From Verrucomicrobiota bacterium (GTDB lineage: Bacteria; Verrucomicrobiota; Verrucomicrobiia; Verrucomicrobiales; DEV007): a stretch of 64,000 nt of DNA. The translations under genes and the position numbers were made by a program. The first letter of the stretch is position 1. Every line of letters starts with the position of its first letter. The notes below the pieces were generated by a model. That model did not search any database and had not been told where the DNA came from. It was given only the letters and a program-made list of their open reading frames with translations. Positions 1-64,000 of the stretch are shown here, one piece after another. The DNA lies in the NCBI GenBank assembly GCA_030625775.1, contig DAOUQC010000005.1, positions 1 through 64,000 on the forward strand, in the 5' to 3' direction.

Positions 1-1058
1 TTTCGGATGAGTTTGCCGTCGAAATAAATCTCGCCGCCGCCGTAGTCGCGACGTTGGATGTTGACCATGTCCCAGTGGATTTGGGAGCGGTTGCCGTTGT
101 CGGCAATGCCCTCGTAGGCCTGGCCGGCAGCCATGTGGAAAGAACCACCGATTTTTTCATCGAAGAGGATGTCCCGCATCGGGTGTTTGATCTGGTTGTT
201 GAAGCCGATGGCAAATTCGCCGATATAACGAGCACCGGGGTCAGAGTCGAAAATTTTGTTAATCGCTTTGCTTTTGCTTCCCGCATCGGCCTCGACGATT
301 TTGCCTTTTTCAAATTCAAGGCAGATGTTGTCAAAGGCGATGCCTTGATAAACAGTGGGCGCATTGAAGGTGACCTTGCCCTCGATGGAGTCTTTGACCG
401 GGGATGAAAATACTTCGCCATCGGGGATGTTGTGGGTGCCTCCGGCGATGATGGCTTCCAGCCCTGTCAGGCTGAAGTGGAGATGGGTTCCCGGGCCTTT
501 GATTTGCACTTCGTGGGTTTTATCCATCAGGCGTTTGAGGGCCTTCATCGCAGGTTGTAGTTTGCCATAGTCCAAGAGGCAGACCTTGAAATAAAAATCT
601 TCGAAGGCTTCGGTGGACATGTTGGCCTGTTGCGCCATCGAGGGGGTGGGCCAGCGCAGGACGCACCAGCGGGTCTGGTTGACGCGGTAGTTCATTACCG
701 GACGCATTTTGGCAGCGATGGTTTTCATCCGGGCAGTGGGCACATCCGAAAGTTCGTTGATGTTGTCCGCTCCGCGCAGGGCAATGTAGGCATCCATCGA
801 TTTCATCTGCGCCAGAGAATGTTTGGCGGTGGTGGCGATTTGCTCATCGGTCACGCCGTTTGCCAGTTCGCGGGAGAGACGGGAGTGGTTGATGTTGATG
901 AAGGGGATGCCGCCGGCGGCCCGAGTTTCACGGATCAGGGCCAAGCCGATGGAATCGGGTACGTCGTAGAGATCGATGAGGACTTTTTCTCCTCGTTTGA
1001 TTTTTGTCGAATAACGGACAAGCTGTTTGGCGAGTTGATTAATTCGTGGGTCGTGCAT
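1..1058 (-). CDS. M29-family aminopeptidase (3' end cut by window edge)
   Basis: Metal-dependent exopeptidase of the M29 (AmpS/PepS/aminopeptidase T) family, which removes N-terminal residues from peptides in the cytoplasm. Translating the minus strand from the ATG at 1056-1058 gives about 352 residues with no stop before the window edge. The family is normally about 360-410 residues, so only a short C-terminal piece is missing. The family's metal ligands are visible in order: E in DSIEGKV, E in RYIGEF, H and Y in [12 protein letters not shown], then H and D in QIHWDMV. No clear ribosome-binding site precedes the ATG. The gene is divergent from the HldE-PurN fusion, with about 80 bases between them. 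The family call is firm; the peptide specificity is unknown. Confidence 0.88.
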
Positions 1059-1138
1059 GGCTAAGGTTGATTGAAAATTGAGATGGCTAAGTATGATTAC
1101 ACTGAAAGGAGAACACTTTAAACTGCTTAAGCGAGTCT

Positions 1139-2221
1139 ATGAAGGAAAATAATTACGTTTCTGAACTGACCGAACTGGCTGCGTGGAGAGATGCTTTGGC
1201 GGTTGAGGGCAAACGTGTGGTTTTGACCAACGGTTGTTTTGATCTTCTGCATGCGGGGCATGTGCGCTATTTGAAAGAAGCGAGGGCTTTGGGGGATGCT
1301 TTGGTGGTGGCACTGAATTCAGACACTTCGGTGAAGGCGTTGAAAGGAGATGGGCGACCGGTGCACTGTGCGCAGGATCGTGCAGAAATTTTGTGTGCTT
1401 TGGAAGCGGTGGACCGGGTGGTGGTTTTTGATCAAGCGCGGGTGACTGGCGTGATCGAGTCTTTGCGACCACAAGTCTACGCCAAGGGGGGAGATTACAC
1501 GGTGGAGAGTTTGAATGCCGAAGAGCGAGGTGCACTGGAAGGGGTGGGTGCAGAAATTCGTATTTTGTCATTGGTTCCGGGTAGGTCGACGAGCCGGACT
1601 TTGAAGCAGATGGCGGAGACTGAAGGGGCGGAACGAAAAGCAAAACTGGGGGTCTTGGGATCGGGTAAAGGTTCGAATCTTGACGCTATTTTCAAAAAAA
1701 TTGATGCGGGTGAATTGAATGCTGAAGTCGTGGTGGTGATTTCAGACGTGGCAGGCGCGGGGATTCTGGACTTGGCAAAAGAGCGGGAGGTTCAGGTCAT
1801 CCGGATTGATCCGGGTTATGAAAAAGGCGGACAGTTGAGTGATGGGGCGATCAAGGAGATCACAGATCGCCTGCGGGCGGCGGGAGTGGATTTGGTGGTG
1901 TTGGCAGGGTTTATGAAAATTGTCCGGGGTGAATTGCTGGATGAGTATTCAGGGCGGATGCTGAATATTCATCCCTCGTTACTGCCAAAATTCAAAGGGT
2001 TGGCAGCGTGGAAACAGGCCTTGGATGCGGGAGTGAAGGAGACGGGTTGCACCGTGCATCTGGTATCAGCCGGAGTGGACTCGGGTGAGATTTTGGGGCA
2101 GGCGAAAGTGCCGGTCATGGAGGGGGATACTGCGGTGGAGGTTCACGCGAGGATTCAAGAGCAGGAATATGAGCTGTATTCGAGGGTGATAGGTGAGATA
2201 CTGGACGCAATGGCCCAATGA
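1139..2221 (+). CDS. Fused heptose-1-phosphate adenylyltransferase (HldE C-domain) and GAR transformylase (PurN)
   Basis: A 360-residue protein made of two complete enzymes that normally sit in unrelated pathways. Residues about 8-155 match the HldE/RfaE adenylyltransferase domain (ADP-heptose synthesis for LPS core): TNGCFDLLHAGH with the HxGH nucleotide-binding motif at 38-41, LNSD at 59-62, KGGDY at 116-120 and GRSTS at 148-152. Residues about 168-360 match PurN, which formylates glycinamide ribonucleotide in purine synthesis: GSGKGSN at 174-180, AGFMKI at 256-261, and the catalytic N276, H278 (NIHPSLLP) and D314. The linker is only about 12 residues, and there is no frame change or internal stop. 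The HldE kinase domain is absent. All catalytic motifs are intact, so both activities are expected. The start ATG has only a weak AAGCGAG upstream. Confidence 0.9.
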   Translation: MKENNYVSELTELAAWRDALAVEGKRVVLTNGCFDLLHAGHVRYLKEARALGDALVVALNSDTSVKALKGDGRPVHCAQDRAEILCALEAVDRVVVFDQARVTGVIESLRPQVYAKGGDYTVESLNAEERGALEGVGAEIRILSLVPGRSTSRTLKQMAETEGAERKAKLGVLGSGKGSNLDAIFKKIDAGELNAEVVVVISDVAGAGILDLAKEREVQVIRIDPGYEKGGQLSDGAIKEITDRLRAAGVDLVVLAGFMKIVRGELLDEYSGRMLNIHPSLLPKFKGLAAWKQALDAGVKETGCTVHLVSAGVDSGEILGQAKVPVMEGDTAVEVHARIQEQEYELYSRVIGEILDAMAQ

Positions 2222-2299
2222 TATTGGGAAATTGAAAATGAATGGAGAATTTTGAGAAAGTTACTTGCTCGATAGAGGGGAATATTTTATCAAATAGGT

Positions 2300-2842
2300 A
2301 TGAGTGAGGATCCCAACGAAAAAGAGCTGTCAGAGGATGATGTGAATGGTGAGGAGGTAAAGGAAGAGGCTAAAGAGGCGACTCCTCCACCGATGGATTT
2401 GGAGGTGGAAGAAATAGAAGTGGAACAGGTGGCAGCAGATGAAGGTCCGGGAGGGGATTTTTCTGGCACCAGCGAAGCGGCTTCTGCTTTACTGGGCAAG
2501 GGGAAGATGTCCGAAAAGGATGACAAGACCTTTGGCATGCTGGCTCATTTGCTGGGAGGGCTTACTTCTTTTGTGGGCCCCATGGTGATTTGGCTGATCA
2601 AAAAGGATGAGAGCCCTTTTGTGGAGGATCAGGGCAAGGAGGCCTTGAATTTCCAGATCACAGTTCTGATCGCTTTGGTGGCGTCGATGATATTAAGTGC
2701 GGTGCCTTTTCTGGGTTGTGTGGCAATGTTGCTGAGCCCTGCAATAGGGGTGGCCGGACTGGTGTTTGCCATTTTGGCATGCTTGAAGGCTAATGAAGGA
2801 ACGGCTTACCGTTATCCTTACGCTTTACGCTTGATCAAATAG
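2300..2842 (+). CDS. DUF4870 (Tic20-like) membrane protein with acidic N-terminal tail
   Basis: A 180-residue protein. Residues about 1-70 are strongly acidic and low-complexity (many E and D), with no predicted membrane segment. From about residue 72 it matches DUF4870: KTFGMLAHLLGGLTSF, then FVEDQGKEALNFQI, then two or three hydrophobic helices (about 115-165) and a C-terminal YPYALRLIK. These small inner-membrane proteins are widespread and resemble Tic20. Their molecular role is not established. It lies 78 bases after the HldE-PurN gene and about 70 before the helicase gene on the same strand, so co-transcription is possible. The long acidic head is unusual for the family and may bind a cytosolic partner (inference). 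Confidence 0.82.
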   Translation: MSEDPNEKELSEDDVNGEEVKEEAKEATPPPMDLEVEEIEVEQVAADEGPGGDFSGTSEAASALLGKGKMSEKDDKTFGMLAHLLGGLTSFVGPMVIWLIKKDESPFVEDQGKEALNFQITVLIALVASMILSAVPFLGCVAMLLSPAIGVAGLVFAILACLKANEGTAYRYPYALRLIK

Positions 2843-2915
2843 CTGCAGGGTATTGTCCAGTTTGCACCTACTGTTTACGCAGGGCTTTGTCTCTAGCTCC
2901 TGATTCCCTTTTACC

Positions 2916-4925
2916 ATGGCATCTATCTTATCGGGTCTGAATCCGGCCCAGAATGCAGCGGTCAAGCAGATGCGTGGCCCTGTCCTGATTCTTGCCGGCG
3001 CAGGGACTGGGAAGACGCGGGTGATCACGGCGCGCATTGCCTACATGCTGAAGCAAGGGGTGCATCCCAGCAAAATCCTTGCGGTGACTTTTACCAACAA
3101 GGCTGCTCAGGAAATGCGTGAGCGGGTGGCTGGAGCAGTGCCGGAGCAGGCCGCAAAAGTGGTGACAGTTTCAACTTTCCATTCGATGTGCGTGAAGATT
3201 TTGCGGGAATCGATCACCTGTCTGGGATACAAAAAAAACTTCACGATCTACGACCAGTCGGATCAGGTGGGTTTGATCCGTCGTATTATTGTGCGCAAGG
3301 CAGCGGGCGATGAAAAGCTTGAACCAAAGTTGGCGCAAAGTTTGATCAGCACGGCTAAGAACAAGGGGATTCCGGTTTCGGATAAGGCGGATTCGTTGAT
3401 TGCGGAAGTTTACCGGGCTTACCAGGCGGAGCTAAAGCAACTGAATGCGGTAGATTTTGATGATCTGATGTTGCTGGCGGTGGAGATTTTGAATGTCTCC
3501 CCGGAGGCGAGACGCTTGTGGAGGCAACGTTTTGAATTCATGATGGTCGATGAGTTCCAGGATACCAATTCGCTGCAGATGGAGTTGGTGCAGTTGTTGG
3601 TTAGGCCGGAAACGAATAATATTTGTGTAGTTGGAGATGATGATCAGAGTATCTACGGATTCCGTGGTGCGGAGATCACCAATATTTTGGATTTCGAGCG
3701 GTTTTTCCCAAATCCAAAAGTGATCAAGCTGGAGGAGAACTATCGTTCAACCAATATCATCCTGAAGCTGGCCAACAGTGTGATCAAAAACAATGTAGGG
3801 CGCAGGGAGAAAACTTTGTGGAGTTCGAAGGGAGAAGGGGAGGTGCCGAGGTTGATGGGCATGCCGGATGAAGAGACGGAAGCGGAAGCTTTGGTCTATG
3901 AGATCCTGGAGCAGCGTCAGGAAAAAAAGCGCGAGTGGGAGGATTTTGCGATTTTGTTCCGTATGAACACCCAGTCGAGATTGTTCGAGCAGGCACTTAG
4001 GGAGCAGGATATTCCTTACCGGATTCTGGGCGGGCAGAGCTTTTTTGAAAAACGCGAGGTGAAGGATGTGTTGTCTTACATGTCGCTTTTCCTGAACCCG
4101 GATGATGATGTGAGTCTGCTGCGGGTGATCAACAATCCGCCGAGGGGGATTGGCAATACCACGATTGCCACAGCGACCGAATATTCGATCCAGAAAAATT
4201 GCAGTATTTTTGAGGCTCTGCGTGACAAGGCTTATTTGGGCACCCTGTCCACCCGGGCGCGCACGGCGGTGAGGACTTTCCGGGATATGGTCGACACTTA
4301 TTGCGAACTGGCCAAAAGCGAGACTTTGAACTATGCCGCGATGACCTCCCAGTTGCTCGATGACATCGGTTTCATGGACTATGTGCGCAGAAACTGCCGC
4401 ACACCTGAAGAAGCTTTGGCAAGGGAGCAAACCGTGAACGATGTGATGGAGAGCATGCGTTCCCATCGTGAGCGGTCAGCGGCTTCCGGTGGATTGAGGG
4501 ATTTCATGGACAGTGTGGCTTTGCGCCAGGAGAAGGAGGATCGCGATGACGGTGAAAGAGGCTGGGGTGTGTCATTGATCACCATGCATGCGGCCAAAGG
4601 ACTGGAGTTTCCGGTGGTATATGTGTCCGGAATCGAGCAAGGGGTGTTGCCACATTCGCGCTCTCTGGAAGAAGGGCAAATAGATGAAGAACGACGGATT
4701 TTGTATGTTGCCCTGACCCGGGCGATGGAGCAATTGACGATGACCTGGTGTTTTACGCGGACCAAATGGGGGCAGAAGCAGGGTTGCCAATTGAGTTGTT
4801 TTGTAGATGAGTTTGAAGATGGCTTGTTTGAGGAAATTGACTATGAAGAACTGGTCGCAAAACCCGCAAGCGAAGAAGAAGTTGGGGACTATTTTGATCA
4901 GATCCGGCAGATGCTGTCGGGTTGA
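2916..4925 (+). CDS. UvrD/Rep/PcrA-type superfamily 1 DNA helicase
   Basis: A 3'-to-5' ATP-dependent DNA helicase of superfamily 1A, 669 residues, close to the length of E. coli Rep. Motifs in order: Q-motif region LNPAQNAAV near residue 8, Walker A AGAGTGKT at 27-34, motif Ia TFTNKAA, Walker B MVDEFQDTN near 210, motif III DDDQSIYGFRGAE near 240, motif IV ENYRST near 273, motif V ITMHAAKGLEF near 551 and motif VI YVALTRA near 597. It lacks the long UvrD C-terminal tail, which favours Rep or PcrA. Expected roles are replication restart or repair at stalled forks. It ends with a short acidic tail. Family assignment is firm; the choice among Rep, PcrA and UvrD is not. Confidence 0.93.
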   Translation: MASILSGLNPAQNAAVKQMRGPVLILAGAGTGKTRVITARIAYMLKQGVHPSKILAVTFTNKAAQEMRERVAGAVPEQAAKVVTVSTFHSMCVKILRESITCLGYKKNFTIYDQSDQVGLIRRIIVRKAAGDEKLEPKLAQSLISTAKNKGIPVSDKADSLIAEVYRAYQAELKQLNAVDFDDLMLLAVEILNVSPEARRLWRQRFEFMMVDEFQDTNSLQMELVQLLVRPETNNICVVGDDDQSIYGFRGAEITNILDFERFFPNPKVIKLEENYRSTNIILKLANSVIKNNVGRREKTLWSSKGEGEVPRLMGMPDEETEAEALVYEILEQRQEKKREWEDFAILFRMNTQSRLFEQALREQDIPYRILGGQSFFEKREVKDVLSYMSLFLNPDDDVSLLRVINNPPRGIGNTTIATATEYSIQKNCSIFEALRDKAYLGTLSTRARTAVRTFRDMVDTYCELAKSETLNYAAMTSQLLDDIGFMDYVRRNCRTPEEALAREQTVNDVMESMRSHRERSAASGGLRDFMDSVALRQEKEDRDDGERGWGVSLITMHAAKGLEFPVVYVSGIEQGVLPHSRSLEEGQIDEERRILYVALTRAMEQLTMTWCFTRTKWGQKQGCQLSCFVDEFEDGLFEEIDYEELVAKPASEEEVGDYFDQIRQMLSG

Positions 4926-5008
4926 GAGGGGATGGGGTCGGGAGTAACAAGCGGGAGGTTAGAATGGTATTGCTTGACGTATTTTGGAATGGGTAAATAG
5001 TTGGAGCA

Positions 5009-5407
5009 GTGAAATTGGGAGTTTTCAGATTAGTGGTTTTTGCCAGTGCGCTCATTTTGAGCGGGGCTCCTACGGTGTTGATGCAACTAGGGGCCTGGGG
5101 CTTGATGATTGGGCAGCGGGGTGATCGGGAAGCAGTGGTTGATATTGTCAAAGACGCCTTTCTGGGAACCGAGCCCTGCCAGCGTTGCCAAATTATCACG
5201 GATGGAGCAAGCAAAACTCAAGGAGGGGAGAGGGATTATTGGGAATTGACGAGTGTTCGGTTGTTGGATTTGCGAAGCGAAACGGTAACGCTGCCTGCGC
5301 GAGGTAGGGAACGTCTGATTTCAATTTTTTCCAGGGAAGCCCTGTTTCGGGTGGGTCGTTCCGACAGCCCTCCCACACCGCCACCTCGAGATTTTTTTGT
5401 TTCCTGA
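5009..5407 (+). CDS. Small exported protein with a CxxC motif, possibly metal-related
   Basis: A 132-residue protein starting at GTG 5009. A hydrophobic N-terminal segment (about residues 4-30) looks like a signal peptide or anchor. It is followed by REAVVDIVKDAF and a Cys-x-x-Cys centre (EPCQRCQII, about residues 56-64). The C-terminus is rich in serine and proline. Small proteins with this layout (hydrophobic start, CxxC around residue 60) often precede metal-related outer-membrane genes in gamma-proteobacteria and Verrucomicrobia, and the next gene here is a His-rich barrel. No function is established, so a metal-binding or redox role is inference. An ATG does not occur near the start, and GGAG at 5003-5006 is close to the GTG. 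Confidence 0.6.
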   Translation: MKLGVFRLVVFASALILSGAPTVLMQLGAWGLMIGQRGDREAVVDIVKDAFLGTEPCQRCQIITDGASKTQGGERDYWELTSVRLLDLRSETVTLPARGRERLISIFSREALFRVGRSDSPPTPPPRDFFVS

Positions 5408-5606
5408 AGCGAGTGGCTTGTCCGGATTTTTCTGGATATGAAAAGCGAGTGCGCACTTCCCGCAGGGATGTTGTGCAGCGGGGTCGGGCTTCGGGGTCAG
5501 CTGTAAATCGTTTCGGATCAGAAACACGCTGGCATATACGTCAAGGCAATGACGGAAAACTATGTCGAAATTAATAAAATTCAAACTAACTAATAAAATA
5601 ATCAAA

Positions 5607-6722
5607 ATGAAAAATATATTACGAGTCACACTGTTTGCCGGAGTTTTTTCGCTGGCATCCGTCGTTTTTGCAGACAATGAAGGAAAAAACCCCGTTGCCG
5701 AAGCCGCGGCTACCTGTTCGTGTGATACGAGCGGTCATGCGACATGCTCGGCTCATCCTGATCATGGAGGTCATGCGGGGCATGATCACGACATTCTGGC
5801 CCCGGTGGGCATTATGTCGGATCACACGCATGAAGCCGGGGGAGGGATGCTCTCTTACCGCTACATGTTTATGTCAATGGAGGATAACTACATCGGCAGT
5901 GACAAGGTTTCGGATGCCCAGGTGATCTCTCCCTCGGGTGAGGGTTATATGGTCACTCCTACCAGTATGGATATGCACATGCATATGCTGGGGGGGATGT
6001 GGGCTCCCAGTGAAAATGTCACCTTGATGTTAATGGCGCCCTACCTTCTCAAATCGATGGATCATCTGCGGCGGGACGGTCTTCGTTTTAATACCAAATC
6101 TGACGGGTTTGGTGATCTCAGGCTGAGCAGTCTGATCGAGGTGATGGATATTAATGATCACCGCATCAATCTGAACATTGGGATCAGTGCGCCGACAGGT
6201 TCGATTACTGAAAAAGGTGTTATTCCCGGACCGGGGAAAACCCAGCTGCCTTACCCGATGCAATTGGGTTCGGGTTCGTGGGATTTGTTGCCAGGAGTCA
6301 CCTATCTGGGACAGGCAGGCAATTGGTCGTGGGGGGCTCAGTTTCTGGCCAATATTCGTCTCGATACCAATAGTCAGGACTATCGTCTGGGGGATGAGTA
6401 TTCCTTGACTGGTTGGGGGGCTTACAGGTGGTCAGACTGGATCAGCACCTCACTGCGGGTGGTTGGTACGACCTGGGATGATATCCACGGCAGTGACAGA
6501 AGCTTGGTTGTTCCGGCTGGTGCTGTGCCTACGGCTGATCCGGACCTTCGCGGGGGGGATCGAGTGGATGTTCTGGCAGGGATCAATCTCTATTTACAGG
6601 ACGGGTTTCTGAAAGGGCACCGATTGGCTTTGGAGGTCGGGGGTCCTGTTTACCAGGATTTGAACGGGCCACAACTGGGTAATGAATGGATGCTGATTGT
6701 GGGTTGGCAGAAGACTTGGTAA
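5607..6722 (+). CDS. His-rich outer-membrane beta-barrel, putative metal-linked transporter
   Basis: A 371-residue exported protein. The ATG at 5607 places a signal peptide at the N-terminus (MKNILRVTLFAGVFSL... VFA); a longer frame upstream lacks this logic. The mature N-terminus is rich in His and Cys (CSCDTSGHATCSAHPDHGG, then AGHDHD), typical of metal-binding stretches. The rest is a barrel-like succession of amphipathic strands, with the conserved-looking LMLMAPYLLKSMDHLRRDG followed by GFGDLRLSSL and a C-terminal aromatic residue (GWQKTW), as in outer-membrane proteins. It resembles uncharacterised 'transporter' proteins found beside copper or other metal-resistance genes. It follows the CxxC protein by 200 bases and is followed by a terminator hairpin. 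The substrate is unknown. Confidence 0.7.
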   Translation: MKNILRVTLFAGVFSLASVVFADNEGKNPVAEAAATCSCDTSGHATCSAHPDHGGHAGHDHDILAPVGIMSDHTHEAGGGMLSYRYMFMSMEDNYIGSDKVSDAQVISPSGEGYMVTPTSMDMHMHMLGGMWAPSENVTLMLMAPYLLKSMDHLRRDGLRFNTKSDGFGDLRLSSLIEVMDINDHRINLNIGISAPTGSITEKGVIPGPGKTQLPYPMQLGSGSWDLLPGVTYLGQAGNWSWGAQFLANIRLDTNSQDYRLGDEYSLTGWGAYRWSDWISTSLRVVGTTWDDIHGSDRSLVVPAGAVPTADPDLRGGDRVDVLAGINLYLQDGFLKGHRLALEVGGPVYQDLNGPQLGNEWMLIVGWQKTW

Positions 6723-6750
6723 CTATTGGTTTTTTGGAAGGTAATGGTGA

Positions 6751-6781
6751 AGAGGGCGATCACTGAGGTCGCCCTCTTTTT
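6751..6781 (+). terminator. Rho-independent terminator after the metal-linked barrel gene
   Basis: A 10-bp perfect stem (AAGAGGGCGA at 6751-6760 with TCGCCCTCTT at 6770-6779), a 9-base loop and a short T run. It lies 28 bases after the stop of the 5607-6722 gene. The T tract has only four bases, so termination may be partial. Confidence 0.75.
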
Positions 6782-6954
6782 GTCGGAAATCAGGCGGCGG
6801 CGAAAGGCTGGAAAATCAGGGGTACCGAAAACACGGTATCTGGTCAGAATCGAATGGACAAAATGCTGTTTTTTGTGGATAACCGAAGCGTGGGCAAAGA
6901 AAGTTTGTTCTGTTATTTAGGAATTCGTTTTTATCGCTAAGGATCTGAGAGCAC

Positions 6955-9222
6955 ATGGCAGCAGAAATCGCATTATTGGAGGAGGCCTTGAAAGCTTCAC
7001 CTGGCAATTGGAAAACCCGTCGTTTTCTAATTGATCACTGGGTGGGACAAGGGGACGCGGCTCAAGCATCCGCTTTGATCAAAGACGCCCCTGAATTGCC
7101 GGAAGATGAAGAGGAAAAGCTATTTGTTGCAGAAGTGGTGGGGAAAACGGATGCCGATGAAGCCCACAAAATCCTAGATGATGTTTTGAAGGCGAATGCG
7201 GCCAGCGCTGCAGCTCATTTGGCCAAAGCCCGTTTGCATCTCGATGCGGGAGATATCGACAAAGCGGAGTCCCATATGAAAGTGGCTACCGTGGTTGCCC
7301 CTGCGCTTAGTGAGGGTGGAGGGGAGGAAGAGGTGGCTGTTGTAGAAGCGCAAGTGGAAGCCGAGCCCGAGCCCGCTGTGGAAGTTGAATTTGAAACTGA
7401 ACCCGAGGAAGAGGCCCTTGTAGCGGTTGCCCTTGCGGTAGAAGAAGATGATGATTCGGAAGAAGTGGTGGCGGCTGTGGCCCTTGTCGAGGAATCTGTT
7501 TCACAGTCGGTTCAGGCGGCCGTTGAGGAATCTGCATCTGTAAAACCACGTTCTCTGCGGCCCCCAGCTAGCTCTCCTACGGGCCCTGATCCGGAAGCGG
7601 GTTCTGCTCCGGTCAAACCGCGGTCATTGCGTCCGCCGGGAGCGGATGAAGACGGGGAGCAAGAAGCGGATTTTCATTCAGGTGCCGTGGCCGCGGCAGC
7701 GACTGGTGCGGCGGCAGTGCCTGCGGATGGCACAGGGCCAGTTGGCGACGGGGAGCGGTCTTTCATGGTTGCCGAAGGAGAGATGGTTGCGGTTCACGAT
7801 AAAGATCCCGATACTAAGGAAAAAGTTTCAGCATTGACTACGGCGGTGATCGTGCATGTGATAATTTTCTTGGTCCTTTGGGGTATCGTAATTGTTGTGC
7901 CAAACAACCCTCCTCCCCAATTCTCGGTTCAGGCGATGTCGAACAGTGATTCGGATGATATTTCCAGTGAAAAAGTGCAGAAAATGCAGAAGACCAAGAG
8001 CTCACCAGTGACGGCAGCGATGCCGGTCATTAGTGCAGCTGCCTATTCATCGGTAGCGATTCCGGAAGTGAATCAGGCGGTGAATGATCTGGCTCTGGTC
8101 AGTATGAGTGCCGATACGGGCACAGGATTCGGGATGTCGATGGGTGGTTTTGGTGATGTGTCCAATATGGGATCCATTCCAACGGCAATGCGCTCACGCT
8201 GCAGTATGTCGCAGCGGATGAAACGGCTTCGTGAGAGTGGAGGCGATCCGGGAGCTGAGAGAGTGGTGAGGAATGCGCTCGAGTGGTTGGCTTTGAATCA
8301 GAATAAAGACGGCTCATGGGGTAAGGATTTCAAATGTGCGATGACGGGGGTTGCCCTGTTGGCCTATCTGGGGCATTGCGAGACTCCGGAGTCACCCAAA
8401 TATGGGGATGCGGTAGTGAATGCGGCTTTGTATCTGATGGACCGTGGTTTGAAAAACAAAGGCAAACTTTGGAACACCAATATTCCTAAAGGGTCCGCAT
8501 ACACGCACGGCATGGCGACTTACGGTTTGGCTGAGCTTTATACCATGACCAAGGAAAGTGGACGGGAAATTCCGCGATTGGAATCGGTGTTGCGCAAAGC
8601 TGCCAAGATCATCGTGGACGGCCAGGATGCCCGGGGAGGCTGGAATTATGGATATGCCAAAGGCGCCACCAGTGACCTTTCGGTGGGCGGTTGGCAGTTT
8701 CAGGCATTGAAGGCCTTGCACAATACCGGCAGGGACTTTTCGGGGGTGGACAAGGCTATGGATAAAGCGGTTAAGTATATCAAGGGTATTCAGGATTCCC
8801 AGGGGGCATTCAAATACAACAGCAAAGACACTAAAGGAAAAAAATCGATGGCGGTGGTGGGGATGTTGGCTTTGCAGATGTGGCATCAGGAGGATTCGAA
8901 CGAAGGCAAAAAAGCAATGGCTTATAACAGGATTGCTTTTAAAGCTCCTGGTGTATCGGCTGATTATTACACGCCCTATTATGCCACCCAGGTGTTTTTC
9001 CTGCACGGCGGTGATGACTGGAAAAAATACAATACCATCTTTCAGAAAAAACTCCTTGCTGCCCAGAACAAGGATGGATCCTGGTCAAAACCTAACGCTG
9101 GCCATGGAGATGCTGACTCCCAGGTATTGGCGACTTGTTGGGCGACATTAACTCTCGAAGTTTATTATCGTTATTTGCCGACGACTGATAAAGTCGAGGG
9201 ACTGAAGGTAGGGATGAAATAG
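6955..9222 (+). CDS. Membrane-anchored protein with N-terminal TPR-like module and C-terminal alpha/alpha-toroid (squalene-cyclase-like) domain
   Basis: A 755-residue protein in three parts. Residues about 1-120 are TPR-like helices. Residues 121-285 are a low-complexity E/V/P-rich linker containing a twofold repeat (KPRSLRPP). One transmembrane helix lies at about 290-315 (ALTTAVIVHVIIFLVLWGIV), followed by NNPPP. The outer part from about 430 is a prenyltransferase/squalene-cyclase-type alpha/alpha toroid with repeated motifs such as NQNKDGSWG, DARGGWNYGY and NKDGSWSKP. The DxDD motif of squalene-hopene cyclase is not seen, so terpene cyclisation is unlikely and a binding or scaffold role is more plausible (inference). 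AAGGA near 6940 serves as RBS. Its stop overlaps the start of the VWA gene by one base. N-terminus and anchor are paralogous to that neighbour. Confidence 0.85.
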   Translation: MAAEIALLEEALKASPGNWKTRRFLIDHWVGQGDAAQASALIKDAPELPEDEEEKLFVAEVVGKTDADEAHKILDDVLKANAASAAAHLAKARLHLDAGDIDKAESHMKVATVVAPALSEGGGEEEVAVVEAQVEAEPEPAVEVEFETEPEEEALVAVALAVEEDDDSEEVVAAVALVEESVSQSVQAAVEESASVKPRSLRPPASSPTGPDPEAGSAPVKPRSLRPPGADEDGEQEADFHSGAVAAAATGAAAVPADGTGPVGDGERSFMVAEGEMVAVHDKDPDTKEKVSALTTAVIVHVIIFLVLWGIVIVVPNNPPPQFSVQAMSNSDSDDISSEKVQKMQKTKSSPVTAAMPVISAAAYSSVAIPEVNQAVNDLALVSMSADTGTGFGMSMGGFGDVSNMGSIPTAMRSRCSMSQRMKRLRESGGDPGAERVVRNALEWLALNQNKDGSWGKDFKCAMTGVALLAYLGHCETPESPKYGDAVVNAALYLMDRGLKNKGKLWNTNIPKGSAYTHGMATYGLAELYTMTKESGREIPRLESVLRKAAKIIVDGQDARGGWNYGYAKGATSDLSVGGWQFQALKALHNTGRDFSGVDKAMDKAVKYIKGIQDSQGAFKYNSKDTKGKKSMAVVGMLALQMWHQEDSNEGKKAMAYNRIAFKAPGVSADYYTPYYATQVFFLHGGDDWKKYNTIFQKKLLAAQNKDGSWSKPNAGHGDADSQVLATCWATLTLEVYYRYLPTTDKVEGLKVGMK

Positions 9223-10775
9223 TGGATCAGTTATTGAATCGTCTTGCCCATAATCCTGAAAGTTGGGAGGATCGCCTTGCCTTGGCGGAAGGGTATTTTG
9301 CCCATGGGGATCATGGGGCTATTGCGGAATTATTTCGCTCTGCTCCCAATGCACCCGTGTCACAACAACAGACCCATCGAGCGGTCGAACTGACGGCGGG
9401 TGGTGATTTGTCGGGCTTGAACGAGGTGTTGTTGAAATACACCTCGGCTAACCCGGCGGATGCCTGGGCGCATCATGTTTATGCGAGGATCCTGGTGCAC
9501 CAGCATCGTTTGGAAGAGGCTCGGAAGGAATATGCGTTGGCCTTATCCCTGGATAGCAACAAGAAGGATACCGAATTGGAGGCGCTTTTAGGTCACCCTG
9601 ATGCGAGCGAGGAAGAAAAATTACAAGTCGATCCAGAGACTCCTCCGGTTGAATTTGTGGGCAAGACTTTCATGGTGGCCCTGGGAAATGCAGTAAAACC
9701 CCAGGAGAAGGAGTCGGATGAAAAGGTGAAGATCAGGGCTTTGAGCACAGCCGTGATTATCCACATTGTTATGTTTGTTTCCTTTTATTGGATTGTCGTT
9801 TCCGTGGCACCGGCCCCCCCCCCCTTGATCACGGCTGTATCGGTTCATTCACTGGATGAGGATGCCTTATCGAAGAACAGGGCTAAAATTTTAGAGAGTG
9901 AAGTGCAGGAAAGTGCCGATTCCAGAGTGGCAGTTAATTTGGATTCACTTTCATCCATCACGGCACCTGAGATGAATGCACAGATTGACAGCTTTGCGCC
10001 AGTTGGTCTGGGTAGCTATGGCAGCAGCATGAGTTTTTCCAAAGGGTCAGGCGGGGGTACGGTATCCTTTTTTGGGTCAAAAACGCGGGCACAGCGAGTG
10101 GTTTTTGTAGTGGATTTTTCAGCTTCAATGATAGGGGATAAGGAGAAGCTGATGCGGCAGGAGTTATCCAAGTCCGTGAAGGCCCTGCCGGACACGGTGG
10201 AGTATGCCTTGATTTTTTTCTCAGGGCCAGCCTGGTATGCAGGACAAAAGGTGGGGCATGCCGAGCTGATGGGAAAATGGGTGGGCAATACGGTGAGTGA
10301 CAGGAATAATCGTTATATCTGGTATGAAGGGTGGGATGAGAAGGGTCGCCATTCGGGAGCAAACAAGACGGCCTTACATCATTTTTCAGAGGGGAAAGAT
10401 CGTTTGCCTGCAGGTAAATACCAAAGAGCGAGTGGTCTGAATAAAAGGAATTCTCTGGAAATTATCGAGCAGACCCCTTTGGTGTTTGGCACTGATTGGC
10501 GCTGGCCATTGATGATGGCAATGAATATGAAACCTGACGTGATTTATTTCATGACGGATGGAGCTTTTGGCGTTGGCAGGGGGGTGACTAAAAAAGAGAT
10601 GATTAACAATCTGCTGGTTTATAATCGCAGCCAAGGTAATGCTAAAATTAATACGATCTGTATGAAGGTATTGACCGCAAGGGGGGAGTTGGAGCAGTTG
10701 GCAAACGGCAGCGGCGGGGAGTTTACCCTGATCAAGGCTGACGGAGCCGTTGTGCGTGGAGTTGATCTCAAGTAA
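9222..10775 (+). CDS. Membrane-anchored VWA-domain protein with N-terminal TPR-like module
   Basis: A 517-residue protein starting at GTG 9222, whose first base is the last base of the upstream stop, so the two genes are probably translationally coupled. Residues about 1-130 are TPR-like. One transmembrane helix lies at about 173-197 (ALSTAVIIHIVMFVSFYWIV), followed by PAPPP. The C-terminal half from about 290 is a von Willebrand factor A fold: VVFVVDFSASMIG carries the DxSxS metal-ion-dependent adhesion motif, and FMTDGAF near 445 supplies the later Asp. The stretch FMVALGNAV...ALSTAVI mirrors FMVAEGEMV...ALTTAVI in the upstream protein, so the two arose by duplication followed by a swap of the outer domain. 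A partner-binding role at the envelope is inference. Confidence 0.87.
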   Translation: MDQLLNRLAHNPESWEDRLALAEGYFAHGDHGAIAELFRSAPNAPVSQQQTHRAVELTAGGDLSGLNEVLLKYTSANPADAWAHHVYARILVHQHRLEEARKEYALALSLDSNKKDTELEALLGHPDASEEEKLQVDPETPPVEFVGKTFMVALGNAVKPQEKESDEKVKIRALSTAVIIHIVMFVSFYWIVVSVAPAPPPLITAVSVHSLDEDALSKNRAKILESEVQESADSRVAVNLDSLSSITAPEMNAQIDSFAPVGLGSYGSSMSFSKGSGGGTVSFFGSKTRAQRVVFVVDFSASMIGDKEKLMRQELSKSVKALPDTVEYALIFFSGPAWYAGQKVGHAELMGKWVGNTVSDRNNRYIWYEGWDEKGRHSGANKTALHHFSEGKDRLPAGKYQRASGLNKRNSLEIIEQTPLVFGTDWRWPLMMAMNMKPDVIYFMTDGAFGVGRGVTKKEMINNLLVYNRSQGNAKINTICMKVLTARGELEQLANGSGGEFTLIKADGAVVRGVDLK

Positions 10776-10781
10776 ATCAGA

Positions 10782-12080
10782 TCAGATCACTGTATTATCC
10801 GGGATGACGGTGCTTTTCGGGATGACTGCAATGCCATCACGAATCATGCAATAAGGCCCGTCTTCGTTGATGCGGTCACCCGGGTCAATAACGACATTGC
10901 AGCCAATATTGGCATTTTTATCCACAATAGCGCGGTGGATACGGGTATTTTTACCGATGGATATTTCTGTCGGGTTGTTTTCATCACTTCCCTCGATATT
11001 GTCGCGGTGATAATAATCAGCACCCATGATAACCGAGTCAGAGATCGTGCAACCGCTCATGATGTGTGAGCGAATACCGATGATGGAGCGTGTGATGGTA
11101 GCATTGCTGATGATGCAACCGTCGGATAAAAGCGCCTGTTTGATATGCGCTTCATTCACCTTGCTTGCAGGTAATAAGCGAGGTCGGGTGTAGATGGGGT
11201 TTTCTACATCAAAAAAGTTGTAGTGAGGAATATTTTCGGTCAAATCCAGGTTTGCCTGGTGGAAGGATTTGATCGTTCCAATGTCTTCCCAATACCCGTC
11301 AAAGACATAACTGAAAACCTGGCGATCCTTGATAGCCGCCGGGATAATGTCACCTCCAAAATCGATCTGGTCATTGTCGAGGCATTCCTCCAAAACAGTG
11401 CGATTGAAGATATATATGCCCATCGAAGCCTGGAATCTTTCCTGATCCGGATCCAGACCGTTGGATTTAAGGAGGGCGGCAGGCATGAGCAGCTCGTTGA
11501 GTAGATCGGGCTCCTGGGGTTTTTCAACAAAGCGGGTGATGCGACTAGATGCATCGGTGTGCATGATGCCGAAATCCGGTGCGGTGCCGCGCCCGACCGG
11601 GGTGGTGGCGATGGAGAGGTCGGCTTTGTTTTTAATATGGGCTTCCAGCATTTCGAGGAAATCCATGCGATAGAGTTGGTCTCCACTCAGGATCAGGAAA
11701 TACTCGTAGGGTTGCTCCAGAAAATAGTTCATGTTCTGGCGCACGGCATCGGCAGTGCCTTGATACCAGTTGGCACCACCTGCGGTTTGTTGGGCGGCAA
11801 GGACATGGACAAAATCACCACCGAAGTGGTCAAAACTGTAAGCGTCGGCAATGTGACGGTTGAGGGACTCACTGTTGAACTGGGTAAGTACAAAAATATG
11901 ACCGATATCAGAGTTCAGGCAGTTGCTGATCGGGATGTCGACCAGCCGGTATTTACCGCCGAGCGGAACGGCAGGTTTGGATCGTTTATCCGTCAGAGGG
12001 GACAAACGGGAGCCCCGCCCTCCTCCCATAACGATGGCTAGTGTTTTATTTGAGGGTGTGTTGAATCGGACTTTTGACAT
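10782..12080 (-). CDS. glgC: Glucose-1-phosphate adenylyltransferase (ADP-glucose pyrophosphorylase)
   Basis: Makes ADP-glucose from ATP and glucose-1-phosphate, the committed step of glycogen synthesis. The 432-residue chain begins at ATG 12080, preceded by GGGTGAA as RBS; a longer frame adds a leucine-rich head that overlaps the divergent promoter region. The N-terminal nucleotidyltransferase domain has GGGRGSRLSPLT at 19-30, then KPAVPLGGKYRLVDIPISN. YWEDIGT follows mid-protein, and the C-terminal third is a left-handed beta-helix with hexapeptide-like repeats (IISNATITRSIIG). The overall pattern resembles the plant/cyanobacterial-type enzyme. It is divergent from glmS with 94 bases between start codons, and convergent with the VWA gene at only 6 bases. 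Confidence 0.95.
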   Translation of the reverse strand: MSKVRFNTPSNKTLAIVMGGGRGSRLSPLTDKRSKPAVPLGGKYRLVDIPISNCLNSDIGHIFVLTQFNSESLNRHIADAYSFDHFGGDFVHVLAAQQTAGGANWYQGTADAVRQNMNYFLEQPYEYFLILSGDQLYRMDFLEMLEAHIKNKADLSIATTPVGRGTAPDFGIMHTDASSRITRFVEKPQEPDLLNELLMPAALLKSNGLDPDQERFQASMGIYIFNRTVLEECLDNDQIDFGGDIIPAAIKDRQVFSYVFDGYWEDIGTIKSFHQANLDLTENIPHYNFFDVENPIYTRPRLLPASKVNEAHIKQALLSDGCIISNATITRSIIGIRSHIMSGCTISDSVIMGADYYHRDNIEGSDENNPTEISIGKNTRIHRAIVDKNANIGCNVVIDPGDRINEDGPYCMIRDGIAVIPKSTVIPDNTVI

Positions 12081-12174
12081 TTCACCCACAGCATTATTGA
12101 AAAATAGCATTATTAAAAGCAAATATTTCGTAACGAAGGTAGATAACAGCAAAATTTCAGCGAGTATTGCAGGC

Positions 12175-14037
12175 ATGTGTGGAATTATTGCTTATGTAGG
12201 AAAAGAAAATGCAATGCCTTATCTGCTGGATGGGTTGAAAAAACTCGAATACCGGGGTTACGATTCTTCAGGCATCGCGGTATTGTCAGGTGAGGGTGAT
12301 ATCGATTTACAGAAATGTGCCGGGCGTTTGGAGAACTTGCGGCGTCAAATCGGAGAGCTGGCACATATAGGTAACTGTGGGATCAGTCACACTCGATGGG
12401 CGACTCATGGGGAAGCAAGCGATGACAACGCACATCCCCACTTTGACCAGTCGGGCAAGTTGGTTCTGGTGCACAACGGAGTGATCGAGAACTACCAGAA
12501 AATCCGTGATGATTTGGAAAACAAGGGGCACCAGTTTCGTTCGCAAACGGATTCCGAAGTGCTCAGTCATTTGATTGGATCCGCCTATGATGACAAGGCT
12601 GGCAGCAATGGGAACAACAATGAAGAACAGTTGGTGGCAGCTGTGCGGGAGGCTTTAAAACAAGTTACAGGAACCTATGGGATCGCGGTGATGCATGTTG
12701 ATGCTCCGGGTTTTTTAGTTGGAGCTCGTTTGGGCAGTCCTTTGATTGTGGGACTGGGCAAGGGGGAAAATTTTCTCGCTAGTGATGTGTCAGCGGTGGT
12801 GGCCCATACTTCCGATGCTATCTATTTGAATGATTATGATCTGGTCTGTTTGAAGGGGGAGGAATTCAAGGTCGAGAGAATAGACGGGGGAGTAGCTGAC
12901 TTCCAGGTCAGTCAGGTAGAGTTCTCTGCTGAAGATGTCGAGTTAGGTGATTATCCCCACTATATGCTCAAAGAAATTTACGAGCAGGCGGAATCGGTCG
13001 AGAATGCTTTTCGCGGTCGGCTTTCCGATGAAGAGGCCTCTGCCAAGTTGGGAGGTTTGCAAATGACTCCCCAGGAATTGAGGGATGTGGATCGCATTGT
13101 TCTGGTAGGTTGTGGAACAGCCTGTCATGCGGCGATGGCGGGTGAGCATCTCATTGAAGCTCTGGCACGAATTCCAACCGAGGTAGAGATTTCCAGTGAG
13201 TTTCGCTACCGCAATGTGCCGATGGACAAAAACACACTGGTGTTTGTGATCAGTCAAAGCGGGGAAACCATTGATTCGCTGGGAGCATTGCGTGAAGCCA
13301 AGCGGAAAGGCTTCCGGGTTCTAGGCATCGTAAATGCAGTGGGCAGCACGATTGCCCGGGAAAGTGATGGTGGAGCCTACATGCATTGTGGACCGGAGAT
13401 TGGTGTGGCAGCGACAAAATCCTTCACCTCGCAGTATACTCTGTTGACCTTGCTGGCCTTACTGCTGGGACGCATGAGGGATATGTCGGTCAGCGATGGA
13501 CAGGAAATTCTGGCGGAGATCCGTGCTTTGCCGGATAAAATAAGGGAGGTATTGAAGCTGAATGACAGGATCAAGGAGATTGCGCTGAAATATGTGGATG
13601 CACCGGGCATGCTGTATCTGGGGCGGCAGTTTAATTATTCGACGGCTCTTGAAGGGGCTCTGAAGATGAAGGAGATCAGTTATATTTTTGCATCGGGACA
13701 CGCCAGTGCGGAGCTGAAGCACGGGGTGATTGCTTTGGTCAGCGAAGATTTGCCTTCGGTTTTTGTGGCGCCGGAAGATTCGGTATTTAAAAAGAACATG
13801 AGCAGTATTGAAGAAGTGAAAGCCCGCAAGGGGCCGGTGATTGCCATCACCACAGAGGGCAATGACGTGCTTGAGCGAATTGCTGACGATGTGATTTATG
13901 TACCCAAAACGATTGAATGCCTCAACCCCATTCTCTCGGTGATCCCTTTACAATTGTTGTCTTATCACTTTGCCGTAGCGCGGGGTTGTGATGTGGATAA
14001 ACCGAGAAATCTTGCCAAAAGCGTGACGGTCGAGTAA
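12175..14037 (+). CDS. glmS: Glutamine-fructose-6-phosphate aminotransferase (isomerising)
   Basis: Forms glucosamine-6-phosphate from fructose-6-phosphate and glutamine, the entry to peptidoglycan and LPS amino sugars. The start at ATG 12175 gives MCGIIAYVG, so Cys2 becomes the N-terminal nucleophile after Met removal; any longer start would destroy this. The 620-residue length is normal. The glutaminase domain (1 to about 250) has HTRWATHG and HNGVIENY. Two SIS sugar-isomerase domains follow, with SQSGETIDSL and GVAATKSFTSQ. The C-terminus CDVDKPRNLAKSVTVE is the family signature. It is followed 26 bases later by an ACT-domain gene on the same strand. I see no glmS ribozyme-like element in the short upstream region, though this was judged by eye. 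Confidence 0.97.
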   Translation: MCGIIAYVGKENAMPYLLDGLKKLEYRGYDSSGIAVLSGEGDIDLQKCAGRLENLRRQIGELAHIGNCGISHTRWATHGEASDDNAHPHFDQSGKLVLVHNGVIENYQKIRDDLENKGHQFRSQTDSEVLSHLIGSAYDDKAGSNGNNNEEQLVAAVREALKQVTGTYGIAVMHVDAPGFLVGARLGSPLIVGLGKGENFLASDVSAVVAHTSDAIYLNDYDLVCLKGEEFKVERIDGGVADFQVSQVEFSAEDVELGDYPHYMLKEIYEQAESVENAFRGRLSDEEASAKLGGLQMTPQELRDVDRIVLVGCGTACHAAMAGEHLIEALARIPTEVEISSEFRYRNVPMDKNTLVFVISQSGETIDSLGALREAKRKGFRVLGIVNAVGSTIARESDGGAYMHCGPEIGVAATKSFTSQYTLLTLLALLLGRMRDMSVSDGQEILAEIRALPDKIREVLKLNDRIKEIALKYVDAPGMLYLGRQFNYSTALEGALKMKEISYIFASGHASAELKHGVIALVSEDLPSVFVAPEDSVFKKNMSSIEEVKARKGPVIAITTEGNDVLERIADDVIYVPKTIECLNPILSVIPLQLLSYHFAVARGCDVDKPRNLAKSVTVE

Positions 14038-14063
14038 AACGGAAATACGACAAATATATTCAG

Positions 14064-14522
14064 ATGGAAGATGGAGGTATAACAGTATCGGGCACTGCGG
14101 TCAGACAGATCGCAGTTTTTTTAGAAAATCAGGTGGGCACTTTGCTGTCGATTGTTCGTTTGCTGAATGACAATCATGTAGTTGTGCTGGGTCTGAGTAT
14201 CAAGGAATCCACTGATGCGACGATCGTGCGATTGTTGGTGAGTGATCCAGACACCGTGCAGGCTTTGTTCATGGAACGCGGAATCCCATTCAGCACAACC
14301 GATATGGTGGTAGTGGAATTGCGCCAGGGGGCGGAAGGTCTGGCAGATTGCCTGAAATCCTTGCAGGATGCAGAAACCAACATCAATTTTGCCTACCCGG
14401 TTCTCAGCCAGCCGGGAGACCGGTCCTGTCTGGCAGTGGGGGTCGAGGACGCAGAGTTTGGTGCTTCAGTGTTGCATGAAGCAGGTTTCAAAATCCTCTA
14501 TCAGGAAGACCTCAGTCGTTGA
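14064..14522 (+). CDS. Tandem ACT-domain protein
   Basis: A 152-residue cytoplasmic protein with two ACT folds. The first (about 10-80) reads VFLENQVGTLLSIVRLLND...VLGLSI, with the glycine at the usual ligand-loop position. The second (about 85-150) reads NFAYPV and ends in GFKILYQEDL. Free-standing ACT pairs usually sense amino acids and regulate enzymes of their synthesis. No ligand can be read from the sequence. The gene lies 26 bases after glmS and may be co-transcribed with it. Its 3' end overlaps the convergent HAD gene by 11 bases. Confidence 0.85.
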   Translation: MEDGGITVSGTAVRQIAVFLENQVGTLLSIVRLLNDNHVVVLGLSIKESTDATIVRLLVSDPDTVQALFMERGIPFSTTDMVVVELRQGAEGLADCLKSLQDAETNINFAYPVLSQPGDRSCLAVGVEDAEFGASVLHEAGFKILYQEDLSR

Positions 14523-15126
14523 TTTTGATTCCCCGTTCACGCAATTCATCGAGCAGGCTGTGGTGCTGGTCGGGGTCGTAATGAATTCCCTGTAAACCAG
14601 AATCCCGCCCTGCGATGACATTTGCTTCTAGATCATCGATATAAAGAGTGTGCTCGGGATTCAAGTTGAATTGCAGGATGGCACTTTCGTAAATCCCGGC
14701 ATTGGGTTTCATGCAGCCGACTTCATGGGAATAGGTTGCCCCTGAGAAATGGTCGAAAACAGGATACTCCCGGGTGAAAAAGGGGACATGAATGCCGTTG
14801 GTATTGGAGAGCAGATAAAGTTGGTGGCCAGCTTGTTTGAGTTGGGTGATCAATTCCACCACGGGTTCATTGAGAGTGAAAATATCTTCAAAAGCATGAA
14901 TGAAGTCCTCTTCCGACCCTGTGAAACCCAGTCGTTCACTGGCCTGTGAGACATAGGTAGAGACATCAAGTTGTCCTGCCTCCAATTGCTCGGTGAGGTC
15001 GCTGATGGTTCTTAGCAGTTGCTCCCCGCTCGCTTTTGAGCAGCGGTCCTGAATCCGCTGCACGCCGATACGAAAATCAAATTTCAGGATAACATTGCCA
15101 ATATCGAATAGGAAGTTGTAGAGCAT
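14512..15126 (-). CDS. HAD-superfamily (subfamily IA, YihX-like) phosphatase
   Basis: A 204-residue hydrolase. Motif I is FLFDIGNVILKFDF, the DxGNV variant seen in YihX-type enzymes, where the usual second Asp is Gly. Motif II is LYLLSNTNG, the motif III lysine is in GCMKPNAGIY, and motif IV is LYIDDLEANV. The alpha-helical cap lies between motifs I and II. E. coli YihX dephosphorylates glucose-1-phosphate, but specificity here is open. The start is 4 bases beyond the gatA stop, so it is the last gene of a gatC-gatA-HAD unit on the minus strand. Confidence 0.87.
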   Translation of the reverse strand: MLYNFLFDIGNVILKFDFRIGVQRIQDRCSKASGEQLLRTISDLTEQLEAGQLDVSTYVSQASERLGFTGSEEDFIHAFEDIFTLNEPVVELITQLKQAGHQLYLLSNTNGIHVPFFTREYPVFDHFSGATYSHEVGCMKPNAGIYESAILQFNLNPEHTLYIDDLEANVIAGRDSGLQGIHYDPDQHHSLLDELRERGIKIND

Positions 15127-15129
15127 AGG

Positions 15130-16566
15130 TCAGCTAGCGGTCTTTTGCCAGTCGGTGCTTTTTTCATAGGCGTGTCCGGCTTTGATCAAGTCTCCTTCAG
15201 CAAAGGGTTTTCCTAACAACTGTAGTCCGACAGGCAGCTGTTTGCCGTCATCAGTTCGGGTGAAACCACAAGGTACGGAGATGCCACAGATACCAGCAAG
15301 GTTGGCTGATATGGTGTAGATGTCGGCGAGATACATCGCCATAGGGTCATCTGATTTTTCGCCGATTTTGAAAGCAGGAGTAGGGGTGACGGGAGAGGCG
15401 ATAAGGTCTACTTTTTCAAAGGCTTCGGTGAAATCTTTGCGGATCAGGGTGCGGACTTTTTGTGCCTGCAAATAATAGGCGTCGTAATATCCTGAGCTGA
15501 GAACGTAGGTTCCCAGAATAATACGGCGTTTGACTTCCTCACCAAAACCTTCTTCACGTGAGCGGCGGTACTGGTCAATGAGATTGGCGGCGTTTTCTGA
15601 ACGATGACCGTATCTCACAGCGTCAAAACGGGCCAGGTTGGTGGAAGCTTCAGCGGTGGCGATGATGTAATAAGTCGCGATGGCGTATTCGGTGTGGGGT
15701 AGGGAAATTTCCACCGGTTCCGCACCGAGCGATTCAAGTTGTGTGATGGCGGCTTCGACGGTACTTTTTACTTCAGGATCCAAACCTTCGGCAAAATATT
15801 CTTTAGGTAAGCCGATTTTTATGCCTTTGATGTCCTGCCCGACAAAGCTGTTGAAGTCGGGCACAGCTTCTTTCACGCAAGTGGAGTCATGGGCATCATG
15901 ACCTGAAATGGCTTGCAGTAACAGGGCCGCATCTTCGACCGTTTGGGTCATCGGGCCGATCTGGTCGAGTGAGGAAGCAAAGGCGACCAGGCCGTAGCGG
16001 GAGACACGTCCATAGGTTGGTTTGAGTCCTACGCAACCACAGAGTGCGGCAGGTTGGCGGATGGATCCACCAGTATCCGAGCCGAGGGCTGCGATGGCTT
16101 CATTGGCAGCGATAACAGCTGCAGAACCACCGGATGAACCTCCGGGAATGCGGCTGGTGTCCCAGGGGTTGCGGGTGGTTTGGATGGCGGAGTTTTCGGT
16201 GGAGGATCCCATCGCGAACTCATCCATATTGGCCCGGCCATAAGGGATGGCTCCGGCGGCACGCAGTTTTTTAATCACTCCGGCATCGTAGGGGGCGGTG
16301 TATTTGCCATCGAGAAATTTCGAGCCACAGGTGCAAGGTTGCCCTTTGACATTGATGACATCCTTGATTGCGACAGGCACTCCGCCAAGAGGTAGGGAGA
16401 GGTCGGCTTTAGCCGCTTCGGCCAGCGCTGCGTCGGTATCGTAGGAGATGTAAGCCTGGATTTCTCTGTCGGTAGATTCGATGGTGTCGGCCAGTGTGCG
16501 GATGGCATCACTGGGGCTGAGATCGCCGGATTGGTAGGAGGCTCGGAGTTCGGTGATGGTTGGCAT
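15130..16566 (-). CDS. gatA: Asp-tRNA(Asn)/Glu-tRNA(Gln) amidotransferase subunit A
   Basis: Amidase subunit of GatCAB, which releases ammonia from glutamine for transamidation of mischarged Glu-tRNA(Gln) or Asp-tRNA(Asn). The 478-residue length is typical. The Ser-cisSer-Lys triad is visible: K68 in VAIKDV, S144 in the PGGSSGGS loop, and S168 in GSDTGGSIR. LKPTYGRVSRYGL confirms GatA rather than a general amidase. It follows gatC by 55 bases. The gatB subunit is not in this window, so the three subunits are not all together here. Confidence 0.95.
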   Translation of the reverse strand: MPTITELRASYQSGDLSPSDAIRTLADTIESTDREIQAYISYDTDAALAEAAKADLSLPLGGVPVAIKDVINVKGQPCTCGSKFLDGKYTAPYDAGVIKKLRAAGAIPYGRANMDEFAMGSSTENSAIQTTRNPWDTSRIPGGSSGGSAAVIAANEAIAALGSDTGGSIRQPAALCGCVGLKPTYGRVSRYGLVAFASSLDQIGPMTQTVEDAALLLQAISGHDAHDSTCVKEAVPDFNSFVGQDIKGIKIGLPKEYFAEGLDPEVKSTVEAAITQLESLGAEPVEISLPHTEYAIATYYIIATAEASTNLARFDAVRYGHRSENAANLIDQYRRSREEGFGEEVKRRIILGTYVLSSGYYDAYYLQAQKVRTLIRKDFTEAFEKVDLIASPVTPTPAFKIGEKSDDPMAMYLADIYTISANLAGICGISVPCGFTRTDDGKQLPVGLQLLGKPFAEGDLIKAGHAYEKSTDWQKTAS

Positions 16567-16621
16567 CAGGAAAAGATAAAAGAATTATTAAAAGCGGTAA
16601 AACAGGCAGTGATCGAGCTGC

Positions 16622-16897
16622 TTAATCCATGACTTTGGGAACTTTGAACTGGTTCTGGGCTTGGGCCGGAGCATTGGATAGAGCTTCCGCGGCGCTAAAA
16701 TTTTCATCGTGGGCTATATCTTCACGAACGACGTCGAAGATGGGGTAGGCATGCGCTGTCGGCTCGATGCCGCTGACGTCGAGTTCCTTTAATTTTTCAG
16801 CATACTCCAGCACCTGGCTGAGTTGGGCATCGAAGCGTGAAATTTCGTCATCGGTCAGTTCGATGCGGGCAAGATTGGCAATGTGCGTAACGTCCAT
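16622..16897 (-). CDS. gatC: Asp/Glu-tRNA amidotransferase subunit C
   Basis: Small subunit that wraps and stabilises GatA and GatB. The ATG at 16897 gives 91 residues beginning MDVTHIANLARIELTDDEI, the standard GatC N-terminus. A frame open further upstream would add 17 residues encoded within a hairpin-bearing intergenic region and is rejected. The middle reads QVLEYAEKLKELDVSGIEPTAH, as expected. It is the first gene of the gatC-gatA-HAD unit. Confidence 0.93.
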   Translation of the reverse strand: MDVTHIANLARIELTDDEISRFDAQLSQVLEYAEKLKELDVSGIEPTAHAYPIFDVVREDIAHDENFSAAEALSNAPAQAQNQFKVPKVMD

Positions 16898-16925
16898 GGC
16901 TGAGGTAAATGATTGGAAATAGTGG

Positions 16926-16961
16926 CCCATAGTAGGACAGATTTCCATATCTGTCTATGGG
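16926..16961. repeat. REP-like hairpin with GTAG head
   Basis: An imperfect palindrome between gatC and the PVC cytochrome gene. CCCATA (16926-16931) pairs with TATGGG (16956-16961), and GACAGAT (16936-16942) pairs with ATCTGTC (16949-16955). A GTAG tetranucleotide (16932-16935) is bulged just before the inner stem, and the loop is TTCCAT. GTAG followed by a hairpin is the hallmark of REP elements mobilised by RAYT (TnpA-REP) proteins. Whether this is a genomic repeat cannot be told from one window. Confidence 0.5.
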
Positions 16962-16996
16962 GCACCTTCGTGAGCATCCGATCAACAAGTCCGGCC

Positions 16997-19900
16997 TTAT
17001 TCTTTCAAGCTCGCCAGATAGGCAATCAAATCGCGCAGTTCGTATTTTGTCATTAGCAAACCGACGGGCGGCATGGCGGAAATGGGAGGTTGGCGGTTCT
17101 TGATATTACTGAGAGGGATTTTTCTTTCGATGCTTTTTGTGCTGTCTTTGGGATCAGGAAATTTTACCACAATGTGTTGTTCGTTTTCTTCGAGCAAATT
17201 GCCGCCGACGCTGCTGCCGTCTTTCAGGGTGACCATGGTCAGGCCGTAACCGGGAACCACAAAGGTGCTGGGATTGACCAGGGATTCAAGCAGGTAGTCG
17301 GACTTCTGCCGGCTGCCGACGCCGGTGAGTTCCGGTCCGGCAATTCCTCCATCTCCTTTGACGGTGTGGCACTTGGTGCATTGCCCGGCGGGGTGGCTGG
17401 CATAGACGATTTTGCCTTTGGCGGGATCGCCTCCTTTAGTGCAAATTCGGTAGGCCGAGACAATGTTTTTGGAATCGAGGGAAGCGGTGTAGCTTTTGAG
17501 TTTTTCCTGCACCGGGGCCTCTTTGCGTTTGCCTGCCGCTTCGATCAGGTCAAGCTGACTTCCAGCGGGTTCCTTGTCAGCGAGCAGACCAGTGAGCCGG
17601 TCGATGAGTAGCTTGGTGATTTCGGCCGATTCAATCGAGGCCATCAAAGCATAGGCATTTTGCCGGTCACGCAGGTTTTTGGATTGGGCAAGATTCAGGA
17701 TCGCCTGCTGTCCCCGTTGCTGATCGATATGCAAGAGTGAGGCACAGCCTTCTTTACGAATGGCTGCTTTTTTGTCGCTGAGCAATTTGGGGAACAGGTC
17801 ATTAAGTTCAGGGGCTTTGCGTTTGCTGAGTTGTTGCAGGCAGACGATACGCAATTCGAGATCGGCTTGTTTATTGACCAACTGCTGAATGAGCAGCGGG
17901 GTAGGGATGTTAAATCCATATTGCTCAGCGAGCCGGGTGGCGGTGGCAAGCAGGCTTCCCTGGGCGTTTTTCAGAATAGCAGGTAGACCAGCTTGGACTG
18001 TTTTGCTGATATCATCACGCTTTTTGGGATCAAGGGGACGGTGGATGCCTACAGTGGAATCCATGACATTTGGTTGGGGCCATTCACCCAGCGCGTTGAG
18101 AGCTTCAAGCCGGACGAACTCCGGCAATTGCTCATTGGCAGCGTAGTCCAGCAAACGTTTGGCATTTTCATTTTTACCGAGACGGAAATTGGCATTGATC
18201 AGGCGGGTCTGCTGAATGAAATCCCGGTGTCCCTTGGGCAGTGAAACGCTGTCATCCAGCACGATATATTTATCGAGGTGTTTGGCCAGTGCTGGCAGAG
18301 CGTGTTCGAGATTGTTGTCGTTGATCGCACGAATGGCCTCACCGACAAGCGCAGGATCGGGGTCATCGAGAAAGTATTTCACTCGGGGGTCTTTCAAGCG
18401 ACGCAGGGTGAGCAGAATGCCGAGACGCAGGGCAGCAGATTCACTGTCGATTTTCTTGAGCATTTTTTCTGTCTGGTGCAGGTGCCACAGGCCCATCACA
18501 CAGGCGTGGCGGATGAAGGCATCCTTGTTATCATTTTCCGACAGGGTCTCGAATAATTTATCGAGGGCTTGGACATTGTTGCATTTGCCAACACCGATTG
18601 CGGCCTGGGCTCGTACCCGGAGGGAGGGATCATCGAGAGCCTTGAGTAAGGCGTCTCCGGCTTCGACGGTGCGTGAGTCGGTGAGTACTTTTGCGGCTTG
18701 GCTGCGCACTTCGACTTGCTCATCGGCTAGTAGGTCAATGTGGACGGAGAGCAGGGCGGGTTTTTTTCGTGAGAGTTGGCCAAGTCCCCAGATGCCGTGC
18801 AGTCGTTTTAATAGCGGGTTGTCTTGCTTGCTTGCTGCGGTTTTGAGTATATCCGTTGCCACTTCATCAGCTTTTGCAGCGAGAGCAAATTGAGCTTTCT
18901 GACGAACCCGCATGTCGGCGTGGCCGAGCAGTTGGTCGAGGTCGGCGTTGGAGCGGTCATTGAAGGGGCTGAGCAGGAGCTTTTTTGTTTCCAGCACGAG
19001 CTTGCTCTTGAGAAGTTTTTTATCTGCCAGAGTGTAGACATTACCGACATCCTGCTTGCTCCAGCCGTTGTTGTTAAAACAGCTTAGATACATCTGGCCA
19101 TCCGGGCCAAATTCAATATCGGTCAAGCCCATGGCATTCATGAAAACGTGGTGATCGGTGGATTTGAATCCTGCACCGTCTGTTTCGATTCCGAAGGATT
19201 CAATATCGGCACGTGAGCCGCCGAAATTGCAGACAAAAAAGTGGTTTTTGTAGCGTTCGGGAAATGCAGTGCCGCCATAGTTAAAAACAAAACCGGAGGG
19301 GCCCCAGGAAATTTTGTCAACCGGTGGCAGGATCCAGGTGGGCTGGCCTTCGTGACGGGTTTCCCAAAGGGATTCGGTCATCCACGGGTTCATGGGGATG
19401 CTTTTGTGGTCGGGGTGTGCGTAGCGCTGGGTGCGGAGGCTGAGTTGCTGGTAAAAGGTTAAGATGCTTTGGTGGCCAGCTGTCCAACCCGAATCGCCCC
19501 CCTCGAGGATGTAAACCAGTCTGCCGGTGTCCCATTGATCCCCGTCGTTGTCACAGGTGAAAAGATTGCCGAATTGATCAAAGGCCAACTCCTGGGGGTT
19601 GCGCAGGCCCCGGTAGTATTCCTCTAGATTCGAGCCGTCGGGATCACAGCGGAATACCGCACCGAGTGTGGGTTCGTGGTAAGTTCGACCTTCTTTGGTA
19701 GTGAATGAATAACCGCGGTCACCGAGAGAAAAATAGATGCGGCCATCCGGGCCCCAGACGAGTCCGTGCAGATCGTGTCCGGAAAAACTCATGCGAATGC
19801 CGAACCCGTCCTGTAGCGAAGTTCGTTGATCCGCTTTGCCGTCCCCATCTTTGTCTTCGAGTAACCAGAGATGGGGGATGTTGGTGTAATAAATTTTACC

Positions 19901-20455
19901 ATTGCCGCCGTCGAGCAGACCTATACCGGGACCGTCGAGTGGATCCTTGAAGCCGTCGGCAAAGATCCAATGTTTGTCCGCCCGCCCGTCTTGATCGGTG
20001 TCTTCGACGACGACGATACGCTCGCCGACTGTGTTGTAGTGCGAAAGAGGCAGGCGGTCAGCGTGATTTTTGTACATCGCCAGTCGTTCGGCACTGCTTT
20101 GTATCGCATTGTCTTCGAACAGCATATCCTGATTATTACGGATGTCTTCGACCCCCTGTTTCCAGCGTGGCAACTCGGCAATGTAGAGGCGGCCTTTAGC
20201 ATCAAAACAAATGGCGGACGAATTCTGGGTCTGTGATTCGTCAGCAAACAGGCGGGCGACAAAACCTTCTGGAATCTCAAAAGTGGCGATGCGCAGTTTG
20301 GCTTCGTTTTCGATTTCAGCCTTGGTTTTGGGCGTTGCTTTGGGAACAGTTTTTTTGCCAGCCACGGAGCCTGAAGGGACAGCAAAAGTAAGTTGAAGTC
20401 CAAAAATCAAGGATGCTAGCAGAGCGAGAGAGCTGATAAAATAATGAGGCTTCAT
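16997..20455 (-). CDS. PVC-type haem-binding dehydrogenase: beta-propeller, HEAT repeats, C-terminal CxxCH cytochrome domain
   Basis: A large secreted protein of 1152 residues, starting at ATG 20455 with a signal peptide (MKPHYFISSLALLASLIFGL); a longer frame only adds a proline-rich head. Residues about 50-500 form the membrane-bound dehydrogenase propeller, with NPQELAFDQFGNLFTCDNDGDQWD and Asp-rich loops such as EDTDQDGRADKHW. Residues about 540-940 carry HEAT repeats (for example DPSLRVRAQAAIGVG). The last about 130 residues form a cytochrome c domain with haem-binding CTKCH near residue 1024, GPELTGVGSR and a later Met-containing loop. Such proteins are abundant in Planctomycetes and Verrucomicrobia and are presumed periplasmic oxidoreductases, probably for sugars or other alcohols. 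The substrate is unknown. Confidence 0.92.
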   Translation of the reverse strand: MKPHYFISSLALLASLIFGLQLTFAVPSGSVAGKKTVPKATPKTKAEIENEAKLRIATFEIPEGFVARLFADESQTQNSSAICFDAKGRLYIAELPRWKQGVEDIRNNQDMLFEDNAIQSSAERLAMYKNHADRLPLSHYNTVGERIVVVEDTDQDGRADKHWIFADGFKDPLDGPGIGLLDGGNGKIYYTNIPHLWLLEDKDGDGKADQRTSLQDGFGIRMSFSGHDLHGLVWGPDGRIYFSLGDRGYSFTTKEGRTYHEPTLGAVFRCDPDGSNLEEYYRGLRNPQELAFDQFGNLFTCDNDGDQWDTGRLVYILEGGDSGWTAGHQSILTFYQQLSLRTQRYAHPDHKSIPMNPWMTESLWETRHEGQPTWILPPVDKISWGPSGFVFNYGGTAFPERYKNHFFVCNFGGSRADIESFGIETDGAGFKSTDHHVFMNAMGLTDIEFGPDGQMYLSCFNNNGWSKQDVGNVYTLADKKLLKSKLVLETKKLLLSPFNDRSNADLDQLLGHADMRVRQKAQFALAAKADEVATDILKTAASKQDNPLLKRLHGIWGLGQLSRKKPALLSVHIDLLADEQVEVRSQAAKVLTDSRTVEAGDALLKALDDPSLRVRAQAAIGVGKCNNVQALDKLFETLSENDNKDAFIRHACVMGLWHLHQTEKMLKKIDSESAALRLGILLTLRRLKDPRVKYFLDDPDPALVGEAIRAINDNNLEHALPALAKHLDKYIVLDDSVSLPKGHRDFIQQTRLINANFRLGKNENAKRLLDYAANEQLPEFVRLEALNALGEWPQPNVMDSTVGIHRPLDPKKRDDISKTVQAGLPAILKNAQGSLLATATRLAEQYGFNIPTPLLIQQLVNKQADLELRIVCLQQLSKRKAPELNDLFPKLLSDKKAAIRKEGCASLLHIDQQRGQQAILNLAQSKNLRDRQNAYALMASIESAEITKLLIDRLTGLLADKEPAGSQLDLIEAAGKRKEAPVQEKLKSYTASLDSKNIVSAYRICTKGGDPAKGKIVYASHPAGQCTKCHTVKGDGGIAGPELTGVGSRQKSDYLLESLVNPSTFVVPGYGLTMVTLKDGSSVGGNLLEENEQHIVVKFPDPKDSTKSIERKIPLSNIKNRQPPISAMPPVGLLMTKYELRDLIAYLASLKE

Positions 20456-20579
20456 GAAGGGCCAAAGATGGAGGAAGGGTGGACGATCGTCAAATGGAGA
20501 GCGGGACGCTATTGAGTAGGGGGTGCAGGCTGAAAAAGGAGCTTGATTGAGAATCAATAAATTGGGAACGTGATGATTT

Positions 20580-21662
20580 ATGATAGACCGCCTTCATTTC
20601 ATTTTTTTTATTTGTGTGGTCATGCTTTTTTCTATGGGTAGGAATACGGCATGGTCCGCAGACAAAGCTGAAGTTCCTGAGGAGGCTGCTGAAATGGAGC
20701 AGCAGTTTCTAGTTGCTGAAAAAAAGCTGCAAGCGCCTCTGCGCCGCCTCGATGAAAATTATATCAAACATCTTGAAGCTTTGTTAAAACAAAAACAGAT
20801 CAAGGGGAATCTGGAGGGAGCACTTGAAGTGGCAGAAGAACTCAAAGGAGTAAAAAATGGCAATTTTGTGGTTTCAAAGGTAAAGAATCTTGATTTGGAT
20901 CACTCAAAAAAAACGTATTTCCGTGCAAGGCAGAGGACATTGAAGAATGAGGCTCCACAGCATCTACGCTTGCTGAAAGCCTATAAATCCCACCTGCTGG
21001 AACTGGCAACATCTCTTACCAAGGCTGGAAAACTGGAAGAAGCCGTGCGGGTGCAGGTTTACGCTCGCAGTTTGGATGCGGCGCTACTGGTGCAGGAAAA
21101 AAGGGGCTCTTTTGCTGAGCCACTGCGCTATGGAAAAGCCAATTGGGATTATATTGAAGATGCGATTAAACGCGAAAAATTGGACAAGGTTTCATATGGC
21201 GGGGAATCACAAGACAACTACTATGACCTTGGAGACAAAACCAGGATTCTGGTGGGGTTCCGCTTTGCTCTGAATGACTTTGGCGGCTACCGGATCGTGA
21301 GAGGGCTGCAGGCTGTATTCAGGGGGAGAGATAGCAAGGATGTGATTTCAGAAGTTTCCCTTGGGACAAAAAAGCCGTTGGAACACAAAAAAGTGGTGGC
21401 TAAAGAAGGTTATGCGGTGGGCGCTATTGAGGTCAGAACTGCACCGTTTATCCGCCAGGTTCGCATTCATTTTTATCGGGTGATTAGCGAACGGCTTGAC
21501 CCGGATGACAACTATTCATCATCCTGGTATGGAAAGTGGGGGAAAACTTTTCAACAGGATCGCGTGGATGCTGGAGAAAGAATACCCGTAGGGATTCATG
21601 GGAAGTATGGACTGGGCATGGATAAGCTGGGTTTGGTTTTGATCAGCCGGGAAGCTGGTTGA
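20580..21662 (+). CDS. Secreted protein of a PVC-typical family of unknown function
   Basis: A 360-residue protein with an N-terminal signal (FIFFICVVMLFSMG...AWSA). Residues about 35-165 are helical, containing YIKHLEALLKQKQIKGNLEGA and AVRVQVYARSLDAA, a pattern seen in many verrucomicrobial and planctomycetal secreted proteins. Residues about 205-355 are beta-rich (IVRGLQAVFRG, KEGYAVGAIEVR, LDPDDNYSSSWYG, VGIHGKYG). This second part matches, from memory, a common PVC domain of unknown role, possibly a lectin-like sandwich. It is divergent from the PVC cytochrome gene, with 124 bases between starts. No enzymatic motif is seen. Confidence 0.7.
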   Translation: MIDRLHFIFFICVVMLFSMGRNTAWSADKAEVPEEAAEMEQQFLVAEKKLQAPLRRLDENYIKHLEALLKQKQIKGNLEGALEVAEELKGVKNGNFVVSKVKNLDLDHSKKTYFRARQRTLKNEAPQHLRLLKAYKSHLLELATSLTKAGKLEEAVRVQVYARSLDAALLVQEKRGSFAEPLRYGKANWDYIEDAIKREKLDKVSYGGESQDNYYDLGDKTRILVGFRFALNDFGGYRIVRGLQAVFRGRDSKDVISEVSLGTKKPLEHKKVVAKEGYAVGAIEVRTAPFIRQVRIHFYRVISERLDPDDNYSSSWYGKWGKTFQQDRVDAGERIPVGIHGKYGLGMDKLGLVLISREAG

Positions 21663-21764
21663 GAACATGGGATGTTTGCTTTAAGTATTTTTTGTGATTG
21701 GTGGGGCTGGAAGCCATACTATCATGCTCAAGTAAGTGTCATTCTGTCCTGCTGTGATAAGTGA

Positions 21765-22553
21765 TCATGGACCAAATAATTTTCTCCCCAGGCGCCGGCA
21801 GTTGCGCTTGATCTGGTGATCCTCCATGGCAACCGCTTTTTTGAGAGCTTTCAAGTCTCCACTTTCGAGAGTGGTGGAATCGAGGTACTGCCAAAAAATG
21901 GAGAGGTCGTTGTGATCACCGAGTCTGGTGCCGAGATTACGAATGCGCAGGTCGCGTTTGCCGAGGCCCCGGGGATTGATTTTAGCGAGAAATTCGCGTT
22001 GGTAACGCAGGCGTTTGACAGCTTTGCGCCAGCAGTGCCAGAGTTCGGGGTCAGTGGACTTGGAAATTTGCCGGGCGAGCCCCCTTGCCTTCTTCAGGCT
22101 GCACCGCCAGCGGTGGCGCAGGACGCAGCGTTCTTTCTCACCGAGTTGTATGTTTTTCCAGGCAAGTATTTCAGCTTGAAGAATTGCTCGAATAGCAGTG
22201 GGCGAGGGTGATTGGGGCGCGGCTAAGTTTGAAGGGGATGTCTGGAACAAACTGTTAAGTGATTCCCTGGGTATTTCCGGATGTTTGTGGTGGAACTTTT
22301 CAAGCAGCGCGAGTTGCACGGATTGATCACGGGAGACTGCCACCATGGAGGACAGTTTGCGCAGATCCGCACGGCGCTGTCGGGCCAGTTTTTTTCCGCC
22401 GACAGGTTGGGCGAGATGCCAGGCGGCCCGTAGGCGTTTGGTGAGAACGCGGAGTTGATGCACCACTTCTTCTGACTCCAGTGCTTGCGGATGATCAAGT
22501 CCGGAAAGCTGTTTTTCAATCAAGCTGATGCAAATGTTGGAAAGGGAGGGCAC
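21765..22553 (-). CDS. CHAD-domain protein
   Basis: A 262-residue all-helical protein from a GTG start at 22553. The paired CHAD signatures are present: VHQLRVLTKRLRAAWHLAQ near residue 30 and LWHCWRKAVKRLRYQREFL near 170, each supplying conserved His, Arg and Lys on the positively charged face, with LGDHNDLSIF after the second. CHAD domains bind inorganic polyphosphate and localise to polyP granules. The N-terminal CYTH (triphosphatase) partner domain often fused to CHAD is absent. A polyphosphate kinase gene lies at 39274-41322. Confidence 0.85.
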   Translation of the reverse strand: MPSLSNICISLIEKQLSGLDHPQALESEEVVHQLRVLTKRLRAAWHLAQPVGGKKLARQRRADLRKLSSMVAVSRDQSVQLALLEKFHHKHPEIPRESLNSLFQTSPSNLAAPQSPSPTAIRAILQAEILAWKNIQLGEKERCVLRHRWRCSLKKARGLARQISKSTDPELWHCWRKAVKRLRYQREFLAKINPRGLGKRDLRIRNLGTRLGDHNDLSIFWQYLDSTTLESGDLKALKKAVAMEDHQIKRNCRRLGRKLFGP

Positions 22554-22707
22554 CCGTCAACTAACAACGGGAAATGAAGAAGGGACAACTAAGAAATGAG
22601 AGTGCCCGGGCACTGGCTGGTAATTGGAGACAGGGGAAGTGGTTTGCTCCACTCTTAAATGACAAAATCGGAGCCGGAGTGCAACGCAGACCGCCGGAGG
22701 CAATTCT

Positions 22708-22734
22708 GTCCTACGTCGGAGTTTTGTCCTACGT
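22708..22734. repeat. Tandem GTCCTACGT motifs, degenerate GTAG-type element
   Basis: Two copies of GTCCTACGT (22708-22716 and 22726-22734) in the roughly 200-base gap between the HrgA-like and CHAD genes. On the minus strand each reads GTAGGAC, the same head as the hairpin at 16932. The flanking stems are imperfect. I see no gene in the rest of this gap. Confidence 0.35.
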
Positions 22735-22756
22735 GTTTGTTGCTCGAACAGTTTAT

Positions 22757-23812
22757 TTAGGCTGCTGACTCGGTCTCTTTTTCTGAATCCGAAAAATCGT
22801 CACTTGGGTTGAGGCCGATGAATTCGTTGATGCTATAAGCTTTTTTGTCAATCAGGCATCGGGAGATCCATTGTTCAAAGCGGGAAAAATCAGAATTCTC
22901 TTCCCGGTGATCTCTTATTTTTTGCCAATCGAAATTCTTTTTATTACGCGGTGAAGTGATGCGCCGGTAGGTGAACAGGGATTGGATCGCTTCGAATTCA
23001 CGGGTGAGAAAACTGTGGATGGTGGCAGGTTCGGGCATGTCGTCGAGGGCATCCGCTTCCATGCCAAAGGTGCTGACTCCGATTCCAAAAGTGTTGGCAA
23101 AGTGCCGGATGTCTTCGATCATCTGTTCGTCGTCGATGGGGGCGGCTACCACCAGATCTCCACAGTCAGCCCAGTCGGAAGTGCTCAAACACTGGAACAG
23201 GTCTTCACGTAAAGTTGAATAACTGAGCTCGAGTTTCAGCTTCACACTGGTGACCTGGAAAGGGGCGCTGCCGAGCATTCGTTGCACTTCTACTTGCCGA
23301 CTGTCGAGAATGAATCCGTCCACGTCATCAACTTCACCGACCAGCCATTCGACAATGGCGGCATCGGGGTAACGCCAGCGGTTGGCGCCGGCTTCCGAGT
23401 CGGAAAACGAACGTTCGAAGATGAAGGGGAAGTTCGAGCGGGCTTCACAAAAGCGCTGGAAAAGGGCACGGAACTTATTGGCACGAGACATCGAGATATC
23501 AACGTCATTGTCACTGAGTGCCAGCTTTTCTCCCAGCAATCCTTGGCTGGGAGTAATGAGGTTTCGTGCACTGTGCAGGGAATGAATCGTAGTTGTGCGG
23601 AGGTAATAACCCTGACCCTGCTCGACCTTGGCAATGGGCGAGGAGGGGTCGCAGGACATGATGGAAAAGTGGTAACGCAAGGTGGCGTCACTGTAATTCT
23701 GGTGGAGTCGGTATTTGACCAGCTCAATCAGCTCGGTGCCTTTAATCGAATCAAGGGGAGTTGCCGGCAAAATATCAGGCAGAATGGTCTTGAGTTGGTC
23801 GCGTAGATTCAT
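22757..23812 (-). CDS. HrgA/COG2958-like protein: N-terminal winged helix plus nuclease-like domain
   Basis: A 351-residue cytoplasmic protein. Residues about 1-75 look like a winged-helix DNA-binding domain (TELIELVKYRLHQNYSDATLRYHFS, ending KVEQGQGYYLR). The middle (about 125-255) matches the restriction-endonuclease-like domain of HrgA-type proteins: RWRYPDAAIVEWL, then VTSVKLKLELSYSTLREDLFQCL, STSDWADCGDLVVAA and FANTFGIGVSTF. In relatives the VKLK position reads as the SFELK strand of a PD-(D/E)xK-type core. Here the putative acidic residue before the Lys is replaced (TSVKLK), so activity is uncertain. No methyltransferase is nearby. The C-terminus is acidic and low-complexity. Functional assignment is from remembered family resemblance, not a search. 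Confidence 0.6.
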   Translation of the reverse strand: MNLRDQLKTILPDILPATPLDSIKGTELIELVKYRLHQNYSDATLRYHFSIMSCDPSSPIAKVEQGQGYYLRTTTIHSLHSARNLITPSQGLLGEKLALSDNDVDISMSRANKFRALFQRFCEARSNFPFIFERSFSDSEAGANRWRYPDAAIVEWLVGEVDDVDGFILDSRQVEVQRMLGSAPFQVTSVKLKLELSYSTLREDLFQCLSTSDWADCGDLVVAAPIDDEQMIEDIRHFANTFGIGVSTFGMEADALDDMPEPATIHSFLTREFEAIQSLFTYRRITSPRNKKNFDWQKIRDHREENSDFSRFEQWISRCLIDKKAYSINEFIGLNPSDDFSDSEKETESAA

Positions 23813-23917
23813 AGGAGCAATGAAGTTGCTCCGAGCATCGGGATCAACGGGGTGGAGGTCAAGCTGGAAGGGAGAAATGAGGAGGTTTTTTTAGAATCGT
23901 ATGGGCGAGCTCCGCTC

Positions 23918-26900
23918 TTACGGTTGATTTTTGCCTTCGAGCAATTTTTTAGCTACCTGATAACCCTGCTTGTCAGCATTTTTTGATAGACTGCGGAACA
24001 GGTAATCGATTTTCTGCCGGGTGATCTTGCAAAAATACTCGATCATATGAAGAAAATCCTCTTCGTTTTCTATTCCTCCACGATCTAATAGCTGCTGGGC
24101 ACGGGAACAACTTGCGGTGATGGCAAACAATTCGGAGCCAATATCGACAAAACGACCAAGCAGGCATTGTTTTTTCTCCAGCTTGGGGCCGTTGATAATC
24201 ATGGCGTGAAACAACCTGCGCGCGAGTTTGCGGCTGAGACCACGAACTTTACGGAGTTCCCGATTCAGCTTTGGATGTATTTTTCCCTGGCAACCACAAG
24301 TCCCGTATACAGCGGGAACCCATTGCAGGGGATACCACCAGGCATAAAATTTAGCTGCTTTCAGGGCTGCTTTGAAGCGGACTTTTTTAGGCAGAGTGGA
24401 ATTGAGAATGGGACCGCCTACATTGAGATGGGGATCGAGAGCTTCACGGGCAATGAAGAGGCGCATGATCTCACTCGATCCTTCGAAGATGGTATTGATG
24501 CGGCTGTCACGGAGAAAGCGTTCGACGGGGATGCCCTCTTCACCCCGAGCTTTGAGAGACTCGGAGGTTTCGTAACCACGACCACCACGGATCTGCATGG
24601 TTTGCGTGGCAATATCCCAACCGCGTTCACTGCCCCACAATTTTCCAAAGGCGGCTTCGATCCTGATGTCGGCTTTTTTGTCGTGATCGACCAGGGCCGA
24701 AGTGTAGAGCACGATCGATTCCATGGCAAAAGTTTCAGCTGCCATCCTGGCAAGTTTTTGGGCGATGGCGTCGTGTTTGCCGATGGGCGATCCCCACTGG
24801 ACCCGTTCAGCGGCCCATTGGGTGGAAATTTTGACACATTCCTTGGCCAGCCCGGTGCAGGCAGCGGGCAGCGTGATGCGTCCGGTGTTTAAAGTCGTTA
24901 GGGCAACCTTCAAGCCGCGGCCTTCCCCGAGGATGATATTTTCGGCAGGCACACGAACGTTTTTAAAAGTGACCACTCCATTGTAGAGCGCATTCAGCCC
25001 CATAAAACGGCAGCGGTGGGTGATCTCGATGCCAGGGCTGTCCATTTCGACAACGAAGGCGGTGATGGAGCGGGCAGATGGGGGAGAGCCTTTTGGTGGC
25101 GGAGTTTTGGCCATCACCACAAGCAGGCCTGCTTTGAGGACATTGGTGCACCAGAGCTTTTCACCATTGATGACATAGTGATTTTTACTCGGGGTGGCAG
25201 TGGTGCCCATTTTGGCGGGATCCGATCCCACGTCAGGCTCGGTCAGGGCAAATGCAGAAATTTCGCCACCGGCACAGCGGGGCAGGTATTTCTTTTTTTG
25301 CTTTTCGGTGCCAAACAGGATCAGTGGTTGGGGGACGCCGATGGATTGATGCGCTGATACCAGCGCGGTCAGACTGCCGCATTTGGCACCTAGCAACATG
25401 GCAGCCCGGGAGTAGGTGGTTTGCGGCAGGCCGAGGCCTCCGTATTGCTGGGGAATTTTGATCCCAAAAGCTCCCATTTTTGCCAGTCCATTAATGACGC
25501 TTGCCGGTATCTCTCCGTTTTTGTCGATGCGGTCCGCATCCACTTTTTGATCAAGAAACTGTTGTAATTTTGCCAGAAATTCCTCGGAGCGTTTTTCTTC
25601 CTCCTGATTCGGAATGGGGAAGGGGATGATGGATTTCATATCCGCATTGCCCATGAACAGGGAAGCAGAAAAGCTGCGAGGTCCACTGACTTTGTCTCTG
25701 GCGGCTTCAGTCAACTCGAGCGCAGCACGCTCTTCCGGTGACATTTTCGAGGTGTCAATCACTTTGGACGAGGGGGATTGCTCTTCGTTGAGCTTGTCTG
25801 AAGAAAGCAGGGTTTTGGAAACGCTTCGTTTTTTGGCTGGAGAAGGTGTCGGACTTACGGACAGCCGTGAAGCTTTCCTCAGAGAATCAGCAGGCAGGAA
25901 ACGTTCGCCTTCTATGTCGGTCAATTGGTCGAGAATGCTGCAGGCATTGTCCAAACCGAATTGGTGCAGCCAGGTCATCGGGCCTCCTCGGAAAGGGGCG
26001 AAGCCGGTTCCCATGATCATGGCAAAGTCGATGTCGTCAGCACTTGCCGCGACTTTTTCTTCCAGGCAACGCCAGGCTTCATTGGCCATTAACAAGGTCA
26101 GCCGGTTTTGAATGGCTCTCTGACTCATCAAACGCCCCACTTCACTGCGGCGACATTCGAGTGCCGCAGGGTTGGCTTCGTCGGATTTGTGGGAAGAACC
26201 ATCATAACGATAGAAGCCGGCTCCCGCCTTGCGACCGAGGTTTCCGCAATCGACCATTCGTCTCAGAATACCGGGGATTTCAAAACGTTTGCCAAAGGCT
26301 GACTCCAGGGTGCCCGCCACATGGAGCCCTACATCGAGGCCGATTTCGTCGAGCAGACGGATTGGCCCCATCGGCATGCCAAAGGCGAGCATGGCTTTGT
26401 CGATTTCACGGGCATCAACACCCAAATCGTAAAGGCGTCCAGCTTCGATCAGGTAGGGCAGCAGAATACGATTGACCAGAAAACCCGGGCTGTCCTTAAC
26501 CACTACCGGCAGTTTGCCAATGCTGCTGAGAAACTTCAGGCAAACTTCCACATGATTTCTGTCAGTTGTTTCAGGGACCACCACTTCCACCAATTGCATG
26601 CGGTGGACAGGATTGAAAAAATGCAGGCCCAGGATGCGTTCCGGGTGAGTGATCCGGGGATCGTTGCACAGTTCTGAAATAGGCAGGGCCGAGGTGTTGG
26701 TAGCAAGAATCGTATCGGGGCCGGTACGTTTACAGAGATCCTGGAATATTTTCTTTTTGATCTCAATATTTTCGGTAGCGGCTTCGATAACGAGTTCTAC
26801 TTCGTCGAGAGGAACCGGTGATGCGGAGGGGTGAATCCGGTCACGCGCTTGTTTGGCTTCCAGTTCAGTGAGGATTTTTCGTTTCACTGCCGCAGCGAAT

Positions 26901-28009
26901 AGTTTGGAAATCGAACGCATGCCCGAGGCAATTTGTGCTTCGCTGATATCCTGAAGGATAACAGGGTAAGAACGTGAACTCAGCCATTGCGCAATACCTG
27001 AACCCATGACTCCGGCGCCGATGACAGCCGTTTGCAGGATTTGCCCTTTGGGCTTGGGCGCAGATTTTGGTAAGTAGCGCAATTTACGTGAGTGCTCCTG
27101 TAACTGGAAAACACGCATCAAATTTTTGGCCACATCACCTTGGGCCAGCTTGAGCACCGCATCGCATTCCCGTTCGAGAGAGTGGGAGAGTGGAGCCGGG
27201 GCTCCCTGGGCCATCACCCGAAGTGCGGTGAGCGGTGCGGGGTAATGCCCGCGGGTGGCGGCCACGATTTTGCGCCGGGCTGCCCAGGCGATGAGAGGGG
27301 CTGCCAGATGATTGTTGCTCAGGGAGAAGCTTTTTCGCTTGGGTAAACCACGATGAATCAGGCGGGTTGCCATTTCTATCAATCGTTCTGCTGGCACGAG
27401 TTCATCAATGATGCCCGTTTTATAAGCATGGACAGCTGACAGGGTTTTGCCAGCAGTGATCAAGGGGATGGCTTTGCTCAGGCCGATTAATCTTGGCAGA
27501 CGAGTCGAGCCTCCCCAGGCGGGAAGGATGCCCAATTGAGTTTCAGGTAGGCCGATTTTGGTTTTTTTGTTAGGACTGGCAACCCGCCAGTCACAAGCGA
27601 GGGCCACTTCCAAACCACCTCCCAGACAGACGCCGTGGATGGCGGCAACCGTCGGAATTTCCAGATCAGCTAGTTTTTGAAATACACGTTGGCCTTTATT
27701 TACCAGAGTTCGCAGTTCTTCAGGGGAAGCTTGCTGCAGGGCTTCGAGATCTGCTCCGGCCACAAAGATGGAATCCTTGGCGCTGGCAAGAATAAGGCCC
27801 GTTGCCGCAGGCATGTCCCGAATTTCATCGAGGTAGGAATCAAGTGTGTCCAGAGTGTGGGCATCAAATATATTGGCTGATGATTTTGGCCGGTCAAAAG
27901 TCAATACCACGATGTCATCATCGCGAAGATCCAGTCGAATTGGTCGGATTGATTTGAGCGACGATGCGGCGGCTTTCCGTGCGGTCTTTTTTTTGGGCAT
28001 CTTTTTCAT
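23918..28009 (-). CDS. Giant beta-oxidation fusion: enoyl-CoA hydratase, 3-hydroxyacyl-CoA dehydrogenase and acyl-CoA dehydrogenase
   Basis: A 1363-residue protein joining a TFP-alpha/FadJ-type bifunctional enzyme to a VLCAD-like dehydrogenase. Hydratase (about 25-290): FVAGADLEAL oxyanion hole, CLGGGLEVALACDW and GLPETQLGILPAWGG, with both catalytic Glu. 3-hydroxyacyl-CoA dehydrogenase: NAD motif GAGVMGSG near 330, catalytic HFFNPVH, and a second helical repeat up to about 715. A low-complexity K/S/P-rich linker of about 70 residues follows. Acyl-CoA dehydrogenase (about 800-1190): FALTEPDVGSDPA and the catalytic Glu in NTIFEGSSEIMRLF near 1173. The last about 170 residues resemble the extra C-terminal domain of VLCAD/ACAD9. 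It thus carries steps 1-3 of the spiral; thiolase is the gene just upstream. The reading frame is continuous with no internal stop. Confidence 0.92.
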   Translation of the reverse strand: MKKMPKKKTARKAAASSLKSIRPIRLDLRDDDIVVLTFDRPKSSANIFDAHTLDTLDSYLDEIRDMPAATGLILASAKDSIFVAGADLEALQQASPEELRTLVNKGQRVFQKLADLEIPTVAAIHGVCLGGGLEVALACDWRVASPNKKTKIGLPETQLGILPAWGGSTRLPRLIGLSKAIPLITAGKTLSAVHAYKTGIIDELVPAERLIEMATRLIHRGLPKRKSFSLSNNHLAAPLIAWAARRKIVAATRGHYPAPLTALRVMAQGAPAPLSHSLERECDAVLKLAQGDVAKNLMRVFQLQEHSRKLRYLPKSAPKPKGQILQTAVIGAGVMGSGIAQWLSSRSYPVILQDISEAQIASGMRSISKLFAAAVKRKILTELEAKQARDRIHPSASPVPLDEVELVIEAATENIEIKKKIFQDLCKRTGPDTILATNTSALPISELCNDPRITHPERILGLHFFNPVHRMQLVEVVVPETTDRNHVEVCLKFLSSIGKLPVVVKDSPGFLVNRILLPYLIEAGRLYDLGVDAREIDKAMLAFGMPMGPIRLLDEIGLDVGLHVAGTLESAFGKRFEIPGILRRMVDCGNLGRKAGAGFYRYDGSSHKSDEANPAALECRRSEVGRLMSQRAIQNRLTLLMANEAWRCLEEKVAASADDIDFAMIMGTGFAPFRGGPMTWLHQFGLDNACSILDQLTDIEGERFLPADSLRKASRLSVSPTPSPAKKRSVSKTLLSSDKLNEEQSPSSKVIDTSKMSPEERAALELTEAARDKVSGPRSFSASLFMGNADMKSIIPFPIPNQEEEKRSEEFLAKLQQFLDQKVDADRIDKNGEIPASVINGLAKMGAFGIKIPQQYGGLGLPQTTYSRAAMLLGAKCGSLTALVSAHQSIGVPQPLILFGTEKQKKKYLPRCAGGEISAFALTEPDVGSDPAKMGTTATPSKNHYVINGEKLWCTNVLKAGLLVVMAKTPPPKGSPPSARSITAFVVEMDSPGIEITHRCRFMGLNALYNGVVTFKNVRVPAENIILGEGRGLKVALTTLNTGRITLPAACTGLAKECVKISTQWAAERVQWGSPIGKHDAIAQKLARMAAETFAMESIVLYTSALVDHDKKADIRIEAAFGKLWGSERGWDIATQTMQIRGGRGYETSESLKARGEEGIPVERFLRDSRINTIFEGSSEIMRLFIAREALDPHLNVGGPILNSTLPKKVRFKAALKAAKFYAWWYPLQWVPAVYGTCGCQGKIHPKLNRELRKVRGLSRKLARRLFHAMIINGPKLEKKQCLLGRFVDIGSELFAITASCSRAQQLLDRGGIENEEDFLHMIEYFCKITRQKIDYLFRSLSKNADKQGYQVAKKLLEGKNQP

Positions 28010-28022
28010 GTTTCAATCTCGG

Positions 28023-29276
28023 TTAATTTTTCTCCAACCATGCGGCGCCACCTTGGCCTCCGCCGATACACAATGAAATCAAGGCGCGTTTTCCGCCGTT
28101 GCGGTGGAGTTGTTTCAGCGCGGTTAAAACCAAGCGGGCACCACTGGCCCCGACTGGATGGCCGAGTGCAATGGCACCTCCCAAAGGGTTCAAGGTTTTG
28201 GGATTTATCGGCAGCTTCATTTTACGCAGCAGTTTTTCCACCGCCAGAACCTGGGTGGCAAAAGCTTCATTGATTTCAGTGACATCAGCGTCCTGGGGGG
28301 TGAGTTTTGAGTTCAAGGCCATACGTTGGATGGCGTAGGCGGGCCCCAAGCCCATGCGTTTCGGATCGCAGCCAGCGTATGCGTGATCGCTTAATCTGCC
28401 CAGCGGGTTGAGACCGAGTTTTTGCGCCATCTCTTCTGTCATGACCAGCAAAGCCACGGCGCCATCGGTGATCTGGGATGAGTTGCCGGCGGTGACGGTT
28501 CCGGTTTTGCGTTCAAAAATTGCTTTGAGTTTTTCCAGGGCTTCGATGGTCTGGCCGTTCCTCACTCCATTGTCACCCAGGACAAAACCATCCTTGTTGG
28601 CATCGGTGTAAACCGGGCACATTTCTTCATGCAGTACGTCGGCAGCGGCTTCAGCTTTGTGATGCGATTTGAGAGCAAATTGATCTTGTGCCTTCCGGGA
28701 GATATTAAATTCGCGAGCCAGCAGTTCTGCGGTCTGCCCCATGTTCATACCGGCGACGGGATCGGTCAGGCCCATCATCAGGCCCACTATGGGTTTAAAA
28801 TCAGCCGGTCGGAAAGAGGCCATAGCTGAAAGTTTGCTCATAAAATCCCTTGAGCGTGCCAGTTTGGCAAACTTGCCTGCTGTTTGGTATGAATAATAGA
28901 GTGGGATGCGGCTCATGCTCTCCGTGCCACCGACGATGAAGACTTCACCATGACCGGCAGCCATCCGGTCAGAGGCGGTGGTCATGGCTTCCAAGCCGGA
29001 GGCACAGTTGCGATGTACCGTCATCGCTGGCTTTTCTTTTGGGATCCCGGCACGAAGAGCGATCACCCGGGCGATATTGGCGGCTTCGGCAGGTTGGGAA
29101 ACACAGCCGAAAATGGTTTCATCGATGATTTCCGGATCGATGCCTGTCCTGGTGATCAGATTAGTAATGACAGAGATGCCCAGATCGACCGCATCAAAGG
29201 CAGCGAGTGATGTGCCCATTTTTGAGAAAGGAGTGCGAACTCCGTCCACGATCACTAATTGTTTTTTGTTTTTCAT
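28023..29276 (-). CDS. Acetyl-CoA C-acyltransferase (3-ketoacyl-CoA thiolase, FadI-like)
   Basis: Performs the last beta-oxidation step, cleaving 3-ketoacyl-CoA with CoA. The 417-residue length is closer to FadI/TFP-beta than to FadA. The nucleophilic Cys is in HRNCASGLEAM (near residue 91), the catalytic His in GHPVGASGAR near the end, and the second Cys in SLCIGGGQGGA. NEAFA is also present. The ATG overlaps the stop of the ligase gene (ATGA, 29273-29276), and its stop is 13 bases from the start of the fused dehydrogenase gene. Together they would form a TFP-like alpha/beta pair. Confidence 0.95.
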   Translation of the reverse strand: MKNKKQLVIVDGVRTPFSKMGTSLAAFDAVDLGISVITNLITRTGIDPEIIDETIFGCVSQPAEAANIARVIALRAGIPKEKPAMTVHRNCASGLEAMTTASDRMAAGHGEVFIVGGTESMSRIPLYYSYQTAGKFAKLARSRDFMSKLSAMASFRPADFKPIVGLMMGLTDPVAGMNMGQTAELLAREFNISRKAQDQFALKSHHKAEAAADVLHEEMCPVYTDANKDGFVLGDNGVRNGQTIEALEKLKAIFERKTGTVTAGNSSQITDGAVALLVMTEEMAQKLGLNPLGRLSDHAYAGCDPKRMGLGPAYAIQRMALNSKLTPQDADVTEINEAFATQVLAVEKLLRKMKLPINPKTLNPLGGAIALGHPVGASGARLVLTALKQLHRNGGKRALISLCIGGGQGGAAWLEKN

Positions 29277-30784
29277 GAGGTCAATATTTTATTTTTTGGG
29301 CGGTGATCAACGATTTTATCTTCTTTAATCGAGACGCCGACTCCCTGCATTTTTTTTAAAGTTTTGGTATCGTGAAATTCAATTCGGTTAGGGCGGATTT
29401 CCGCATCTGATTGGAATTGCCGGGAGATTGTTTTGGAAAGCTGGTCATTGTTCTGACCTTCTTCAGCCTGCACATGAACGATGATTTCATCGGGTTCCAT
29501 GGGATCGTCATTCACTTTGCGGATTTCGATTTGCCAAACTCCAATGCCGTCGATATCATCGAGAATGTTTTCTAGATCATTGAAGTTCACCAAGGTGCCT
29601 TTGAGCTTGCCGATCTGCAAGCGGTGGATGTCAGACACACGGGAGATCCGGCCACACAGGCGCGGGGTTTTCCTGCCGCATTGAGGGCAGGGCTGGTAAG
29701 TGATGCCGCCACTGATGACGTCTCCGGTGCGGTAGCGCAGGATGACACTGCCGCGGCTGTCGAGAGGGGTGTAGATGATTTCGCCGGGTTCTCTGTCGGG
29801 CACAGCTTTTCCGGTTTCCGGATTGACAATTTCGATGATTCCCAGGTCGGGGTAGAGATGATAGCCCGACGACTCGGCTTTTTCAGTGCCGTGGGCGGGG
29901 CATTCCGGCCAGGCTGTTTTGGATTCTGTGAAAGCATAAGTGGCTATCACTTCCACATTATTGGAGCCGAGTTTTGCTGCGAGGGCACGCAGTTTGCGTC
30001 TCATGCCATTGGGAACTTTTTCGCCGCCCAGAACAAAGCGTTTGAGAGTGTCACATCGGATTCCCTCACTGATCGCTTCTGTCAGGACGTGATAAATAAA
30101 AGTAGGCATTCCAATCAGGGCATCAGGTTTTATTTTTTCAAGCAGCATCACATTGCCTGAAGTCCCCATCACCTTGCCCCCTCCGGTGCTGATGCAAAAA
30201 GCATTGAAACCAGTACTTGCATAGTGGGCCTGCCAGAAGGCCAGATGTGGAGCGAAAGGGAACATGTTGATATGGCGGAAATCAGTTTGCGATTCACATA
30301 TTTCCATCAGGCGACGGCCGGTGAGTTTGAGGTTTTCGATGTCGTGATGAGTGTAAAAAAAGGGCACAGGCTCACTGGATCGCCCGGTTGTGCTTGTCAT
30401 CATGATGGGGCGATATTCCTCTTCGAGTGCAGCTTTGGCCTTTCCTGGGCCTCGTATCAGGGCCCGGAAAATTGTCGAGGGGCGACGTTTGAGCAGGTGT
30501 TTGTCAGGAACGATGATGAAATCCCTGGTGTGATCAGGGTGTTCCGGAGAGGTTAGAAGATCCTTTTTAGAAGTGAAGGGGATTTTGGCGAGGTCACTCC
30601 AGGATTGAATGTCGTCAGGGGAAAGACTGTGCTGCCGGAACAAGTCACGGTAGTGTTTGGAAAAAGGCAGTACGACCTGCTTGAGAAAATGACGGAGTTG
30701 TTTCAGCTGCAACTCGCGCATGGTATCGGGATCGAGTTGATCCCAGTTTTTTCTTAATTGGCGCTGGGCTGATAAAAAGCTCAC
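29273..30784 (-). CDS. PaaK-like AMP-dependent acyl/aryl-CoA ligase family protein
   Basis: A 503-residue member of the adenylate-forming superfamily, phenylacetate-CoA ligase type. The P-loop-like segment is MMTSTTGRSSEPVPFF, the AMP-binding Asp lies in a segment around LRYRTGDVISGG, and TYAFTESKTAWPECP corresponds to the A5 region. The start is GTG in the GTGA overlap with the patatin stop (30781-30784). Position between a lipase and thiolase suggests it activates released fatty acids to acyl-CoA, although classical PaaK enzymes use aryl acids and the true substrate is unproven. There is no separate FadD-type gene in the operon. Confidence 0.82.
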   Translation of the reverse strand: MSFLSAQRQLRKNWDQLDPDTMRELQLKQLRHFLKQVVLPFSKHYRDLFRQHSLSPDDIQSWSDLAKIPFTSKKDLLTSPEHPDHTRDFIIVPDKHLLKRRPSTIFRALIRGPGKAKAALEEEYRPIMMTSTTGRSSEPVPFFYTHHDIENLKLTGRRLMEICESQTDFRHINMFPFAPHLAFWQAHYASTGFNAFCISTGGGKVMGTSGNVMLLEKIKPDALIGMPTFIYHVLTEAISEGIRCDTLKRFVLGGEKVPNGMRRKLRALAAKLGSNNVEVIATYAFTESKTAWPECPAHGTEKAESSGYHLYPDLGIIEIVNPETGKAVPDREPGEIIYTPLDSRGSVILRYRTGDVISGGITYQPCPQCGRKTPRLCGRISRVSDIHRLQIGKLKGTLVNFNDLENILDDIDGIGVWQIEIRKVNDDPMEPDEIIVHVQAEEGQNNDQLSKTISRQFQSDAEIRPNRIEFHDTKTLKKMQGVGVSIKEDKIVDHRPKNKILTS

Positions 30785-31821
30785 TTACTTGCCAGGGTTG
30801 GGGTTCTCTCAGTGGCTGCGATCAGGGCTTTGATTTCAGGTAGGTTGGCTGTGGCGATTTCACGACCGGTCTGGATGTATTCTTCATAGTTGGTGTAGTT
30901 GTGCCAGCTTGAATCGCAGACCACAGGGCGTAGCAGCACATCTGCGCGTCTTGAGCACTCTTCGAGTAAACGGATTTGTGAGCCCATCGCAGCACCGCGT
31001 AAAATGTCGAGCAGATTGCCTTTAGCAAAATAGTTGATTTTTTGATTGAGACATGAGAGTGGGCGCTTCCACCAGATTTTTTTTTGCTGCAGTTGATGGG
31101 CTTTCACGCGACAGTTTTTCAGATCTTCAACTGAGGGGATTACGTTCACGGCAATGACATAATCGATGTCCCGGTCCTTCAGCACATCGACAGGCAGAGG
31201 GTCGGAGACACCTCCATCGACATACTCCACCCCATCCCGTACGGCGGGTTCGAGTATTCCCGGTATCGACAGGCTGGCCCGTACGGCCGAGGCCACATCA
31301 CCGCTATGGAAAACCCTGCGGGCGAAGCCGTTGAGTTCGGTGGCTACGACATAGAGGGGGATGTTTAGCTGCTCGAAGGCAGTCCCCTTTAGTGAACGAG
31401 CAAGCCAGTCTTCAATTTTGTTACCGTGGATGAATCCGCGTCGTGGTGGGAAAACAGGGTCGACAAGCTTGAGCATGTCACGATTGGTATCGAGTTCGGC
31501 TGCGAGTTCGGCCATTTGTTTTCCGTCATAGCCAGCGGCCCATAATGACCCCACATAGGCACCCATGCTGCATCCGGCGATAGCATCGATGTGGATGCCG
31601 TTTTCTTCGAGAACTTGAATGACACCAACGTGGGCAAGACCCTTGGCTCCTCCCGACGACAAAGCCAGACCAATACGGGCTTTGTTCACCGCTTTATCGG
31701 TGGAGGTTTTACGCGTAAACTTGGAAGGGCGGTGGGGAGATCGCAGCAGGTTCCATGGAAACCAACGCCTGCTGCGCTGTTCTTTTTTTCGAGTAAAGGG
31801 GGCGTGTTTGTTGGCTGTCAT
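30781..31821 (-). CDS. Patatin-like phospholipase (RssA/YchK type)
   Basis: A 346-residue serine acyl hydrolase with a Ser-Asp dyad. The oxyanion-hole motif SGGAKG is at 56-61, the nucleophile elbow GCSMG at 83-87 (Ser85), and the catalytic Asp is in YVDGGVSDPLP near residue 203. The first 45 residues are Arg/Lys-rich without a clear signal peptide, so a cytoplasmic or membrane-surface location is likely. It is first in the four-gene lipid operon, with an overlapping junction to the ligase, and would release fatty acids from phospholipid or other lipid. It is divergent from the esterase gene by 157 bases. Confidence 0.9.
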   Translation of the reverse strand: MTANKHAPFTRKKEQRSRRWFPWNLLRSPHRPSKFTRKTSTDKAVNKARIGLALSSGGAKGLAHVGVIQVLEENGIHIDAIAGCSMGAYVGSLWAAGYDGKQMAELAAELDTNRDMLKLVDPVFPPRRGFIHGNKIEDWLARSLKGTAFEQLNIPLYVVATELNGFARRVFHSGDVASAVRASLSIPGILEPAVRDGVEYVDGGVSDPLPVDVLKDRDIDYVIAVNVIPSVEDLKNCRVKAHQLQQKKIWWKRPLSCLNQKINYFAKGNLLDILRGAAMGSQIRLLEECSRRADVLLRPVVCDSSWHNYTNYEEYIQTGREIATANLPEIKALIAATERTPTLASK

Positions 31822-31978
31822 TCGCCGGTTTTTTTCATGTTCGTTTATGCCTGTGAAAATGGTATCAAAAACAGGCTGGTTTTGTCGATGTGTTCTTTGC
31901 TGTGATTAGACGCATTTTAGGAGTGTTTTGTTCGTTGTTTCCTGTTATTAAAAGCGTTTACCAAGGAGATTTTTGTCG

Positions 31979-32917
31979 ATGAATACCATAACATTATTAA
32001 ATAACTGGATCTTGAAATTTGCGTGGACCTTTCACGGGCTGATAATTATTTTTTTTACCGGGGCTTTGTTGGCCGGGCCTCTGCCGCTCGTTTCCAAAGC
32101 AATTCCACTTTGGTCAGGCGATGTGCCGGGTGAAAAAGGGGATGTCGCTGCTGAAAAACAGATAAAAAGAGAAAAGGATGATGGCCTGGTAAGGTTGACG
32201 AATGTAAGTAAACCTACGATCACAGTTTATCGTCCAGGAAAGGGAGTGAAAAACTCTGGTGCAGCGGTGTTGGTTTGTCCGGGTGGTGGTTATAATATTC
32301 TGGCGATGTCACACGAGGGGACGGATGTGTGTGAATGGTTGAGTCAGTTGGGTGTCACTGCAGTGTTGTTGAAATACCGTGTGCCTCGCAGGGAAGGATT
32401 GGATAAAAGTCAGGCTCCTCTGCAGGATGCCCAGCGGGCGATGAGTTTGTTGCGCAAGCGAGCTGGTGAGTGGGGGATCGATCCACAAAAAATCGGTGTG
32501 CTTGGTTTTTCAGCGGGTGGACATCTGGCGACGATGCTGATGTCACAGTATGACGGGAAGAGAAGTTATCCGCTTGATCCGGAAATCGATTCACTTTCCT
32601 GCCGTCCTGATTTTACCGTTTTGGTTTATGCCGCCTATTTACAAGACGAAAAAGATCCGAATGTTTTGGCTGCGGGTATTGTAGTGAACAAAAAGACGCC
32701 ACCGGTATTTTTGGTGGCCGCCAACAATGACAAGGCATGGGGAGAAGGCAGTGCGCATTTATACATCGCCCTTAAGCGGGCAGGGGTTCCAGTAGAGTTA
32801 CATATTTTTGCCCAAGGCGGACACGGTTTTGGAATGAAAGAGACTGGGGATCGGGTGGCCAGGTGGCCGCAAATTTGTGCCGAGTGGATGCGGGAGGAGG
32901 GAGTGTTGGGGGATTAG
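31979..32917 (+). CDS. Secreted alpha/beta-hydrolase (acetylxylan-esterase/BD-FAE-like)
   Basis: A 312-residue esterase-type hydrolase. The ATG at 31979 has an AAGGAG box at 31963-31968 with about 10 bases spacing. A hydrophobic N-terminus (about 10-30) acts as signal or anchor. The oxyanion HGGG-equivalent is VCPGGGYNILAMSHEG, the nucleophile elbow is GFSAGGHLA, an acidic residue lies in AANNDKAWG, and the catalytic His is in FAQGGHGFGM. This pattern is typical of polysaccharide deacetylases and related lipases in Verrucomicrobia. The substrate is not determinable. An 8-base gap separates it from the next small gene. Confidence 0.85.
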   Translation: MNTITLLNNWILKFAWTFHGLIIIFFTGALLAGPLPLVSKAIPLWSGDVPGEKGDVAAEKQIKREKDDGLVRLTNVSKPTITVYRPGKGVKNSGAAVLVCPGGGYNILAMSHEGTDVCEWLSQLGVTAVLLKYRVPRREGLDKSQAPLQDAQRAMSLLRKRAGEWGIDPQKIGVLGFSAGGHLATMLMSQYDGKRSYPLDPEIDSLSCRPDFTVLVYAAYLQDEKDPNVLAAGIVVNKKTPPVFLVAANNDKAWGEGSAHLYIALKRAGVPVELHIFAQGGHGFGMKETGDRVARWPQICAEWMREEGVLGD

Positions 32918-32925
32918 ATTGAAAG

Positions 32926-33198
32926 ATGCAGATTCACACTTGGTTCAATTATGGGGAAGCTTTACTGTGGATAGGGATTTCATTTTTTCTAATCCTTCGA
33001 ATTTTTAGAAAAAACATGCCTCACCGCAGTTTGTATGCGGTTCTTATTATTGGTTTTTTTGCTTTTGGGGTCAGCGACCTGGTCGAAGTCCAGAGCGGAG
33101 CGTGGTGGCAGCCTTGGTGGTTGTTGCTGTGGAAAGCACTTTGCGTTGCTGTGTTGGCACCATCTCTTTATCGTCTGTTTAACTCAGCAAATCACTAA
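32926..33198 (+). CDS. Small three-helix membrane protein, unknown function
   Basis: A 90-residue protein with hydrophobic segments at about 8-26 (ALLWIGISFFLILRIF), 36-52 and 62-82, and a Trp-rich loop (GAWWQPWW). It starts 8 bases after the esterase stop and so is likely co-transcribed. Its 3' end overlaps the convergent Nudix gene by 20 bases. No family was recognised. The hydropathy and spacing support a real gene. Confidence 0.6.
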   Translation: MQIHTWFNYGEALLWIGISFFLILRIFRKNMPHRSLYAVLIIGFFAFGVSDLVEVQSGAWWQPWWLLLWKALCVAVLAPSLYRLFNSANH

Positions 33199-33625
33199 TC
33201 GCCTGAAGGACGACCTCGCGTTTGAATTCGGGTAGACACTCGGCCTGGAAATCGCCTGGATCAATCCAGCGAAAATCGCTGAACTCGACATTGTGGGTAT
33301 TGAGATCGATGTCACTGTCCCGGCCTTTGAACAGGCATAGGAAATAGGTTTGCTCCTGCCCGATAAAACCCTTTTTCAAGGGCGAGCCCTCGGGAAAATC
33401 ATAGCGATAACTTTCGCGACTGCTGACCACTTGATAGTGTGAGGGTTTCAGTCCGGTCTCTTCCTCAAGCTCCCGGTGCAGGGCTTGCAAAGCGGTTTCA
33501 CCTTCATCAATTCCACCTTGGGGGAACTGCCAGCAGTCGGGATAGTCTGTGCGTTGGCAGATGAGAATTTCTCCTCCGGGTTTCTGCAAAATGGCGGCGA
33601 CATTGGGGCGGTAGTGTGTGGGCAT
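33179..33625 (-). CDS. rppH: Nudix hydrolase, RppH-like RNA 5'-pyrophosphohydrolase
   Basis: A 148-residue Nudix protein. The Nudix box spans residues 37-59 (G at 37, E43, R51 E52, E55 E56, G58). The sequence before it, WQFPQGGIDEGE, and the N-terminal YRPNVAAIL are hallmarks of RppH/IalA rather than other Nudix clades. RppH converts 5'-triphosphate mRNA to monophosphate and so starts mRNA decay; diadenosine polyphosphates are alternative substrates. It is convergent with the small membrane protein gene. Confidence 0.88.
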   Translation of the reverse strand: MPTHYRPNVAAILQKPGGEILICQRTDYPDCWQFPQGGIDEGETALQALHRELEEETGLKPSHYQVVSSRESYRYDFPEGSPLKKGFIGQEQTYFLCLFKGRDSDIDLNTHNVEFSDFRWIDPGDFQAECLPEFKREVVLQAISDLLS

Positions 33626-33821
33626 TGTTCAGGAATAGAGGATTGATCTTTTCTTTGTGAGAAAGTTTTGGCAGTCTCTCTGTTAGAACTTCTTTACCCC
33701 GCATTGCCATGGGTCAAGCCAAGCTGTCAGGCAGGCTGAAAAAAATGTTGGGAAAGTGGGCGGTGCCGATGGATAATAAGGTCAGATTCTCAAAATTTTT
33801 AAAATACCCGAACTATTGAAT

Positions 33822-34376
33822 ATGATGAAAAATAAAATACCTGCGATTTGTTTGATTATGCTGAGCTTGTGTCTCGCGACTAGTGCTCAGCTCCTGGCAC
33901 AGGCTAGCGGAGGAAATGGCGAAGAAGCTGGCAACAATGGTTTTTGGGAAATTGAATTGCAGGGAGGACGTTTTCTTGCGCGTTTGGATACGATCAGTTC
34001 GGTCAGTCAGCATCAATATATTGTCGACGGTGCAGCGAGGGTTTATGAGGTCACGGTGGATACAACGGGATCTCAAACAGCACGGTTTTATTTTATTGAA
34101 GCGGTGGGAGAAGGCTCACCTCTGGCTCTTGGAAAAAATGCCATTGATCGACTAAAAAGTGTGGCTGAGGGAGTCACAAATCGAACAGGAACGGATGAAG
34201 TCTGGACCCAGGTGATCAAACATTACCCGACCACAACCCACGCTCGGACTGCAGAATTCAGGGTGGAGGCTGTGGAGATACTCGATAAAATCTACGAGCA
34301 TATTTACCGGGTTTGGGCTAAGGAAAAGGGGAGGGGTAAGAGCAATAAGCTGAGGATCAGGCCGAAAAACGAGTGA
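33822..34376 (+). CDS. Small secreted protein of unknown function
   Basis: A 184-residue protein from ATG 33822 (a second ATG follows directly at 33825). It has a signal peptide, KIPAICLIMLSLCLATSAQLLA. The mature part begins with a beta-rich segment (GFWEIELQGGRFLARLDTISSVSQHQ, then YEVTVDTTGSQTARFYFIEAV) and ends in a basic helical tail. A Thr-rich stretch (YPTTTHARTAEFRVEA) lies between. I do not recognise a family. It stands alone: the upstream gap of about 195 bases and the downstream gap of about 100 bases hold nothing else I can name. Confidence 0.6.
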   Translation: MMKNKIPAICLIMLSLCLATSAQLLAQASGGNGEEAGNNGFWEIELQGGRFLARLDTISSVSQHQYIVDGAARVYEVTVDTTGSQTARFYFIEAVGEGSPLALGKNAIDRLKSVAEGVTNRTGTDEVWTQVIKHYPTTTHARTAEFRVEAVEILDKIYEHIYRVWAKEKGRGKSNKLRIRPKNE

Positions 34377-34475
34377 ATTTAAAATTCGAGCAGGGGATTT
34401 TAGACCAACCTGATCGGTAGTATTTGATGTTGGGATTAGTGGTGATTTGCGTTTTCTAAGACTGAAAAAACAGGG

Positions 34476-35786
34476 TTAGCCTGAATAAAACATGCCGGCG
34501 ATGCTTGCGGTCAAGAGGCTGGCGATGGTTCCACCGATCATGGCTTTGATGCCAAGGGCCACCAGAGTGGGGCGTTGTTTGGGGGCCAAACCACCGATGC
34601 CGGCGAGTTGAATACCGACTGAACCGAAGTTGGCAAATCCGCACAGGGCGAAGGTAGTCACAAAAATGGTTTTTCCACTTAAGTTGCCATTGTGCATGAG
34701 TTCGCTCATCTGCTGATAGGCGATGAATTCATTGGTGACCGTTTTGATGCCGAGCAACTGTCCGACTTCCAGCGTGTCTCCGCCGCTCACCCCAATGGCC
34801 CAGGCGAGGGGGGCAAAGAGAAAGCCGAGTAAAGCTTCCAGGGACAGGTGGTCAAAGGTTCCCTGGCTGACTTGCTGAATCCAGGAATCGACCAGGCCGG
34901 TTTTTGCATCGCTGCCGATGAGGACGAGGTCGCCAAACCAGCCGAGAAAATAATTTACCATTGCAATCAGGGCGATGAATACGATCAGCATGGCGGCTAC
35001 GTTGATGGCGAGTTTGACTCCCTGGGTTGTGCCGCTGGCAACCGAGTCCAATAAGTTGCTGCCCATCTGGTCACGGGAAATTTTCATCCGAGTGTTTACT
35101 TTTTCGGTTTCGGGCAGCAGAATTTTTGCTACCAGCAGAGCGGCGGGCGCATTGATCATCGAGGCGGTGAGCAATAGTTTGGCAAAGCGTTGTTGTTCGA
35201 GGGGGTCGTCCCCGCCCAGGATGCCGACATAGAGTGCAAATACACTGCCGGCGATGGTTGCCATGCCCCCCGTCATCAGCGCCATGATTTCCGAACGGGT
35301 CATGCCTTCGATATAAGGTTTGATCAGCAGGGGGGCTTCGGTTTGGCCGACGAAGATGTTGGCGGCGGCGGCCAGGCTTTCTGCGCCGGATAGATGCATC
35401 AGTCTTTTCATGACCCAGGCAAAAACCATCACAATTCGTTGAAGGATGCCGAGGTAATAAAGGGCAGAGGTGATGGCCGAAACAAAAATGATGGTCGGCA
35501 GTAATTTGAAGGCGAGTCCGTAATGGCTGACGTCCAGAAGGTCACCAAATACGACGCGGGAACCGGCTTCGGTGAATTCAATTATGACTAGAAAGAGTGA
35601 AGAGATCCATCCGATGACTGATTCGAATCCTGGAACTTTGAGGGTCAAGACTGCGAGCATGAATTGCAGCAACAGCCCGCTTAAAACGAGTCTCCAATTG
35701 ATTTGTTTGCGTCCACTGCTCAGCAGGAAGCAGAGGGCAAGCAAGATGGAGACTCCGAAGAGTCCTCTGAAAATGTGATCCAACAT
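34476..35786 (-). CDS. Concentrative nucleoside transporter (NupC/CNT family)
   Basis: A 436-residue inner-membrane symporter for nucleosides with about 10 hydrophobic segments. The CNT signature GQTEAPLLIKPYI lies near residue 147, LPTIIFVSAITSALYYLG near 95, and the C-terminal ALCGFANFGSVGIQLAGIG carries the second conserved half (NFGS). GGMATIAGSVFALYV is also typical. These proteins couple nucleoside uptake to Na+ or H+. It is convergent with the secreted-protein gene at 34376 and 48 bases downstream of the AsmA-like gene, so it may share that transcript. Confidence 0.93.
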   Translation of the reverse strand: MLDHIFRGLFGVSILLALCFLLSSGRKQINWRLVLSGLLLQFMLAVLTLKVPGFESVIGWISSLFLVIIEFTEAGSRVVFGDLLDVSHYGLAFKLLPTIIFVSAITSALYYLGILQRIVMVFAWVMKRLMHLSGAESLAAAANIFVGQTEAPLLIKPYIEGMTRSEIMALMTGGMATIAGSVFALYVGILGGDDPLEQQRFAKLLLTASMINAPAALLVAKILLPETEKVNTRMKISRDQMGSNLLDSVASGTTQGVKLAINVAAMLIVFIALIAMVNYFLGWFGDLVLIGSDAKTGLVDSWIQQVSQGTFDHLSLEALLGFLFAPLAWAIGVSGGDTLEVGQLLGIKTVTNEFIAYQQMSELMHNGNLSGKTIFVTTFALCGFANFGSVGIQLAGIGGLAPKQRPTLVALGIKAMIGGTIASLLTASIAGMFYSG

Positions 35787-35834
35787 TATGAAGGGGTTTG
35801 GCGGGCCGGATTTAACTGGTGGTCGTGCTGGAAA

Positions 35835-37301
35835 CTATTTCAACAGGGGAATCAAGGAGTTGAGTAACTTCTTTCCAGTATCAATCGTTCCGGAGGGGTC
35901 ACTGAGCATTTTTTTTGCTGCATCAGTAGCCTGGCCGGGAGCATCGTTCACCAGGGTGTCAATCGCGGCACCGGTCAGTCTTGCGGTGAGATCTTCTTTA
36001 GGTTGATCGATGCTTCCACTGATCACCAGCGGAGTCCACAAAAACCCGTCTCTGGCTTGGGTGAATACTTTTTGCTCCGCACCGGGTATCCAACGCAAGG
36101 TGCCGGGGGTTACGCCCAAACGGAACTGCCCTTTTTTGATTTGTCGATTTTCGAGAACAAAAGAACCTTCCAGCCGGGTGAGCCCGTCGGACTGGATAAC
36201 GAGCTTGCTGATTTCGATGTGCTCACCTTTTTTTACAAAATCGGCACTGGCTTTGTGCAGGGCGAGGCGTTTAAAACGCTGCATTTTGGTGTATTGGGCA
36301 ATGAGTTCCAGAATTGGCAGACCTTCAATGACTCCGTCCTTCAGTTGGAGACTGCCTTTACTGGTCAGGCGATTTTTTTCCTTGGGATTTCCCCGGATGG
36401 TGAAGTCTCCATGCAGCGAACCGGAAAGCTTCTTTTTCCACTCGGGGGACAGGAGTTTTTTGGTGTCCAGGTTGCTGAGTTGCAAGTCGAGGTTTAACTC
36501 GGGACGGGGGCCCAGCTGGATATCTCCAGAGCCACTGATTTCTGCTGTATCATAAAACCCCAGGGCTGCCTGATTGATAAAAATTTCGTTGTGGTTCCAG
36601 CGGGTTTCGAGCTGTCGGATTGTCATGGGAGGGAGATTGCGGACAAAAAGTTCACCATTACGTCCAGTGATTTCCCAGGTGCCAGCAGCAGCCAATGGGC
36701 GTGAACTGGTTTCTACAGAAGTCAGGGCAAGGTGTTGAATGTCTTGTTCGTCATGGAAGGCTAGATTAGTGGCATCGATACGGATTACACCGATTTTGGC
36801 ATGATCGGGAATCCATTTTTTCAGCCAGTTGGGAGCCGATGCGGAGGGGGTATTTTCAGCAGGCTTGGCTGCTGTGGCAGAAGAGGCCAGTGCCGGATGT
36901 TTTTTTGAAAAGTGGAGAGAGGCCTGGTTGATACGGACTTCGGGGATTTGCCATGCGGAATTCTCTACACCGTTGAATGAGGCGCGCAGTCCGTCCACTT
37001 CCATTTTGGAAAAAATGGCTTCAGCATCACCGCGTGCCTGCCAGCCGTCAATGTAAACGGTGGAGCCTTCCCAGCGCAGTTGTTTCAATTCAACATCGGC
37101 GTGCAACTTTTTCTCAGCAGCGGTGATTAATTGATCTCGAAAGGCATCACTTTTGAGATAGCGTATCACTGCGCCTTTGATTCCAAAAACCCCGACAAAA
37201 ACAATTACAGCCAACAGACCAAAGGCCATGAGCAGCCATTTCAGGCCTTTGGATGGCTTGCCGCCGCTTTTTTTTCTTCTATTTTGTGATTCCTTGCCCA
37301 T
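35835..37301 (-). CDS. AsmA-like inner-membrane/periplasmic protein
   Basis: A 488-residue protein with a basic cytoplasmic head (NRRKKSGGKPSKG), one transmembrane helix at about 23-45 and a large periplasmic beta-rich domain. The C-terminal third has the AsmA-like alternating pattern (LQLKDGVIEGLPIL, then FVKKGEHIEISKLVIQSDGLTRLEGSF). AsmA-family proteins bridge inner and outer membranes and move phospholipid. This one is short compared with TamB or YhdP. A Pro/Ala/Ser segment near 155 may be a hinge. It is divergent from the ABC transporter gene, with 92 bases between starts. Confidence 0.75.
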   Translation of the reverse strand: MGKESQNRRKKSGGKPSKGLKWLLMAFGLLAVIVFVGVFGIKGAVIRYLKSDAFRDQLITAAEKKLHADVELKQLRWEGSTVYIDGWQARGDAEAIFSKMEVDGLRASFNGVENSAWQIPEVRINQASLHFSKKHPALASSATAAKPAENTPSASAPNWLKKWIPDHAKIGVIRIDATNLAFHDEQDIQHLALTSVETSSRPLAAAGTWEITGRNGELFVRNLPPMTIRQLETRWNHNEIFINQAALGFYDTAEISGSGDIQLGPRPELNLDLQLSNLDTKKLLSPEWKKKLSGSLHGDFTIRGNPKEKNRLTSKGSLQLKDGVIEGLPILELIAQYTKMQRFKRLALHKASADFVKKGEHIEISKLVIQSDGLTRLEGSFVLENRQIKKGQFRLGVTPGTLRWIPGAEQKVFTQARDGFLWTPLVISGSIDQPKEDLTARLTGAAIDTLVNDAPGQATDAAKKMLSDPSGTIDTGKKLLNSLIPLLK

Positions 37302-37341
37302 TTTTTTCTAGCTTTAACTCGTCATGGCCGAACATTTTTAG

Positions 37342-37355
37342 TAGACATGTGTCTA
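37342..37355. promoter_or_regulatory. Inverted repeat in the AsmA-like/ABC divergent promoter
   Basis: TAGACA (37342-37347) and TGTCTA (37350-37355) separated by two bases. It sits centrally between divergent start codons at 37301 and 37394, a place where an operator could control both genes. No matching regulator gene is adjacent, and a 6-bp arm can arise by chance. Confidence 0.25.
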
Positions 37356-37393
37356 AAATCCCAGACTGACAAAACCTCAACATAACTCACGCT

Positions 37394-39115
37394 GTGCTCG
37401 AACTGAAAGATATTTATTTCTCCATAGAAAAGAATGATGAGGAGGTGCATCTCATTGATGATGCCTCTTTGAAGATTAACCCCGGCCATTTCATGGCGAT
37501 TGTGGGGCCTTCGGGCTGCGGTAAAACGACTTTGCTCAAGGTGATTGCGGGTTTGAATGTGGAGAGTAAGGGCAATCTTTACTGGAATGGCAGGGATTTG
37601 TCGGAGGATGGCGACCTCGAACCGTCGGAAATCGGCTATGTGCCCCAGTTCAGTATTGCCTATGAGTTGCTGACCGTAGAGGAAAGTATCAGGGGCGCGA
37701 TACGTTTGAGAGTTCGAACGCGCGGTCGGGCTGCATTTCGTGATTTGCTCGAAAAAGTCATGGAGGATACCGGGCTGACTGCGATCAGGGGGCGACCGGT
37801 TAGAGTGCTGTCGGGAGGGCAGCGCAGGCGGTTGTCGCTGGCGTTGGAATTAGTGACCAATCCTGTTCTATTGTTGTGTGATGAAGTGACAAGTGGACTA
37901 GATCCCAAATCCGAGCAGGAAATTGTCAAGCTGCTGCACCAGTTGTCACGCAATGCCGGGCGCATTGTTATCAACGTGACCCACAGTCTCGCCAATCTTG
38001 ATCTGTATGATTCGGTATTGGTATTGCATGAAGGCAAGGTGGTGTATCACGGGCAACCGAGGGCATTAGAACATTATTTCAGTGTCACGATTGCCGAAGA
38101 CATCTATCCGCGTCTGGCGAAGCGGGAAAGCAGTGACTGGGCTGAATCTTGGAAAAAACACCGTGCTAATTATTACGAGGCTCTGGACTCTGCTTCCCAA
38201 GTTGCTCCCCAGCCTGGTGGCGGCCTCCCTCTGGATGGGGCGATTACAGAGACGGCGGCGATGCCGGGCTTCATGGCCCAGTTTATGACGCTCTTGTTTC
38301 GTCGTTGGAAACTATTTCTCCGTGATGGCGGACAGTTGTTTTTGCAGGTGGCGATTTTGATTGGTTTTCCGACCTTGGTGGTGGTTTTTGCCCTGGACGG
38401 TATCGAGCCGATCAAAAGTTTGACGGAAAGTATTGCAGCGAACCCGTTGGAGGAAGCGAAGCAGCAGGCTGAGATTTTCAAAAATCATCTGAAAACCGGA
38501 GGGTTGATTTCTGGATTGATTATGTTCCAGGTTATTTTGCTGACCTTGATGGCATCGAACAACTCTGCTCGTGAGATTGCCGGGGAAAGGCAAATTTATG
38601 AAAAAGAGCGCTTCGGGGGTTTGAGCCCACTGAGTTATCTTGCCAGCAAGGTGGCTTTTCTTGGTTTCCTGGTGGTTGTGCAATCAGTTTGGATGGCAAT
38701 TTTTGTGCAGAATATCTGTCATTTGCCGACAGCAAATTTCCCTATGCACCTTGCCCTGCTGCTGGCGGTCAATGCTGCGATGACGGCTATTTGCCTGGGA
38801 ATTTCCGCGATGAGCAAAACGGCGGAGCAGTCTTCCCTGCTGAGTGTTTATCTGGTGGGATTCCAACTGCCACTTTCCGGAGCGGTGTTGGCACTGCCGG
38901 CAGCTGCCGAGTGGCTGACAAGGCCGTTTATCTCTGCTTACTGGGCCTGGTCAGGCGGGGTTTCTTCGCTTGAGAGCAAGGCTTTAGGTGCCGTTGACCA
39001 AGTGATTGATACCTCAATTCAAGCTTCCTGGCTGTGTTTGCTGGTGCTACTGATCCATTTTGCGGCAGGTTTGTTTGCCGCTTATATCGGAGTGAAAAAA
39101 AACAGGTGCTTGTAG
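37394..39115 (+). CDS. ABCG-type ABC transporter (ATPase fused to ABC-2 permease)
   Basis: A 573-residue half-transporter with the nucleotide-binding domain first, as in the ABCG/White family. Walker A GPSGCGKTT is at 38-46, Q-loop VPQFSI near 84, signature LSGGQRRRLSLALELV near 139, and Walker B LLLCDEVTSGLDP near 158, with the H-loop in NVTHSL. Residues about 300-570 hold six hydrophobic segments of an ABC-2 permease. It starts at GTG 37394. ABCG half-transporters act as dimers, so one gene can form the whole pump, probably an exporter for lipid or hydrophobic compounds. The substrate is unknown. Confidence 0.9.
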   Translation: MLELKDIYFSIEKNDEEVHLIDDASLKINPGHFMAIVGPSGCGKTTLLKVIAGLNVESKGNLYWNGRDLSEDGDLEPSEIGYVPQFSIAYELLTVEESIRGAIRLRVRTRGRAAFRDLLEKVMEDTGLTAIRGRPVRVLSGGQRRRLSLALELVTNPVLLLCDEVTSGLDPKSEQEIVKLLHQLSRNAGRIVINVTHSLANLDLYDSVLVLHEGKVVYHGQPRALEHYFSVTIAEDIYPRLAKRESSDWAESWKKHRANYYEALDSASQVAPQPGGGLPLDGAITETAAMPGFMAQFMTLLFRRWKLFLRDGGQLFLQVAILIGFPTLVVVFALDGIEPIKSLTESIAANPLEEAKQQAEIFKNHLKTGGLISGLIMFQVILLTLMASNNSAREIAGERQIYEKERFGGLSPLSYLASKVAFLGFLVVVQSVWMAIFVQNICHLPTANFPMHLALLLAVNAAMTAICLGISAMSKTAEQSSLLSVYLVGFQLPLSGAVLALPAAAEWLTRPFISAYWAWSGGVSSLESKALGAVDQVIDTSIQASWLCLLVLLIHFAAGLFAAYIGVKKNRCL

Positions 39116-39273
39116 GGATAAGAGAGGGGATGTCTGTTTTTTTGAGCTGGCAAAATTTATTTCTAGCTGGATCCGCTTGCCGAGTTGACTCAAAAACTGC
39201 TGATTGATTCCCAAAAAATACAGTCGGCAGATCCCACTTAAGAAAGGGCCGCAGAGGGAAAGAGGGCTCCGCG

Positions 39274-41322
39274 TTATGAGCGGAATTGCTTTTCAAGCAC
39301 AAACTGGGAGCGGATTTTTTCTTCACCTTCTTTGGGTCGCCGGAATCGGTTCGAAAGAGTTTTGTTCAGGATGCGGGCTTTGACATTGTCGCGCCATTGA
39401 AGCTCAAAAAAGTCGCGGAGTTGTTTGTTTAATTTGCTATCCAGAATGGGGAAAACCGTTTCGATCCGGCTGTCAAAGTTCCTCGGCAAAAAATCGGCAG
39501 AAGAAAGATAAACCAGCGGGGAATCTTCATTCTGGAAAATAAACATGCGGGAATGTTCGAGATATTTATCAACGATACCGATAGCCTCGATGCTTGGGGC
39601 GGGACTCTCGGGGCCGGTGATCATTGAAAACATGCCGCGGACGATCAAGCGAACCTTGACCCCGGCGTTGGCGGCATCATAAAGCAGGTTGATGGTTTCG
39701 AGGTCGGAGAGGTTGTTGACCTTGATCGAAAGGCCAGCGGGGATTCCTTTCCGGGCATTAGCCATTTCAATTTGAATGCGTTTGCGGATGAAGTTACGCA
39801 GATTGAAGGGGGCAGCGACCAGGTGTTTTAATTTAGGTGCTTTGTAGGTGCGTTCAAAAAATTCAAAGATGGCACTCGCGTCATCACCGATCTCGCAGTT
39901 TGCAGTGATCAGCAAGTGGTCTGAGAATACTTTGGCGCTCAGCTCATTAAAGTTGCCCGTTCCCAGAGCGGTGTAGCGGCGCAATTTTCCGTGTTCGCGG
40001 CGGCTGACGAGGCAGAGTTTCGAGTGGACCTTGAGCCCCTGCACTCCAAGAATAACACGCACGCCGTTTCTTTGATATTCGTTGGCCCAGGCGATGTTGG
40101 CACCTTCGTCGAAGCGTGCTTGAGGCTCGACCAGGATGGTGACGTCTTTTCCATTGTGGGCGGCGGCCATCAGCGCTCTGGCGACAAAGGAGTTTTTTGC
40201 CAGTCGGTATTGGGTGACCTGGATGCTTTGAACCAGAGGATCCATGGAGGCTTCACGCAGGAAATCAATAAAGATGAGGAAGCTGTGGTAGGGAATGTGG
40301 AGCAGCAGGTCTTTTTTCTTCAAGGCGGAAAAAAATCCTTCTTTGATGATTCGCTTTAGCCTTTTTGGAGCGACTTTTGCAGGGGGAGGGTAAAGAAGAT
40401 CGCTGCGGCCCAGTTGTGGGAAGTCAATCAGGTCCTTACGGTTATGGTAGCGGGCACCGGGGTAGAGGTTGTCTGATCCTGACAGGTTTAATTTTTTGTT
40501 CAGCAGGCGGAGGAACTGGGGTGGTATGGTGGCGTCATAATTAGAGCGGACCGGGAAACCTCCCTGGCGCGCAAGCAGACCTTCCGCAACTTTGTCGTAG
40601 ACGGAATCGGTGAAGTCGTCATCAAACTCGAGTTCTGAGTCGCGGGTGAATTTGATCGCATACGATTCAAAATGATCGTAAGGCAGGTGTAGGAAAATTT
40701 CTGATAATCCATAGCGGATGATGTCATCAAGATACATGATGAGAGTCGTTTTTCCTGATTTTGGCAAAACCACAAACCGGGGCAAGTCGCCTGGGATTTC
40801 AATGATGGAGTGCGCAGGACGGCCGGTATTGTTTTTTTTCGTGAGCCTGACCGCCAGGTACATCGGGTTGTCCTTGAGTTGAGGCAGTTTGGCGCTGGTT
40901 TTGAGCATGATGGGCATCAAGCGCGGTGCTACATTGTCTTGGAAATACTCCTTCAACCACACCTGGTGTTTTGCGGGAACTGTCCGGTTGTCAATAACGT
41001 GGATATTTTCGTCTGCCAGATTTTTAATGACTTGAGTGTAGGCTTTGTTGAAAGACTGGTTTTCCCGGGCAACGATCGCGTTGATTTGCCTGAGGGTTTC
41101 CACTGGATTCGGGATGTTGAGTTCCCGGTAGCGATCCCCCAGAGTGGCGAGTCTTTTCAAGGTGGCGACGCGGACGCGAAAAAATTCATCCAGATTGGAA
41201 GAGTAGATTCCCAGGAATTTGACCCGTTCGAGGAGGGGGACTTCCGGGTTGGCTGCTTCCTGGAGAACCCGTTCATTAAAAGACAGCCAACTGATCTCTT
41301 TACTGCGGAAATGGTTATGCAT
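39274..41322 (-). CDS. ppk1: Polyphosphate kinase 1
   Basis: Reversibly transfers the gamma-phosphate of ATP to inorganic polyphosphate. The 682-residue length is normal. The N-terminus SWLSFNERVLQEA and FLGIYSSNLDEFFRVRVA are PPK1 signatures. IPYHSF follows. The autophosphorylated His is in GLKVHSKLCLV (near residue 433), and the ATP-binding region includes QARFDEGANIAWA and YTALGTGNFNELSAK. It is 143 bases downstream (in transcription) of the aldolase gene, separated from it by a strong terminator, so it is probably expressed on its own. Confidence 0.96.
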   Translation of the reverse strand: MHNHFRSKEISWLSFNERVLQEAANPEVPLLERVKFLGIYSSNLDEFFRVRVATLKRLATLGDRYRELNIPNPVETLRQINAIVARENQSFNKAYTQVIKNLADENIHVIDNRTVPAKHQVWLKEYFQDNVAPRLMPIMLKTSAKLPQLKDNPMYLAVRLTKKNNTGRPAHSIIEIPGDLPRFVVLPKSGKTTLIMYLDDIIRYGLSEIFLHLPYDHFESYAIKFTRDSELEFDDDFTDSVYDKVAEGLLARQGGFPVRSNYDATIPPQFLRLLNKKLNLSGSDNLYPGARYHNRKDLIDFPQLGRSDLLYPPPAKVAPKRLKRIIKEGFFSALKKKDLLLHIPYHSFLIFIDFLREASMDPLVQSIQVTQYRLAKNSFVARALMAAAHNGKDVTILVEPQARFDEGANIAWANEYQRNGVRVILGVQGLKVHSKLCLVSRREHGKLRRYTALGTGNFNELSAKVFSDHLLITANCEIGDDASAIFEFFERTYKAPKLKHLVAAPFNLRNFIRKRIQIEMANARKGIPAGLSIKVNNLSDLETINLLYDAANAGVKVRLIVRGMFSMITGPESPAPSIEAIGIVDKYLEHSRMFIFQNEDSPLVYLSSADFLPRNFDSRIETVFPILDSKLNKQLRDFFELQWRDNVKARILNKTLSNRFRRPKEGEEKIRSQFVLEKQFRS

Positions 41323-41410
41323 GGGAAAAAATAGGGGAAGGAAAGAGGCTCAACATAATGTAGTGGAGATAGTGGGGGAATCGAGAGTTTTATAGGGATG
41401 TGGGAACAAA

Positions 41411-41437
41411 AAAAAGCCCGGCCTGAGCCGGGCTTTT
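41411..41437 (-). terminator. Rho-independent terminator after the aldolase gene
   Basis: An 11-bp perfect stem (AAAAGCCCGGC at 41412-41422 with GCCGGGCTTTT at 41427-41437) with a four-base loop. On the minus strand it ends in a run of nine T, 29 bases after the stop of the aldolase gene. The GC-rich stem and long T tract make this the clearest terminator of the window. Confidence 0.92.
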
Positions 41438-41465
41438 CAAGATTTAAAATCTACCTGGTAAGGGA

Positions 41466-42500
41466 CTACACGTCGCCGTAGATTGATTTTCCGCTTGAGA
41501 GCAGATCGTCGCAGGCCTGGGCTATACGGGTGGCCATGTTTTCTTCGCCTTTTTTGAGATAACTGCGCGGGTCGTAAACTTTTTTGTTTCCCACTTCACC
41601 GTCTATCATGAAAACGCCTTCGCAGTTTTGCATCATGTGGCTGGCAATAGGACGGGTGAACCAGTATTGGGTGTCAGTATCGACATTCATTTTGATCACG
41701 CCGTATTCGAGTGTCTCGCGGATATCTTCCAGAGTAGATCCTGATCCACCGTGGAAAACGAGGTCGAATGCAGCTTCTTCACCGTATTTTGCGATCACCG
41801 CATCCTGTCCTTCTTTGAGGATGGTGGGTTTCAGTTTGACCGAACCGGGTTTGTAGATGCCGTGAACATTGCCGAAAGTCGCGGCAAAGGTGTAACGACC
41901 GATCGGAGACAGGGCTTCATGCACGGCCAGCATGTCTTCGGTGGTGGTGTAGAGTTTTTCAGCGGGAGTGTCTTCGGTTCCAGCGGCTCCGTCTTCTTCT
42001 CCACCGACCACGCCGGCTTCTACTTCGAGAATGATTTCATTTTCGACACACTTGGCGAGGTATTCTTTCGAGATCGCCATGTTTTCGTCCAAAGGCAGTC
42101 CCGAGGCATCGAGCATGTGGTTTTGGAAGAGATTGTTTTCTCCGCGGGCGCGTCGGGCTGCGGTGGCTTCGATCAGTGGATCCAGGAATTCGGGAGCAAC
42201 GTGTGGCTGGCAGTGGTCGGTGTTCAAGGCAACCAGAACGTCGTATTGTTCTGCCAGGCGGTGAGCCGCTTCTGCCAGAATGATGGTTCCGAGAGTGGCA
42301 TTTTTGTGGTTCAGACCGGAAGCAAACTGCCCGGCTCCAGTTGAGAACTGGATGATGCCGTCAGATTTCTGATCGGCAAAAGCTTTGAATGCTGCATTGA
42401 GCGTAGGAATGCTTGAGCAATTGATGGCGGGATAGGCGTAATTACCCTCCTGCGCGGCGTCGAGCATTGCGGCGAACTGTTTAGGTGTTGCGATTGGCAT
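41466..42500 (-). CDS. fba: Class II fructose-bisphosphate aldolase
   Basis: Zn-dependent cleavage or formation of fructose-1,6-bisphosphate in glycolysis and gluconeogenesis. The 344-residue protein has the expected zinc and substrate residues: LNTDHCQPH (catalytic Asp and Zn His), ILEVEAGVVGGEEDG (Zn-site Glu), FGNVHGIYKPG (Zn His) and VFHGGSGST (Zn His), with NVDTDTQYW near the end. NYAYPAINCSS at the N-terminus matches class IIA enzymes. A strong terminator follows, and no coupled gene is present. Confidence 0.95.
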   Translation of the reverse strand: MPIATPKQFAAMLDAAQEGNYAYPAINCSSIPTLNAAFKAFADQKSDGIIQFSTGAGQFASGLNHKNATLGTIILAEAAHRLAEQYDVLVALNTDHCQPHVAPEFLDPLIEATAARRARGENNLFQNHMLDASGLPLDENMAISKEYLAKCVENEIILEVEAGVVGGEEDGAAGTEDTPAEKLYTTTEDMLAVHEALSPIGRYTFAATFGNVHGIYKPGSVKLKPTILKEGQDAVIAKYGEEAAFDLVFHGGSGSTLEDIRETLEYGVIKMNVDTDTQYWFTRPIASHMMQNCEGVFMIDGEVGNKKVYDPRSYLKKGEENMATRIAQACDDLLSSGKSIYGDV

Positions 42501-42720
42501 AGTGCCGCTTGCTTACTCGTGATGAGGGGCTTTTGCAAGTGGAAGAGTTGGAGAAAGGGGGAATGAAAGTGGGACTTTGTCCAATTGCGCACTTACCTGA
42601 TGGGGAGGGTTTTCATATCTACCGAGGGAAGACGCAGGCTGATTCAGGTCGATATGCAATTTTGCCATTCGGCTAATCCCTCAAGCACCAACGGTGCCAA
42701 GTGGAAGCGGGCTGTCAGGC

Positions 42721-43932
42721 TCAGGGGTTGGCAAGTTTCCACAAGTGGCCATCGCTGCGAACATAGATGGCCTGGCCGGACAGGGCGGCGGTGCCGAGGA
42801 CGGTTTCCTTCAAATCGATCTCGCTGATGACTTTGCCTTCACTGGCTCCTATTTCAACGCATTGCCCCAGTCCTTGTTCATTAAAAATAAACAAGTTATT
42901 TCCAGAACTTACGGGAGATCCGGAAAAAGGCCCTTTGAGGCGCAGTCGCCATAAACGTTCACCACTATTACGGTTGGCGCAGGTGAGAACGCCGGCTCCG
43001 TTGATCACAAAAATTTTATCTCCCACTATGAGTGGTGATGCGGTGCCCGGTCGCTGTTGTCCTTCATTCCAGAGTTTTTTGGGATCTTCACCTGTAAGTT
43101 TGGAAGTCTGGATAGCGGTGAGTCCGTTCGACGGGATGTAGAGTTGGTCTCCGGCAGCGGCTCCCGAGGGAATGGTCGCGGCTCCTTTGGTGAAGTTCCA
43201 GATTTCACTACCGGTGGCGGGCAGCACTCCCAGCACGCCTTTTGACGACTGCAGGGCGACGATAACCTGGTTTCCAGCTTTCAGGGCCACCGGGCTGGTC
43301 CAGTTGGCGGCCTTGGGGCGGGCGATTTTCCATTCATTGACTCCGGATTCAAGATTGAGGCCGGCGGCAAAGGAATCGCTGTCATTTTCAATCTGAACAA
43401 TCAGCCGTTCGCCTGCTACGATGGGGGAGGAGGCCAGGCCGAGGGAATTGGAGGCATTAGGGTAGTCGAGGGTCAGGCTGCGCATCCAAAGCAGGTCACC
43501 GTCGAGGCTGAAGCAGTAGAGGTCATTCGAAGAAAACAGGGCGTAGACGTGTTTGCCGTCACTGGCAGGGCTGGGAGCGGCGACACAGGTTTTGGATTGA
43601 GTCATGGTTCTCCCGGTCGCCCAGAATTGCCGGTGCCAGCGAAGAACTCCGGTTTTTTGGTCAAAACTGTAAATGTGAAGTTGCCGTTGCTCGGGGCCGC
43701 TGGCGCAGGTGACGATCACATTGTCACCGACGATGATGGGGCTGGCCAGGCCACGGCCGGGAAGCTCGGCGCTCCAGGCAATGGAGTCCTGGCTCAAAGC
43801 AGTGGGAGGATTGGCCCCATCGATGTAGCCGTTGCCGTTGGGGCCGCGGAATTGCAGCCAGTCGGCCTGGGCGGAGGGGCTGGAGGTCAGCAGGATGGTT
43901 AAGAGGGAGCTGAGGGCAAAAAGTGTTTTCAT
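42721..43932 (-). CDS. Secreted PQQ-like beta-propeller protein
   Basis: A 403-residue exported protein. The ATG at 43932 gives a signal peptide (MKTLFALSSLLTILLTSSPS); the frame open further upstream runs into the neighbouring gene's coding region and is rejected. The mature protein starts DWLQFRGPNGNGY and carries repeated propeller blades (LHIYSFDQKTGVLRWHRQF, LYCFSLDGDLLWM, VLGVLPATGSEIWNFT, GVLTCANRNSGERLWR). The WxxxRGPxxxG start is typical of PVC PQQ-like proteins, which often lack real cofactor and may bind other ligands. It follows the HEAT gene by 40 bases on the same strand. Confidence 0.87.
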   Translation of the reverse strand: MKTLFALSSLLTILLTSSPSAQADWLQFRGPNGNGYIDGANPPTALSQDSIAWSAELPGRGLASPIIVGDNVIVTCASGPEQRQLHIYSFDQKTGVLRWHRQFWATGRTMTQSKTCVAAPSPASDGKHVYALFSSNDLYCFSLDGDLLWMRSLTLDYPNASNSLGLASSPIVAGERLIVQIENDSDSFAAGLNLESGVNEWKIARPKAANWTSPVALKAGNQVIVALQSSKGVLGVLPATGSEIWNFTKGAATIPSGAAAGDQLYIPSNGLTAIQTSKLTGEDPKKLWNEGQQRPGTASPLIVGDKIFVINGAGVLTCANRNSGERLWRLRLKGPFSGSPVSSGNNLFIFNEQGLGQCVEIGASEGKVISEIDLKETVLGTAALSGQAIYVRSDGHLWKLANP

Positions 43933-43972
43933 GACGGATGGCGAATGGTGCTCAGAAATGGGGTAGGGTGGG

Positions 43973-45181
43973 TTATTTTTTAAGCTTACGGCGAGTGGCT
44001 TTTTTGGCTTTGGGGGTGGGCTGGCGGTCCTTTGCGAGAATGGCGGTGCCGCTTGCATCGCAAATGCGGATCTGGGCTTGCCATTCCACGGTCCAGCTTT
44101 GGGTTTGCTCATTCTGGCAAAGTTTGATCAGCAGGGAATTTTTGCCCTTTTTTAATTGGATAGGCAGGCTGTATTGATCAATTTTCATGCCACGGTGGTA
44201 TTCGTCCCGGGCAAAAATGAGCTGGCCATTGAACCAGATTTTCCAGGCATTTTTGCATCCGATGCGCAGTTCGGCAGGACGGGCGGTATCAAATTCCATT
44301 TCGGTGTAAGCATATCCGGTGACTTCTTTCAGCGGGCCGAAGGGTTGGTTGAGATCGAGCATACCGTATTCGTCGCTCAGGGCCAGATCCTGCCAGCCGA
44401 TTTCCTTGCCTTCTTTGCTTGGGTACTTGGCTTGCAGATTGATTTCTTTTTCTGGCGCAAAAACGGCATCGAAGCCCTCGCGATTGGTATTGTCAAAAGG
44501 GGCGATCACTTTCCAGTGAGTGAAAAAACCGAAGTGGCGTGGCAGATCGACTTCGTTGCCCAGTTGTTTGAGTTGTCCGGCGATTTTTTTGATCTGGTCG
44601 GTATCCCGGGCGCTATTGAGAGCTTGCCGATAGAGCAGGCTGGCAGCAGCATCTTTTTTCGCGGATTGAAGGTCGGTGGCTTCTTTGATCAGTCCTTGCA
44701 CTGCATCACGGCGCAATTGGGGGGAGGGATCGTTCAGCATTCCGGGGATCAGCTTGGCTGCGGTGTCAGGATCGGACAAGGCAATCAGGTCATAGGCCAG
44801 ACGGCGGCCTTGGGGACTGTTATTTGTATTCAGTAAAAAATCCCCTATTATATTGATAGGCAATGGCTTACCTGATTTTATTTCCTGGCTAACAATTACT
44901 TCAAGTGCTGAGCGAAACCAATTGCGTGCCATCGGGCTGGCACCGTTCATGGCCTGCAGTATTGGTGATATGGCGGAAGTATCTGCTTTGCTGAGGGTTT
45001 TCCATGCAGGCCCGGCCTGAGTATTGCCCTTGCCTTCGAGGCCGGTGGCGTTGATGGCGTTGATGGATTTTTGAATCTCTGTGGAGGTGGCAGCTCCGGC
45101 ATGTGGGGTGGTCCCGTTGCCCAGCAAAAGCAGAGCAAGCCAGGATGAAACGAAAAACAATGTGGGCTGAAATGATTTCAT
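43973..45181 (-). CDS. Secreted protein with HEAT-like repeats and C-terminal beta-sandwich
   Basis: A 402-residue exported protein (signal TLFFVSSWLALLLLG). Residues about 60-210 are helical and HEAT-like (DPDTAAKLIPGMLNDPSPQ, then LRRDAVQGLIKEA). Residues about 225-385 form a beta-sandwich with KIWFNGQLIFARDEYH and LKKGKNSLLIKLCQNE, resembling carbohydrate-binding or PA14-like modules common in PVC secreted proteins. The C-terminus is Lys/Arg-rich. It precedes the propeller gene by 40 bases, suggesting a shared transcript and function at the envelope. No catalytic motif was seen. Confidence 0.75.
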   Translation of the reverse strand: MKSFQPTLFFVSSWLALLLLGNGTTPHAGAATSTEIQKSINAINATGLEGKGNTQAGPAWKTLSKADTSAISPILQAMNGASPMARNWFRSALEVIVSQEIKSGKPLPINIIGDFLLNTNNSPQGRRLAYDLIALSDPDTAAKLIPGMLNDPSPQLRRDAVQGLIKEATDLQSAKKDAAASLLYRQALNSARDTDQIKKIAGQLKQLGNEVDLPRHFGFFTHWKVIAPFDNTNREGFDAVFAPEKEINLQAKYPSKEGKEIGWQDLALSDEYGMLDLNQPFGPLKEVTGYAYTEMEFDTARPAELRIGCKNAWKIWFNGQLIFARDEYHRGMKIDQYSLPIQLKKGKNSLLIKLCQNEQTQSWTVEWQAQIRICDASGTAILAKDRQPTPKAKKATRRKLKK

Positions 45182-45256
45182 GGAAGGGAGTTAAGTATTT
45201 GTTATAATTGTAAAAGAGAGAGAATTGGAACTGCGAATTACTAAATATATCTTTTC

Positions 45257-45287
45257 TCGAAGCAAGGATTGCCAATCCTTGCTTCGA
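45257..45287. repeat. Perfect 15-bp inverted repeat
   Basis: TCGAAGCAAGGATTG (45257-45271) and CAATCCTTGCTTCGA (45273-45287) with a single-base centre. It lies in the gap between metY and the HEAT-protein gene. There is no T tract, so it is not a typical terminator. It shares the GATTG-CAATC core with the hairpin 15 bases away. Confidence 0.75.
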
Positions 45288-45302
45288 ATACCTGGAAAGC
45301 AG

Positions 45303-45324
45303 GTGGATTGGCAATCCACACTAC
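45303..45324. repeat. REP-like hairpin with GTAG head (minus orientation)
   Basis: GTGGATTG (45303-45310) and CAATCCAC (45312-45319), followed by ACTAC; read on the minus strand it is GTAG, T, then the 8-bp stem. The order GTAG-stem matches the hairpin at 16926-16961. It forms a closely spaced pair with the 15-bp palindrome, like the paired arrangement (BIME) of REP elements. Confidence 0.5.
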
Positions 45325-45358
45325 ATTTCCATGTCTCGTTTTATGCTGCTCGGAAGCT

Positions 45359-46654
45359 CTAGTCGTCAGCCAGTGCCAGCGTCAGCGCCTGGTCGATGTC
45401 ATCGAGGATGTCGGTGATATTTTCGAGTCCAATGCTGAGGCGAATGAGCTCTGGAGTGATACCGCCTTCCCGCTGTTGCTCTTCGGTGAGCTGGGAGTGA
45501 GTCGTCGATGCCGGGTGAATGGCGAGTGATTTGGCATCTCCTACATTGGCGAGGTGTTTGAAGAGTTTCAGGGTTTCGATGAATTTGCAGCCTGCTTTCG
45601 CACCACCTTTGATGCCGAATACGACCATGCCACCGCCCTTACCCTTGAGGTATTTTATATTCCTTTCGGCTTCCGGATCATCTTCGAGGCCGGGGTAACG
45701 AACCCATTCCACCGCATCGAGGGCTTTCAGATGCCTGGCGACAGCAAGGGAGTTTTCGCAGTGGCGATCCATACGCAGGGGCAGGGTTTCGATACCTTGC
45801 AGGAACATCCATGAATTGTCCGGGCTGATGCAGGCACCGAGGTTGCGCAGTGGGCCGGTGCGCAGGCGCAGGATGAAAGCAAGGGGGGCCAGGGCTTCCG
45901 GCAGGTCATGCGCCCATCGCAGACCGTGATAAGAATTGTCGGGTTCGTCAAACATCGGGTGTTTGCCTCCGGCCCAGTTGAAATTGGTCGAGTCGATGAT
46001 GATGCCACCGATGCCGGTGCCGTGCCCGCCGAACCATTTGGTGAGGGAATGCACCACGATGTCAGCCCCGTGTTCGATCGGGTTGGTCAACCAGGGAGTG
46101 GAAAAAGTGCTGTCGACGATGAGGGGCAGGCCGTGATCGTGTGCGATTTTAGCGATGGCATCGAGGTCGGCGATTTCGAGGGCCGGATTGGAGACGGTTT
46201 CACAAAACAGCGCGCGGGTGTTTTCGTCGATGGCAGCGGCAAAATTCTGGGGATCGGTGGAATCGACAAATTTAGTATCGATGCCAAAGCCTGGCAGGAT
46301 GTCCTTGAACTGGGTGTAAGAGCCGCCGTAGAGATTGCGGGCGGAGACGATGTTGTCACCTGAGCGAGCGAGATTGACGATGGTATTGAAGATCGCTGCG
46401 GTGCCGGAGGCAACGGCGAGGCCAGCAGGTTCGGGGGCGCCTTCGAGTAAGGAGACGCGTTTTTCCAGCACGTCGTTGGTAGGGTTCATGATGCGGCTGT
46501 AGATATTGCCGAGTTCCTTCAGGGCGAACAGATTGGCCGCGTGTTCAGTTGAATCAAAAACATAAGAGGCCGTTCGATAGACGGGCACGGCACAGGCATT
46601 GGTGGAAGGATCAGCCTGTTGGCCACCGTGAAGACAGAGTGTTTCTTTTTTCAT
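45359..46654 (-). CDS. metY: O-acetylhomoserine sulfhydrylase (PLP-dependent, Cys/Met metabolism)
   Basis: Converts O-acetylhomoserine and sulfide to homocysteine. The 431-residue length and the extended N-terminus (ETLCLHGGQQADPST, then VPVYRTASYVFDS) fit MetY/MET17 rather than the shorter cystathionine enzymes. The phosphate-binding tyrosine region is NIYSRIMNPTND, SGTAAI binds PLP, and the Schiff-base Lys is in VVHSLTKWFGGHG. The C-terminal SLAIHPASTTHSQL is characteristic. It stands alone, with a REP-like pair downstream and an AT-rich leader upstream. Confidence 0.93.
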   Translation of the reverse strand: MKKETLCLHGGQQADPSTNACAVPVYRTASYVFDSTEHAANLFALKELGNIYSRIMNPTNDVLEKRVSLLEGAPEPAGLAVASGTAAIFNTIVNLARSGDNIVSARNLYGGSYTQFKDILPGFGIDTKFVDSTDPQNFAAAIDENTRALFCETVSNPALEIADLDAIAKIAHDHGLPLIVDSTFSTPWLTNPIEHGADIVVHSLTKWFGGHGTGIGGIIIDSTNFNWAGGKHPMFDEPDNSYHGLRWAHDLPEALAPLAFILRLRTGPLRNLGACISPDNSWMFLQGIETLPLRMDRHCENSLAVARHLKALDAVEWVRYPGLEDDPEAERNIKYLKGKGGGMVVFGIKGGAKAGCKFIETLKLFKHLANVGDAKSLAIHPASTTHSQLTEEQQREGGITPELIRLSIGLENITDILDDIDQALTLALADD

Positions 46655-46734
46655 AATTTGGATTTGAGATTTAAAATTTGAGGTTTGGGAAAAGAGAGTT
46701 TGTGCAAGTTATTCAAAAGCAGAGTGTGACTTTC

Positions 46735-46757
46735 AGTCGGCCTCAGTCGGCCTCAGT
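46735..46757. repeat. Short tandem repeat, period 10
   Basis: CAGTCGGCCT twice in succession followed by a partial third copy (CAGTC), in the gap between the metY start and the prenyl synthase stop. It is a local duplication with no other recognised meaning. Confidence 0.5.
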
Positions 46758-46771
46758 CTGGCAGGGGCGTT

Positions 46772-48568
46772 CTAGGGAGCGGCAGGTGTGACTTCTGCTT
46801 CTACTTTGGGCAGTCCTTCGGCCTTATCATCTTTTCGCAGGCCTTGTTTTACCTCAAATTCCCGACACCAGCCCTTGATTTCCAGGTCATTGAAAACTTT
46901 GCCGAGCACACGCCGCAGCAGGCCTTTTAGATTGGCGTTGTCCACATCCTGAAGACTGCGGATGGCTGTTTCTTTGTAAGTTTCAAGCAATAACAGGGTC
47001 CGTTCGTCTGTTTTTGTGTCACGAACGATATGACGAATGCGGTCGATGGGCTTTTTGAACCCGTTGAGGGCTTTGAAGCTGTCACTGGCTTTTCCAGACC
47101 AGACGTTGTGCATGAACTTCTTGTCGTCAGTCTTGGCTCTCTCAAGTGCGGTGGAAAGCAGGACGCTGGGGCGGATTTGCTCGAGCACATTGTCGCCGGA
47201 ATCTTCGTGCAGGTCATCCATGTCATCACGGATCTGGTAGGCGATACCAAGGTTCTCACTGTAGCTGTGGATGACCTCGGCGAATTCGTCCAACTTGCCA
47301 GCGTAGGCAGCACCCAGTTGCAGGGCGACTTCAAATGCTGGCGATGTTTTTTGGCGGAAAATTTCAAGAACCTGGGAGGTTTTGAGTGCTTGGGGATTAT
47401 TTGCCCAAATGAGCTCTGCCCCCTGGCCAAGACAGAGTTCGCGTTGGCCGACAGCCGCAGCGGTGGACATCTGGTTTTTCTGCTCTGCACTGACCTGACA
47501 TTCACCGATCAGGCGGTAGCCTTCGCCAATGAGCAGGTCGCCAGCATTGAGGGCTATAGCGACACCATGCTGTGCGTGAAGTGTGGGCTGATCGTATCGA
47601 GTGTGATCGGCATCTTCAATGTCATCATGGATCAATGAAGCTTTGTGGAAACACTCTACCGCAATCGCAATTTTCTTGATGTCGTCGGGGATGGGCTCAC
47701 CGCGATCATCACGCAGCGCCTGGTAGGCAGCAACAGCCAAAAACGGACGCCACCGGTTTCCCGCCAGTGCGAGCCATTCACGGGCGATGCTCTCCTGTTC
47801 GTTAGCTGCCGGTCCCATGATTTCAGCGAGAGCTTCTTCACTGAACCAGTCACGGATATCTTCGTGCAGGGCGTTTAGGTTCAGGCGACGGGTTTGGTCG
47901 TCACTGGTGAGATGGATGTATTCCCACACCCAATCGTTGTCGACGGTGGTATTGATACAGTCATCCTGCAGCAGAGGAACAGCGATGGATGGGATGGCAG
48001 CCGCTTCAACGTAGGGGAAAGTGCGTTCCAGCACCGGCAGGCAGGAGATACCGACGATAGCTTCAATTTTCCCCGTCTGGATAAGCGACATGACGACGGC
48101 GGATCCTTCGGCAACGAGAACGGCATAGCCCAGACGTTCGGCTTCATTCTGAAAATCCTCGATGGTGCACAAGCCGCACTGTTTGCAGAGCAAGCCGAAT
48201 TCGTCAAAAGGGGCCGGGCACTTGTCTTCGACGCGCAAACATTTGGGCATCAGCAGCAGTCTGCGCTCGTAGGGAATACTGGCGAGGGTTTCCCGCCACA
48301 TCTCATTGTTCAGAACTACTCCGGTGTAGTGGAGGTAAGCTTCGTCGGTGTTGGTGTCGGCAAGGATTTTCCGAGCATGCACTTCTAATTCGTCCTGCGG
48401 CATAGGGGGCACAGGGTTTTCTCTTTCGACATAGTCCCGGATACAGGCCAGCAGAGCGTCGCGCTCGGGTTTGGTCTGGGGGATGTTTTTCTTGGGGGGA
48501 CGAAGGCGAGTCGTCGTGAAAGGGATGGTTGTGGGTAATTTTACCGATTGAATTCTGGATGATGCCAT
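46772..48568 (-). CDS. DUF116 domain fused to a trans-polyprenyl diphosphate synthase
   Basis: A 598-residue protein; ATG 48568 is preferred over an upstream TTG. Residues about 85-235 match DUF116, with its Cys-rich metal-site pattern: LLLMPKCLRVEDKCPAPF, LLCKQCGLCTIEDF, IVGISCLPVLE and DDCINTTVD. Residues about 265-560 form an E-type prenyl synthase: the first Asp-rich motif is HDDIEDADHTRYDQPT, and the second is YQIRDDMDDLHED. Both DDxxD sites are intact, so chain elongation from isopentenyl diphosphate is expected. The length of the product is not predictable. The DUF116 half probably binds an iron-sulfur cluster or zinc (inference). The last about 60 residues are an extra helical tail. 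Confidence 0.87.
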   Translation of the reverse strand: MASSRIQSVKLPTTIPFTTTRLRPPKKNIPQTKPERDALLACIRDYVERENPVPPMPQDELEVHARKILADTNTDEAYLHYTGVVLNNEMWRETLASIPYERRLLLMPKCLRVEDKCPAPFDEFGLLCKQCGLCTIEDFQNEAERLGYAVLVAEGSAVVMSLIQTGKIEAIVGISCLPVLERTFPYVEAAAIPSIAVPLLQDDCINTTVDNDWVWEYIHLTSDDQTRRLNLNALHEDIRDWFSEEALAEIMGPAANEQESIAREWLALAGNRWRPFLAVAAYQALRDDRGEPIPDDIKKIAIAVECFHKASLIHDDIEDADHTRYDQPTLHAQHGVAIALNAGDLLIGEGYRLIGECQVSAEQKNQMSTAAAVGQRELCLGQGAELIWANNPQALKTSQVLEIFRQKTSPAFEVALQLGAAYAGKLDEFAEVIHSYSENLGIAYQIRDDMDDLHEDSGDNVLEQIRPSVLLSTALERAKTDDKKFMHNVWSGKASDSFKALNGFKKPIDRIRHIVRDTKTDERTLLLLETYKETAIRSLQDVDNANLKGLLRRVLGKVFNDLEIKGWCREFEVKQGLRKDDKAEGLPKVEAEVTPAAP

Positions 48569-48982
48569 CGTGCAAGTAGAGAAAGTTCGAAGTGTGGGTG
48601 GTTTGGGTATGTTGCCTTCAGAATCAGGCAAAACCTAGCATCTAAAAAGTGAGATATTAGGAAGCGTCGCAAATTTTGGCGAATGATCAAGAAAAAGAGA
48701 AGACGGGATTGCGGGAAGTGGTTTCAGGCGAGGAAGGTGCCAGGGCCAGATTCACGCCCAAGCTTGTGCCGTTAGGATGGCTTGGTCGCTATGCTTGGAT
48801 TGACGGGGAGGGGGGATGGAGGGGGTAACCGATTGACTAATTTACTAACTATCAGTTAAAGTTAGCTGGGTTCCGGTGTTACACAATCTGGCTATGATCT
48901 ATCAGGCGTCCGGTAGCAATGACAAAACGGAGGAGTTCAGGAAGTGCTCGGAAGCGATTGAAACGGCCCGCCAATGAGTGCG
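48569..48982. other. 414-base intergenic region without a clear gene
   Basis: Lies between the ferredoxin stop and the prenyl synthase start, both on the minus strand, so it probably holds the synthase promoter. The plus strand has a short frame (48894-48977, 27 codons from ATG, product starting MIYQASGSNDKTEEF) that is too short and isolated to call. No hairpin terminator, tRNA or repeat was recognised. Confidence 0.5.
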
Positions 48983-49870
48983 TTAGCCGTTCGCCTTTTT
49001 TGCCAGTGCGGCGGCTTCCTGCGCTTTGCGTGTGATTTCCTCGGGTGAGGGCAGTGAGGCGAGATCGATTTCTGCAAGAACTTCGGCAGGGATCAGGCCA
49101 TCACTCTGCAGCTTGTTAAGGCATTTGGTTCGTTCGGCCAGTGCTTTGTCCGGGCTGCGTTCTTTGGAAAATCGCGATTTGGCTGCTTCGCTGCGATTGC
49201 GGAGGGATGAGTAGATATCGCCTCCCAGCAGAGAAGAAATATCGACTTTCATTTTTTCTCGGTTCAGGTCACTTTCACTGACTTGATCACCATTGATGGG
49301 GCCTCCACTGTATTTCGGAAACATGATGGCTACTTCGGGACAAACACGGGAGCAGGCCGGGCAGTTGGTTTTGCAATTGTCCTGGTTGCGTACATCGATT
49401 TGTTGATCACTGTCGACACCATAAACATCGAAGAGACAAAAACTGAGGCACTGCATGCAGTTGGTGCAGCGATCAAAATCGATGACTGGAAACCAGGGCT
49501 TCCAAGTGCGGGAGGTGTTCGCACTGGTGGTATCGAGTGAAGCGGGAGGCTGGTTCATTGGTCGGGCAAAAGCCGTCCGGCTTTGCTCGACTCGCTCGAG
49601 AATTGCGAAGGAATCGAGTCCACTGATATTGAGGATTTTCACCCTTGGTTCTGATGCGGGAGCGTCAATGTTGTCGCTGGAAAATTCTCCTAGAATGATT
49701 AACAGGCTTTCCGGGGATGCGGTGACGACTTCGATGGTATTGGTGCGAGTCACCGTATAACCGCGGTCGAGCAGGGTGCTGATAATCGAAAAGCGATGCG
49801 AGGGGGCGAGGGGAGCAGCATCGCTTCCTTCGTAGAGTAAAATCTGGATCGGGGTGGTGTCGTTTTTCAT
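48983..49870 (-). CDS. Ferredoxin-domain protein with two [4Fe-4S] clusters
   Basis: A 295-residue protein from ATG 49870 (a longer GTG-type frame adds 13 residues without support). Residues 1-110 form an alpha/beta domain without Cys clusters (PIQILLYEGSDAAPLAP, then SLLIILGEFSSDN). Residues about 138-200 hold two Cys-rich motifs: CTNCMQCLSFCLFDVYGV and CKTNCPACSRVCPEVAIMF. The second has an insertion (CxxxCxxCxxxCP). The C-terminal third is helical and charged. This arrangement, with a conserved MFPKYSGGP after the clusters, resembles a ferredoxin family found in PVC bacteria; the partner enzyme is unknown. It lies upstream (in transcription) of the DUF116 fusion gene across a 414-base gap. 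Confidence 0.8.
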   Translation of the reverse strand: MKNDTTPIQILLYEGSDAAPLAPSHRFSIISTLLDRGYTVTRTNTIEVVTASPESLLIILGEFSSDNIDAPASEPRVKILNISGLDSFAILERVEQSRTAFARPMNQPPASLDTTSANTSRTWKPWFPVIDFDRCTNCMQCLSFCLFDVYGVDSDQQIDVRNQDNCKTNCPACSRVCPEVAIMFPKYSGGPINGDQVSESDLNREKMKVDISSLLGGDIYSSLRNRSEAAKSRFSKERSPDKALAERTKCLNKLQSDGLIPAEVLAEIDLASLPSPEEITRKAQEAAALAKKANG

Positions 49871-50047
49871 CAAGAAGGTATCATTTGGACAATGGACTTG
49901 CCGGGCCACGCATGCAAGCGGCTTTGAAGTTAGATCATCTCATGCCCGGAGTTCCATAATTGTGGTTCAATCAGCATATTTTGCGGTATTTGGAAAGATT
50001 TCCAGAAAAGCGGTTGATGATTTTTCAGACTGGGATAAACTCCTGTT

Positions 50048-50066
50048 GCAACTGAGACTCAGTATC
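50048..50066 (+). promoter_or_regulatory. Candidate Fur box before the TonB-receptor gene
   Basis: GCAACTGAGACTCAGTATC matches the 19-base Fur consensus GATAATGATAATCATTATC at 13 positions and contains a perfect 13-base palindrome (ACTGAGACTCAGT, 50051-50063). It sits 37 bases before the ATG at 50104, directly after a plausible promoter (TTGATG at 50014-50019, TAAACT at 50036-50041). The context, an iron-type receptor followed by TonB genes, fits iron repression. Confidence 0.65.
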
Positions 50067-50103
50067 AATAAGAAGTGTGAGATGAGAAAGTAAATTCAAA
50101 CAA

Positions 50104-52533
50104 ATGAAAACAATTTTAAGCCGAGCGCGTATCCGCTCCATTGTTATGAGTGCAGCCTGCCTCTCATTGTCGACAGCTTATGCTGAGGATGAAAAAACAG
50201 ATTCTGTAGCTGACAGTGATGTCGGCGCTTTAGAATCGACTATTGTCTCTGCGACTCCGGCTCGAAAACCGGCGAGGAATGAAACGGTTCGTCAAGCCAC
50301 GGTTACCCGTCCTGTTGAGATTGATATCTATGATACTCTGAGTCCAGAGTTGATCACTGGTGCTGCCGGTTCCAATTATACTCTGCCGGGTTCTGGTTAC
50401 TTCATTACCGCCCAGGACATCCGCGATCAGAACTACACCAATGTGAATCGAGTATTCGCTAAGGTGCCAGGAGTATATGTGCGTGAGGAGGATGGTTCGG
50501 GGCTGTTCCCGAATATCTCTATTCGCGGTGTGGATGGAACGCGAAACGAGAAAATCACCGTCATGGAGGATGGTATTCTCCAAGCGCCGGCTCCCTACGC
50601 GGCTCCAAGTGCTTATTATTCGCCCAACATCGGTCGCATGGCCGGGGTGGAGATTTTGAAAGGCGCCAGCCAGATCAAATACGGTCCAAATACCACGGGA
50701 GGGGTGATCAACTACCTTTCTACTCCGATTCCAGAGCAGGAGCAGTTTTATTTACGCACGACCTATGGCACAAATAATACGGCGCAGGTTTTTTCTCACT
50801 ATGGAAATACGGTTGAGACTTCTATTGGTAAGGTTGGCTTCCTGGGAGAGATTTATTATAAGCGTTCGGATGGGTTTCGTACGATTGACGGTGCATCAAA
50901 ATTCGGCATATCGCCTTCTGACAAAACCGGTTATGAACTTTTTGAGCCAATGGTCAAGTTTTTCTGGGAACCTGATACAGTCATAGAGCAGCGTTTCGAG
51001 TTCAAATACGGCTATAGCGACTTTAACGCAGACGAAACTTACCTCGGTCTGACTGAAAAAGATTTCTCGGCTAATCCATATCGCCGTTATGCGGGGACTT
51101 TTCTCGACAATATTGATACCCAGCAACACCGTTCTTATTTGAAGTATAATGTTGCGGCTACTGATAATCTAGATATTCAAATTGCCGGATATTACAATCA
51201 GTTTAAACGTGATTGGTTCAAAATTCGTGAAGTAAACGGGGCCGCCTTGCATACCGTGGTGGGGCCGACAGGTGACCCGGCAAATCTTGCCACTTTGCAG
51301 GGGCGTGCGCCCGGCACTTTGGGATACCGTCACAATGCGCGTGAATACAAATCTTACGGGGTTCAAGCTTCAGCTGATTGGCGTGTCGAAACGGGTGCGA
51401 TTGATAATACATTTAGTTTCGGGGTGCGTCAGCACGAGGACGAAATTCGACGTTTTCAAGAAAACACCGATGTCATTCTCGGCGGTTCCAGTCCTGCTAT
51501 TAAGAACATGGGACCAGGTTCAGGGGGCAATCGGTATCAGCAATCCACAGCTACTTCTTTGTGGTTACAGGATAGCATGGAAGTGGGCAAGTTGACCCTG
51601 ACTCCAGGAGTGCGATATGAAAATGTCGATCTTCATAATACCGACTACCAGAGCGATGCGACTAATACCCCCACCGCAATTCGCGATGGCAACATTGATT
51701 GGTTTGTTGCTGGCATAGGCGCTAATTATGACCTCAACGAGCAGAATTCAGTGTTCGCTGGTTTCCATCAGGGAGTTTCCGTTCCTTCTCCACGCTCCAT
51801 TCTCGGAAGCGGGGTCGATCTTGAAGAGAGTAATAACTATGAGCTGGGTTTCCGCCACCGCGGGAGTAACTTGAATGGTGAGTTGGTGGGTTTTGTTTCT
51901 GACTTCGATAACATTATCAGCACTGCTGCCGGCCTCGGGCAGGGGGCGATTAACAATGCGGGGTCGGGATCGGTCAAAGGCATTGAAGCCCTGATCAGCT
52001 ATGATCCCTGGCAGGATAAAGCCGTTCGGTTACCGATGTATTTCAGTGGAACCTGGACGGACGCAACTCTCGACAACGCTTTGGCTAGTGGTGGTGGAGA
52101 GGATATCTACGGTGACGGCAATGGAGGTCCGGGAATTCCCGGTGCTGAAATGCCTTACATCCCAGAGTGGAAGCTGGCTGCCGGGATTGGGCTGGAGACA
52201 GAAAAGTGGGGGCTTGATGTGGCAGCTACTTATGTGAGCGATACTTTTGGCACGGCATTGAATGCGTCCAGACCGGTGAATTCATCACGGCAGGGGCAGA
52301 TCGACGGCGGATTTATCGTTGATCTGGCTGCTTATTATCAATTGAACGATCGGGTTAAGATCCTCGGTGGAATTCAAAATGTGTTCGAAGAAGTCATGAT
52401 CATCAGCCGTGTTCCTGAAGGGCCTCGGGCGAACGCACCACGGATGTTTTATGTGGGTTTTGAGATTTTATGGGAACCCCGCAGCGTTATTGCTGCAATT
52501 GGAGGAAAGACTGTGGTGTCGGGAGCTAAATAG
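50104..52533 (+). CDS. TonB-dependent outer-membrane receptor, FecA-like
   Basis: An 809-residue ligand-gated channel for iron chelates. A signal peptide ends near residue 28 (SLSTAYAED). There is no N-terminal signalling (STN) domain. The plug begins about residue 95 with SGYFITAQDIRDQNYTNVNR and includes VPGVYVREEDGSG, ISIRGVDGTRNEK and ILKGASQIKYGPNTTGGVIN, which is the FecA-type plug. The remainder is a 22-strand type barrel ending RMFYVGFEILWEPR, with an 18-residue extension beyond the final aromatic. Fe(III)-dicitrate is the likely family ligand, but other chelates are possible. A Fur-like box precedes it, and TonB energising genes follow from 52604. Confidence 0.9.
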   Translation: MKTILSRARIRSIVMSAACLSLSTAYAEDEKTDSVADSDVGALESTIVSATPARKPARNETVRQATVTRPVEIDIYDTLSPELITGAAGSNYTLPGSGYFITAQDIRDQNYTNVNRVFAKVPGVYVREEDGSGLFPNISIRGVDGTRNEKITVMEDGILQAPAPYAAPSAYYSPNIGRMAGVEILKGASQIKYGPNTTGGVINYLSTPIPEQEQFYLRTTYGTNNTAQVFSHYGNTVETSIGKVGFLGEIYYKRSDGFRTIDGASKFGISPSDKTGYELFEPMVKFFWEPDTVIEQRFEFKYGYSDFNADETYLGLTEKDFSANPYRRYAGTFLDNIDTQQHRSYLKYNVAATDNLDIQIAGYYNQFKRDWFKIREVNGAALHTVVGPTGDPANLATLQGRAPGTLGYRHNAREYKSYGVQASADWRVETGAIDNTFSFGVRQHEDEIRRFQENTDVILGGSSPAIKNMGPGSGGNRYQQSTATSLWLQDSMEVGKLTLTPGVRYENVDLHNTDYQSDATNTPTAIRDGNIDWFVAGIGANYDLNEQNSVFAGFHQGVSVPSPRSILGSGVDLEESNNYELGFRHRGSNLNGELVGFVSDFDNIISTAAGLGQGAINNAGSGSVKGIEALISYDPWQDKAVRLPMYFSGTWTDATLDNALASGGGEDIYGDGNGGPGIPGAEMPYIPEWKLAAGIGLETEKWGLDVAATYVSDTFGTALNASRPVNSSRQGQIDGGFIVDLAAYYQLNDRVKILGGIQNVFEEVMIISRVPEGPRANAPRMFYVGFEILWEPRSVIAAIGGKTVVSGAK

Positions 52534-52603
52534 TTTCAAAGCCAGATAATGGGTGAGCATACTCTCTTCCCGATTTGTCAGGGTGATGTTGCGTTAATGG
52601 AAT

Positions 52604-53431
52604 ATGTTTAGAATGTTAAAAATATCGGTAATCTGGGTTTTGTTGCTGTCATCTGTGGGCGTTGCGTCTGGGCAGGATGAAGCACAAAACGCACAAAATA
52701 CCGGGTTGGGAGAAAAGCCAAACCTTCCCAATGCGGGTGAAGTGCAGGCGACTTTGAAGCAGTGGGTATTGACCCGACAGCTGATCGCCAGGGAGCGGGC
52801 CGGGTGGACGGAGGAAAAAGAAAGTTTAGCCGACCTCAATGAGGTGCGGCTGAGCGAGATGAAAAAATTGGGGGAATTCAGCAAGGCAGCAGGTTCGCGT
52901 ATTGCAGAAATTGATGAAAAGAGAAAACAGTTCAGCGCTGAAAAAGCAGAGTTACTTAGTTGGAGGCGGGAATTAAAAACCCAAATAAAAGTGCTTGAGA
53001 ATGAACTGCGCCTTTTGATCCCACTGTTTCCATTGTCTTTACGTTCCAAGGTTGAAGAGGCGATTATCCGGGTTGAAAGCCCCGACCCCGAGCGCCCATT
53101 GCAACACCGTACGCGTGATGTGTTGCTGGTCATGCAAGCTTGTTTGAATTTTCAGAACACTATCACCCTCGATCGGGATATTCGGTCTATTGAAGGAGAG
53201 GATCGCGAGGTGGAGGTGCTCTACATGGGACTTAACCAGGCCTGGTATGTGGATCAAACCGGGAAATACAGCGGTTATGGAACGCCCGGATTGAAGGGTT
53301 GGGTTTGGACTGAAGAAGCGGCGTTGGCTGTGGCAATACGCCAAGCGATTGCCGTTCAAAGTCGTCAGGCTACTCCGGCATTTGTGACTCTTCCTTTTTC
53401 GAATGCTGCGGCAACAAGCGTGAGTAAATAA
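52604..53431 (+). CDS. DUF3450-type periplasmic coiled-coil protein of the TonB cluster
   Basis: A 275-residue exported protein (signal ISVIWVLLLSSVGVASG). Residues about 45-140 form a long coiled coil (WTEEKESLADLNEVRLSEM, RIAEIDEKRKQFSAEKAEL). The second half carries LEVEVLYMGL-like DREVEVLYMGLNQAWYVD and GKYSGYGTPGLKGWVW, which fit DUF3450. In Vibrio and relatives a DUF3450 gene precedes ttpC-exbB-exbD-tonB-TPR, as here. It probably helps the TtpC complex. It starts 70 bases after the receptor and ends overlapping the start of the next gene by one base. Confidence 0.8.
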   Translation: MFRMLKISVIWVLLLSSVGVASGQDEAQNAQNTGLGEKPNLPNAGEVQATLKQWVLTRQLIARERAGWTEEKESLADLNEVRLSEMKKLGEFSKAAGSRIAEIDEKRKQFSAEKAELLSWRRELKTQIKVLENELRLLIPLFPLSLRSKVEEAIIRVESPDPERPLQHRTRDVLLVMQACLNFQNTITLDRDIRSIEGEDREVEVLYMGLNQAWYVDQTGKYSGYGTPGLKGWVWTEEAALAVAIRQAIAVQSRQATPAFVTLPFSNAAATSVSK

Positions 53432-54840
53432 TGAGACTTATTTTTATTATCTTAAGCTGGTGTGCTGTTTCCTGCATGATCTCCGCTCAGGAGAAAATAG
53501 AGGGAGAAAGCAAGACGAGTACCGACGTGCGCTACAGCGAAGCCGCCGCTTCGGTGCAAGATGATTTGCGTTCGGCTCTTGATGAATTGGCAAGCTTGCA
53601 ACAAGAGACTGCGGGGCAGAAATCAGCTCTCGCCAAGAAATCTAATCGTATTGCGGCCGACCTGCGAGAAGCCCGTCGTCAGGCTGATCTTGCTCGCAGC
53701 CGGCGGGATGCCATGGAGGGTGAGTTTTCCAAAACTGACGGCGAACTCAAATCGTGGCGCGAAGAGCGTCAATACATCGAAGGTTTGCTGCTTGATTTTC
53801 ATAAAACGTATCAAGGAACGCAGAGTCTGGCTCGGCTTGAAAAGCAACGCGAATTGTTGGGCAAAAACGACCTGAATGCTCGTTTGGGGCTGGTAAAGGC
53901 TGTCATCGAGCAAGTTAAGGTCTCGGGGGAGGTCAGCATTATATCCGGCGAGGCTCTGAATAAAGAGGGGGTTCTTGTCCCGGGGCGTTTTGCAGATGTA
54001 GGGCCACTGTCGTGGTTTCTCTCTCAGGACGGCAGGGCTTCAGGGTTGATACAGGCTGACAGTGATTTACGCCCTCACATTGTGCCGGGCACCGAGGATG
54101 CCGGCAATATAGAGCTTTTATTGGGAGGAAAAAAAGTGAGCTTGAGCTTTGATCCTACACTGGGAAGCGCGGTCGCTTTGACGAGTTCGGGGACATCGGT
54201 CATCGGGCATATAAAGCAGGGAGGTTTCTGGATTTTCCCCATCCTTATTCTCGCTGCGATTGCATTATTTGCGGCGAGCAGAAAATGGATTCAATTAATA
54301 AAGATCCGCGACCTGAGCTCTATAAAGGTGCAATCTGTAATTGCCGCGGTTGAAAAAGGAGATTTTGAACTGGCGGGAACCGAGGTAACTGGGATTCGCC
54401 ATCCGGCAAAAAATATCCTGGAGCAGGGGATCAACACATTGAGCGTTTCGCCCGACACTTCCCGCGATGATCTTGAGGAAGCTCTGTATGAGAAATTTCT
54501 TGAGGACTTGCCGGCTCTGGGCCGTGGATTGCCGCTTATTGCGATTGCTTCGGCTACGGCTCCTTTACTGGGATTGTTAGGCACTGTGACCGGGATGATT
54601 GAAACCTTTCGCTTGATCAATATCTTTGGCACCGGGGATGCCAAATCACTTGCATCAGGAATATCGGAGGCGCTGGTGACGACGGAATTTGGGCTAATTG
54701 TAGCGATTCCCGCCCTCATTATGCATGCCTTGCTGTCGAGAAAAGTTCAGGGAATCAAATCCTCGATGGAGATGGCCAGTCTTGCTTTTCTCAATGGTGT
54801 GTCGCTGAAGGATGGGAAAAATCACAATAAAAATGCATAG
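53431..54840 (+). CDS. TtpC-like MotA/TolQ/ExbB-family protein with large periplasmic N-terminus
   Basis: A 469-residue inner-membrane protein. A signal peptide (FIILSWCAVSCMISAQ) and a periplasmic domain follow: coiled coil at about 40-130, then a beta-rich part (RFADVGPLSWFLSQDGRASG). Transmembrane helices are at about 265-285 (GFWIFPILILAAIALF) and two more in the ExbB/TolQ domain (LPLIAIASATAPLLGLLGTV, then EFGLIVAIPALIMHALL). In Vibrio TtpC is needed for TonB2 function in addition to ExbB2. The ATG overlaps the preceding stop, so it is coupled to DUF3450. Confidence 0.87.
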   Translation: MRLIFIILSWCAVSCMISAQEKIEGESKTSTDVRYSEAAASVQDDLRSALDELASLQQETAGQKSALAKKSNRIAADLREARRQADLARSRRDAMEGEFSKTDGELKSWREERQYIEGLLLDFHKTYQGTQSLARLEKQRELLGKNDLNARLGLVKAVIEQVKVSGEVSIISGEALNKEGVLVPGRFADVGPLSWFLSQDGRASGLIQADSDLRPHIVPGTEDAGNIELLLGGKKVSLSFDPTLGSAVALTSSGTSVIGHIKQGGFWIFPILILAAIALFAASRKWIQLIKIRDLSSIKVQSVIAAVEKGDFELAGTEVTGIRHPAKNILEQGINTLSVSPDTSRDDLEEALYEKFLEDLPALGRGLPLIAIASATAPLLGLLGTVTGMIETFRLINIFGTGDAKSLASGISEALVTTEFGLIVAIPALIMHALLSRKVQGIKSSMEMASLAFLNGVSLKDGKNHNKNA

Positions 54841-54922
54841 GAAATAACAAAACAGAACAGGTGGAATGGGGGTTAAAATTTCAATTACCTCAGAAGCTTG
54901 CTAAAGAAAAAATTTAAGAGAC

Positions 54923-55525
54923 ATGATTTTTATTCATCAGCTTATAAGCGAAGTTCAGGTAGTCGTTTCCGCAGGAGGTTGGGTTTTCCAAGCCTTACTG
55001 CTGTTAGCTTTTGGTATTGCCTTTTCATTGTTTTCGCTGTGGCACTCGATGCGCTTGCCGGAAGCACCTTTTTTGCCGTCTGACGAGTGGATGACTTTGT
55101 TGAAGGGAGGCAAGGACAGGGAGACAATTTGTGAGCATCTTCGCATTCAATTATGCAAAACAGGAGATTTGCCGCACCGACTTCAGGAAGTGGGGCAGCG
55201 CCTTTTTGCCACCGCGGAACGCCGTTTTGCTTTTGCTTTTGTTATGATCGGAGCAGCCCCTTTACTCGGCTTGCTCGGCACGGTTTCCGGTATGTTTAAT
55301 ACTTTTTATGGTATGTCCAGCAACTCGACAGCAGCGCCCATTGATATTATTTCCGGCGGCATTTCGGAGGCGCTCATCACCACCCAGACAGGTCTCATCA
55401 TTGGAGTGCCGACTTACATCGTCTGTGCCTGGCTCAGAAGCCGCCATCAAGACCTTGTTGTGAAATTTGGGCTACTCGAATCCCAACTGCTCCAGAGCAA
55501 CCCTCTTTTAACTTCTGACCACTGA
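54923..55525 (+). CDS. exbB: ExbB/TolQ-family proton channel subunit
   Basis: A 200-residue, three-helix inner-membrane protein (helices at about 20-42, 112-134, 155-177). The conserved core is MIGAAPLLGLLGTVSGMFNTF and GGISEALITTQTGLIIGVPTY, with the Thr residues lining the proton path. With ExbD it forms the motor energising TonB. It lies 82 bases after the TtpC-like gene; AAGAGA precedes the ATG at an ordinary distance. Short length fits ExbB2 of TonB2-type systems. Confidence 0.92.
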   Translation: MIFIHQLISEVQVVVSAGGWVFQALLLLAFGIAFSLFSLWHSMRLPEAPFLPSDEWMTLLKGGKDRETICEHLRIQLCKTGDLPHRLQEVGQRLFATAERRFAFAFVMIGAAPLLGLLGTVSGMFNTFYGMSSNSTAAPIDIISGGISEALITTQTGLIIGVPTYIVCAWLRSRHQDLVVKFGLLESQLLQSNPLLTSDH

Positions 55526-55551
55526 ATCTTAAATTCTGACTCCTTCTTCTT

Positions 55552-55965
55552 ATGTCCAGACGATTTCAGCGTTTTGGTGAGCCTGCCAACGAATCAAGCA
55601 GCGAGATCAATATTTCGTCGCTGATCGATGTGGTATTTATTCTCCTTATTTTTTTTATCGTCACTACGGTCTTTGTTGAAGAAAGTGGGGTTGAGATCAA
55701 TAAGCCGCGGGCGGCGACCCAGCACGACTTGGAGCGTAACAGTATTCTCATCGGCATCACAGCGGCCGGGCAGGTGTTTTATGGCGGTCAGGAGATAGGG
55801 GCTTCCGGAGTGCAATCCACTATCGGTCGTTTGATGCGGCAGGAAGAAATGCCCGTCATTATCCAAGCTGATCGCAGTACCCCGACCGAAATCACCGTCC
55901 AGGTGCTGGATGAAGCCAAATTGGCGGGTGCAAAAAAAGTATTCGTTTCCACTACCTATGACTAA
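55552..55965 (+). CDS. exbD: ExbD/TolR-family biopolymer transport protein
   Basis: A 137-residue protein with one N-terminal transmembrane helix (about 22-42) and a periplasmic domain. SSEINISSLIDVVFILLIFF carries the essential membrane Asp26 that binds the proton. The periplasmic part ends IIQADRSTPTEITVQVLDEAK, as in other ExbD proteins. It starts 26 bases after exbB and overlaps the tonB start by 8 bases. Confidence 0.93.
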   Translation: MSRRFQRFGEPANESSSEINISSLIDVVFILLIFFIVTTVFVEESGVEINKPRAATQHDLERNSILIGITAAGQVFYGGQEIGASGVQSTIGRLMRQEEMPVIIQADRSTPTEITVQVLDEAKLAGAKKVFVSTTYD

Positions 55966-56602
55966 TTCTCGATCCATATCATTAGGTTTGATCGTGCGGC
56001 TTATATTGGCGGTTGCGGTGACCTTTGGCTTGATCATTTTTATCGCTGCCGCTCGTCTTAGCCGTGCTTCGCAGGCCCCGATGCTGACGATACGTACGCT
56101 TGATACGAGCGCTCCAGTCAGTCTTCCATCGCCGCCGCCGCCGCTGATGGAAGTTGAGCCGCCACCTCCCGAGCCGAGTCCGGATTTGCCTAAACTGGAG
56201 ATTGATTTTGAGGCGTTGGCCCCTCCGATACAGGCTGCACCTAATCGTGATATCAAATTGCAACTCGAGTTGACCGATTTTGCACCGCAGAATGAACAAG
56301 CGCGTGAGCACATGACCTTTTTGGCCAAAAACCTCGATATTCAACCGAGGCTCATTACTCGACCTACGGTGATTTTTCCGAAAACTTTGCAATCACGCGG
56401 TGTAAATGAAGGCAAGGTTACGTTGGAGGTTCTCATCCGTCCCAGTGGTAAAGTAATTGTGCAACGAGTGCTGAATAGTAGCCATCCGGAATTCACCGAA
56501 ATGGCGCGCCTTTTTGCGATAGGTTCGCGATTCACTCCACCGAAAAAAGGCGGGCGTGCGGTTACCGCTTTGTTTAAATGGCCTTTAATTCTTCGTCCAT
56601 GA
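55958..56602 (+). CDS. tonB: TonB-family energy transducer
   Basis: A 214-residue protein. The ATG at 55958 lies within the end of exbD (8-base overlap); a longer frame upstream would be read inside exbD. A transmembrane helix (about 10-32, GLIVRLILAVAVTFGLIIFI) is followed by a Pro-rich spacer (SPPPPLMEVEPPPP-type, near 55-75) and a C-terminal TonB domain (IFPKTLQSRGVNEGKVTLEV, then VLNSSHPEFTEMA and FTPPKKGG). The short spacer suits TonB2-type proteins, which depend on TtpC. It should drive the FecA-like receptor. Confidence 0.9.
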   Translation: MTNSRSISLGLIVRLILAVAVTFGLIIFIAAARLSRASQAPMLTIRTLDTSAPVSLPSPPPPLMEVEPPPPEPSPDLPKLEIDFEALAPPIQAAPNRDIKLQLELTDFAPQNEQAREHMTFLAKNLDIQPRLITRPTVIFPKTLQSRGVNEGKVTLEVLIRPSGKVIVQRVLNSSHPEFTEMARLFAIGSRFTPPKKGGRAVTALFKWPLILRP

Positions 56603-57987
56603 TGCGTTTTATCCTCCTGTTTTTTATTCTGACATCTATCGTCCGGGCTGAGTCCGTGACGAGTAAGAGGCTTGCGCCTTTGCCAATTGATCCACTTTGG
56701 CAGAGTGATTTATTTCGCAAAACGGTGACAGGCAGCTTTGGTATCGATTCGCGGATCGAGCCGCGAATTACGGTTGATGAAGAGTTTTATCTTGATGCAT
56801 CTGCCAAAAAAATGGAGATCAAGGATCGGGATGGAGCCATCAAGGTTCTCAGGGATTGCTCCTTGTTAGCGGAGAGCCCGATATTGTTATTCTCCCTGGC
56901 GACTTTTGAATTTGAAGCAGGGGAGCTGGAACTGGCTGTTGTTAATCTAAACAAAGCTCTGACAAAATTTCCTAATTTCCGCGATGCTCACCGAAATCTT
57001 GCTATCATTCTGGTGCAACAGGAGGAATACAAGGGGGCTGTCGAACATCTTGTCCGGGCCATTGAGCTGGGTTCGCGTGAGTCGATCTCTATGGGTTTGC
57101 TCGGATACTGTCATGCAGTACAGAATCATCATCAGGCTGCACTTGATGCCTATCGCCTGGCCTCGTTGACTCAGCCTGCTCAACGGCAATGGAAAAAGGG
57201 AGAAGCGCACGCGCTGCAAACTTTGTCTCGATCACAACAGGCCGTGTCGATTTTCCAGCAACTCATCGATGAAAAACCAGATGAATTGAACCTCTGGTTG
57301 GCGCAGGCGGATAACTGGATCGCGCTGAAACGGCCGATCGACGCGATCGTCAATTTGGAACTCGCTCATCGCGCAAATGAGCTTACCGCCGATGCCATTT
57401 TGTCGCTGGGTCATCTCTATCTCCAGAACGGCCTGCCGGAATTAGCTTTGCAACGTTATCAGCTTGCCATGGCCCAGAATGCCGCACCAGTCAGTCTGAA
57501 TCGAGCCATCGAAGCCTTGGAGTTGCTGGCAAATACTGCTGAGTGGGAAAAAGCGGTGATATTATCCAAGCAGATCAGGGATACGGGCATTTTCCCGGCG
57601 AAGACCGGTGAGGAAAAAATTGATAGTAAAGTGTTCTCGCGTTTTTATCGTATGCAGGCGCTTATTGAACTGGAGGTGGGAAATGCCAAGGAGGGGGAGA
57701 GACTCATCGCTGAATGGTTGAGTAAAGAGCCGCTTGATGGTTTGGCTTTGATTTTGTTGGCACGATTCAAAGAACAGGGGGATGCACGGGAGGAAGCCGA
57801 GATGCTATTGGAGAGGGCTGAGCTCCTGCCTGAATATGCTGCCGCTGCGCATCGAGCGCATGGTAAACTCCTGGTAAATACCAGAGATTATGATCGTGCA
57901 CTCAAACACTTAGAACAATCCCAAACGTTGGAGCCTAGTGCAACACTGGCAGATTATGTGCGAGCGGTGAAAGAGTTGCTTGATTGA
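56599..57987 (+). CDS. Exported TPR protein of the TonB cluster
   Basis: A 462-residue protein starting at ATG 56599 in an ATGA overlap with tonB; the downstream MMRFILLFFILTSIVRA makes a signal peptide. Residues about 80-455 are TPR repeats (FRDAHRNLAIILVQQEEYKGA, AILSLGHLYLQNGLPELALQRY). In the TonB2 operons of Vibrio and relatives the last gene also codes for a periplasmic TPR protein, proposed to help receptor contact or outer-membrane stability. The gene ends 4 bases from the convergent gdhA stop. Confidence 0.87.
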   Translation: MMRFILLFFILTSIVRAESVTSKRLAPLPIDPLWQSDLFRKTVTGSFGIDSRIEPRITVDEEFYLDASAKKMEIKDRDGAIKVLRDCSLLAESPILLFSLATFEFEAGELELAVVNLNKALTKFPNFRDAHRNLAIILVQQEEYKGAVEHLVRAIELGSRESISMGLLGYCHAVQNHHQAALDAYRLASLTQPAQRQWKKGEAHALQTLSRSQQAVSIFQQLIDEKPDELNLWLAQADNWIALKRPIDAIVNLELAHRANELTADAILSLGHLYLQNGLPELALQRYQLAMAQNAAPVSLNRAIEALELLANTAEWEKAVILSKQIRDTGIFPAKTGEEKIDSKVFSRFYRMQALIELEVGNAKEGERLIAEWLSKEPLDGLALILLARFKEQGDAREEAEMLLERAELLPEYAAAAHRAHGKLLVNTRDYDRALKHLEQSQTLEPSATLADYVRAVKELLD

Positions 57988-57991
57988 AATA

Positions 57992-59305
57992 TCAGACCAC
58001 CCCATCGAAGAAATAATCCTTGGTTCCCTGGGCGGTGAGCGCTTCGCCAATTCGCTTCAGCGCCAGCACATAGGCTGCGGTTCGCATGTCGATGTCGTGG
58101 GCGAGGGAGATGTCGTAAACATTGTGGAATTCCGTGCGCATTTTCACTAGCAATCGCTTATTAACTTCCTCTTCCGTCCAGTAGAATCCCGCCCGATTCT
58201 GAACCCACTCAAAATAACTGACAGTGACCCCGCCAGCATTGGCTAGGATGTCGGGAATGATGTAGACATCGTTTTTTGTGAGAATCGGTGAAGCGCCAGT
58301 CGTGACCGGACCATTGGCAACTTCGACGAGGGTATGGGCTTTGATCTTGTCTGCGTTATCCTCGGTGATGACATTTTCGAGCGCGGCTGGAATCAAAATA
58401 TCGACTTCGAGTTCCAGCAGTTCTTCATTGGTTATCGTATCGGCTTCAATCAGTTTGCATAGCTTGTTTTGGCAGTAAACAGCCTGCAGTCGCCGGGTGT
58501 CATTTTTTGCCTGGATGAGACTGGGAATGTGGAAGCCTTCTTTACGATAGATACCGCCGCGCGAATCGCTGACTGCTACGATTTGGTATCCATCAGCATG
58601 GAGTAATTGGGCGACGGCCTGTCCGGCATTACCAAATCCCTGGACTGCGACCGTGGTTCTTTTTGGATCCCATCCACGATGCAGTTCGTGTTCTTTGATG
58701 CAGAAATAGGCGCCTCGACCAGTGGCTTCATTGCGACCGAGACTGCCGCCGAGAGGAATGGGTTTGCCGGTGATGACAGCAGGTGTGTGGCGACGGGTAA
58801 ATTTGCAATATTCGTCCATCATCCAGCCCATGATCATCGGGTTGGTGTAGACATCTGGGGCCGGGACATCCAGGTCGGGGCCTATGAAATCTGCGATGCG
58901 GTGAATGAAGCGACGAGACAAACGTTCGAGCTCAAGCTTGGACAGTTCTTTGGGATCAACTTCGATTCCGCCTTTAGCTCCTCCGAACGGCAGGTCCATC
59001 ACTGCGCATTTGCAGGTCATCCAGAAGGCGAGTGCTTTCACTTCGTTCATATCGACCTTGGGGTGAAAACGGAGCCCGCCTTTTCCCGGTCCGCGGGTAT
59101 CGTCATGTCGGACCCGGTAGCCTCTGAAGACACGGATTTCGCCAGAATCCATTCGCACCGGGATGGAGACTTCGATGGATGTGCGCGGATGCCGTAGACG
59201 CTCAAGAGCTTCAGGATGGATTTCGGCATAGGCAAAAGCTTCATCGAGGTTTTTCAGGGCATCCTCAAAGAGGTTGGTCGGGGCAGCGGATGAAGGGGTA
59301 GGCAT
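57992..59305 (-). CDS. gdhA: Glutamate dehydrogenase (Glu/Leu/Phe/Val family)
   Basis: Interconverts glutamate and 2-oxoglutarate plus ammonium. The 437-residue, hexameric-type enzyme has GPGKGGLRFHP, the catalytic lysine region MDLPFGGAKGGI, then DVPAPDVYTNPMIMGWMMDEY, and a Rossmann NAD(P) motif VAVQGFGNAGQAVAQLL. ANGPVTTGA and ILANAGGVTVSYFEWVQN are late signatures. The Lys-Gly-Gly spacing and length suit the NAD-type GudB/Gdh family of Gram-positives, archaea and PVC bacteria. Cofactor preference cannot be certain. It is convergent with the TonB cluster. Confidence 0.94.
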   Translation of the reverse strand: MPTPSSAAPTNLFEDALKNLDEAFAYAEIHPEALERLRHPRTSIEVSIPVRMDSGEIRVFRGYRVRHDDTRGPGKGGLRFHPKVDMNEVKALAFWMTCKCAVMDLPFGGAKGGIEVDPKELSKLELERLSRRFIHRIADFIGPDLDVPAPDVYTNPMIMGWMMDEYCKFTRRHTPAVITGKPIPLGGSLGRNEATGRGAYFCIKEHELHRGWDPKRTTVAVQGFGNAGQAVAQLLHADGYQIVAVSDSRGGIYRKEGFHIPSLIQAKNDTRRLQAVYCQNKLCKLIEADTITNEELLELEVDILIPAALENVITEDNADKIKAHTLVEVANGPVTTGASPILTKNDVYIIPDILANAGGVTVSYFEWVQNRAGFYWTEEEVNKRLLVKMRTEFHNVYDISLAHDIDMRTAAYVLALKRIGEALTAQGTKDYFFDGVV

Positions 59306-59402
59306 TTTCAGTAAATGTGAAAGGTTTACACTGGGTTCAAAGAACTATACAAATTGAAACGACAATGGACAAGGGCAACGATGTGTAGATAAACTAAGCC
59401 AA

Positions 59403-59996
59403 TTGGAAAAGCGAAGCGATTTGAAAAAACGACGGGATTTGTTTCATAAGACGGATCTGGAGCCTTGTCCTTACCTGCCGCTCATTGAGTCCCCGCTGTC
59501 GGCGGCGGCCATGCGTGAGGTGAGGGATGACGCTTACGGTGAGCGCTTTTATGAGCAGGCTTTGAGCTGTGGTCAATCTTTGTGGTTGCAGGGGTTGCCA
59601 GCGCAGGCGCTGTTGTTGTTTAATCGGGCTTTAGGGGCTGATCTGCATGGCAATGAGGACGTCATCAAGCAGTGGCCGCTGCCTTATGCGGCAGTAGCCT
59701 GGGTGATGATGCAGCGGACTGATGAGCAGTTTATTGGTAATCCGCGTCGCCACTTTCAGCATCTGGCAACGAGGATGGTGGAGCCACGCAAAGCACGGCG
59801 GGTGTCCCGGGCCTGGGCTTGCTGGTATTTGGCTTGCCAGGTATTTCCGGACTATCCAGCCGATGAAAAACAAATTGCCGAGGAGGGGCTTGAGGAGCCG
59901 GAGCGAGAGGGCATTGAGGTGATGCTGCAAAGGGATGGGATTGAGGGGGAAGTGGAGATTTGGCAGAGGGCGTTTCAATTGGTATGGAGTAAGTGA
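59403..59996 (+). CDS. Uncharacterised protein coupled to a Smr-domain gene
   Basis: A 197-residue soluble protein with a TTG start, as no ATG or GTG fits upstream. It is mainly helical and has no recognised domain: KRRDLFHKTDLEPCPYLPLI, then YEQALSCGQSLWLQGLPAQA (TPR-like), and a late RRVSRAWACWYLACQVFPDYP. Its stop overlaps the GTG that may start the Smr gene (GTGA at 59993-59996), so the two products are probably made together. Conservation of such a pair in Verrucomicrobia is my impression only. The weak start lowers confidence in the N-terminus, not in the gene. Confidence 0.65.
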   Translation: MEKRSDLKKRRDLFHKTDLEPCPYLPLIESPLSAAAMREVRDDAYGERFYEQALSCGQSLWLQGLPAQALLLFNRALGADLHGNEDVIKQWPLPYAAVAWVMMQRTDEQFIGNPRRHFQHLATRMVEPRKARRVSRAWACWYLACQVFPDYPADEKQIAEEGLEEPEREGIEVMLQRDGIEGEVEIWQRAFQLVWSK

Positions 59997-59998
59997 CC

Positions 59999-60307
59999 AT
60001 GGACAAGGAAGATGAAAAACCTTTTAAAGTGCCGATCAGCTCAGAGCTGGATTTGCATTGTTTTCGCCCAAACGAGATAGGCTCTTTGTTGCCCGAGTAT
60101 TTTCGTGAGTGCCGGATACGCGGTTTTCACGAGGTGAGGATTATACATGGCAAGGGCAGTGGGGCTTTGCGCGAGGGTGTTCATCGACTTTTAGAAAGGT
60201 TGCCGGAAGTGCAGTCATTCAAGTTGGGGGATGAAAGCAGTGGCAGTTGGGGAGCGACGAGGGTTTGCTTGAAGGCATGGGTAGAAGACGGGCCAATTGA
60301 AAATTGA
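59999..60307 (+). CDS. Stand-alone Smr-domain protein
   Basis: A 102-residue protein consisting of one Smr domain from residue about 15. The DLH motif (LDLHCF) and the HGKGSGALREG motif are both present; the usual Gly after DLH is Cys here. Smr domains are nicking endonucleases in MutS2 and cleave mRNA at stalled or collided ribosomes in SmrB-type proteins. A GTG at 59993 could add two residues. It is coupled to the upstream unknown gene and convergent with the CNNM-type gene. Confidence 0.87.
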   Translation: MDKEDEKPFKVPISSELDLHCFRPNEIGSLLPEYFRECRIRGFHEVRIIHGKGSGALREGVHRLLERLPEVQSFKLGDESSGSWGATRVCLKAWVEDGPIEN

Positions 60308-60317
60308 TTCCGTCTAC

Positions 60318-61421
60318 CTATTCTTCGTCGTGCCCGGCTACATTTTCCTCGGGCAACAGGCCGAGACCTTTTGCTCGTTCCTGCCATTTTTTACGTGCGA
60401 GTGCTTGCAGGTCGGAGGCTTCATCCGTTTCGTCGACAATCTCGATGCCTAGCAGGGTTTCTATGGCATCTTCGAGGGTGACAAGTCCCAGCAGGCTGCC
60501 GTATTCATCGACGACTAGACTGAGGTGCACTTTTTTTGCCAGCAGGAATTCAAACAGCTTGGGCAACAGGGTCTGGTCGCTAACCGTTATGATGTCTCTT
60601 TTTATCGCCTTGAGAAGGGTGTCGTGTTTGTCTTCGGCGAGGGCGTGCAGGATGTCGTCTTTGAGGACGATGCCGGTGACGTGGTCGCGGTTATCCTGAT
60701 ACACCGGGATGCGGGAGAAGGGGGAGTTTTGCTGTTTTTTGTAGTATTCTTCAACGGTGGTATTTTCGTTCATCATGAAAACGACGGTGCGAGGAGTCAT
60801 GATATCTCTGGCCCGCAGGTTTTTCATTTTTAGTAGATTGGAGATGATTCGGGATTCTCCGGAATTGATTGCCCCGCTCTCTTCGCCGATTTCAGTGTAG
60901 GCTGCGAAATCAGAGCGACTCAGTACGCTCTGGCTTTCGTCACTTTTGAGATGTTGCGTGATCCATTGACTCAGCCAGACCAGAGGGGCCAGGAGGGTCA
61001 TCAGCAGACTGACCGAACGTATGGTGAAAGGGGTGAGCTTTTTCCAGTAATTGGCACCAATGGTTTTGGGAATAATTTCCGAGAGGATTAAAATTGCGAG
61101 AGTCATGACTGCCGCGATGACGGATTCGTAGCTGATGTTGAAAAGCCCTAGAGAAATAAAATTACTTCCAAAAAGGTGCCCTGCCTGGGCTCCCACGCCG
61201 ATGGCGCCGACTGTGTGAGCAATGGTATTCAAGCTGAGGATTGCAGATAGAGGTCGATCAATTTCCTCTTTCAGGGAGTGTATTTTTTTTCCAAGTTTAG
61301 GGTTGGTTTTTTCCAGACTTTTGACATGGGAGGGAGAGATGCTCAGCAGCACGGCTTCCCAGATGGAGCACAGAAAAGAGAATGTGATCGATAAGAGGAA
61401 AAATAGAGTGAGCAAAAGCAT
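60318..61421 (-). CDS. CNNM/CorC-type (DUF21 plus CBS) transporter
   Basis: A 367-residue membrane protein. Residues about 1-150 form the DUF21 transmembrane domain with three or four helices; LSLNTIAHTVGAIGVGAQ and LSEIIPKTIGANYW are signature segments. Two CBS domains follow (DIMTPRTVVFMM, and LSLVVDEYGSLLGLVTLEDA). The C-terminal transporter-associated (CorC_HlyC) domain is missing, leaving a short charged tail. Relatives move or regulate Mg2+ or Co2+; the older name is 'hemolysin'. It is divergent from the propeller gene. Confidence 0.9.
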   Translation of the reverse strand: MLLLTLFFLLSITFSFLCSIWEAVLLSISPSHVKSLEKTNPKLGKKIHSLKEEIDRPLSAILSLNTIAHTVGAIGVGAQAGHLFGSNFISLGLFNISYESVIAAVMTLAILILSEIIPKTIGANYWKKLTPFTIRSVSLLMTLLAPLVWLSQWITQHLKSDESQSVLSRSDFAAYTEIGEESGAINSGESRIISNLLKMKNLRARDIMTPRTVVFMMNENTTVEEYYKKQQNSPFSRIPVYQDNRDHVTGIVLKDDILHALAEDKHDTLLKAIKRDIITVSDQTLLPKLFEFLLAKKVHLSLVVDEYGSLLGLVTLEDAIETLLGIEIVDETDEASDLQALARKKWQERAKGLGLLPEENVAGHDEE

Positions 61422-61507
61422 GGTGTTTATTCTTCTACGATAAAAGATTGGTAGAATCGAGGCGAAATGGACGTGGAATTTGTGAAAAGATGATCCAGAT
61501 TGTCAGG

Positions 61508-62713
61508 ATGAAAACTGCTAAGATGATTTTGTTGGCCGGAGTGTTGGGGGTTTCGGGTGTGAAGGGCGAAAATTGGGCGCAGTGGCGTGGGCCGGATGCA
61601 AATGGGATTTCCAAGGAATCCCTGGAGGGAATTACTGGTCTGGAAACAGCATGGAAGGCGGAGGTGGGATTGGGTTTTTCTGGTTTTGTGGTAGCGGACG
61701 GGCGGGTTTTCACCATCGGGCACAACGGCACGGACACCGATACGGTTTGGTGTCTGGATGCTGAAACGGGAAAAGTTGTGTGGAAACATTCCTATCCACA
61801 GGCACTGGGGGACAAGTATTTTCCCGGGGGTTCGACTGGCACGCCGACGGTGGACGGGGATGTGCTTTACTCCCTGGCCCGAGGGGGAGAATTGTTTTGT
61901 TTTGAGGCCGCCACTGGCAAAGTGAAGTGGCAAAAAAAACTCATCGAAGATTTTGGCTATGATATGCCGAGCTGGGGATTCACCGGCTGTCCGAAAGTTC
62001 ACGGAGCCTTGTTGTTATTGAATGCGGGGGATGCGGGTCTGGCTTTGCGTAAGGAAGACGGATCCGAGGTGTGGAAATCAAAAAACGGAGAAGCCTCCTA
62101 CTCTACTCCCTATCTGACCCAGCGTGAGGGAACCGAGCTAGCCATTTTTTCCAATAAGCGGGGGTATGTTTGTGTGGAAGCCAGAAATGGGAAGGAGTGG
62201 TGGCGGGTGAAATGGCTGACTCGTTATGGAGTGAATGCGGCGGATCCGATTGTGGAAGGAGAGCAACTGTTCATTTCATCCGGTTACGACAAGGGGGCAA
62301 GTTTGTTGAAATGGGAGGGGCAGGGGAAACCGAAAAGCATATGGAAAAACCGTGAGATGAAAAACCAGATGAACGGCTGTGTTTTGATCGATGGTTTTTT
62401 GTATGGAGTGAGCGGCAATGAAGGGCAGGATGGAACAGGGTTGAAGTGCGTGGCTCTGGACAGCGGTGAGAGCAAGTGGACGGATACGAGCGTCGGGCAG
62501 GGAGCGGTGATGGCGACAGCGGGTGGGGCTTTGCTGGTATTGAGTGAAGGTGGAGAGCTGATGATCGGGCAGGCTTCTGCAAAAGGCTTCAAAGCAACGG
62601 TAAAGAAAAAAGTGATGGAGGGGAAATGCTGGACCGCACCGGTATTGGCCAATGGAAAGATTTATTGTCGCAATGGCAATGGCCAGGTGGTGTGCGTGAA
62701 GGTGGGTTACTGA
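61508..62713 (+). CDS. Secreted PQQ-like beta-propeller protein
   Basis: A 401-residue exported protein. The ATG at 61508 is used because it gives a compact signal peptide (MKTAKMILLAGVLGVSGVKG); ATG 61490 would add six residues and is possible. The mature protein starts ENWAQWRGPDANGISKESL, and contains propeller blades such as WCLDAETGKVVWKHSY, LFCFEAATGKVKWQKK and CVALDSGESKWTDT. It has the same outline as the 42721-43932 protein but is separate in sequence. No catalytic Asp/Glu pair of PQQ dehydrogenases could be assigned by eye. It is convergent with the sulfatase gene. Confidence 0.85.
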   Translation: MKTAKMILLAGVLGVSGVKGENWAQWRGPDANGISKESLEGITGLETAWKAEVGLGFSGFVVADGRVFTIGHNGTDTDTVWCLDAETGKVVWKHSYPQALGDKYFPGGSTGTPTVDGDVLYSLARGGELFCFEAATGKVKWQKKLIEDFGYDMPSWGFTGCPKVHGALLLLNAGDAGLALRKEDGSEVWKSKNGEASYSTPYLTQREGTELAIFSNKRGYVCVEARNGKEWWRVKWLTRYGVNAADPIVEGEQLFISSGYDKGASLLKWEGQGKPKSIWKNREMKNQMNGCVLIDGFLYGVSGNEGQDGTGLKCVALDSGESKWTDTSVGQGAVMATAGGALLVLSEGGELMIGQASAKGFKATVKKKVMEGKCWTAPVLANGKIYCRNGNGQVVCVKVGY

Positions 62714-62742
62714 GGGGTTTCGTGCCCTTAGTGGCAAAAAGT

Positions 62743-64000
62743 TTATAGAGCTTCTTTGATTGCCCTGGCTTCGGCTTTAGGATCGTATTCGGGGTTGGGG
62801 GTGGTGGGGACGGGGGCCTTGATTTGTTTTTGCCAGCTTTTGAGCACTTGCAAAAGTTCGCTGGTTTTAGCGGGATTGGATTTGGCCAGATTACGGCTTT
62901 CGCCAATGTCGTCCTTCAGATTGTAGAGTTCGAGTCCACCATCCTCGAAGTATTGGTGAAGCTTCCAATTACCTGATCGCACTATGGAACATGGGCGTGA
63001 GCGAAACAGGGGGTCACGCTGTTCGAGCTTGGAACGAGGGTCGCTGTAGCTTTGCAGGTAGGCGGGGAAATGCCAGAACAGAGGGCGATTGATGAATTGT
63101 TCGGGTGTTTGTCCACGCAGCAGGGGGACGAGACTGATGCCGTCGAGATTTTGATTCGCGGGTAGTTGGGCTCCGGCGATCTCACAGAGGGTAGGGTAGA
63201 GGTCGACTCCGGTGACCGGAATTGAGGACTTGGAGCCAGGTTTGACGACATCGGGCCATTTGATTGCGAGAGGAACCCGGATGCCGCCTTCGTAATAAGT
63301 CCCCTTGTAACCCTTGAGCGGATCCATATCCGTGGCGGGCCCATACCCCCCGTTGTCGGAGTAAAAAATCACCACGGTATTTTTTTCGATTTCCAGTTCC
63401 TTGAGAGTTTGAATCAGTCGGCCGACCCCATCATCCAGTGCTTGAATCATGGCGGCCATGATGGCGTGCTGGTGGAGTTTGCCGGGTTCTTTGTTTTGGT
63501 ATTTTTCAATCAGCTCTTTTTTAGGCTGCAGTGGGGTATGGACTGCAAAGTGAGTGAGGTACAGCATCCACGGTTGTTGGTGGTTTTTTTTGATAAATTT
63601 GACGGCTTCCGCATTGAGGCGATCTGTCAGGTATTCATCAGGTGGAGCATTTTCCAGGCCGGGAACATTGCCGTGAGGTGGGTAGTAACCTTTGGGAGGT
63701 GATCCTGAATGGGTTCCTGCAATATTGAGATGGAAGCCATAGGGGACGGGGTCTTTGCTGAGGTGCCACTTGCCGATGGAGGCGGTTTGGTATCCCGCTT
63801 TTTGTAGTTGTCGGGCCCAGGTTGAGATATTGGGGCGCAGGGTATTGACGCCTGGTAGGTGCAATAACTTCCGGTGTTTGGCTTTGCCTCTGGGGCCGGT
63901 GCCAACATTGTAGATTTCGTGACGAGGTGAGTATTGGCCCGATAGCAAGCAGGCACGGGCGGGGGCGCAGTTGGCAGCCCCTGAATAGGCATCGGTGAAG
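62743..64000 (-). CDS. Sulfatase, Cys-type (N-terminus cut by window edge)
   Basis: About 419 residues of a formylglycine-dependent sulfatase; the 5' end is beyond the window. The reading frame is open to the last base, where translation gives FTDAYSGAANCAPARACLLS, containing the Cys-x-Pro-x-Arg motif CAPAR converted to formylglycine by FGE. SIGKWHL follows near the middle of the active-site set. FYSDNGGYG is the metal-binding Asp-Asn motif, and GGIRVPLAIKWP is typical of family S1 enzymes. PVC genomes hold many such enzymes for sulfated polysaccharides. The substrate class is not readable from this piece, and it is convergent with the propeller gene. Confidence 0.9.
   Translation of the reverse strand, partial: FTDAYSGAANCAPARACLLSGQYSPRHEIYNVGTGPRGKAKHRKLLHLPGVNTLRPNISTWARQLQKAGYQTASIGKWHLSKDPVPYGFHLNIAGTHSGSPPKGYYPPHGNVPGLENAPPDEYLTDRLNAEAVKFIKKNHQQPWMLYLTHFAVHTPLQPKKELIEKYQNKEPGKLHQHAIMAAMIQALDDGVGRLIQTLKELEIEKNTVVIFYSDNGGYGPATDMDPLKGYKGTYYEGGIRVPLAIKWPDVVKPGSKSSIPVTGVDLYPTLCEIAGAQLPANQNLDGISLVPLLRGQTPEQFINRPLFWHFPAYLQSYSDPRSKLEQRDPLFRSRPCSIVRSGNWKLHQYFEDGGLELYNLKDDIGESRNLAKSNPAKTSELLQVLKSWQKQIKAPVPTTPNPEYDPKAEARAIKEAL

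Follow-up and report, generated by a model that had tools for sequence, protein, structure and literature searches.

An HldC-type adenylyltransferase and PurN joined in one protein in a group of Verrucomicrobiota

The window, a stretch of 64,000 nucleotides, is the first part of a 111,833-base contig (C57) from a Verrucomicrobiota genome (the host genome) of 4.88 Mb that is 96.4% complete. Near its start it contains a single open frame of 360 amino acid residues plus stop, the hldC-purN fusion gene. The features of this gene are as follows.

1139..2221, plus strand: hldC-purN fusion gene, an open frame whose start, MKENNYVS, is common to the same-genus loci L023 and L024
1196..1615, plus strand: predicted HldC-type (rfaE domain II) heptose-1-phosphate adenylyltransferase domain, residues 20-159 (TIGR02199, E 3.4e-49; best solved relative 5x9q, E 3.1e-30)
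1250..1261, plus strand: HAGH, residues 38-41, which we take to be the nucleotidyltransferase HxGH motif; H38, G40 and H41 are invariant across the fused proteins
1616..1639, plus strand: linker, residues 160-167, the span between the TIGR02199 and TIGR00639 profile matches
1640..2209, plus strand: PurN (GAR transformylase) domain, residues 168-357 (TIGR00639, 191 bits; 3auf, E 6.5e-45)
1964..1972, plus strand: presumed PurN catalytic residues N276 and H278 (NIH of NIHPSLLP), identical in 44/44 fused proteins
2078..2080, plus strand: presumed PurN catalytic residue D314, identical in 43/44 fused proteins and lost in one genome (G050)

Pfam matches in the 360-residue chain were CTP_transf_like (residues 29-124) and Formyl_trans_N (residues 169-351). 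Together with the open frame and the NCBIfam matches, they bear out the sequence-only reading, which had placed a heptose adenylyltransferase and PurN in one chain. The linker had been put at about 12 residues in that reading; the two profile matches leave a gap of 8. Across the 44 fused proteins the linker measures 7 to 34 residues and has no conserved sequence or length. M158, just ahead of the linker, would be a candidate internal purN start in the fused gene, but some fused proteins have another residue at this position.

The fusion ATG has no close Shine-Dalgarno sequence (window 1083-1139). An AAGGAG is located about 27 bases upstream of this ATG, within a short frame of 12 codons (1083-1121) that closes ahead of the fusion gene. 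An M29 aminopeptidase gene (3-1058, minus strand), cut by the contig start, is divergent from the fusion gene, which is followed downstream by a DUF4870 protein (2300-2842) and a UvrD-type helicase (2916-4925). Loci L110 and L116 likewise have a helicase from the same cluster downstream. Farther along the window, 6955-10775 encodes two large proteins side by side, each TPR-like at the N-terminus; the first weakly resembles squalene-hopene cyclase repeats, scoring below cut-off.

The N-terminal half scored 166.4 bits against TIGR02199 (rfaE_dom_II), under the curated NCBIfam cut-off of 181.5, as did the corresponding halves of the same-genus relatives (166.2 and 167.7 bits). We therefore call this half HldC-type and not a curated member of the family. 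TIGR02199 was by far the best adenylyltransferase family for it, with no other near in NCBIfam. H38, H41, K116, G118, D119 and S150 were identical in 43/43 fused rows covering all six, N60 and K69 were invariant in the fused proteins, and T151 was replaced by Ser in one fused row (L069). The sequence-only reading had labelled this half HldE, with its sugar kinase domain missing. PRK11316 (HldE) aligns to the window protein over its positions 326-473 of 475 only, and no kinase domain was found in the 360-residue chain with Pfam, where HldE has one in the same chain. The kinase is thus absent from the fusion protein as had been noted, but the genome has it as a separate HldA gene on contig C21 (347.6 bits, over cut-off), and HldC is the better label. 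The N-terminal half is probably an HldC-type heptose-1-phosphate adenylyltransferase, with ADP-heptose formation as its predicted reaction.

The C-terminal half scored over the curated cut-off of TIGR00639 (150.1 bits, NCBIfam), and GAR formylation is predicted for it. The window protein keeps N276, H278 and D314, residues presumed catalytic from their roles in E. coli PurN. That all catalytic motifs are intact in both halves, as stated earlier from the sequence, agrees with the residue identity among fused proteins. Pairwise dN/dS over 14 pairs was 0.03-0.13 for the HldC half and 0.04-0.21 for the PurN half, with three PurN values undefined by saturation; the values are rough, synonymous sites being near saturation. 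For the window protein against its two relatives from the same genus, the PurN half gave 0.07 and 0.10. Purifying selection acts on both halves, and on the intact residues and dN/dS we reject a degenerate half in the window protein.

The search for the same domain pair in other genomes, proposed with the sequence-only reading, was run on a sample of 57 related genomes, host included. Both halves lay in one frame in 44 of these (a contig end truncates the G008 copy), one of which (G040) is a single-contig genome; a sequencing or assembly artefact or a chance joining is thereby ruled out. The halves were adjacent but split in two genomes, G054 and G001, the latter of the same genus as the host. 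Six genomes, of family f2, had PurN on its own together with an HldE-like frame some 500 residues long. PurN stood alone in two genomes (G044 and G056), both without HldC, HldA and GmhA, and neither half was found in three (G016, G030 and G025). In addition to the fusion, G032 had a second, divergent HldC frame (L099) and G009 an HldE-like frame of 519 residues (contig C100). In the host genome the fusion was the sole HldC and PurN found: of the separate purN and hldE whose presence the sequence-only reading had proposed to check, no second purN or hldC was detected at E <= 0.001, though PurT is present. Two further matches, C103 and C91, were rejected as duplicates; their similarity, at 27-32% identity, is confined to the formyltransferase half, and they are likely to be Fmt-like proteins.

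For 387 sampled genomes of the phylum, the matches listed included full-length, single-frame, stop-free matches in five genomes, the full-length matches ranking top. A sixth genome (G051) had the two pieces within one 435-residue frame, and all six single-frame genomes among the matches listed belong to the same order. In at least 10 more of the 387, from other families of the class, the alignment spans the pair with one or more intervening stops. A scan of genome contigs with patterns that pick up close relatives gave two loci. In none of 72,556 plasmid records did a single locus span 80% of the query. The fusion is genuine and common within one group of Verrucomicrobiota.

In many relatives the two genes are neighbours. 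In a class sample of 150 genomes an HldC-type frame, defined as one under 480 residues, was found in 114, and 109 of these also have PurN. Of these 109 genomes, 45, belonging to 18 families, have hldC immediately before purN, with both genes on one strand and no more than 400 bases apart, and five of the 45 are fused; the other 64, fragmented assemblies counted, do not show the pair within this distance. For 22/24 split pairs the distance between the hldC stop and the closest potential purN start is -13 to +27 bases, and in several the hldC stop and the purN start overlap by 4 bases. Gene calling in 21 neighbourhoods showed that the pair recurs and most other neighbours differ, except within family f8. 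A wider conserved operon was rejected, with only the pair recurring broadly; the downstream UvrD-type gene is common to three of the 21 (the window, L110 and L116).

PurN sequences of the order group together in the PurN tree (SH-aLRT 96), with the standalone f2 PurN beside fused f6 rows (89), and the trees require five to six changes of the fused state. One fusion near the base of the order is the simplest history and we infer a single origin, which the trees do not prove; more than one fusion event is possible. In the proposed history an old, tightly spaced hldC and purN would have lost the stop codon between them early in the order. Single lineages would later have dropped one half or both; the HldC part would have gone in f2, which has HldE, and in G044 and G056, and the fusion would have been split again in G001 and G054.

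Partners of both pathways were looked for in the same genomes. Besides HldA, the host genome has HldD over cut-off, PurH and four GT9 glycosyltransferase matches. Its GmhA match (164 bits) is below the cut-off of 209, as in 43/48 genomes with a match, and GmhB is a weak candidate only (94.6 bits against a cut-off of 149.6). Across the 57 genomes HldC and the kinase were both present in 49, both absent in 4, HldC alone in 3 and the kinase alone in 1 (Fisher p 0.0004, kinship ignored). The three with HldC and no kinase match (G022, G039 and G046) are 70-83% complete. For HldC and GmhA the counts were 47 both, 4 neither, 5 HldC only and 1 GmhA only (p 0.0015, kinship ignored). The sequence-only reading had offered reuse of the adenylyltransferase half as a reason for the joining; this is left unsupported, as HldC presence tracks the kinase and GmhA. 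PurT is a second route past PurN. It was found over cut-off in 32/57 genomes, the host among them; no genome lacked both PurN and PurT, and 23 had PurN without a trace of PurT. The tracking of HldC with kinase and GmhA and the PurN/PurT pattern point to each half following its own pathway, and the likely picture is one of two working enzymes on a string and not of a new activity.

We consider it likely that the fusion is a bifunctional housekeeping protein, made of two independent enzymes tethered by a linker, which arose from a co-expressed hldC-purN pair by loss of a stop codon. The N-terminal half would attach AMP from ATP to heptose-1-phosphate, for ADP-heptose synthesis towards the lipopolysaccharide core, and the C-terminal half would formylate GAR in purine synthesis, each acting independently on a flexible linker. 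Because the pair is conserved, co-expression appears to have been selected before the fusion and would be the older trait; the ancestral genes may have been co-transcribed and their translation coupled. The conserved pair also supports the earlier guess of coordinated expression. Growth may be the reason, as both pathways, which draw on pentose-phosphate sugars and ATP, should scale with it. Transketolase converts sedoheptulose-7-phosphate to and from ribose-5-phosphate, from which PRPP and purines are made. HldC uses ATP, and according to PMC10221265 sedoheptulose-7-phosphate is where heptose synthesis begins; the earlier statement that the two pathways share no metabolite was thus too strong.

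These shared precursors, the conservation of the pair in 18 families while other neighbours differ, and the retention of the fused state in 44/57 relatives would also fit a real cross-talk, in which one half senses a ligand and adjusts the other, or a joint oligomer fixes the activity ratio, tying envelope sugar to purine supply. We regard this as unlikely, since the linker has no conserved sequence or length and the halves have been lost or split one at a time (G044 and G056 keep PurN only, G001 and G054 are split). A structure model built from a four-row alignment had a mean pLDDT of 58.9, with residues 24-164 under 50, which is too poor for claims on fold or for looking for an interface. 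The divergence of the two halves is correlated (Mantel r 0.667, exceeded in 0/5000 permutations, 43 proteins), as expected from joint travel or from plain vertical descent. A broader form, in which the hldC-purN pair is an unrecognised regulatory link between envelope heptose and purines through the pentose-phosphate pool, and the fusion fixes the ratio or lets one half sense, seems to us rather improbable.

With PurT in the host genome, PurN need not be essential there and could drift. The PurN half might then be redundant in PurT-bearing genomes like the host, losing activity and kept mainly as a tail of HldC. Such a course may be seen in G050, which has PurT and whose protein (L083) keeps its HldC half intact but has lost D314 and the GSN-loop Asn from its PurN half; in addition, the PurN/HldC divergence ratio is slightly higher with PurT (28 versus 15 genomes, p 0.006, kinship ignored). 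For the window protein we hold this to be very unlikely, given the catalytic residues, intact in it and in 43/44, and the low PurN dN/dS in its own genus. Still less probable is a different product of the N-terminal half, some nucleotide sugar or alcohol other than ADP-heptose. Its score just under the HldC model cut-off would allow this, as would 15 genomes with HldC and kinase and no HldD over cut-off (G003, G007, G011, G012, G014, G019, G020, G023, G026, G027, G032, G033, G037, G050 and G053), where the product may stay ADP-D,D-heptose and the D,D form be used. However, no other adenylyltransferase family scores near, and HldC goes with HldA and GmhA. Genus g15 of the same family (G016, 94% complete, and G030, 81% complete) argues likewise: it has no fusion, no full-scoring HldA or HldD, no GmhA and no GT9, a pattern suggesting that LPS heptose has been lost altogether. 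PurT is present in both genomes, in two full copies in G016. A bifunctional protein with two predicted catalytic halves remains our preferred reading.

Both enzymes are well known, and the hldA/hldC split is already described in PMC7993394 and PMC10221265, being ordinary in other bacteria. In open-licence literature no description of the fusion or of an hldC-purN pair was found among the matches listed; the architecture may already be listed in sequence databases. Here a gene pair drawn from two pathways has stayed together across many families of a class, and within one order it has become a single protein; intermediate states, and some that appear to be reversals, can still be seen. This natural series (separate, adjacent, overlapping, fused, split, one half lost) bears on why unrelated enzymes stay coupled. 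It is also a warning for annotation, as fused genomes may be named as having just one of the two enzymes.

Like standalone HldC, for example that of Burkholderia pseudomallei, the N-terminal half of the window protein has the same domain and length; unlike it, it is continued C-terminally by PurN. Residue numbering that is shifted by a constant 12 suggests that 5x9q is the HldC protein of PMC7993394. If so, N31, N60, K69 and K116 of the window protein align with functional residues named in that paper, and the fifth residue named there, Lys100, aligns with A100, next to the invariant R101. The adenylyltransferase half of HldE, which joins it to a kinase, is homologous to the N-terminal half of the window protein; unlike HldE, the window protein is without the kinase half and HldA is a separate gene. 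Frames resembling HldE occur in family f2, which belongs to the same order. Bacterial PurN is normally a single-domain protein of about 200 residues, and in the trifunctional purine protein the partners of PurN are purine enzymes. PurN is listed in the PDB also as part of that protein; the PurN half of the window protein is over the equivalog cut-off with its catalytic triad intact. The hldC-purN gene pairs of other Verrucomicrobiota families have the same two genes in the same order as the fusion, but they encode two proteins where the fusion encodes one.

What the first reader, a model, noticed from the sequence alone, without database searches (positions are those of the whole stretch)
23918..31821. 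Four-gene operon covering lipid hydrolysis to full beta-oxidation
Patatin, acyl-adenylate ligase, thiolase and a hydratase/dehydrogenase/acyl-CoA dehydrogenase fusion are packed with two 4-base overlaps and a 13-base gap. Together they encode, in order of transcription, release, activation and all four spiral steps. The 1363-residue fusion of TFP-alpha-like and VLCAD-like modules would channel acyl-CoA through three steps on one chain and could form a complex with the thiolase. No separate acyl-CoA dehydrogenase gene lies in this window.
Basis: partly seen in the sequence, partly recalled or inferred. Interest (0 to 1): 0.68.

Follow-up and report, generated by a model that had tools for sequence, protein, structure and literature searches.

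The report
Fused beta-oxidation enzyme, no ETF found
In a few bacteria of the phylum Verrucomicrobiota two neighbouring genes of a conserved fatty-acid-burning operon have been joined, several times independently, into one protein that does three steps of the cycle; neither this organism nor any sampled relative in its order that has the operon encodes the standard protein (ETF) that takes electrons away from the first step, so how they are removed is an open and testable question.

Summary
In detail: patatin, PaaK-like ligase, thiolase and a 1363-aa enoyl-CoA hydratase / 3-hydroxyacyl-CoA dehydrogenase / acyl-CoA dehydrogenase fusion lie in one tight operon. The fusion is no assembly error: three species of the genus share it, in frame, through a 47-60-residue linker. 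Relatives carry the same operon as five genes, with the acyl-CoA dehydrogenase (ACAD) separate. Fusion arose more than once: a single clade is rejected (p-AU 2e-5). The ACAD half is VLCAD/ACAD9-type in sequence and predicted fold; the first half is TFP-alpha/FadJ-type. The ACAD and the thiolase are the only ones found in the assembly. Human VLCAD and TFP are reported to bind each other; here they are covalently joined.

Beyond the finding: of 142 sampled genomes of the order, 67 carry this ACAD and none of these has a credible ETF or ETF-QO hit; the only genome with ETF lacks the ACAD. So "full beta-oxidation" lacks its standard electron acceptor. Direct reduction of membrane quinone is my preferred idea, untested. 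E. coli FadE poses the same question, but E. coli still encodes ETF homologues. Chemistry, complex formation, channelling and acceptor are inferred, not shown. A real, recurrent new variant of known enzymes.

The parts
30781..31821 (-). patatin-like lipase, 346 aa, first gene
   Evidence: Pfam Patatin E 2.1e-33; GCSMG and DGG dyad motifs; 5' member of the operon in most relatives
29273..30784 (-). PaaK/FlxY-like adenylate-forming ligase, 503 aa (acyl activation inferred)
   Evidence: Pfam AMP-binding E 2e-9; best NCBIfam FlxY 155 bits, below cut-off
28023..29276 (-). thiolase, 417 aa, putative beta subunit; sole Thiolase_C match in the assembly
23918..28009 (-). ECH-HAD-ACAD fusion, 1363 aa
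   Evidence: same fusion in two other species of the genus
25865..28009 (-). TFP-alpha/FadJ-type module of the fusion, residues 1-715 (ECH 32-220, 3HCDH_N 327-506, 3HCDH_C 509-602 and second C domain)
   Evidence: FadJ profile covers residues 24-714, 593 bits; ECH Glu (GGGLE, LPET) and HAD His/Glu (GLHFF, VEVV) positions conserved against solved TFP alpha chains
25745..25864 (-). linker, residues 716-755, low-complexity S/P/K-rich, no ATG
   Evidence: open in frame in three species, 47-60 residues by species; fast-evolving
23921..25744 (-). VLCAD/ACAD9-type acyl-CoA dehydrogenase module, residues 756-1363
   Evidence: profile hits ACAD9 2e-114 and VLCAD 1e-103 over the full length; predicted fold matches VLCAD, Z 39.5; catalytic Glu in IFEGSSE 1174-1180
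24314..24346 (-). conserved aromatic motif YxxWYPxxWxP (residues 1222-1232), aligning to the VLCAD membrane-binding segment
   Evidence: Y and W in 141 of 141 orthologue rows, duplicates included; position; VLCAD membrane helix from PMC4374878

Best explanation
This is the fatty-acid degradation operon of many Verrucomicrobiota, in which the TFP-alpha (FadJ-like) gene and the adjacent VLCAD/ACAD9-type ACAD gene have become one protein. Most likely working (inferred): patatin frees fatty acids from lipid; the PaaK-like enzyme makes acyl-CoA; the ACAD module desaturates it; the hydratase and dehydrogenase modules of the same chain carry on; the thiolase, bound as the TFP beta subunit, cleaves off acetyl-CoA. 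VLCAD-type enzymes are dimers and TFP is alpha2beta2, so one ACAD dimer per alpha2beta2 unit would fit. The joint presumably replaces a weak VLCAD-TFP contact of the kind reported in mitochondria. Since ETF was not found, the ACAD flavin must be reoxidised another way; I think most likely by quinone at the membrane, through its VLCAD-like C-terminal segment (this last step about 0.4).
For: Domains and solved relatives. Only ACAD and only thiolase in the assembly, and only one 3HCDH_N match in a TFP-alpha-sized frame. Operon order PAT-LIG-THL-HAD-ACD in most of about 90 loci. Fusion fixed in three species of the genus, with purifying selection on both sides of the linker. Linker without ATG in the genus, whereas separate relatives have an ATG just upstream. 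More than one fusion event. No credible ETF or ETF-QO in ACAD carriers of the order. VLCAD-TFP binding in mitochondria: PMC12838803.
Against: No enzymatic, expression or interaction data. Most relatives manage with separate proteins, so fusion is not needed for function. Seven of 38 ACAD carriers in the phylum sample do have ETF-alpha. Actinobacterial homologues, whose ETF status I did not test, carry a partly similar motif, so the motif does not prove quinone contact. The thiolase scores higher against tetrameric biosynthetic thiolases than against FadI. Proteolytic processing or an internal start cannot be excluded.
Confidence: 0.75

Rival explanations
1. The ACAD module works as an acyl-CoA oxidase, passing electrons to O2 and making H2O2, so no ETF is needed.
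For: No ETF or ETF-QO found in carriers; E. coli FadE produces H2O2 in vivo (PMC11495604).
Against: Sequence and predicted fold are closest to VLCAD/ACAD9, with ordinary dehydrogenases next; no conserved neighbour such as a catalase beside the operon.
Confidence: 0.2
2. An unrecognised, non-ETF carrier protein encoded elsewhere in the genome takes the electrons from the ACAD.
For: ETF absent while the ACAD is conserved; no non-operon gene is widely conserved beside the operon, so any carrier would be encoded elsewhere.
Against: No candidate found; carrier families other than ETF and ETF-QO were not profiled.
Confidence: 0.25
3. The fused reading frame is an assembly or sequencing artefact.
For: The fusions outside the window's genus (L090, L093, L101, L064) each rest on one assembly; L093's close relative L094 has a stop in the linker.
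Against: Three species of the window's genus share the fusion with different in-frame linkers.
Confidence: 0.02
4. The operon runs in a biosynthetic or reductive direction, or on special acyl groups, rather than degrading ordinary fatty acids.
For: Ligase is PaaK/FlxY-like, not FadD-like; thiolase scores best against biosynthetic thiolases; no ETF.
Against: TFP-alpha and VLCAD-type ACADs are degradative in characterised cases (established knowledge); a patatin leads the operon.
Confidence: 0.1

Closest known systems
Human VLCAD (ACADVL) / ACAD9
   Same: full-length sequence match including the C-terminal domain, fold Z 38-39.5, catalytic Glu position, location of the membrane-binding segment
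   Different: fused to TFP-alpha; carries an ETADSLKARGE-type insertion and a YxxWYPxxWLP motif; no ETF found in the genome
Mitochondrial TFP (HADHA/HADHB) and E. coli FadJ/FadI
   Same: alpha-subunit domain order over 690 residues, catalytic residue positions, adjacent thiolase gene
   Different: alpha subunit extended by an ACAD; complex with the thiolase untested
VLCAD-TFP association of mitochondria (PMC12838803)
   Same: the same two enzyme types physically linked
   Different: covalent and in bacteria; in mitochondria non-covalent and ETF/ETFDH-linked
E. coli FadE
   Same: acyl-CoA dehydrogenase with no identified ETF partner (PMC11495604, PMC9329746)
   Different: different ACAD subfamily (814 aa); E. 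coli still encodes three sets of ETF homologues

Membership tests
VLCAD/ACAD9-type acyl-CoA dehydrogenase | ACAD N, M and C domains plus C-terminal helical domain | tested here: met
   Pfam, profile and predicted fold over residues 21-608 of the module; the Pfam ACAD9-ACADV_C domain itself is 25.3 bits, just below its 27.8 cut-off
VLCAD/ACAD9-type acyl-CoA dehydrogenase | catalytic Glu in the RIFEG motif | tested here: met
   invariant in 17 orthologues and aligned to VLCAD
VLCAD/ACAD9-type acyl-CoA dehydrogenase | ETF present as electron acceptor | tested here: not met
   no ETF domain found in the assembly or in operon carriers of the order, apart from one below-cut-off partial hit in G006; this tests the partner, not the enzyme, so I file the module by sequence and fold only
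VLCAD/ACAD9-type acyl-CoA dehydrogenase | very-long-chain specificity and membrane binding | not testable with these tools
   needs assay
TFP alpha subunit (FadB/FadJ/HADHA) | ECH plus HAD with two C-terminal domains, about 700 aa | tested here: met
   FadJ profile 24-714, below the equivalog cut-off, so not FadJ itself; solved TFP alpha chains aligned
TFP alpha subunit (FadB/FadJ/HADHA) | two ECH Glu and HAD His/Glu | tested here: met
TFP complex | alpha2beta2 assembly with thiolase | not testable with these tools
   only gene adjacency was tested
FadD long-chain acyl-CoA synthetase | FadD-type AMP-binding enzyme | tested here: not met
   best match FlxY/PaaK; long-chain ligase model 18 bits

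The most novel reading that the evidence does not exclude
A one-chain VLCAD-TFP beta-oxidation enzyme in bacteria that lack ETF altogether, feeding ACAD electrons directly to membrane quinone: an ETF-free form of beta-oxidation in most Verrucomicrobiota that carry this operon, with fusion as a repeated refinement.
Probability: 0.35. Interest if true: 0.75.

Novelty: new variant of a known kind. Interest (0 to 1): 0.55.

Why it matters
Repeated fusion of a VLCAD-type ACAD with TFP-alpha is independent evolutionary support for the VLCAD-TFP contact proposed in mitochondria, and offers a single-chain object for structure and channelling work. The absence of ETF and ETF-QO beside a conserved ACAD makes the question raised by E. 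coli FadE (can an ACAD feed the respiratory chain without ETF?) testable in genomes where ETF homologues do not confuse the answer.

Tried and rejected
Assembly artefact: rejected by three species. A single ancestral fusion: rejected by AU test; L093 is doubtful because its close relative L094 keeps a stop. G102 and G005, with long open frames, are not fusions: a HAD stop precedes. Acceptor gene beside the operon: only the operon genes are widely conserved; the next family is in 11 of 90 loci. ETF-QO as direct acceptor: absent in carriers. Aromatic motif as an ETF-free signature: weakened by a partly similar motif in Actinobacteria and its presence in ETF-positive carriers. Literature searches for this fusion or operon found nothing; the library omits most subscription journals.

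Full report
Observation. The four minus-strand ORFs are exactly as described, with the stated domains. The fused protein matches FadJ-type TFP alpha over residues 24-714 and VLCAD/ACAD9 over 756-1363.

The fusion is real. Two other species of the genus, G061 and G510, encode it at 83-86% identity (G510 is cut by a contig end, so its ACAD is incomplete). Between G000 and G061 both modules evolve at dN/dS about 0.06 with dS above 1, while the linker is fast-evolving yet open, with length changes in whole codons. A linker of this size would lack stops by chance in about 13-18% of shuffles, so openness alone is weak evidence; the agreement of three species and the loss of the start codon that separate relatives carry upstream of VIDTSKMS are stronger. 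The in-frame ATG within SKM remains but has no evident Shine-Dalgarno site (own reading).

Ancestral state. In the order sample 67 of 142 genomes have the orthologous ACAD (my count at E below 1e-130), nearly always as a separate gene of about 600-650 aa following a FadJ-like gene. The order patatin, ligase, thiolase, HAD, ACAD recurs in most loci, also outside the order. No other gene is widely conserved around it. Fused forms: the window's genus; G011/L101 (ACAD C-terminus apparently truncated); G027/L064 (short linker); L090; and doubtfully L093. On an 86-row tree, starred branches force four changes (L064 not included, L093 counted as fused); in a 36-row tree that includes L064 and leaves out L093, starred branches force three changes and one clade is rejected, p-AU 2e-5.

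Structure. The AlphaFold model of the ACAD module (pLDDT 84.7) matches human VLCAD at Z 39.5, 547 residues, 2.7 A. A low-confidence part, residues 470-490 of the module, aligns to the VLCAD segment hypothesised to bind membrane (PMC4374878). There these ACADs carry a near-invariant YxxWYPxxWLP motif, absent from two other VLCAD-like ACADs of the phylum that could be aligned there but partly present in Actinobacteria.

Electron acceptor. ETF-alpha (PF00766) was found in 1 of 142 genomes of the order, G014, which lacks this ACAD. ETF-QO was found in G014 and weakly in G038, neither an ACAD carrier. The ETF domain (PF01012) was found in G014, plus a 22.8-bit, below-cut-off, 43-residue hit in the carrier G006, which I regard as spurious; none was found in the window's assembly. 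Control genomes rang for all three searches. The order result is an absence, not a correlation: with one ETF genome, Fisher p is 1. In a 388-genome phylum sample 7 of 38 carriers have ETF-alpha against 212 of 350 others (Fisher p 6e-7), not corrected for shared ancestry. So ETF cannot be the general partner, though it could be in those seven.

Interpretation. In mitochondria VLCAD is reported to interact with TFP (PMC12838803). E. coli FadE has no identified ETF partner and direct quinone reduction has been suggested (PMC11495604, PMC9329746). The window unites both themes. Shown: gene structure, homology, conservation, recurrent fusion, absence of detectable ETF. Inferred: substrate, chemistry, complex, channelling, quinone reduction.

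Noticed in passing
window 22757-23812 (-): 351-aa ORF just downstream of the fusion (105-base gap) with no Pfam or NCBIfam match; no family is conserved downstream of the operon in relatives.
   Followed up: partly
L093 and L094: Close relatives, one with an open HAD-ACAD linker and one with a stop in it followed by an ATG: either a snapshot of fusion in progress or an error in one assembly.
   Followed up: partly
G000:C4:12637-13158 (L040): A second full 3HCDH_N match in a 334-aa frame, a possible stand-alone hydroxyacyl-CoA dehydrogenase.
   Followed up: no
L185, L186 (Streptomyces, Nonomuraea): Actinobacterial ACADs about 48% identical to the module; none of the other operon proteins matches within 6-8 kb.
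   Followed up: partly
window 16997-20557 (-): 1186-aa protein with DUF7133, HEAT repeats and a cytochrome c-like end.
   Followed up: no
L059, L061, L068: MAG records titled Klebsiella or Proteobacteria hold this otherwise verrucomicrobial operon and cluster with verrucomicrobial rows: probably mislabelled bins.
   Followed up: no
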